DNA of 32,004 nucleotides, from the NCBI GenBank assembly GCA_943355055.1, contig CALREA010000013.1:1-32004 (forward strand), read 5' to 3'. The DNA is from Candidatus Peribacteria bacterium. GTDB taxonomy: Bacteria > Patescibacteriota > Gracilibacteria > UBA1369 > UBA12463. Both the position numbers and the translations under genes were made by a program. Positions within the stretch are counted from its first letter, which is position 1. Each line of letters opens with the position of its first letter. Under the pieces are notes generated by a model that was not told the DNA's origin, did not search any database, and worked only from the letters and a program-made list of their open reading frames with translations. Below are positions 1 to 32,004 of this stretch, piece by piece.

Positions 1-726
1 GCATCCATCTACCTCGCGCTCATCGCGCTCGGTATCTCCTCCCCGGTATCAACCATTGCAAAAAAGGCGAACATCAATCGCACGACCACCTACGACATTC
101 TTGAAATGCTTCTCGAAAAAGGTCTCGTTATCGGACAAAAGAAAAAATCCTCACAATACTACGAAGCCCTCCCCCCGGAAAAAATCGTAGCGTATCTGAA
201 GGAGCAAAGTGAAAAATTTTCGCATCTCGCGAAAGACGCCGAAGCAATGCTCCCGGAACTGAATGCACAGTACAAGGCTTCAGGAAGGCCAAAAGTTTAC
301 TTCTACGAAGGTGATGAGGGTTTGATTAGAGTGTACGAAGAGACACTCACCTCACACGAAGAAATTCTCGCCTACGCTTCCGACCAGGCAAATCAAGATG
401 CCATTCCTTGGTATTTTCCGCAGTATTACCAACGTCGCGCCGCCAAAAAAATCCCCATTCGCGCGTTATTTCCCGATACTCCCAAGGATCGCGAAAGACA
501 CTCACTCGATTCTCAGGAGCTCCGCAAGAGTCGTCTCTTGCCGAAAAACAAACTCGACTTCACACCGGAAATAAATTTTTTCGATAACAAAATTATGATC
601 GCCGACTGGAAAGAAAAACTTGGGATAATCATCGAAAGCAAGGAAATAGCTTCAGTATTCAAGCAAACCTTCGAGCTCGCATGGGAGGCAGCGGAAAAGT
701 ATCACAAAAAAATTATCGAGGAATAG
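1..726 (+). CDS. TrmB-family transcriptional regulator, 5' truncated by window edge
   Basis: Frame +1 is open from base 1 (ASIYLALIALGISSPVSTIAKKANINRTTTYDILEMLLEKGLVIG...), an N-terminal winged-HTH typical of TrmB followed by an effector-type domain; stop TAG at 724-726. Confidence 0.8.
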   Translation, partial: ASIYLALIALGISSPVSTIAKKANINRTTTYDILEMLLEKGLVIGQKKKSSQYYEALPPEKIVAYLKEQSEKFSHLAKDAEAMLPELNAQYKASGRPKVYFYEGDEGLIRVYEETLTSHEEILAYASDQANQDAIPWYFPQYYQRRAAKKIPIRALFPDTPKDRERHSLDSQELRKSRLLPKNKLDFTPEINFFDNKIMIADWKEKLGIIIESKEIASVFKQTFELAWEAAEKYHKKIIEE

Positions 727-813
727 TGCGTAATTTTTCGTGTCATAAAAATAGCAACAATTATTAAAATAAATGTCAGAGAAAGTTTAGAACGGTTTGC
801 TAGGGCTCCACGT

Positions 814-884
814 GGGGACGCTCAAGGCGAGAGTCCAGACCTACCATTTTGGACAGGCGGGTTCGATTCCCATCGTCTCCACCA
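814..884 (+). ncRNA. tRNA-like / tmRNA 3'-end-like small RNA
   Basis: Acceptor GGGGACG (814-820) pairs with CGTCTCC (874-880), followed by ACCA. T-loop TTCGATT with GGG/CCC stem. Central hairpin GTCCAGA/TTTTGGAC (833-839/848-854). The TTTTGGAC..GGGTTCGATTCCC..CGTCTCCACCA tail resembles bacterial tmRNA 3' ends. No normal anticodon arm. Confidence 0.5.
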
Positions 885-898
885 GTTTCTGACACAAC

Positions 899-930
899 AA
901 AAGAGCCGCCCATTACTGAGTGGCTCTTTT
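899..930 (+). terminator. Rho-independent terminator after the tRNA-like RNA
   Basis: AAAAGAGCC ... GGCTCTTTT perfect stem ending in a T run. Confidence 0.75.
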
Positions 931-1077
931 GATATCCAAACCTACCATTTCATATCCATTATACCATAGGTAATACACCGCTTCAAGACTTATTACACAT
1001 TTTCAGCTTTGAATCACCGCCCCTAGCCTCCCTCAAGACTCTCCGCTATACTATCCCCACAATCAAACGAACTACCT

Positions 1078-2337
1078 ATGCAAAAATTTCTCGTTCGCGG
1101 CGGACACTCACTCAAAGGCGAAGTGACGGTAAGCGGCTCAAAAAATGCAGCACTACCAATTATTGGGGCGGCGCTCCTCACCGACGAGCCGACTACTCTG
1201 ACCAACGTCCCCGAGATCAATGATGTCTACTCGCTTCTCACGATTCTCAAAGAATTTAATATCAAATTCACCTTCGAGAATCACACCCTCACGATCAACG
1301 CAAAAAACTTCAAATACAAAACACCACCAGAAGAGCTCGTAGCGAAAATGCGCGCATCAATTTTGATCGCACCGGCACTACTCTACCGTCATGGAAGCTT
1401 CGACATGGCCTATCCGGGTGGCTGTGTGCTAGGGAAAAGACCACTCGATACGCATTCATTTGTGTTTAGAAAAATGGGAGCGCACGTTTTGGAAGATGAG
1501 AAAATGCTCAGCGTAACATGGAAAAAACGCACACCTACCACGATGGTTCTCCCTGAAATGAGTGTCACAGCAACAGAAAACGCGATTATGATGGCCGCGA
1601 TCACACCGGGCGAGACACAGATTAGACTCGCCGCCGCCGAACCACACGTGCAGGACCTCTGTCATTTTATGAAAAAAATGGGATGCAAAATTGACGGCAT
1701 CGGCACCCACAATCTCACGGTGCACGGTGTGAAAAAACTCAATGGTACGAAATACGCGATCTGTGGTGACTACCTCGAGGCGGGAACCTACGCGCTCGCC
1801 GCGGCAGTGACGAAGGGTGACATCAAAATTCACGGCCTCCAGATGGACTATCTCGATAGCTTCTGGCAAAAATTAGAAGAGGCGGGCGTGCCGTTTACAT
1901 TGGAAAAAAACTCCATCCATATCAAACCGGCTAAAACCATTCGCGAAGTGAAGGTTCTACGCACTGCCGTCTACCCAAGCTTCCCCACCGATCTGCAAGC
2001 CCCGTTCGGCGCGCTGCTTACCCAATCGAAAGGCGTGAGCAAAGTATTTGAAACATTGTTCGAAGGCCGCCTCGGCTACCTGTTTGAGTTAGAAAAAATG
2101 GGCGCTCATGTCGAACTCCTGAACCCTCACCAAGCCCTCATCATCGGTCCAACCAAACTCACCGGCAGACCCGTCTCCAGCTGCGACATTCGCGCCGGCG
2201 CCACCATGGTCCTCGCCGCCCTCGCCGCCAAAGGCGAGACAATCATCTCCGACATCAAATATATTGATCGTGGTTACGAACGATTAGATGAAAAACTGCG
2301 CTCACTGGGTGCGGATATAGAGAAGGTGGATATGTAA
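1078..2337 (+). CDS. murA: UDP-N-acetylglucosamine 1-carboxyvinyltransferase
   Basis: MQKFLVRGGHSLKGEVTVSGSKNAALPIIGAALLTDEPTTLTNVPEINDV and later RAGATMVLAALAAKGETII are MurA/EPSP-family hallmarks. Confidence 0.95.
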   Translation: MQKFLVRGGHSLKGEVTVSGSKNAALPIIGAALLTDEPTTLTNVPEINDVYSLLTILKEFNIKFTFENHTLTINAKNFKYKTPPEELVAKMRASILIAPALLYRHGSFDMAYPGGCVLGKRPLDTHSFVFRKMGAHVLEDEKMLSVTWKKRTPTTMVLPEMSVTATENAIMMAAITPGETQIRLAAAEPHVQDLCHFMKKMGCKIDGIGTHNLTVHGVKKLNGTKYAICGDYLEAGTYALAAAVTKGDIKIHGLQMDYLDSFWQKLEEAGVPFTLEKNSIHIKPAKTIREVKVLRTAVYPSFPTDLQAPFGALLTQSKGVSKVFETLFEGRLGYLFELEKMGAHVELLNPHQALIIGPTKLTGRPVSSCDIRAGATMVLAALAAKGETIISDIKYIDRGYERLDEKLRSLGADIEKVDM

Positions 2338-3830
2338 GTTTCGGTAGATCCCTCCGACACTCCGTAAATTTTTCTCCCTAGCTCGAGATGGCGCGCATGA
2401 TTGCTTCTCACGTCGCCAATAATACCAAATCTGGTAGCAATAGTTTTGAGTCCCAAACCGGCCGACTTGAATGCATATTTATTTTTCGCGGTCATAGCTG
2501 ACCATTCTTGAAAAGTTGGAACTTGCTCAAGAATCGCAGTCCTCAGCTCTTCTAATGAAATTTCTTCGTCACGTAATACTTCACATGCGCCATATATTTC
2601 CCGCCCTAGCACTAGGTGATACGCGCGTTTTTGAAATGAAGTTCCGGCAATTCCGAATCTCGTCGCTATAGCAGAAAGTCCCAACCCGGAGATTTTTTCA
2701 AAAGCATTCATTTCTTTTTGTGTCATAATTGACCACTGTTCCGCTGTTGGAATTTGCCGAATAATAGCGGTTTTTAATGCTTCCAGCGAAATCCCATTTT
2801 TCTCACATTCTCCATAAATTTTTCTCCCGAGTTCCAGATGAACTGAAGTATGATTAATGGGGATCCCTTTGACACCAAAGCGAGTGGCGATAGCAGTAAG
2901 CCCCAATCCTCCCGCATGAAAAATAATCCTATCTTTTTGTGCCATTTGCGCCCATTTTTGCGCGGTCGGTACACGTTTTATGATTTCAGCACGCAATACT
3001 TCCTGGAATCCAACATCAAGTTTTCCTTGAATGCCATCGGCAAAAAGCAAGAGACATATTTGCTCGTCCCACGCGGCAGATGATGTGTAAAGGATACGGG
3101 TTACACGGTCGGGGTATTTTTCCAATAACTGTTCTTTGGTGAGCGACATCAGCTCATTTCGAGCTAACGTTCCCTGAATCACAAATGTTGCCTCGTTGGC
3201 TTCATTGCAAATCAGAACTTGCTTATCGAGACGAGGAATTTCAACAATATAATACGAACTCGGCCTCATCATCGTATTCGTAATTTCTCCATGGCACACG
3301 AGAATATCATCGGTAAATATTCCATGCTTCTGAAGGAGAGAAATAAATTGAGAAAAGCGATGCGATGATTTTGTATCAACGATCTCACTCCTCGACTCAA
3401 GAGAATGCTCAGGTGGAGTTTTTGAACCCGGAGGAAGAATAATTCCAGGCAAGGCCACGGAAGTGATATTGAGTGAACGAAGAAGATCATCAAAGGAGTC
3501 GAGAGACTTACCCTGGAGTATATGTGAAAGCCGTTTACCGGAGAAGGATAAAATATCATCAATAGCAATGCGCTGCGTTCCATTAAAAATTTCAGAACTC
3601 AACCGCCGTTCATCTCGATGAGAAATTCTTTTACTCGAGGTAACGCCAAGACTATCTTTGAGCCATTTCTCCAGCGCAATGAGCGTACCGGTAAGTTCCT
3701 GGTATTTCGTCTCACTTCCATCATACGTCTGCGCGATCCACAGAGCACGCAACACCTGCTCGCGATAACTCGAGGCAAACTCTTTTCGTTCAGGCTCCGG
3801 TAGTGATTCAAAATAGTGAAGGATATTCAT
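2274..3830 (-). CDS. Uncharacterised protein with three tandem ~70-75 aa HTH-like repeats (paralogue 2)
   Basis: Repeats of form PTAxxWxxMxxKxxxxFxxxGLGLxxIATRFGIxG.....xxHLELGRKIYG. N-terminal domain shared with the upstream ORF 3844-5829. C-terminus runs antisense into murA. Confidence 0.8.
   Translation of the reverse strand: MNILHYFESLPEPERKEFASSYREQVLRALWIAQTYDGSETKYQELTGTLIALEKWLKDSLGVTSSKRISHRDERRLSSEIFNGTQRIAIDDILSFSGKRLSHILQGKSLDSFDDLLRSLNITSVALPGIILPPGSKTPPEHSLESRSEIVDTKSSHRFSQFISLLQKHGIFTDDILVCHGEITNTMMRPSSYYIVEIPRLDKQVLICNEANEATFVIQGTLARNELMSLTKEQLLEKYPDRVTRILYTSSAAWDEQICLLLFADGIQGKLDVGFQEVLRAEIIKRVPTAQKWAQMAQKDRIIFHAGGLGLTAIATRFGVKGIPINHTSVHLELGRKIYGECEKNGISLEALKTAIIRQIPTAEQWSIMTQKEMNAFEKISGLGLSAIATRFGIAGTSFQKRAYHLVLGREIYGACEVLRDEEISLEELRTAILEQVPTFQEWSAMTAKNKYAFKSAGLGLKTIATRFGIIGDVRSNHARHLELGRKIYGVSEGSTETYISTFSISAPSERSFSSNRS
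3585..3782. repeat. Near-identical block shared with 5584-5781 (copy A)
   Basis: About 198 bp that aligns by eye with under ~12 mismatches to 5584-5781; encodes SSYREQVLRAL..SKRISHRDERRLSSEIF. Confidence 0.8.
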
Positions 3831-3843
3831 ACAAATTCAGCGG

Positions 3844-5829
3844 TTAAATATTTACTCCATAAATCTTCTTTCCAAGTTCGAGAAAATAAATCAGATTATG
3901 TAGAGGATCTCCATCCACCCCAAACCTCCTCGCAATCGCCATAAGCCCCATTCCCGCAATCTTGAATGTTAATTTCTCTTTCCAATGAATCCCAGTCCAC
4001 ATCTCAGCCGTCGGAACTTGTGCAAGAATCGCCGCCTTTAGCTCTTCATCAGTCAACTCAGGGGGCTCTTCATAGGCTAACGCTTCGCACTCTCCATAAA
4101 TTTTCCTTCCCAGCTCTAGACGATATGCTCGATTATCGAAAGGATTTCCCTCGATTCCAAACCTCGTCGCGATTTTAGAGAGTCCCATTCCTGCAGCTTT
4201 GAATTGTAATTTTTCCTTTCGCTTCATCCTCGCCCACATTTCCGCTGTCGGAACTTGCGCAAGAATCGCAGCCTTCAGTTCATCAGGAGAGACTTCACGT
4301 TCGTCTAACGCCTCACATTCGCCATATATGACTCTTCCCAGTGCAAGGTGATAGGCTCGATTATCAATAGGATTTCCCTCAATTTTGAACCTAGTCGCAA
4401 GCCCATTGAGTCCCATTTTTTTGTATTGAGTCCCATTTTTTTTTACCTTAAATGCTTTTCTTTTTTCTTGATTCATCCCTGCCCACGCTTCCGCCGTTGG
4501 AACTTGCACAAGAATCGCAGCCTTTAGCTGATCATCATTCAGATATTCGTATGCAAACACTTCGCTTTCTCCATAAATTTTACTCCCTAATGCAAGGTAG
4601 ATTTGAAGATGACTAAGAGGGTTTCCTTTCACCCCAAACCTCGTAGCTATGGCGGCAAGGCCCATCTCTCCAATTTTGAATTTTTCTTTCTCTTTTGTCT
4701 TCATCTTCATCCACATTTCAGCCGTCGGAATCTGTTCGAGAATAGCGGTCTTCAGCTGATCATCAGTCAACTCAGACTGTTCTTCATATTCCAACTCTTC
4801 GCACTCCCCATAAATCTTCCGCCCAAGTTCCCAGTGGTACTTACGGCTGAAAATAGGATCCCCTGCCATAACCCCAAATCTCCTGGCGATGGCTTTAAGT
4901 CCCATCCCTCCAACCTTGAACTTCAGCTTTTCTCTTTGAATCATCCCCGCCCACATCTCAGCCGTCGGAATAATTTTCAAAATTTCCACACGCAGAGCCT
5001 CCTGATCACGCACATCAACTTTTGCCTGCACGCCGTCCGCGAATAACAACGCAAAAAGCTGCTGTTCCCATGTAATCGAAGATGTATAGACAATGCGTTG
5101 AACCAGATCAGGATACTGGTCCTGTAGCTGTTCTTTCGTTAGCGTCATTAAAACGCTTCTTGGTAAATTTCCCTGAATCACAAACGTCGCCTCACCCACT
5201 TGATCACACAGAAGAATTTGCTTATTCAAGCGGGGGATCTCGACAATACAGTAGGAAACTTTTCGCATCATATGCTCAGAAATTTCCCCATGACAAACAA
5301 TGAGGTCATCAGTAAAAATGCCATGTTGTTGTAACAATCCAATAAGCTGGGAAAGTCGTTGCTGGAAGTGGATTTCACGCCCTCCGTTAGCATATTCGCC
5401 ACTGCCTTCCGGGATGGTATTTTCTCCCGGCGGAAGAATAATTCCCGGCAGCGCGACAGAGGCGATATTGAGAGAGCCCAAGAAGTCTTCGAGAGAATCA
5501 GGTGACGCACCCTGTAATATGGAAGCAAATCGTCTGCCTGAGTGCGCTAAAATATCATCAATGGCGATATGCTGTTTACCATCAAAAATTTCAGAACTCA
5601 ACCGCCGTTCATCTCGATGAGAAATTCTTTTACTCGAACTCACGCCAAGGCTATCTTTGAGCCACTTCTCCAGCGCAATGAGCGTACCGGTAAGTTCCTG
5701 GTATTTCGTTTCACTTCCATCATACGTCTGCGCGATCCCCAGCGCGCGCAACACCTGCTCACGATAGCTCGAGGCAAACTCCACGCGCTGCTCGGCTGAT
5801 AAAGTGTCGAGATGTTTGAGGATATTCAT
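3844..5829 (-). CDS. Uncharacterised protein with five tandem ~75-80 aa HTH-like repeats (paralogue 1)
   Basis: Start placed at MNILKHLDTLSAEQRVEF by comparison with the paralogue (MNILHYFESLPEPERKEF). Five PTAEMW...GMGLxxIATRFGxxGNP...YxLELGRKIYG repeats. Confidence 0.85.
   Translation of the reverse strand: MNILKHLDTLSAEQRVEFASSYREQVLRALGIAQTYDGSETKYQELTGTLIALEKWLKDSLGVSSSKRISHRDERRLSSEIFDGKQHIAIDDILAHSGRRFASILQGASPDSLEDFLGSLNIASVALPGIILPPGENTIPEGSGEYANGGREIHFQQRLSQLIGLLQQHGIFTDDLIVCHGEISEHMMRKVSYCIVEIPRLNKQILLCDQVGEATFVIQGNLPRSVLMTLTKEQLQDQYPDLVQRIVYTSSITWEQQLFALLFADGVQAKVDVRDQEALRVEILKIIPTAEMWAGMIQREKLKFKVGGMGLKAIARRFGVMAGDPIFSRKYHWELGRKIYGECEELEYEEQSELTDDQLKTAILEQIPTAEMWMKMKTKEKEKFKIGEMGLAAIATRFGVKGNPLSHLQIYLALGSKIYGESEVFAYEYLNDDQLKAAILVQVPTAEAWAGMNQEKRKAFKVKKNGTQYKKMGLNGLATRFKIEGNPIDNRAYHLALGRVIYGECEALDEREVSPDELKAAILAQVPTAEMWARMKRKEKLQFKAAGMGLSKIATRFGIEGNPFDNRAYRLELGRKIYGECEALAYEEPPELTDEELKAAILAQVPTAEMWTGIHWKEKLTFKIAGMGLMAIARRFGVDGDPLHNLIYFLELGKKIYGVNI
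5584..5781. repeat. Near-identical block shared with 3585-3782 (copy B)
   Basis: See copy A. Confidence 0.8.
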
Positions 5830-5852
5830 AGGACTTTTGATAAGAGAATTAC

Positions 5853-5880
5853 ATAATAGCACATATTATATAAATGTCAA
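5853..5880 (-). promoter_or_regulatory. Sigma70-type promoter for the repeat-protein pair
   Basis: Minus strand TTGACA (5880-5875), 16-nt spacer, TATTAT (5858-5853), 23 nt before the start at 5829. Confidence 0.65.
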
Positions 5881-5922
5881 ACTAGGAGGCCTTAAGCCAC
5901 TGAAAAACCAGCTTTGTCAGCT

Positions 5923-6807
5923 TTACAAGTTTTGTTCACCTTTTTCTTCTTTCACCCTCTTCACTCTCCCGCTCGTCGGATCTACCACCATCTCTATGGT
6001 ACCCATCTGATCCGTGCGGAAAATTTTCGAACCCACGTCAGTTAATCGTTCCAACGTCTCAGCCGTTGGGTGTCCGTAGCGATTTTTCGACCCTACGCCA
6101 ATTCCCGAATATTTCGGATGAACCGCACGTAGGAAGTCGGCACTCGAGCTGAAACGACTTCCATGGTGGCCAACTTTCAGAATTTCCGCGTGCAAATCCA
6201 CGCCCGAATCAAGTAATTTTTTCTCACTCGAAAAACCGATATCGGCGGTATCCAGCAGAACAGCACGGCCGCCAAGGAGTATTCGTGAAACCAGAGAAGA
6301 TTCATTCACCTTGGGCACGTATTTCCCCGCCAATGACACTTCGGGCCACAAAACATCCATCAGCACATCCCGATCCAACCAAAAATCCGTGGCGCTATAC
6401 GCGATCCATATTGGCGCATTTTTTTCACCGATTTTTTTCATGATCGCCTTCTGCATCGCCGTCCCCTGTTGCAGTCCCAGAACCATAGTTTGCCTCACGT
6501 CGAACTGATCTATGAGGGTCAGCGCTCCGCCGGCATGATCCTGGTCATACTGCGTCAGCACCATCAAATCGATTCGATCATTAACCCACCCGATCGCTCG
6601 TCGTAGCGGCTCGGCAATAACGCCGGGCGGCCCAACATCGATGAGGATACGATTCCCGCCTGGGGTGACGAGCAGCACTGCGTCCCCTTGCCCGATATCC
6701 AGAAAATAAATATGCAACTTCCCATCCGGCAATTGCCCCAGACAGTTCACGCAGAACGCTACTATTACCACCAATCCTGCCAGCCATGTGAAAAAAAATC
6801 GTGCCAT
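5923..6807 (-). CDS. ComEC/Rec2-like metallo-beta-lactamase-fold hydrolase (stand-alone MBL domain)
   Basis: IYFLDIGQGDAVLLVTPGGNRILIDVGPP ... LTQYDQDHAGG ... LLDTADIGFSSEKKLL ... LKVGHHGSRFSSSADFL: ComEC C-terminal MBL pattern. Confidence 0.88.
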   Translation of the reverse strand: MARFFFTWLAGLVVIVAFCVNCLGQLPDGKLHIYFLDIGQGDAVLLVTPGGNRILIDVGPPGVIAEPLRRAIGWVNDRIDLMVLTQYDQDHAGGALTLIDQFDVRQTMVLGLQQGTAMQKAIMKKIGEKNAPIWIAYSATDFWLDRDVLMDVLWPEVSLAGKYVPKVNESSLVSRILLGGRAVLLDTADIGFSSEKKLLDSGVDLHAEILKVGHHGSRFSSSADFLRAVHPKYSGIGVGSKNRYGHPTAETLERLTDVGSKIFRTDQMGTIEMVVDPTSGRVKRVKEEKGEQNL

Positions 6808-6916
6808 ATTTCATAGTATGACACAGCGGATTGACATTTTCCTGACCAGACACGCAGTGTAGCGGAGTGTCGGATTCCGTTCCCGTTCCCAATTCTGATT
6901 CGTGTCGTCCTGATGT

Positions 6917-6930
6917 ATATCAGGTGATAT
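6917..6930. promoter_or_regulatory. Palindromic operator-like site ATATC-AGGT-GATAT
   Basis: Inverted half-sites read directly; one of three in the MBL upstream region. Confidence 0.45.
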
Positions 6931-7020
6931 TTTTTCGTGCTTCGTACCATATCTCCGAGTACTACTTTCGAAAGGATATCAATGTAATAGCAATTTAGTA
7001 TCGTGGAGCTATGGGTTTGT

Positions 7021-7034
7021 ATATCGTACGATAT
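7021..7034. promoter_or_regulatory. Perfect palindrome ATATC-GTAC-GATAT
   Basis: 14-bp perfect inverted repeat. Confidence 0.45.
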
Positions 7035-7079
7035 TATTCCGAAAGTACCCTAATAGACACTCCGAAACTCCTCAAAAGG

Positions 7080-7093
7080 ATATCAGGTGATAT
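7080..7093. promoter_or_regulatory. Palindromic operator-like site ATATC-AGGT-GATAT (second exact copy)
   Basis: Identical 14-mer to 6917-6930. Confidence 0.45.
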
Positions 7094-7129
7094 CACTTCA
7101 AAACTGCTTTCACCGATACGCTCGAACAT

Positions 7130-8815
7130 CTATGCAGCAGATTTTTTCTGCTTCCTTTTCCGTCCAAACACTCTTCCAAGTCCCACGGACATAAGCACGA
7201 GAAGTCCAACCTCCGGACCGGTTTCAGCGAGATGAACTTTCACTGATTTTCCCTTGCTCTCATTGCCGTTCGCATCCTTGGCGGTAATTTTGTAGTAATA
7301 ATACCCAGGAGAAAGTTCCTGCGTTTCATAGGCGGTATTTTCTTTTGAGAGAGAGGTTATCGAACCATATTTTTTCCCATCCATGCTTCGATACAAAATA
7401 TATTCAAGCAAGTCGCCGGCTGAATTTTTGCTTTTCGTCCATGACAATTTCGCCGCCAGCGTTTTGGCTGTTTTTGCGACAAAATTAGAGACATCTTCCG
7501 GAGGCGTTGTATCTTTTTTTACGACAGCTCCTGTGGTGCTCACGAAATCAAACGTAGAATTTTCTTTCGTCAGCAGGTCGCCTTTGTCATTCATGACATC
7601 CGCCATGACGAGAGCGTAATCGGTTTTTGGCTCCATCGTCGCGGTAATAATAACACTTGTTTTCGCCTCGTTGATTTCAATGGAGGAAATAGACAGCAGG
7701 GCTTTCGGATCATTTTTTTTGGTAATAGAAAAATTTTCAGTAGGATTGATGCTCAAGACGAGGGGTTTCGAAAAGGTGAGTTTAATCGTCGTATCGTTTT
7801 GAACCTCAAGTTTACTGATCTTGAATGCATCCTTTGGAACATCTTTGGAAGTATCGGTTGTCGCATTGGCCGCGGGGATCAATGGTACGTTTTTCGTTAC
7901 TGCTTCGGTTTTTGTGGCAGCAGGAGCGGTAGCTGTAGCCGTAGTCGCAGGATGAGCCTTCAAATAGGCTTCGAGGGTAATGGCGCTTCCCTTGAACTGA
8001 CCGACATCAGAGGTTCCGCTGCTGATCAGATTGCCGGCAATATCTTCAATATCACTACTCGCCGTTACGATATAATCGCTATCGGGATTTTGGTTATCGG
8101 TATCAAGAAGTACGATCGTTCCGGTTTTGTCGCTTGGATCCATAAATGCGCCATTCACGGCCAGTTTTTCATAAACGATATTATCTTGAACCGTGAAGGA
8201 TTTTTCAGGTTTCATCACAGGAAGTTTAATCGGCTCGGAGAAGGTAACCTTCACCTGACCTTTGTAGAGAGCGATGGCGCTTTTGACCGTTGGTGCCGTG
8301 GTGTCAGATCCTGACGAAGGAGTGACGGCGACAATGGCGTCTTTTGAATCTTTTGTGACAACGGTCGTCGCTGCAGTATCAACTCCATTTGCTGCGGCAA
8401 CAATTTTGCTCATAGGTTTTACGCCGACATACGGACTGTAATTTTCACTTTCATTACCAGCGGCATCAACTGCAGTGACAGCGATGAAATATTTTTTCCC
8501 GTTCTCGAGTTTTTTCAGCTCGTACGTTGTAACATTTTCAACCGTCTCGTGCTTGGCATACGTTGCCGTATTGGTTTCCATGACTTCGTCAGGGCCAAAA
8601 TAAATTTTGTATCCGGTCACGCCGGCATCATCTTTGGCGGCGTCCCAGCTCAATGTAATCATCGAGTCGCCGGTCACAGCAGTGAGTCTCTCGACATCAC
8701 CCGGTGGTGTCGTATCCGAATCCGGAGTGGCGGCGAATGCGATGCTACTAGCGCTGAAAATCATAGCAGTGCCAAGGAATGAACCAATAAGAGCCTGGAG
8801 AGATCGTCGTGTCAT
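7130..8815 (-). CDS. Secreted surface protein: Fn3 - Ig-like - Ig-like - Fn3 with C-terminal anchor signal
   Basis: Start set at MTRRSLQALIGSFLGTAMIFSASSIAFAA (signal peptide). Two DTTPP..DV Fn3 domains flank two SbsA/Big-like domains. C-terminus ETGPEVGLLVLMSVGLGRVFGRKRKQKKSAA. Confidence 0.85.
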   Translation of the reverse strand: MTRRSLQALIGSFLGTAMIFSASSIAFAATPDSDTTPPGDVERLTAVTGDSMITLSWDAAKDDAGVTGYKIYFGPDEVMETNTATYAKHETVENVTTYELKKLENGKKYFIAVTAVDAAGNESENYSPYVGVKPMSKIVAAANGVDTAATTVVTKDSKDAIVAVTPSSGSDTTAPTVKSAIALYKGQVKVTFSEPIKLPVMKPEKSFTVQDNIVYEKLAVNGAFMDPSDKTGTIVLLDTDNQNPDSDYIVTASSDIEDIAGNLISSGTSDVGQFKGSAITLEAYLKAHPATTATATAPAATKTEAVTKNVPLIPAANATTDTSKDVPKDAFKISKLEVQNDTTIKLTFSKPLVLSINPTENFSITKKNDPKALLSISSIEINEAKTSVIITATMEPKTDYALVMADVMNDKGDLLTKENSTFDFVSTTGAVVKKDTTPPEDVSNFVAKTAKTLAAKLSWTKSKNSAGDLLEYILYRSMDGKKYGSITSLSKENTAYETQELSPGYYYYKITAKDANGNESKGKSVKVHLAETGPEVGLLVLMSVGLGRVFGRKRKQKKSAA

Positions 8816-8853
8816 ATGATGTTTATTTTTATGTGCGTTTTTAACTTCTGTAC

Positions 8854-8882
8854 ATTGTACCAAATATAGGAAGAAATGTCAA
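8854..8882 (-). promoter_or_regulatory. Consensus sigma70-type promoter of the Fn3 protein gene
   Basis: Minus strand TTGACA (8882-8877), 17-nt spacer, TACAAT (8859-8854). Confidence 0.75.
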
Positions 8883-8998
8883 GGACTCGCGAAAGGATTT
8901 TACGAGAGTTCAGAAGTATACCAAGCCACAATAATGGCGTTTGTACAAAGCCTTTTCTTCTGATAAATTAGGATAAAAGAGCTTACAAACCTAAGAAC

Positions 8999-11947
8999 AT
9001 GAAGCTACGAATCGCATCAGAAATATCTCTTGGAGTACCTCGACTCCTTCTCGGCATTGTAACGGTAAAAAACGCCAATAATTCGCGAACTAATTCGGTG
9101 ATTCCGCAGCTCATACGCGGAACCATCGCCTCCAAGCAGAAAGAGCTTCAAAAAGTAGTGGCGGAAAGCCGTGAAAGTGTTGAGCTTTGGAAGTTGATTG
9201 ATAAAAAACCGCGCATTCTGGACGTGCTCGAGACGGTGTCACAAAACAACTATCTGACGTTCGGAAATTCTTTGGAGGATTTGGCATTTTATTTTTCCGT
9301 ACGATACGAAGTCCCTGTCGTCGCCCTCGACCTCGACGAGGTCTCGGGCGACATCGAACTCTGTCGCGCCGGCGGTAACGAGCCATTTCGCCCACGTGGA
9401 TCGATCAAACTCGAACACGCGGAATCGAACGAGGTCATCTACCGTGATCGCGCCGGCGTCGTCTGCCGCGACTGGAGCAAGTATATGTCTCAGCGAACGG
9501 CTCTCACCAATGACACGCGAAATGCCGCGTGGATTATTGAAACCATCGGAGAGGTATCTCTCGAGAAAATGAAATCAATGCTCAAGGACATGGAAAAAAC
9601 CATTCGCACATATTGTGGCGGCACCGTGGAAATTGCTATTATCGGAGAGACCGTCACCGAAATCGATCTCGGTGTTACCGGAATCTCAGGCGTCAACGAC
9701 AGCGAGTACAAGCCGGATCCACGCCGTCTCGCCTTTCATCAGAAGCTCGTAGAAAATTTCGAAAAAATGCGGAAGGATAGCCTGTCAGGGAAAAAAGAAA
9801 AAGTCGGCATGTCACTTTCAGCAAAGGCTCCGATCGAACAACTTCCGCCTCCTCCCGCGGAACAGGAACTCTCCGCCCCTATCGAAGAAAAAATGATATC
9901 AGCACCCGAGGAAGAAAAAGAACTCCCTCCCCCGAACGAAGAGAAATTATTACCGGCATCCGAGGAAGAAAAAGAACTCCCTCCTCCTGCCGAAGAAAAG
10001 CTTCTACCTACTCCGACGAAGAGTGAAACTTCTCTCATCGAAATGCTCACCAAGAAATTTACAAAATCACCTCCGGCACGCAACGATGAGCCCATTCTCC
10101 TGAGCGCGCGTATTCAATCCATCCTAAAAAAAGCCATCCAAAAGGCATTCCCGGACGTACAGGAAATCAAAGATTTCGAACCGTTCGTAGAATTAGCCAA
10201 AGATGCATCGCATGGTGATTATGCTACGAACGCGGCAATGGCACTCAGTAAGACCCTCAAAAAAGCGCCACAGCAGGTCGCAAATGCCATCATGGAACAT
10301 TTTGAAAAACCACACCCTGGCGAGGGCGCACCTGGGGTGGATTTTCTTTCAAAACTTGAATTCGCGCAGCCGGGATTTATTAATTTTACCCTTTCTCGCC
10401 CATGGGTAGAGGCGCAACTTCCAGAGATTATTTCGAAGAAATCAGTCTACATCAAGCCGGATATCGGGCAGAAGCAAACCGTTCTCGTCGAGTATTCTTC
10501 ACCGAATATCGCGAAGCCTCTTGGTGTCCATCACCTGCTTTCTACGATTATTGGACAGGCGCTCTATAACATATATGACTATCTCGGCTACAAGACTGTC
10601 GCGATTAATCACATCGGCGATTGGGGCACGCAGTTCGGGAAATTGACCGTTGCCTACAAGCTCTGGGGAGATAAAAAAAAAGTGGAAAAAGATCCGATAG
10701 AAGAACTTCTCAAGCTCTACGTGGATTTTCACAGTGAGGTGGAGAAGGACAAAGTTCACGGCGAAGAATTGGAGCAGCAAGCCCGGGACGAATTCAAAAA
10801 ATTAGAAGATGGCGATAAAGAAAATACAAAATTGTGGCAATGGTTCGTGGCGATGAGCCTGAAAGATGCGCAGAAAACCTATGATGCGCTCGGAGGAATT
10901 CATTTTGATAAAATCCAGGGAGAGAGCTTCTACAGCGACAAAATGGACGATATTGTGAAAGAAGGAAAAGAGAAAAAAGTTTTTGAAGTTGGAGAAGAGG
11001 GTGCACTCATCGTGAAATTCGAGAATGATAAATACACGCCATTCCTCGTGCAGAAATCCGATGGTGCCACGCTCTATGGCACGCGAGATCTCGCCGCCGC
11101 CAAGTATCGCCTAAAGACATGGGAACCGCTCAAAGTTCTCTATGTTGTCGACGTGGCGCAATCACTTCACTTCCAGCAGTTATTTGAAACGGCAAAATTG
11201 CTGGAGTGGTATCCCGATAACAGCACACCTCTCGTCCACGTCTCCTTCGGACGAATGCGTTTCGAGGACGAAAAAATGAGTACACGTAAAGGAAATATCG
11301 TTAGATTAAATGAAGTACTCATGGAGGCGGTTGAGCGCGCGAAGAAGATCGTGGCTCAAAAGTCCCCCGACGTTCCCGAAAAAAAGCACGCAGACCTCGC
11401 GCGCATCATCGGCATCGGCTCGGTAAAATACAATATACTTTCCCAAAATCGCACTACCGATATCGTATTTCAGTGGGACAAGATTCTCTCACTTGATGGC
11501 AACAGTGCGCCATATTTGCAATACACCCACGCTCGCGCCAGCAGTATTCTCAAAAAAGCGAACACGGAAAAACGTAGCGACCGCAAAAAATCTGAAAATC
11601 AATTTACCCTATTCGAAGCGATTTCCAAATCTGAACGTAGTGAAGATTCTGATCCCGCTTCCGATGGCGTATCCGAAAAAGCCCCTTGTGAGCTGATTCT
11701 CGCCGCCCACCTCCTCAAATTCGCCGAAGCGGTCACCCGTGCCGCCGACGAGTACCGTCCAAATCTCATCACGAACTACCTCTACGAGACCGGAAAACTC
11801 TTCAATACATTCTACCACGAAGTACCCGTTCTCCAGGCAGAATCAGAGAGCCTCCGCGATTTCCGCCTCGCCCTCACACGCGCCACCAAGCTTGTTATCA
11901 AAGAAGGCCTCGAACTTATCGGTGTCGAGGTCCCGGAGGAGATGTAA
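8999..11947 (+). CDS. argS: Arginyl-tRNA synthetase with N-terminal B3/B4 (tRNA-editing-like) domain and Pro/Glu-rich linker
   Basis: C-terminal two thirds: SSPNIAKPLGVHHLLSTIIGQALYN, HIGDWGTQFGKL, DEKMSTRKGNIV (KMSKS), LQYTHARASSI. N-terminus VPVVALDLDEVSGDIELCRAGGNEPFRPRG...EVIYRDRAGVVCRDW...RTALTNDTRNAAWIIE matches the PheT-type B3/B4 domain pattern. Confidence 0.93.
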   Translation: MKLRIASEISLGVPRLLLGIVTVKNANNSRTNSVIPQLIRGTIASKQKELQKVVAESRESVELWKLIDKKPRILDVLETVSQNNYLTFGNSLEDLAFYFSVRYEVPVVALDLDEVSGDIELCRAGGNEPFRPRGSIKLEHAESNEVIYRDRAGVVCRDWSKYMSQRTALTNDTRNAAWIIETIGEVSLEKMKSMLKDMEKTIRTYCGGTVEIAIIGETVTEIDLGVTGISGVNDSEYKPDPRRLAFHQKLVENFEKMRKDSLSGKKEKVGMSLSAKAPIEQLPPPPAEQELSAPIEEKMISAPEEEKELPPPNEEKLLPASEEEKELPPPAEEKLLPTPTKSETSLIEMLTKKFTKSPPARNDEPILLSARIQSILKKAIQKAFPDVQEIKDFEPFVELAKDASHGDYATNAAMALSKTLKKAPQQVANAIMEHFEKPHPGEGAPGVDFLSKLEFAQPGFINFTLSRPWVEAQLPEIISKKSVYIKPDIGQKQTVLVEYSSPNIAKPLGVHHLLSTIIGQALYNIYDYLGYKTVAINHIGDWGTQFGKLTVAYKLWGDKKKVEKDPIEELLKLYVDFHSEVEKDKVHGEELEQQARDEFKKLEDGDKENTKLWQWFVAMSLKDAQKTYDALGGIHFDKIQGESFYSDKMDDIVKEGKEKKVFEVGEEGALIVKFENDKYTPFLVQKSDGATLYGTRDLAAAKYRLKTWEPLKVLYVVDVAQSLHFQQLFETAKLLEWYPDNSTPLVHVSFGRMRFEDEKMSTRKGNIVRLNEVLMEAVERAKKIVAQKSPDVPEKKHADLARIIGIGSVKYNILSQNRTTDIVFQWDKILSLDGNSAPYLQYTHARASSILKKANTEKRSDRKKSENQFTLFEAISKSERSEDSDPASDGVSEKAPCELILAAHLLKFAEAVTRAADEYRPNLITNYLYETGKLFNTFYHEVPVLQAESESLRDFRLALTRATKLVIKEGLELIGVEVPEEM

Positions 11948-11960
11948 TTCATTATCAATC

Positions 11961-12650
11961 ATGGATATGAACGAACAAAAAATGCAAAACGAAACAAGGG
12001 AACTTCCTGAACATCGGTATCCTTCACGTCGACTCGGCCTTCAGCCAAAAGATTTTTATACCGGACCCGCCGCGTTTCCCAGAGAACAGAATTTTGGAAA
12101 TATACAAATACACACCACGGAATTACCCGAGCGCGGGAGGTATTCGATTTCCATCACTGATCAGAAAGGCCAAAAGGCAGGCATCACTACTGCCTGCGCA
12201 CGAGAAACATTGCCGAGTATAATCAATTCGATACGGGAAATATATCGTACCACTCGAAACGACCCCGAGCGTCAAATTCGTGCGATGACCGTGAAACTCA
12301 TAATGCTGATTCTCGCAGCGGACAAGGCTCCAACCGTAACATTTCAGTCCGTACCTCAGGACACCCAAGACGATGGACGATGGGGATTGCGTGTCGACGA
12401 CATGAAGATGGAATTTCGAAAGGGTTCCGACATCGTCGGAATAATTGCATCTGCCCTCTCGAAACACGCCAAAGATGTGATCAACATCCCGTCCAAACCC
12501 GACATTTCACCACCGCCAGTCGCACCACTGGAACCCGTGGAGCCACAGCAACAACAGGCATCGCTTAAGCCGGCGGGAGTCGTAGTACAGCCAACGGTGG
12601 TACGTCGATCCAGTAGGCCAACGATCCCTGCGTCCCCGATCCAAAGCTAA
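11961..12650 (+). CDS. Hypothetical protein with Pro/Gln-rich C-terminus
   Basis: Start MDMNEQKMQNETREL just after argS; the longer listed ORF (11739) overlaps argS and is unlikely. Confidence 0.65.
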   Translation: MDMNEQKMQNETRELPEHRYPSRRLGLQPKDFYTGPAAFPREQNFGNIQIHTTELPERGRYSISITDQKGQKAGITTACARETLPSIINSIREIYRTTRNDPERQIRAMTVKLIMLILAADKAPTVTFQSVPQDTQDDGRWGLRVDDMKMEFRKGSDIVGIIASALSKHAKDVINIPSKPDISPPPVAPLEPVEPQQQQASLKPAGVVVQPTVVRRSSRPTIPASPIQS

Positions 12651-12808
12651 ACACTCACAAGAATAGACCTCACGCAAAACCCTCTTCCAAATTTAATTTT
12701 CCTAGGTATAATCTCTGAGTCAGTCAAATGTGCGAGTGCACAGCGCGAGCGCGCAACAAGCGAAGGATCTGGCTCTGCTAGTCCTGAGCACAGTGAGCTT
12801 ATCATCAA

Positions 12809-12898
12809 GGAGAGATGGCCGAGCGGTTGAAGGCGATAGTCTTGAAAACTATTAGGCGCGCAAGCGTCTCGTGAGTTCGAATCTCACTCTCTCCGCCA
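12809..12898 (+). tRNA. tRNA-Ser(TGA)
   Basis: GGAGAGA acceptor pairing with TCTCTCC, long variable arm, GTTCGAATC T-loop, anticodon loop CTTGAAA (TGA at 12843-12845), encoded CCA. Confidence 0.95.
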
Positions 12899-12919
12899 AA
12901 TTTTCACAAAGTGAAAATT
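12899..12919 (+). terminator. Hairpin immediately 3' of tRNA-Ser
   Basis: AATTTTCAC-AAA-GTGAAAATT perfect 9-bp stem; no strong T tract. Confidence 0.4.
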
Positions 12920-12935
12920 GGAGCTGCCTTGAGCA

Positions 12936-12983
12936 GCGATTCCGTTCCCGTACCCGATTCCATTCCCGCACCCGTTCCCAGTT
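12936..12983. repeat. (TTCCCG)n-like degenerate repeat
   Basis: GATTCCGTTCCCGTACCCGATTCCATTCCCGCACCCGTTCCCAGTT; related strings at 6871-6890, 25671-25685 and 27212-27238. Confidence 0.6.
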
Positions 12984-13299
12984 AACCCTTCAGCGCCAAA
13001 TCCCTCAAATACCCGGAAATCGAAGTATATCCCTGTTTCAGCGCTTTTTTTTCGATTTTTTTCTTGTCTTCTGCGGTAATTCTGAAACGGATAACTTCTT
13101 CGTGATTTTTTCTCTCTTTTGCCTCAGTAATATAATCCGGGAGATATTGAATAAGTTCAGGGACATCCTCATGCAAAAATCCCTGATCAATCCTCGCGGC
13201 AGGACACGTAACATGAGTTTCCATTTTATTCAGTCTTTCGAGAGTACAATCATATTTTTTATTACCTACATTTACATAAAACGTAATTGAATTTTTCAT
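12982..13299 (-). CDS. HicB-like antitoxin with C-terminal ribbon-helix-helix-type segment
   Basis: Overlaps the HicA-like ORF by 4 nt; C-terminal RFRITAEDKKKIEKKALKQGYTSISGYLRDLAL. Confidence 0.65.
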   Translation of the reverse strand: MKNSITFYVNVGNKKYDCTLERLNKMETHVTCPAARIDQGFLHEDVPELIQYLPDYITEAKERKNHEEVIRFRITAEDKKKIEKKALKQGYTSISGYLRDLALKG

Positions 13300-13544
13300 G
13301 GAGAGATTATATTTGAAGATTTAATAATATTCGAGATTTCGACTTTATAATACGTTGGGCAATCGTTCCCGTGTACCGGAAAAACAATTTCTTGATCTAT
13401 TTTAGGATGATTAAACTTCTGATGACTTCCTTTGCCTTGTGAATGTTCAAATCCAAGGTACAAGAGAACATGCGCAACTTGAGAGTATCTAAGCGTCGCC
13501 GGTCTCTCCAGAAACTTTTTCAACAGCTTCTTTTTCTGTGACAT
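13296..13544 (-). CDS. HicA-like mRNA interferase toxin
   Basis: GFEHSQGKGSHQKFNHPKIDQEIVFPVHGND: HicA/YcfA GSH motif and context. Confidence 0.8.
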   Translation of the reverse strand: MSQKKKLLKKFLERPATLRYSQVAHVLLYLGFEHSQGKGSHQKFNHPKIDQEIVFPVHGNDCPTYYKVEISNIIKSSNIISP

Positions 13545-13746
13545 ATATCATATGATTACATTATACAAAAATGTAGCTACAATTACAAGGAGAATTTATG
13601 CGTATTCTCACCATACACCTCACGCCTAACAAATCTCTGACATTTTTGTAACAAATTAATGACACGCAAGGAGGCGCAACATTGCGGAAAAGATAAAAAG
13701 AATCTATATTGCAATAAATTATTTATTTCTAAGATAACAACCACCC

Positions 13747-14106
13747 ACGAAAAAAGACAAAATCATCTACTGGCTGACAACAGGAATTCTCGGACTCTTC
13801 ATCCTACCGGGAATATTTTTTATCAATAGTCCCGTGGCGATGGAAGGTATCAGGCATCTCGGCTTACCGGAGTGGTTCCGTTTGGAATTAAGTATCGCAA
13901 CCTTCATCGCAGGACTAGTCTTGATCATCCCCGCGATCAAAGGGAGAATCAAAGAATTCGCATATACGGGCCTCGGAATCGTCTACATCTCCGCGTTCAT
14001 CGCGCACCTCTCGGTGGATGGTATTGTACCGATATCATTCGCTCCGGTCATCGTATTCGCTATCCTGATGACTCCATATATGTATTATCATAAGTTGAAA
14101 AAATAG
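13747..14106 (+). CDS. DoxX-like small membrane protein; start codon unclear
   Basis: Open frame encodes (T)KKDKIIYWLTTGILGLFILPGIFFINSPVAMEGIRHLGLPEWFRLELSIATFIAGLVLIIP...; no ATG/GTG/TTG at the expected start, with ACG at 13747. Confidence 0.65.
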   Translation, partial: TKKDKIIYWLTTGILGLFILPGIFFINSPVAMEGIRHLGLPEWFRLELSIATFIAGLVLIIPAIKGRIKEFAYTGLGIVYISAFIAHLSVDGIVPISFAPVIVFAILMTPYMYYHKLKK

Positions 14107-14130
14107 TACGATGAAAGAACAGAAAAAATA

Positions 14131-14889
14131 ATGCTCTCTTTCATCATGATAATGCTCATGATAATGCCGACCCAGACCATGGCGAAAGATTGGTACCGTC
14201 CAGCCATCTCCGCCACCTGGCAGTGGCAACTTACAGGAAAAATAAACCAAAACTATACCGTGGACGTGTATGATATTGATCTCTTCGATACTTCCCCTAC
14301 CATCATTTCCAATCTGAAATCATCAGGGAAAAAGGTGCTTTGTTATTTCTCTGCGGGATCTTCTGAGAATTGGAGACCGGATTTTAAAAAATTCAACAAA
14401 GCCTCACTTGGAAAATCTCTGGAAAATTGGAATGGCGAAAAATGGCTGGATATACGCAAAAAAAACGTGATGGACGTAATGTCATCTCGCCTCGATCTCG
14501 CCATAGCAAAAGGGTGTGATGGCGTAGAGCCTGACAATGTCGATGGGTATGAAAATAAAACAGGCCTCAAGCTAACTCGAGAGGATCAACTCATATTCAA
14601 TCGTCGTCTTGCCGATGAGGCGCACAAAAGAGGCCTCACCATAGCGCTCAAAAACGCCGTCGATCTCGCTGCGGATCTGGTAGACAGTTTCGATCTCACC
14701 ATCAATGAAGAATGCCACGCGTACAACGAATGCGATAAATTAGCCATATTCACGAAACAAGGTAAGCCGATTTTTAATGCCGAATACAAATTCAATCAAA
14801 AACTCTGCGACGAATCAAAAAAGAAAAACATCAGAACATTAGTCCTCCCGAAAAACCTCAACGATTCAAACCGAAAAAGTTGTGACTAA
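14131..14889 (+). CDS. GH114-like secreted glycoside hydrolase (endo-alpha-1,4-polygalactosaminidase family), copy 1
   Basis: Signal peptide; YDIDLFDTS, GKKVLCYFSAGSSENWRPD, KGCDGVEPDNVDGYENKTG, GLTIALKNAVDLA, FDLTINEEC. Confidence 0.85.
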   Translation: MLSFIMIMLMIMPTQTMAKDWYRPAISATWQWQLTGKINQNYTVDVYDIDLFDTSPTIISNLKSSGKKVLCYFSAGSSENWRPDFKKFNKASLGKSLENWNGEKWLDIRKKNVMDVMSSRLDLAIAKGCDGVEPDNVDGYENKTGLKLTREDQLIFNRRLADEAHKRGLTIALKNAVDLAADLVDSFDLTINEECHAYNECDKLAIFTKQGKPIFNAEYKFNQKLCDESKKKNIRTLVLPKNLNDSNRKSCD

Positions 14890-14968
14890 ATGACATAAAG
14901 TTCTCCGATTTTCCCTGGAAAGCCACCGAATAGCGTGATATAAAGAACTCCACCTTTATATTTTTTCC

Positions 14969-16267
14969 ATGTCCAATCGACCGGGCGAAGACGCAGCAAT
15001 CTCAGCAGCATCTGCTGATGCGGAACGAGTGCAGGTAGTACAACCGCGCCTCTGGAATCCCGCGCAGGCTATCCACGACGGAGTCAGGCGTAAATTTGGC
15101 GAGTGGGGTGGCGTGAATGAGTCAATAGAGCCATCCACGACGTTCACGACGATGAGGCCGGAGATCATGAAAGATATGTTTGAAGGCAAAGTAGGGGTAG
15201 AAAATGGTTGCTTCCTCTACGCGAGGCATTTTGCTCCGAATAGTTTGAGTTTAGGCTTGCGACTTGCGGCGATGGAAGACATGGAAATCGCCTATCCGAC
15301 CGCCAGTGGCATGGCAGCGATCACGACAGTACTTCTGCAATTACTCTCGCCTAACGACCACGTCGTATCAGGTGGAGCCATTTACGGAGGAACTCATGCG
15401 CTTCTCGAAAAGTTTCTTCCTCGATTTGGAATTCATACGACATTTGTTCGACCATCGGATACCAAAGGTTTCGAGCAAGCTATGACGCCGCAAACCAAAA
15501 TAGTATACGTAGAAACACAGGCGAATCCAACGATGGAAATTGCGGACCTTTTGAAACTCGCGGAAATCGCTCACGCACATGGCGCGCTTCTTGTGGTGGA
15601 TAATACATTTACTCCTTTGATATTCACGCCGAAACATCACGAGGCCGATATTGTTGTTCACTCTACGACGAAATTTATTAATGGAAGAAGTGATGCGATC
15701 GGCGGCGCAATATCGTGCAGTCACGAATTACTTTTGAAAATGATGGATCTCAATACGGGAACATTGATGCTCACCGGTCCGGTGATGGACAGTAGAAATG
15801 CACATCAGCTGAATATGTATCTGAACGACCTTCCGCTGCGAATGAAGGCACACTCCGAACGGACAATGACATTCGCGCAGCGGATGGAATCCATGGGTCT
15901 CCCCGTCACGTATCCGGGTCTCCCCTCGCACCCGCAGCACCAACTCGCAAAAAACATGAAAAATCCTGACTATGGTTATGGCGGCATGATGAGTGTGGAT
16001 TTAGGAAATCAAGACCGCGCGACGGCGTTCGTAAAGGAATTGCAACGGCTTGGTGGTGGCCTCAACGCCGTCAGCCTCGGCTACTTCGACACCCTCGTTT
16101 CCATCTCCGGAACATCAACTTCCTCGGAAATAGACGGAGCGGAGCGCAGCGCTATGGGGCTTTCCTCGGGCCTTACTCGCCTTTCTATCGGATACACCGG
16201 TACCACCGAATCCGAATGGGACAAAATGCAGCAAGCCATCGAATGCGCACGTAGAGGCTCAAAATAA
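14969..16267 (+). CDS. Cys/Met metabolism PLP-dependent enzyme (cystathionine gamma-synthase / methionine gamma-lyase family)
   Basis: YPTASGMAAITTVLLQLLSPNDHVVSGGAIYGGTHALL, VETQANPTMEIADL, DNTFTPLIFTP, VVHSTTKFINGRSDAIGG. Confidence 0.93.
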   Translation: MSNRPGEDAAISAASADAERVQVVQPRLWNPAQAIHDGVRRKFGEWGGVNESIEPSTTFTTMRPEIMKDMFEGKVGVENGCFLYARHFAPNSLSLGLRLAAMEDMEIAYPTASGMAAITTVLLQLLSPNDHVVSGGAIYGGTHALLEKFLPRFGIHTTFVRPSDTKGFEQAMTPQTKIVYVETQANPTMEIADLLKLAEIAHAHGALLVVDNTFTPLIFTPKHHEADIVVHSTTKFINGRSDAIGGAISCSHELLLKMMDLNTGTLMLTGPVMDSRNAHQLNMYLNDLPLRMKAHSERTMTFAQRMESMGLPVTYPGLPSHPQHQLAKNMKNPDYGYGGMMSVDLGNQDRATAFVKELQRLGGGLNAVSLGYFDTLVSISGTSTSSEIDGAERSAMGLSSGLTRLSIGYTGTTESEWDKMQQAIECARRGSK

Positions 16268-16280
16268 CAAGAGAAGAATC

Positions 16281-17183
16281 TCAATCGCTCGGCCCATACA
16301 GCAGGTCACTGAACTCTCCTCGACCAAAACTATCCCGTAATTTATTCATAGCATTACGTTCAATTTGACGTATTCGCTCACGAGTTAAATCAAGAGCATC
16401 GCCAATATCCTGGAGAGTTGGAAGATCGTCAGTCTCATGCAGGCCGAGCCGCATAGTGAGAACCTGATACTCTCGATTATCCAAAGTAGCTCGAAGTTGT
16501 TCGCGAATGCGTCGGCCGACAACGGCCACGGAAAGTGAATTATCAACGGCGTTCTCAGGTGATGAAAAAGTATCGAGCAAGGTAAAATCTCCATCCTCAC
16601 CGATCGGAGTAGAAAGTGATACCATCTGGGTAGCGCGATAGTCATGAACGGTTTCTTCGAGTTCTCGAACAGGAACTCCGACAACATCGGAAACTTCCTG
16701 CATCGTAGGTTGACGACCCAGGCTGTCCGAAAGCGCAGAAGTGGCTTTCCCCAATCGATAATACTGTCGTTGCGTCGACAGAGGGAGACGAATAGGTTTT
16801 CCGGACGAATTCAAGGCACTGGCAATAGACTCACGTATCCACCAATAGGCGTACGTGGAAAATCGATTCCCCATCGAAGGGTCAAATTTTTCAACCGCCT
16901 TGAAGAGTCCGATATTTCCCTCTTGAATCAGATCCTGAAGCTCAAGTCCCCGATTGAGATATTTTTTTGCGATAGAGATAACTAGCCGGAGATTGGCGCA
17001 AATAAGCTGTTCTCGCGCTTGTGAATCCCCTGCTTGTACGCGACTACCCAGGTCTTTTTCCTCTTCAAATGTAAGGAGTTTGTATGAACCAACTTGTCTC
17101 ATGTAAAGCTGAAGAACCGCATCGGTAGTGCTATCCGGCGCAAAGCTGGGAATAGAGGGGGAAGGGTGGGGAGATAAGGGCAT
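16281..17183 (-). CDS. RpoD-like sigma-70 factor
   Basis: [97 protein letters not shown]. Start at MPLSPHPSP inferred from the -10/ATG spacing. Confidence 0.93.
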
Positions 17184-17275
17184 AGAAGAATAATAACAGT
17201 AAATAGATGAATAACGGCGGCGAAATCTAGCAAATCCCACGTGAGCTGTAAAGTGTTTCGTGCTTAGCTTAAACG

Positions 17276-17968
17276 TTAATTGCCATGAGGGCCGCCCGTG
17301 GCTTTCTGAATAATATCCACGATCATACTCATCTTTTCCTCACTCCAGAACAGATGATTTCGGTAGCCCTCGGGTAGTGGCCTTTGCAGGCCGAGACTTC
17401 GTCCACCAATATGAGGCGGCAGTTGAATCGTTTCAAAATTTCCGGGAAGAATTTGCGCCTCGAGAGGGACGACACTATCCGATCCTCCACCCTGGACAAT
17501 AAGGAGGTGATGTGCGGCATCAAGTTCTTGTATACGTTCAACCGCCCGACGCATATATTCCGGACGCATCCGATAATGCGCCCCACACGCCATAAGCGGA
17601 GGGAGTAATGTCGGTGGCTCGACGGTAACTTCGGGATGCAGCGGACCCTCGATGAGGATGGCCATTGGGATATTTTCAAAATCCATCTCCAGTGCGGCAA
17701 GGAGAGCCGTATACGCCCCCAGAGAGCGTCCAACGAGCAGGACATTCGACTCGCCAAACTGTCGCACGCTATCGGCGATCACCTCGCGAATCATCGTTAC
17801 CGCCCTCAGGATGGAGAGACGGGGATCTTCTTTCATCGAGCTGACAGGTGTAGGGGCGATGGTTCGCAGAAACCGAGGATGCAGCTTCTCTCTCAGGGCC
17901 TGCTCTATTCCATCATCCTTTCCATCCATGAGCAGTCCTGCAACATTGATGATATCGACAGGTTTCAT
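17276..17968 (-). CDS. Alpha/beta-hydrolase-like protein
   Basis: [21 protein letters not shown] contains GxSx[20 protein letters not shown] and later NHLFW are compatible with acid/His positions. Confidence 0.6.
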
Positions 17969-18061
17969 GGGAGCATTGTAGCATAAATTGGCATTTTACT
18001 CTAGGAAACAAGCTACGGCAGGGGTTATACTGCCAGGGTAGTATCATAACCAAACAAACAT

Positions 18062-18958
18062 TTGAAAAACGGCATAAAAATATCATTAACGATCATACTG
18101 ATAATCCTGATGGCATCGTCGGGCACGGCAGTAATGGCAAAATCGAAAAAGAACCAGAAGCAGATTGTGAAAAAAATGGCGCAACTCAAGACGCCATCAA
18201 AGGAATCGGTGACTCCCCCTGCGACATCGGCACCGCTTCCAGTTCCAGTACAGACAACGTGGTATCATCCGGGCGTATCAACAACCTGGCAATGGCAGCT
18301 TGCCGGTACCATCAATCCGAATTATTCGGTTGATGTGTACGATATAGATCTTTTCGACACGTCCAAAGAAATGATTGCACAGCTCAAGTCATCGGGGAAA
18401 AAAGTAGTATGTTATTTTTCCGCAGGGTCGAGCGAGGACTGGCGTTCGGATTTCACGCAGCTGGATGCGGTTTCTCTCGGCAAGCCGCTGGACGGATGGA
18501 AGGGTGAAAAATGGCTGGATATTCGCACGGGCAATGTGGTTAACTTCGCAATCTCTCGCCTCGATCTCGCGGTCGTAAAAGGTTGCGATGGCGTCGAGCC
18601 TGATAACGTCGATGGGTATGAAAATAAAACGGGCTTCAGTATAACCAGAGACGACCAGCTCATATTCAATCGTCGTATCGCCACCGAGGCACACAAAAGA
18701 GGCCTTGCCATAGCACTCAAAAACGCCGTCGATCTCGCCAGCGATCTGGTACATGATTTTGATCTCACGATCAACGAACAATGTCATACATATAACGAAT
18801 GCGATCAGTTGGCCGTATTCACGAAACAAGGTAAGCCGATTCTCAATGCTGAATACAAATTTACGTCAAAACTATGCGCCGAGTCGCAAAAGAGAAATAT
18901 CAGAACATTGATCCTCCCAAAAAATCTCAACGACTCAAGTCGTAAGAGTTGTGACTAA
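18062..18958 (+). CDS. GH114-like secreted glycoside hydrolase, copy 2 (paralogue of 14131-14889)
   Basis: TTG start, signal peptide; same GH114 motifs and identical C-terminus KSCD. Confidence 0.85.
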   Translation: MKNGIKISLTIILIILMASSGTAVMAKSKKNQKQIVKKMAQLKTPSKESVTPPATSAPLPVPVQTTWYHPGVSTTWQWQLAGTINPNYSVDVYDIDLFDTSKEMIAQLKSSGKKVVCYFSAGSSEDWRSDFTQLDAVSLGKPLDGWKGEKWLDIRTGNVVNFAISRLDLAVVKGCDGVEPDNVDGYENKTGFSITRDDQLIFNRRIATEAHKRGLAIALKNAVDLASDLVHDFDLTINEQCHTYNECDQLAVFTKQGKPILNAEYKFTSKLCAESQKRNIRTLILPKNLNDSSRKSCD

Positions 18959-18979
18959 ATAATACGTTATATTTTTCAC

Positions 18980-19546
18980 ATGAAAATCACCTCAGCCACA
19001 TTTGTAAAAAGCATCACCGGCCTCGATCATACGTTGTCTGACGGTACGCCGCAGGTGGCATTCATTGGCCGTTCGAATGTCGGTAAGTCCAGCACGATCA
19101 ACTCATTTGCCAAACAAAAAGGCCTCGCGAGAGCCAGCTCCTCCCCCGGCCGCACCAAAGAAATAAATATCTTCCTCATCAATAAATCATTCTACCTGGT
19201 CGATCTCCCGGGGTATGGATTCGCCAAGGGTTCGCGCGCGGGTATCGACAAATTCCAAGATCTCGCCTACTGGTATCTGCTCGAATCCCCCTACAAACAA
19301 AAAAAAGTCATCCTCATCATCGATGCCAATGTCGGCCCGACAGGTGATGATTTGGAGATGCTCTACGGTTTGGAAATGCAAAAAAAGAGCATCGTCATCG
19401 TGGCAAACAAGGTCGACAAACTCAAAAAATCCGAATATGTAAAACAGTTCAGAATGATCACAGGAAAAATCAGAGGCCATAAACTCATCCCCTACTCCGC
19501 GGAAAAAGGCATCGGAGTCAGCGAACTTGCCCGCGAGATCGTATGA
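18980..19546 (+). CDS. engB: Ribosome biogenesis GTP-binding protein EngB/YsxC
   Basis: FIGRSNVGKSSTIN, SSPGRTKEINIF, LVDLPGYGFAKG, VANKVDKLKKSE. Confidence 0.95.
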   Translation: MKITSATFVKSITGLDHTLSDGTPQVAFIGRSNVGKSSTINSFAKQKGLARASSSPGRTKEINIFLINKSFYLVDLPGYGFAKGSRAGIDKFQDLAYWYLLESPYKQKKVILIIDANVGPTGDDLEMLYGLEMQKKSIVIVANKVDKLKKSEYVKQFRMITGKIRGHKLIPYSAEKGIGVSELAREIV

Positions 19547-19608
19547 TGGGACATAAACATCCGCGAGAGAATCTTTACTCAAAACTTTTTTCTTGATACA
19601 CTTCAGAC

Positions 19609-20052
19609 ATGAAAAACAATTCAAAAAACGCCATTCTCGGACTCGTCTGCCTTGTGGTTATCGCGGGTATCGCTTTTGAAGCGAAGACCATTATGAAGCC
19701 GGGAATCTACGACGAATTCACGCAGTGTCTTTCAGCAAAAGGTACGAAATTCTACGGCGCGTTCTGGTGTTCCCATTGCCAGAATCAGAAAGCGCTTTTC
19801 GGAAAATCAGCAAAACTTCTCCCGTACATAGAATGTTCCACGCCCAACGGACAGGGCGTGCTTCCCGTATGCCAGGAGAAGAAAATCCAAGGCTATCCGA
19901 CATGGGTATTTGCTGACGGCACGCGTCTCAGCGGAGAAGTAGCTCTCCAGACGCTCTCTAGCAAGACAACGTGCAAATTGCCGGAAGGCGCGCCAAAACC
20001 CGCCGAAGAGGCACCAGCACCAATTCCGCCGATGGCAGTACCGGTATCATAA
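19609..20052 (+). CDS. Thioredoxin-fold protein with N-terminal TM and WCSHC motif
   Basis: YGAFWCSHCQNQKALFG ... IQGYPTWVFADGTRLSGE, as in VKOR-associated thioredoxin domains. Confidence 0.85.
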   Translation: MKNNSKNAILGLVCLVVIAGIAFEAKTIMKPGIYDEFTQCLSAKGTKFYGAFWCSHCQNQKALFGKSAKLLPYIECSTPNGQGVLPVCQEKKIQGYPTWVFADGTRLSGEVALQTLSSKTTCKLPEGAPKPAEEAPAPIPPMAVPVS

Positions 20053-20061
20053 TAAAATATC

Positions 20062-20601
20062 ATGCCCCCTGTCGACATCATCAACAAGCTCCTCGCGCTC
20101 GCCACCATCGGTGGTCAAGTATTTATCATTGCGGGTGCGATATATGCTTTTGTACAAAGAAGAAAAGTACATGATAGTATCATCCAATTCTTTGCCCGCA
20201 ATGCGATGTTTTTTTCATTCATTATTCTTCTGACCGCCATGGTAGGCAGCCTCGTCTACTCCGGATTGATCGGCTACGCCCCCTGCGATTTATGCTGGTA
20301 TCAGCGAATATTCAGCTACCCGAGCGTCTTCATGCTTGGCATGGGAATGGTTCGGCGTGAACACAAAATCATCGACTACGTCCTCATGTTATCCATCATC
20401 GGCAGTATCATCTCTCTGTATCACAACTACATCACCTTTGGCGGCGAGAGCTTCCTCCCGTGTCCTGCTAATGGTGTATCGTGCACCAAGCTTTACGTCT
20501 ATGAATTTGGCTATGTCAGCATCCCTATGATGATGCTCACAGCATTCGCGCTCACGATCTTCCTGCTCGTTATTCAGAAAAAGTTTACGTCCGTGAAGTA
20601 A
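20062..20601 (+). CDS. DsbB/BdbC-family disulfide bond formation protein
   Basis: Four-TM topology with APCDLCWYQRIFSYPSV and second Cys pair CPANGVSCTK. Confidence 0.92.
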   Translation: MPPVDIINKLLALATIGGQVFIIAGAIYAFVQRRKVHDSIIQFFARNAMFFSFIILLTAMVGSLVYSGLIGYAPCDLCWYQRIFSYPSVFMLGMGMVRREHKIIDYVLMLSIIGSIISLYHNYITFGGESFLPCPANGVSCTKLYVYEFGYVSIPMMMLTAFALTIFLLVIQKKFTSVK

Positions 20602-21166
20602 CTTTTTTCAGCATCCTCTTCACCAAAAACACCGGTAGGCCGATGACATTATTGTAGTCTCCACGAATTTTCGTAATCATTTTTCCACCCTCACCCTCGA
20701 TGGAAAAAGCCCCGGAAATATGGAGCGCATCTTTTTGATGTGCCAGCAAATCCACCTCGGCGACACTCATTTTTTTAATCCGCAAATCCGTCACGGCATA
20801 ATCAACCGCCTTCTTCACGACCAGACCTTTCTCGTTAGTCTTCACCACGGCGACACCAGTGTATACTTTGATCACACACCCACTCATTGACCGAATCAAT
20901 CGTCGAGCATCTGCAATCGACACCGGCTTGCCAATTTTCACACCCCGACACGTAATAAAGGTGTCCGCCCCGACAATCACACTATTCGGAAATTTCCCAG
21001 CCACATGCATCGCCTTCCCCAGAGCCAGAAACTGCGCCAATCTCCACGACGCTCGATACGCGTTCATATTCTCATGATACCCGCTCGCGCAGGACTCAAA
21101 GGGCTTCCCGAGCTCTTTCATCAGCTCTCTGCGTGCCGGCGACCGTGATGCGAGAATAAGTTTCAT
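20585..21166 (-). CDS. maf: Maf-family nucleotide pyrophosphatase
   Basis: MKLILASRSPARRELMKELG, VIVGADTFI, DARRLIRSMSG, GDYNNVIGLPV. Confidence 0.93.
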   Translation of the reverse strand: MKLILASRSPARRELMKELGKPFESCASGYHENMNAYRASWRLAQFLALGKAMHVAGKFPNSVIVGADTFITCRGVKIGKPVSIADARRLIRSMSGCVIKVYTGVAVVKTNEKGLVVKKAVDYAVTDLRIKKMSVAEVDLLAHQKDALHISGAFSIEGEGGKMITKIRGDYNNVIGLPVFLVKRMLKKVTSRT

Positions 21167-21210
21167 GGGAAAAGTATAACCTACAAAGCTGGATTTTGAC
21201 AGGAAAAATT

Positions 21211-21234
21211 ATTGTGCTTTTAATTGTGCTTTTA
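21211..21234. repeat. Tandem 12-bp repeat upstream of MazF-like gene
   Basis: ATTGTGCTTTTA ATTGTGCTTTTA, two exact copies. Confidence 0.7.
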
Positions 21235-21316
21235 TAGGGAAACTGTCAGAAATTATTCAACAAAAATTCAATAAAATTTCAGAATTTTGTTAATACTGAG
21301 GCGTAGAGTGATAGAT

Positions 21317-21706
21317 ATGAATAATCGATTTTTTGAATGGATTGGCTTAAAGAAAAAATTAAATGACAAAAATGATATCGTGCCGCACGTCAACGAGGGC
21401 GATATTTGGTGGATAAGCGTAGGTGAGAATATTGGGAGAGAAATAAATGGAAAAAGCCGAAAGTTCTCGCGACCGGTAATCATATTTAAAAAACTAGCTC
21501 ATGGGTTTTATTTTGTCATCCCGGCAAGTACGCAAATTAAAAACAGCTCATGGTATATCTATTATCAATGCCAATCAATAGAAGCCGTTGCATGCCTTCA
21601 TCAGGCAAGGGCAGTAGATCATAGACGATTACTCGAGAGAATGGGAGAGTTGGACAGTAACGATTTTGGAAGAATAAGGGATGGATTTATAAAATTATAC
21701 ACCTAA
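21317..21706 (+). CDS. PemK/MazF-family toxin-like protein
   Basis: VNEGDIWWISVGENIGREINGKSRKFSRPVIIFKKLAHGFYFVIPASTQIK...QARAVDHRRLLERMGEL. Confidence 0.82.
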   Translation: MNNRFFEWIGLKKKLNDKNDIVPHVNEGDIWWISVGENIGREINGKSRKFSRPVIIFKKLAHGFYFVIPASTQIKNSSWYIYYQCQSIEAVACLHQARAVDHRRLLERMGELDSNDFGRIRDGFIKLYT

Positions 21707-21712
21707 AATTTG

Positions 21713-21734
21713 CCCCACCTCTTGCGAGGTGGGG
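21713..21734 (+). terminator. GC-rich hairpin 3' of the MazF-like gene
   Basis: CCCCACCTC-TTGC-GAGGTGGGG; no strong T tract. Confidence 0.45.
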
Positions 21735-21789
21735 TCGCGGGGAATCCCGAATAGGAACCAATTATAGCAGAAATCGTATTTCACCACAA

Positions 21790-21823
21790 CAAAAAAGAGC
21801 CCCCATTGCTGAGAGCTCCTTTC
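21790..21823 (-). terminator. Rho-independent terminator of the RRM gene
   Basis: Minus strand AAAGGAGCTC ... GGGCTCTTTTTT stem (with G-T pairs) plus T tract. Confidence 0.6.
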
Positions 21824-21855
21824 GTACATTCAAGATTGAACGTCGCTCGAGAAGA

Positions 21856-22164
21856 CTACCAAGATGGTCTGTCTTCACGTGGTGAGAATGAACGTCGTGG
21901 ACGGTCAGTTCGTGGTTCCATAGGACGAGCCTCGTTAACAACGAGCTTACGACCCTGCTGGTCATTGCCATTGAACATAGAGATAGCGGCCTGAGCCTCT
22001 TCTTCTGTGACCATTTCAACGAAGCCGAAGCCCTTTGAACGACCACTCATTCTGTCCATGATGATTGCTGCTGTTTCGACGTTACCTGCTGCTGAGAAGA
22101 GTTCTCGGAGAGAATCTTCAGTTGCTGAAAACGGAAGGTTTCCAACGTATAGTTTTTTTGCCAT
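21856..22164 (-). CDS. RRM-domain RNA-binding protein
   Basis: KLYVGNLPFSATEDSLRELFSAAG (RNP2) and GRSKGFGFVEM (RNP1). Confidence 0.95.
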   Translation of the reverse strand: MAKKLYVGNLPFSATEDSLRELFSAAGNVETAAIIMDRMSGRSKGFGFVEMVTEEEAQAAISMFNGNDQQGRKLVVNEARPMEPRTDRPRRSFSPREDRPSW

Positions 22165-22450
22165 ATAAATATAATTATGCTTCTTTAAATAAATTGTTTC
22201 GTAAGACGACCTCTTTTCCCTAGCGCCTTTGGACTTCTTGATCCTTAATTATTGGACCCTACCCACTTGCGCGAGAGAAGAGAAGCTTATGCGTGCTGAC
22301 CTATGAGAAAACTTACGGACCCAAGGTACGCTTATAGACCATTAAAGTCAAACAAATCCAGGATTCCAGCTTTGTATGTTTTGCCCTACAGCTTCGGGCT
22401 TTTAGGGACATTGTGGAGATTCCTGAAGTCATATGATAAGCTGAAAAAGT

Positions 22451-22930
22451 ATGCACAAAAAGCTAACCAAAAAAGTACTAAAGGCGATCGAGTCGTGGAT
22501 TGGGATAAGGCTGAACCTGAGGCAGAGGTATCGAATAATCGTACGGTCGCAGCCTCGAGCACATAGAAAAATTAAGTTTACTCAGGAGAAAAAACTCGCC
22601 AAGGCTCACTTCGCAAAACGTCTCTCGGAGATTTCAAACACGCACGCTATTTCATACAACAAATTTCGCCTCTCCAGCGCGAAAACCCGTTGGGGGTCGT
22701 GCAGCAGAAAAAGAAATATTAATCTCAACTGGAGGCTGATTTTCGCCCCACCTGGAATTCTCGACTATGTTATTATGCATGAGCTCTCCCACCTCACGCA
22801 TATGAATCACTCCAAGGCATTTTGGGCCCACGTAGAGAGGATGATGCCGGATTACAAAACGCACCGAGCATGGCTGAAAAAAAACGGAAGATTGCTTTCG
22901 AGAGCGACGAATAAAATACAAATCCATTGA
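22451..22930 (+). CDS. YgjP/M48-like metallopeptidase, short N-terminus
   Basis: KTRWGSCSRKRNINLNWRLIFAPPGILDYVIMHELSHLTHMNHSKAFWAHVERMMPDYK. Confidence 0.88.
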   Translation: MHKKLTKKVLKAIESWIGIRLNLRQRYRIIVRSQPRAHRKIKFTQEKKLAKAHFAKRLSEISNTHAISYNKFRLSSAKTRWGSCSRKRNINLNWRLIFAPPGILDYVIMHELSHLTHMNHSKAFWAHVERMMPDYKTHRAWLKKNGRLLSRATNKIQIH

Positions 22931-22939
22931 TCTGATTCT

Positions 22940-23575
22940 ATGCCTCAAATCCTTTCCGCTCTCAATTATTTTAATCATATTTTGATTCCATATATTTTAA
23001 CGTTTGAGCACGTGGGATTGGCATTTTCGGTAACGGTATGCGTCGTCGCGTTACTTGAATGTTTTCCGGTTATCGGATATTTGATGCCGGGAATGGTGAT
23101 GCTCTATGGCGCGGCGGCCTTTGCGCTGCGACAAGATCTCGTACCGAGCTACATTATTTTTATGGCGATAGGGAGTTTTTTGGCGGATATAATGAGCTAT
23201 TATATGGGAAAAAGAGGAGATGTTATGATGATGAAGCATGTAGAGAAAAGGAAAGAAGTGGTTGAAAAAATTCACGGTTTTTTACGAAAATATGGAGCAG
23301 CCGGAATTATTATTGGTAAAAATATCGGAGTCATTCGCCCAATGATCTCATTGATAGTGGGTACATCAGATATGAGCCTTCGAAAATTTCTGATGACTTC
23401 ATGGATCGCCTCGGTTATTTGGCCTTTTCAGTATCTTATCTCCGTATATTACATCAAGAAATACGGCGGCCCGATAGGAGTATTCGTACAGCGTTTTTGG
23501 ATCGTGCTCCTGGTAATAGTTCTCGCATATTGCGTGATAATCTGGCTGAAGAAACGGATGTTACACAAGAAATAA
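22940..23575 (+). CDS. DedA-family (VTT) membrane protein
   Basis: ECFPVIGYLMPGMVMLYGAAAFA ... FLADIMSYYMGKRGD ... KYGAAGIIIGKNIGVIRPMISLIVG. Confidence 0.88.
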   Translation: MPQILSALNYFNHILIPYILTFEHVGLAFSVTVCVVALLECFPVIGYLMPGMVMLYGAAAFALRQDLVPSYIIFMAIGSFLADIMSYYMGKRGDVMMMKHVEKRKEVVEKIHGFLRKYGAAGIIIGKNIGVIRPMISLIVGTSDMSLRKFLMTSWIASVIWPFQYLISVYYIKKYGGPIGVFVQRFWIVLLVIVLAYCVIIWLKKRMLHKK

Positions 23576-24415
23576 AATTAATACGCCGAAGGCGATGCGG
23601 TACCAGGCAAATCCGCGGAATGAATGCGTGCCAATAAATCGAATAAACGTTTTTACCGCCACGAGAGCAGAGAAAAAAGCGACGATAAATCCAACCGCAA
23701 AAACAGGAACATCGCTCGAGCTAATACTTCCTGCGCTTTTGAGTAAATCATATCCCGTCGCAGCGAGCATCGTTGGAATAGCCAAGAAGAAAGAATATTC
23801 CGTCGCCGTTTTGCGATCAAGTTTCGTAAGCATACCCCCAATAATCGTCGAACCGGACCTAGAAACGCCAGGTATAAGCGCCAAAACCTGCGCCACGCCA
23901 ATCCACATCGCTTGAGGATATGTCACGCGCTGAACAGCATTTTCCGCAGGAGTACTTGTAGCTTTTCTTCGTAGAAACGCCTCCACTCCCAAGATAACAA
24001 TACCTCCACCGATAAGCGATAGCGCGACAATGGAAGGAGTAAATAAATGGGCCTTGATGTATGTGTGTGCCGCCAATCCGACCACAGCCGCCGGCAAAAA
24101 ACTCACGAATACTTTCATCCAGAACTGCACCCAGCCAGCCGAAAAATCCGGCTCAGCAGACGTCCCAGCAGGGACGCTCCTTGGGAGTTTGTCCCTTGGG
24201 GGGAAGATCTTTTTTTTATACAACCACACCACCGACAAAATCGCCCCTAATTGAATAAATATCTCAAAGGTCTGTGCCGCAGGTCCATTGAATCTCAGTA
24301 AATCCCCCGCCACAATCAAATGCCCCGTCGACGATATCGGCAGAAACTCCGTCACGCCCTCCACGACACCCAGTATTATCGCCTTTCCTATCTCAACAAG
24401 TGAAAAATCAATCAT
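23561..24415 (-). CDS. uppP: Undecaprenyl-diphosphatase
   Basis: GVVEGVTEFLPISSTGHLIVAGDLL and LALIPGVSRSGSTIIGGML. Confidence 0.95.
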   Translation of the reverse strand: MIDFSLVEIGKAIILGVVEGVTEFLPISSTGHLIVAGDLLRFNGPAAQTFEIFIQLGAILSVVWLYKKKIFPPRDKLPRSVPAGTSAEPDFSAGWVQFWMKVFVSFLPAAVVGLAAHTYIKAHLFTPSIVALSLIGGGIVILGVEAFLRRKATSTPAENAVQRVTYPQAMWIGVAQVLALIPGVSRSGSTIIGGMLTKLDRKTATEYSFFLAIPTMLAATGYDLLKSAGSISSSDVPVFAVGFIVAFFSALVAVKTFIRFIGTHSFRGFAWYRIAFGVLILFLV

Positions 24416-24433
24416 GGACGTATCCTACAGGAT

Positions 24434-25294
24434 TTACGTCTCAGGAAGAAGTTTTTTTTGCGCAGCAATTGCCGCAATTTGGTCTTTGTACTTGGTCGAA
24501 AATTCAGTCAGGTCGAGGATGGAGGCTTTCATCATGACGCCATGCATCCAGCTCTGGTGCTCGGGAGATGGGTAGGCGATATGTTTTGCTACGTCGAATG
24601 GATGATTGAGGTCCATTGTCGCCCTAGTGCGCTTGGTGACAATCTGAATTTCGGTTATGAGGGTATCTGCGAGATTACCTTTTATGGCATATGGTCGTAT
24701 CCAATTCGTATTGATGCCGCGAAACGGAGATGCGTATTTTTTTGACCTGTCTCCTGGATAATAAAAACCACGTGCCGCGAAGAGGCGAAGATCAAGTAGT
24801 TCAGGGAGCCGATGGTGCAGACGATAAACAGTACTGTATAAATCGGCAATGCTCGGAGTTACATATCGTAAACGTGAAATATCACCCACAAGAAATTTAT
24901 CTGCCTTTATGGATAATTTATGAGCAAGTCTCTCTGGCGATTTAATACCACCGTCTTCAAGCCAACATACGTAACCATCATCGATATCTCTACCGGCATT
25001 AAGGGCTAATTGTCGCACGCGCTTACGATGCTCTAGTGTAATGATTCTATTCGGCAGTTCCGGAACATCAAAAGCTGTGCTCTCGTCAGGTTCCCATGTT
25101 CGCACGCCTTGCATGATGGCAGATATGAAGTCGCGAACCGTTTGTTGAAGGGCCTCGAGCCTCTCTTTAAGTTCTCCATTCTCGCCCTGAATGCTTGCAT
25201 CCATCTCTCGCATGAGGTGCACATCACCCTCCCTCGCCCTAGTGACGTTTGGAGGAATACGTTCGAGAAGATCATTGAGATAATTCGGTGTCAT
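24434..25294 (-). CDS. Candidate divergent RelA/SpoT nucleotidyltransferase-like protein
   Basis: Motif order KADKF..GDISRLRYV ... YASPFRGINTNWI ... TEIQIVTKRTRATMDLNHPF resembles DxxxxR, YRxxH and EIQIRT motifs. Confidence 0.5.
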   Translation of the reverse strand: MTPNYLNDLLERIPPNVTRAREGDVHLMREMDASIQGENGELKERLEALQQTVRDFISAIMQGVRTWEPDESTAFDVPELPNRIITLEHRKRVRQLALNAGRDIDDGYVCWLEDGGIKSPERLAHKLSIKADKFLVGDISRLRYVTPSIADLYSTVYRLHHRLPELLDLRLFAARGFYYPGDRSKKYASPFRGINTNWIRPYAIKGNLADTLITEIQIVTKRTRATMDLNHPFDVAKHIAYPSPEHQSWMHGVMMKASILDLTEFSTKYKDQIAAIAAQKKLLPET

Positions 25295-25334
25295 AAAGCT
25301 GATTTGTGAAAATAGGCAGTGACGTCAGAGAACC

Positions 25335-25363
25335 ACAATAGAACAATACTATATATATGTCAA
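25335..25363 (-). promoter_or_regulatory. Sigma70-type promoter of 24434-25294
   Basis: Minus strand TTGACA (25363-25358), 17-nt spacer, TATTGT (25340-25335). Confidence 0.65.
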
Positions 25364-25562
25364 GTATTGAAGCTGAGCAAAGCTGGAAATTCGGCACGAG
25401 GCGGTGTGCCTTTGAGGAGGTATATATAGATTCCTTATATATTTACTATATAAAACATATACCATCATAAAAAGTATCCCCGCCCGGGCTACACTCCAGT
25501 CAGTATTTTTCCTAGTCAGCTACGAGGAAATGCGTTACAATCCGGCCTGCAAGCCAGCGCGC

Positions 25563-25655
25563 GGAGAGATACCCAAGTGGCTGAAGGGGCGGGATTGCTA
25601 ATCCTGTAGTAGGGTTTCGACCCTAGCGAGAGTTCGAATCTCTCTCTCTCCGCCA
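25563..25655 (+). tRNA. tRNA-Ser(GCT)
   Basis: GGAGAGA/TCTCTCC acceptor, long variable arm, GTTCGAATC, anticodon GCT at 25597-25599, encoded CCA. Confidence 0.95.
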
Positions 25656-25692
25656 GTAGACACGCAGTGTCGGATTTTGTTCCCGATTTTCA

Positions 25693-26031
25693 ATGAACAG
25701 TTTCAATCAAAACGATCCAGTTGCATTCTTCCGAACCGCCAAAAAGGCGATAGGAGTTATGCGTGAAGCGGCAAAAAAAGATCCGGAAAAAGTAAAAATG
25801 TGGAGTGACACGATGTACAAAGATCGTTGGAGTAATTTCATATGGTCAACAATTTTCAGTATCGTACTTTGTACGGCGCTGTATTTCGAATTGAAATTCC
25901 GCCTCGCTCTCGGATTGATTGGAGGAGGAATGATTATTCTCGTGACCGGCGCTCTCGCGCTCTTGAGTCTATATACGATGCATACCTACATCAAAATAAT
26001 TATCACAGGGAAGAGCGATATAAAGTTATAA
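25693..26031 (+). CDS. Hypothetical two-TM membrane protein
   Basis: Two hydrophobic segments (FIWSTIFSIVLCTALYF, LALGLIGGGMIILVTGALALLSL). Confidence 0.6.
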   Translation: MNSFNQNDPVAFFRTAKKAIGVMREAAKKDPEKVKMWSDTMYKDRWSNFIWSTIFSIVLCTALYFELKFRLALGLIGGGMIILVTGALALLSLYTMHTYIKIIITGKSDIKL

Positions 26032-26053
26032 GATTTCTGCATTGCCGGAGAAA

Positions 26054-27322
26054 TTATCCCAAGAGCTCTTCGATTTTCAAGAGTCTATTATATTTCGCCA
26101 CGCGCTCACTTCGGCAGAGTGATCCTGTTTTGATGGTTGGGCAGTTCATACCAACGCACAAATCCGCCAGAGTCGTATCCTCGGTTTCACCGCTACGATG
26201 GGAAACAATGGGCTTCCAGCCTACACTTTGTGTCAACGCGATTGCGTCAATTGATTCAGAGATAGTTCCAATCTGATTCATCTTAATCAAAACGCTATTC
26301 GCTGATTTTTGTTCAATTCCCATTTTGATTCTTGCAACATTCGTCACAAATAAATCATCACCTACGAGTGTCACTTTATCGCCATATTGGGCTGCCATCT
26401 TGTTGAAGCCGTCCCAGTCATCCTCGAAGTGAGAATCTTCTATGGAAACGAGAGGATATTTCCCAATCAACGTCCCATACCACGCAATCATTTCGTCCGA
26501 AGTGGCGAGCCCGGGTGCATTTATTTTGCACCGATATTTCCCATCTTCATAGAAGCTACTCGCGGCGACGTCCACGGCAATTTGGACTTGCTGCGTCGTA
26601 TAGCCGGAATCGGATATGGCCTTCAGCAAGAGATCAAACGCCTCTTCATTCGATGCCAAGTGTGGGGCAAAACCTCCTTCATCTCCTACGCTTGTAACCA
26701 TTCCTTGCTTGGAAAGGATACCTTTCAATGTATGGAAAATTTCCGCACCAGCCCGAAGTCGCTCGGCAAAGGTAGAAAAGCCGGACGGTACGAGCATAAA
26801 TTCCTGAATATCCAATCCGCTATCGGCGTGCTTACCTCCGTTTATCACATTCATAATCGGAACGGGAAGACCGAAGGTCGTATTGTTCCCGAGTTTTCCG
26901 AAATATTCAAAAAGCTCAATGCCATCTCGTTTGGCGCATGCACGTGCAAACGCCATCGACACGCCCAAGATCGCGTTCGCTCCAAGCCGTGACTTGTTAG
27001 GAGTTCCATCCAGTGCAATCAGAAGCGAATCCAGCGCGCGCTGATCGGCGATTTCTTTCCCCTGCAACGCACCAAAAATCTCCGTATTTACATTCCCGAC
27101 GGCCTTCAAAACGCCTTTGCCGCCATATCGTTTCGTATCCCCATCGCGCAACTCCACTGCCTCGTGGATGCCCGTCGAGGCTCCGCTTGGCACACGAGCG
27201 ACAGCGAGTGCGTCCCCGTTCCCGCTCCCGTTTTCATTCTTTAATACCATCTCCACCTCCACCGTGGGGTTCCCCCGTGAGTCCAGAATTTCTCGTGCGT
27301 GAAGTGATGTAATGATAGACAT
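26054..27322 (-). CDS. eno: Enolase
   Basis: MSIITSLHAREILDSRGNPTVEVEMVL, PSGASTGIHEAVELRDGD, LVGDDLFVTN, VSHRSGETEDTTLADL. Start set at MSII, not the longer ORF. Confidence 0.97.
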   Translation of the reverse strand: MSIITSLHAREILDSRGNPTVEVEMVLKNENGSGNGDALAVARVPSGASTGIHEAVELRDGDTKRYGGKGVLKAVGNVNTEIFGALQGKEIADQRALDSLLIALDGTPNKSRLGANAILGVSMAFARACAKRDGIELFEYFGKLGNNTTFGLPVPIMNVINGGKHADSGLDIQEFMLVPSGFSTFAERLRAGAEIFHTLKGILSKQGMVTSVGDEGGFAPHLASNEEAFDLLLKAISDSGYTTQQVQIAVDVAASSFYEDGKYRCKINAPGLATSDEMIAWYGTLIGKYPLVSIEDSHFEDDWDGFNKMAAQYGDKVTLVGDDLFVTNVARIKMGIEQKSANSVLIKMNQIGTISESIDAIALTQSVGWKPIVSHRSGETEDTTLADLCVGMNCPTIKTGSLCRSERVAKYNRLLKIEELLG

Positions 27323-27380
27323 ATCGACCGCATCATAACAAAAAATACCAAAAGAGCAAAAAAATATATCATACAGGCCA

Positions 27381-27418
27381 TTGACACATGTATACAAAAA
27401 TGATAAACTGTATACATG
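27381..27418 (+). promoter_or_regulatory. TA-operon promoter overlapping paired GTATAC operators
   Basis: TTGACA (27381-27386), 17-nt spacer, TAAACT (27404-27409); inverted CATGTATAC (27388-27396) and GTATACATG (27410-27418). Confidence 0.6.
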
Positions 27419-27712
27419 AGTAACGTAATAACAACCAGAATCGACACCGATACGGCAAAACGTCTGAAGAAAGCCGTCGAGAAATCGCACTCGGACAAGG
27501 CGACATTTTTACGGAGAATTATTATAAAAGGGCTGAAAGAAGCCGAGAGACAGGATGCTATCGACTCATATTCATCCGGTGAAATTTCCCTGGGAAAATT
27601 CTCGGAAATATTGCAAATAACAAAATGGGATGCTCTCGATCTCCTCAAGGAGCGGGGTATTAAATTACAATACGCTATAGAAGATTTGGAAGAGGACCTG
27701 GAGATAGACTAA
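27416..27712 (+). CDS. UPF0175/RHH-like antitoxin
   Basis: RHH-like N-terminus plus SGEISLGKFSEILQITKWDALDLLKERGIKLQY, typical of UPF0175. Confidence 0.8.
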   Translation: MSNVITTRIDTDTAKRLKKAVEKSHSDKATFLRRIIIKGLKEAERQDAIDSYSSGEISLGKFSEILQITKWDALDLLKERGIKLQYAIEDLEEDLEID

Positions 27713-27721
27713 TCTACACAA

Positions 27722-28198
27722 ATGAAAATCGTTTCAAACAGTACGCCGGTTATTACGCTTGCGAAATTAAACGCGCTTGATCTCCTCGCGGAATATACGG
27801 TATATGTGCCATCGGGAGTACGAGAAGAAGTGCTCGCGAAGGAGTGCGCGGAAAAAGATAGAATTATTCATTTTCTCAGGCAAAAAAACGTACACATCAT
27901 CACGCCAACAGAAAAACATCCCACCAGTACAATACTCGGAAAGGGCGAGATGGACACGATTCATCTGGCAAAAGAGCAGAAAATATCCATAGTATTGATG
28001 GATGATCGACGTGCCAAATCTCATGCCAAACTGCACGGCCTCGTCACCAGGGGAACGATCTGGATTATACTTCAGGCATACAGGAGGAAGAGAATAAACA
28101 GGCAGAAGGCGAAAAAATACATGTACCGACTTTCGGAAACAGGGTTTTATATAGGAGAAGAATTTCTTATGCGAATATTGGAAGAAATTGATACGTAA
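27722..28198 (+). CDS. DUF3368 PIN-like nuclease toxin
   Basis: MKIVSNSTPVITLAKLNALDLLAEY...VPSGVREEVLA...LGKGEMDTIHLAKE...VLMDDRRAKSHAK. Confidence 0.85.
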   Translation: MKIVSNSTPVITLAKLNALDLLAEYTVYVPSGVREEVLAKECAEKDRIIHFLRQKNVHIITPTEKHPTSTILGKGEMDTIHLAKEQKISIVLMDDRRAKSHAKLHGLVTRGTIWIILQAYRRKRINRQKAKKYMYRLSETGFYIGEEFLMRILEEIDT

Positions 28199-28267
28199 AA
28201 TAACTTCATTTGCCTAACGACACACACTCCATTACAATCGAAATGCGTACTTATTCACAGCTCTTCT

Positions 28268-28486
28268 ATGAAACTTCTTTCACACCTCGCACTCCTCATG
28301 CTTATTATCGGCGGTCTGAACGCCGGATTTATAGGCGCATTGGATTTTAATCTGGTAGAGGCGGCATTCGGAAGTTGGCCGTTACTGGTCGCCTTCATCT
28401 ATGATATTATCGGTCTGGCGGCATGTTTCATGCTCTATCAGATGGCGATGTGCGCAGCGGGAAGAGGAGGGTGCTGCAAAAAGTAG
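28268..28486 (+). CDS. DUF378-family small membrane protein
   Basis: ALLMLIIGGLNAGFIGALDFNLVEAAFGSWPLLVAFIYDIIGLAA. Confidence 0.85.
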   Translation: MKLLSHLALLMLIIGGLNAGFIGALDFNLVEAAFGSWPLLVAFIYDIIGLAACFMLYQMAMCAAGRGGCCKK

Positions 28487-28532
28487 CAACGTGTTTCTTC
28501 ACGAGATCCTTGAACTACAGAGCCACACCTCT

Positions 28533-29747
28533 CTACTTCAACGCCTTCAGCGCCGCCTCCATTTGAGGATCAATCCCCTTCTTCAAATCAGCCTCCACAT
28601 ATTTAACGACTTGGTCGGGCTCGATACCGATCTTGTTGATCGAACGTCCCAACGGAGTGAGCCACTTGGCGATCGTCACGCGCAGACTGGCGTCGCCTTT
28701 GAGATGCTCATCGATTTCCTGAACACTGCCTTTGCCATACGTTTTTTCACCGATCACGGTACCGCGCTGCAGGTCTTGTACCGCGCCCGCCACAATTTCC
28801 GAAGCCGAAGCGGAGCCGTTATTTACAAGAACCACGAGCGGAATATCACCCAGTCGACCATCTCCGGAAGTGAACTTTTTCTCATCATCTTTTTGATCGC
28901 GTTTACGAATCGTTACCACTTCTTTTTTACCAATAAGAAATTCCGACAAAATATCCACCGCCACCTCCAGGTATCCACCGCCATTTTCACGAAGATCGAG
29001 AATAATGCCACGTGGTTTTTTCGCGAGAATATCAGGAATAATCTCACCTAACTCGGACATCGTGCTATCGGTAAACTGGTGGAGCGCGATCACCGAGATA
29101 TTGCGGGGCTTCTCAGTAAGTTCGATACTATTCAAACGAATTTCGTCACGAATAATGTTCAATTCAAACGGATCACCGCTATTTTTGCGATAGATCAGAA
29201 GTTTTACCGACGTTCCTTTGACACCACGAATTTTGGTAATCGCCTCGTAGATGGTCATATCGCCGGTCACTCCGTCATCGATTTTCAGAATAATATCCCC
29301 GCCCTTAAGTCCGTTTTTTTCCGCGGGAGATTTTTTCAACACGCTCATGACGGTGAGATTTTTTTCTTTCACGCTCAGCTGCGCGCCGATGCCGTCCAAC
29401 TTCCCCGTCAAATTATTTTTGAATTCTTTTGACTCATCCGGATCCATGAAAACACTATATGGATCGTCAAGCGCCGACACCATTCCCTGGATGGCCCCAT
29501 AGATCATTTTATCCGAATCAATGGCCGTAGGATCGACGTACTGCGTACTCAGGCGATCCCACACATCCCAGAAGAGCGAGAGATCGGCACGATCTCGAGC
29601 GATGCTCCCCCCTATAAGAGATGGAACGCTGGCTCGCACCGGAACTTCTTTAGCAGCTATGCCAGTATGCCCTGCCTGCCATCCGATAAGGAAGAAAAAC
29701 ACCGCCACCACCGGCACAATAATCCAAACTGTTCGCTGCTGCGTCAT
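28533..29747 (-). CDS. S41-family C-terminal processing peptidase
   Basis: PDZ segment (DGIGAQLSVKEKNLTVMSVLKKSPAEKNGLKGGDIILKIDD) and LDLRENGGGYLEVAVDI, VLVNNGSASASEIVAGAVQDL, GEKTYGKGSVQ. Confidence 0.95.
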   Translation of the reverse strand: MTQQRTVWIIVPVVAVFFFLIGWQAGHTGIAAKEVPVRASVPSLIGGSIARDRADLSLFWDVWDRLSTQYVDPTAIDSDKMIYGAIQGMVSALDDPYSVFMDPDESKEFKNNLTGKLDGIGAQLSVKEKNLTVMSVLKKSPAEKNGLKGGDIILKIDDGVTGDMTIYEAITKIRGVKGTSVKLLIYRKNSGDPFELNIIRDEIRLNSIELTEKPRNISVIALHQFTDSTMSELGEIIPDILAKKPRGIILDLRENGGGYLEVAVDILSEFLIGKKEVVTIRKRDQKDDEKKFTSGDGRLGDIPLVVLVNNGSASASEIVAGAVQDLQRGTVIGEKTYGKGSVQEIDEHLKGDASLRVTIAKWLTPLGRSINKIGIEPDQVVKYVEADLKKGIDPQMEAALKALK

Positions 29748-29782
29748 GGCGACACTATACCCTTACGGAATATTTTTTTCTA

Positions 29783-30901
29783 CTACTTTCCCTTCTTCAC
29801 CATCTGCGGCGGATAACTCACTACTTCGGCAAACAATCCCGGAGTCACCGTCGTCTGGGCAGTCAGCAAAGGATAGCTCGTCCCGCTTTTCACATTCGAA
29901 ATCGGCTCCAATGTGAGCACGATCGTCACCTTCGGTTGATACACATTCGTTACCGTGCCGTTTTGTTCATTGGCCTCGGAAAAACCCTTATGAGGATCCT
30001 CTGCCGGCGATATATAAAATTTAATACTCTTAATATTCACACGCGACGGCGTAAAAGGTACGAAATCAGAACCATTGTTGTAGGCCTTTTCAATCGGCGT
30101 TCCAAATCCGTTCTGTCCCAAGAGGTCAGCGGGATCCGGATAATAGATGAGGAGACCGTTTTGCGGAGGAGAGATATTGATGGTACTGATTTTCTCACGC
30201 CCCGAACACGCACTGTCGTCATTCTCACAATGAAACACATGGGGAATCGTATTCTTGGCCGCGTCCTCATACCCCACCATCATCGCGCGACTCATAACGT
30301 ACGATATTTTGGTATCATCGGACTCATCCCAGTAAATTTTCTCCGGCGCGATAAATGTTTTTTTGGTTCCGTCTGGATTAATGATATACAGTTGCGTTAC
30401 GCACGCGTGCCCCTTGGACGTGGAAAAAATCGGCTCAAATCCGTCGCAAAAAATCCCACCGGCCGTAACTCCCGACTGATAAAACGCATTCGACTTCTCC
30501 GGAAAATTTCCCATCGACGGATTCTTGCCTGTATTCACGCATGATGGATCGACGACAGGACACCCGGATATCTTATTCTTCAAATTATAATAAAACTGCG
30601 CCGCATAATGCCCATAATTCATCCCCGGCTCTCCCCCGAGGACGATGCGATTGTAATATTCCTCATAATCTATCGCCCCTCCGCTGATCTCTTTGGATAA
30701 CTGATCCAGAATAAACTGCGCGTCATCATAGAGCGTATTACGCGAACCAACCTGTTGCTGCCCGCGACTCAGATTCAGAAATGCCCCGGTTGACATCATG
30801 CCGACCACGGAAAAAAGGCTTGCCGCAAGCATCACCTCCAGCAACGTAAATCCGGCAGATCTCCCTCGTATACGCAACCAAGAACGTCCTTTTAGCTTCA
30901 T
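29783..30901 (-). CDS. Type IV pilin-like protein (prepilin N-terminal methylation motif)
   Basis: SAGFTLLEVMLAASLFSVVGMMSTGAFLNLSRGQQQ; start MKLKGRS inferred from promoter position. Confidence 0.85.
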   Translation of the reverse strand: MKLKGRSWLRIRGRSAGFTLLEVMLAASLFSVVGMMSTGAFLNLSRGQQQVGSRNTLYDDAQFILDQLSKEISGGAIDYEEYYNRIVLGGEPGMNYGHYAAQFYYNLKNKISGCPVVDPSCVNTGKNPSMGNFPEKSNAFYQSGVTAGGIFCDGFEPIFSTSKGHACVTQLYIINPDGTKKTFIAPEKIYWDESDDTKISYVMSRAMMVGYEDAAKNTIPHVFHCENDDSACSGREKISTINISPPQNGLLIYYPDPADLLGQNGFGTPIEKAYNNGSDFVPFTPSRVNIKSIKFYISPAEDPHKGFSEANEQNGTVTNVYQPKVTIVLTLEPISNVKSGTSYPLLTAQTTVTPGLFAEVVSYPPQMVKKGK

Positions 30902-30969
30902 GTTTGCAGTATACGATACCGTCTCATAATGCACCATTCGGCTTCATTGCTGAAAATATAATACTGTGG

Positions 30970-30975
30970 TATAAT
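30970..30975 (+). promoter_or_regulatory. Extended -10 TGG-TATAAT 7 nt before ATG
   Basis: TGGTATAATAACAACGATG. Confidence 0.6.
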
Positions 30976-30982
30976 AACAACG

Positions 30983-32004
30983 ATGCAACAAACAAAAAAA
31001 CAAACCCTTTTTTTCGGCTTTTTTCTGGCTCTGATTCTCCTCGGTGCTCTTCCCCGTACGGTTCATGCTGTAGATGATTGCCAAAAACTCGGAGGCGATA
31101 CCACCGTGGTTCCCGTTACCGTCTTGGATGACAAAGGGAAACAACACGTCGTCGACAACAGTGGACAGAACTTCTTTGACGGAACCATGCCAAGCATAGA
31201 CAAGAAGCCGGTCTACCTGGCTCCCGATGGCATGGCGGCATGCGCGCAAAAGGTCGGTGATACCGTCTATCTGAAGGGCTGGTTCTGGAACGACAATCTC
31301 GGATGGATCAGTTTCTACTGTCCCGGAGACGGAGGAACCAATCGCAGCATTCCCTGCGGATTGGTTCATTATGGCGTGACGATTGACAACTTTGGCAACT
31401 TCTCCGGCTACGCTTGGAGCAGTGTCGGATGGATACGCTTCACCTGCAAAGCCTCTGTTGGCTACAACGACACCAGTGTGTGCGCCCAAAGTCTCTTCAA
31501 GGTCAAGATGGAGTTCGCCGCTCCCGCCAACAACCGTACCTGGTTCCCCTACACCTACGCCTGGTCGGACACGATCGGGTGGTTCCAGTTCGACTCGATC
31601 AAGGTTCCCTGGTTCACCCTTCCCGATACCATCAAGCCCGACTGCAAAAACAACATCGATAAATGTCTCCGAGAAAAAGACCTCACCCCTGATGAGAAGT
31701 TCCTTATTGACGAAAACGAAAATGAAATAAAAAAAGATGGCCCCGGCCCCGGAGGTGGCCTCGATCTGAAAGCAATCAAACTCACCCCCGGCGAAATTAT
31801 CAACCCCGGTGACGACTTCCCGGTAACGTGGAACAAGATTAAATACTATGGAAACAAGGCCGGCGATAGCGCGAATGGCAAAGCCCTCAATCCCGTCACT
31901 CAGGCCGACGTTCGCAATCTCCTCTTCCGCAACGTCATGAAGTGGAAGAAGGTCGCCTCCACCAGCTGCGGTGACAACGGTGGCTACCTCATGAAATTTA
32001 CCGC
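30983..32004 (+). CDS. Secreted protein with GW(I)xF-type repeats, 3' truncated by window edge
   Basis: MQQTKKQTLFFGFFLALILLGALPRTVHA signal peptide, then GWFWNDNLGWISF, GYAWSSVGWIRF, YAWSDTIGWFQF; frame open to the window end (so absent from the ORF track). Confidence 0.75.
   Translation, partial: MQQTKKQTLFFGFFLALILLGALPRTVHAVDDCQKLGGDTTVVPVTVLDDKGKQHVVDNSGQNFFDGTMPSIDKKPVYLAPDGMAACAQKVGDTVYLKGWFWNDNLGWISFYCPGDGGTNRSIPCGLVHYGVTIDNFGNFSGYAWSSVGWIRFTCKASVGYNDTSVCAQSLFKVKMEFAAPANNRTWFPYTYAWSDTIGWFQFDSIKVPWFTLPDTIKPDCKNNIDKCLREKDLTPDEKFLIDENENEIKKDGPGPGGGLDLKAIKLTPGEIINPGDDFPVTWNKIKYYGNKAGDSANGKALNPVTQADVRNLLFRNVMKWKKVASTSCGDNGGYLMKFT

Follow-up and report, generated by a model that had tools for sequence, protein, structure and literature searches.

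A CtdA-type B3/4 domain fused to arginyl-tRNA synthetase in Peribacterales: a putative cis-editing module with an altered pocket

Can an arginyl-tRNA synthetase (ArgRS) carry a proofreading domain of its own? About half of the aminoacyl-tRNA synthetases, ArgRS included, are described without an editing domain, and none is known in ArgRS according to the discoverers of the deacylase CtdA (PMC10018355, 2023). The question is raised by one gene in a stretch of 32,004 nucleotides from a Candidatus Peribacteria bacterium (contig CALREA010000013.1), the whole of which is referred to here as the window. The original prediction, made from the letters alone, recognised a B3/B4 domain joined to a synthetase that is not normally described with one, and on this rarity the published accounts of ArgRS bear it out (PMC10018355).

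The gene forms one uninterrupted open reading frame, also across 9718-10120, the segment over which read-through had been left to confirm. Its parts are collected in Table 1. The B3/B4 domain had been placed at residues ~1-240, which is close: the CtdA-like fold extends to ~220 and the linker continues to ~370. The Pfam family B3_4 (PF03483) matches the core of the domain with 36.8 bits against a cut-off of 29.3 (E 4e-9). A score above the Pfam gathering cut-off and a predicted B3/4 fold place the domain in the B3/4 superfamily, so the assignment is upheld by both sequence and fold comparison. The Pro/Glu-rich linker does lead into a complete ArgRS, as had been claimed. The ArgRS part matches the NCBIfam argS equivalog (TIGR00456, 478 bits), and its three Pfam domains, N-terminal, catalytic and DALR, all score above the curated cut-offs (TIGR00456/PF00750).

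Table 1. Features of the fusion gene, in window coordinates.
Feature	Position	Strand	Residues (aa)	Remarks
B3/4-ArgRS fusion gene	8999..11947	+	982 in total	ATG start, single frame, zero internal stops
CtdA-type B3/4 domain	8999..9658	+	1-220	Range of the AF2 model compared with CtdA; Pfam core 77-190
Pocket segment PVVALDLDEV	9314..9343	+	106-115	CtdA counterpart PVGGENIEAY; Leu110 at the Arg-type Glu position
GGNEPF	9371..9388	+	125-130	B3/4 motif kept
EVIYRD..GVVCRDW...RTALTND	9431..9514	+	145-172	Motif kept in part; NWR of CtdA is SKY here
WIIE	9530..9541	+	178-181	Glu181 aligned to Glu of CtdA FILE
Pro/Glu/Lys-rich linker	9659..10108	+	221-370	~150 residues
ArgRS N-terminal domain	10109..10393	+	371-465	Pfam Arg_tRNA_synt_N
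ArgRS catalytic domain	10418..11476	+	474-826	Pfam tRNA-synt_1d; GVHH at 509-512, KMSTR at 759-763
DALR anticodon-binding domain	11516..11944	+	840-982	Pfam DALR_1

A genus sister (L023) encodes a protein of identical 982-aa layout with 91% identity to the window protein. The layout, as a fusion or as an adjacent gene pair, recurs in the Peribacterales (Ca. Peregrinibacteria, Patescibacteria) in families f1, to which the window belongs, f2, f5, f8 and f14; conservation thus holds among sister genomes and reaches deeper relatives. Compared with L023, the window protein shows a dN/dS of 0.052 for its B3/4 part and of 0.045 for its ArgRS part; values for the window domain lie at 0.05-0.14. The domain is under strong purifying selection, and the linker changes faster than the domains on either side. 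The shared layout at this identity and the low dN/dS in both parts indicate that read-through of the linker is real. An assembly chimera or frameshift artefact is effectively ruled out by the same low ratios and by the occurrence of the fusion in separately assembled genomes.

The nearest solved relative of the domain is CtdA and not the PheRS beta subunit. With the single sequence, a search of the PDB returned CtdA (9f7e, 3e-10) and the related 9mkl (1e-7); a profile of 12 relatives reached 5.5e-29 and 2e-30 respectively, the best PheRS-beta entry scoring only 0.0025. An AF2 model of residues 1-244 (pLDDT 90.8, pTM 0.89) superposes on CtdA 9f7e over its whole length, model range 1-220 (Z 24.4, 212 residues, 2.4 A), and on PheRS-beta with Z 15.5 over 169 residues. 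With hhalign, the B3/4 alignment gave a weak, partial match to one PheRS-beta-like sequence. Of the kinship originally proposed, to PheRS-beta and to stand-alone B3/4 proteins, the latter part stands, in the form of free-standing CtdA, and PheRS-beta is not the nearest relative. CtdA strips canavanine from tRNA(Arg), and the ArgRS of its host discriminates poorly against canavanine, by ~13-fold (PMC10018355). A CtdA-type domain on ArgRS is therefore the right proofreading family on the right synthetase. The window genome (G000, 1.14 Mb, 96% complete) has a separate B3/4 gene on contig C4 with a strong PheRS-beta-like match; a second CtdA-type B3/4 domain was not found in this genome.

The pocket of the window domain departs from the Arg-type. 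GGE is replaced by VAL, within PVVALD, and NWR by SKY, and a 9-residue stretch around FGxxP is missing. This loss of the Arg-type pocket motif was overlooked in the original prediction, and because of it neither activity nor specificity is to be assumed for the window copy. The EPF strand, Asp150, Cys156-Arg157, Trp159, Arg166-Thr167 and Glu181 are retained, the last at a position which we take to be that of the editing-site Glu of PheRS-beta (E334).

Among 45 diagnostic columns, defined as those conserved in Glu-type (Arg-type) B3/4 domains, the window keeps 24 and its family f1 24-29. The fusions of f5 and f14 mostly keep 36-45, those of f8 14-17 and those of f2 14-18. The GGE motif is present in f5, in most f14 fusions and in nearly all non-Peribacterales ArgRS fusions in which the pocket is covered. 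The EPF strand is lost from f8 domains and the entire catalytic block from f2 domains, and a model of the f2 domain still has the CtdA fold (Z 15.5). The f8 and f2 versions are eroded and probably dead, and their losses imply that the domain can persist without activity. The Peribacterales thus show a series of ArgRS-borne domains from intact to eroded, with the window copy in between.

The association with ArgRS extends beyond fusion. Several f14 genomes encode the B3/4 domain as an open reading frame of its own, directly upstream of ArgRS. In some of these pairs the B3/4 stop and the ArgRS start lie a few bases apart (TAAAAATG, TAAACATG); in others one stop codon alone separates the frames. 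Such pairs suggest that the two modules travel together, fused or not. Near the ArgRS start, the N-terminal domains of two split f14 ArgRSs (L033 and L035) contain low-complexity inserts that resemble each other (GER.ARARTSE..GSAT.ERSEL); their close relative L034 lacks this insert.

In the ArgRS tree, the fused and split Peribacterales enzymes fall in one starred clade together with one unfused member. Families elsewhere in the Patescibacteria bear the B3/4 domain on a different ArgRS type (L166, L168, L169, L202, L208, L213, L218, L221). A single clade of B3/4-bearing ArgRSs is rejected by the AU test on 31 rows under a simple model (p-AU 1e-43), and a single clade of Arg-type B3/4 domains is compatible with the data (p-AU 0.12). 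On these two tests the Arg-type domain appears to have been attached to unrelated ArgRS types. As one Arg-type clade is not rejected, an independent origin of the domain itself is not claimed. In a set of 80 ArgRS loci drawn from across the bacteria, the domain occurs in four, all of them Peribacterales. Three tRNA-Arg genes lie directly 5' of the fusion in two of the loci from other families (L166:3701-4009, L168:3673-4008).

ArgRS is one of several partners. Other Patescibacteria carry a CtdA/B3/4-class domain C-terminally on LysRS-I, LysRS-II and MetRS and N-terminally on TyrRS and TrpRS. Two genomes (G681 and G682) have four B3/4 domains each, on ArgRS, TyrRS, LysRS-II and TrpRS, the TyrRS partner in G682 being assigned by domain similarity because its frame runs off the contig. 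None of ArgRS, LysRS-I, LysRS-II, TyrRS, MetRS and TrpRS is known to have a post-transfer editing domain of its own. Some TyrRS or TrpRS enzymes (L205, L207, L211, L177) have both YbaK-type tRNA_edit and B3/4 domains, and two LysRS-II enzymes (L162, L165) combine B3/4 with an HD domain, L165 additionally with DUF2000. One apparent B3/4 match (L060) proved to be a chance match to an SNF2 helicase.

On the tree the B3/4 domains group by synthetase partner. The residue after the pocket GG follows the same division, in counts that include related sequences and are not independent: it is Glu in CtdA, in 9/9 non-Peribacterales ArgRS fusions and in most f5/f14 fusions; His in 5/5 MetRS; His or Tyr in 12/12 TyrRS; Phe in 8/8 LysRS-I and 3/3 TrpRS; and Phe, Tyr or Asp in LysRS-II. 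None of the 37 fusions to Lys, Tyr, Met or Trp enzymes has Glu here. The PVGGEN pocket segment of CtdA was aligned to the PLHAFD segment of PheRS-beta. Pocket residues that track the partner fit substrate-tuned editing. On a wider and more tentative view, which we find plausible without quite favouring it, CtdA/B3/4 may be a general plug-in proofreading module of the Patescibacteria, placed on these six kinds of synthetase, with the pocket re-tuned to the non-cognate amino acids of each partner, and the window module would be one re-tuned to a substrate other than canavanine.

The fused enzyme is not the sole ArgRS of its genome. Two more of a distant type, both unfused, are encoded at L062 (G000:C2:24422-26272) and L063 (G000:C4:13825-15798), with 654 and 668 aa, so that part of the tRNA(Arg) charging would escape editing in cis. 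Sisters in the window's genus have none of this type, one (L064, L065) or apparently this type alone (G001). For genus g2, which belongs to the same family, the fused ArgRS is the only one found. Elsewhere in the window, two small open reading frames at 12982-13544 on the minus strand, just downstream of a tRNA-Ser gene (12809-12898), have by eye the look of a HicA/HicB-type toxin-antitoxin pair. Two adjacent paralogous frames at 2274-5862, also on the minus strand, contain internal repeats (ILEQVPTAEMWAGM...GLGLKAIATRFGVKGNP...LGRKIYGECE).

We lean towards reading the window protein as an ArgRS with a CtdA-derived post-transfer editing domain in cis, the specificity of which has changed or is waning; here catalysis, substrate and reach in cis are what we infer. 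The ArgRS part (residues ~371-982) would charge tRNA(Arg), the flexible 150-residue linker would allow the N-terminal domain to reach the acceptor end of the tRNA, and the domain would cleave the ester bond of tRNA charged with a non-cognate arginine analogue. Canavanine would most likely be the ancestral substrate. In the window family the substrate may now be a different one, or the activity may be reduced, as the exchanges of GGE for VAL and NWR for SKY suggest. The same erosion is also what would be expected if the domain were no longer catalytic in the window lineage and were kept as a tRNA-binding or structural appendage of ArgRS, an outcome that is credible if somewhat unlikely. It accords with the stepwise decay of the active-site block from f5/f14 through f1 to f8/f2, and with the retention in f2 of a CtdA-like fold devoid of that block. 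However, the window copy keeps the motif residues listed above, from EPF to Glu181, and its rate of evolution is as low as that of the ArgRS part; the retained motifs and the strong purifying selection make an altered domain that still works more likely than a dead one.

The remaining alternatives concern what is edited and where. The original prediction had allowed for either proofreading or a D-aminoacyl-type activity supplied in cis. Proofreading in cis remains the best-supported idea. A D-aminoacyl-tRNA deacylase can draw on the general notion of editing and nothing further, and is highly improbable, since the fold is that of CtdA/PheRS-beta B3/4 and no DTD-family match was found for the window protein among Pfam families at E<=1. 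It is improbable, too, that other mischarged tRNAs are the main targets, with the domain acting in trans and ArgRS serving as no more than its carrier. The CtdA family does work as a free-standing protein (PMC10018355), and the window genome offers no other CtdA-type domain for such a task, but pocket residues track the fused partner and the gene pairs tie the domain to ArgRS specifically.

If catalysis and substrate are as we infer, the window protein would represent cis editing on a synthetase hitherto without a known editing domain. It would be the first cis-editing ArgRS, a natural one bearing the canavanyl-tRNA(Arg)-editing family. Bacteria with reduced genomes would then handle amino-acid discrimination with one re-tunable module on up to four synthetases per genome. 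The specificity code of B3/4 would become directly testable through the partner fusions, and the editing domains borne by this one enzyme, ranging from intact to eroded, would constitute an evolutionary series. The open-access literature yielded no report of a fusion between B3/4 and ArgRS or any other synthetase, an earlier description elsewhere being possible, and the set of fusions as a whole is apparently unreported.

Among known systems, CtdA (9f7e, 9mkl) shares with the window domain the full-length fold, the sequence profile and the link to tRNA(Arg) and ArgRS. It differs in being free-standing, whereas the window domain is fused in frame to ArgRS, and in having the GGE pocket and NWR in place of PVVALD and SKY. 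A guanidine riboswitch or canavanine operon frequently, not obligatorily, accompanies CtdA; no such riboswitch was found by Rfam near the window fusion, the window and 17 related loci yielding tRNAs only. The B3/B4 domain of the PheRS beta subunit has the common superfamily fold and is likewise a cis-editing domain on a synthetase, but is far more distant in sequence. Bacterial ArgRS (TIGR00456) is a complete enzyme, as in the window, and its published members have no editing domain in their descriptions (PMC10018355). Among the earlier reports found, the one nearest to these fusions concerns PheRS-beta B2 domains in CPR bacteria, attached N-terminally to TyrRS and C-terminally to LysRS (PMC5370408). 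There a PheRS-beta module has been transferred to other synthetases, likewise within this phylum; B2, however, is an RNA-binding OB fold and not the editing domain.
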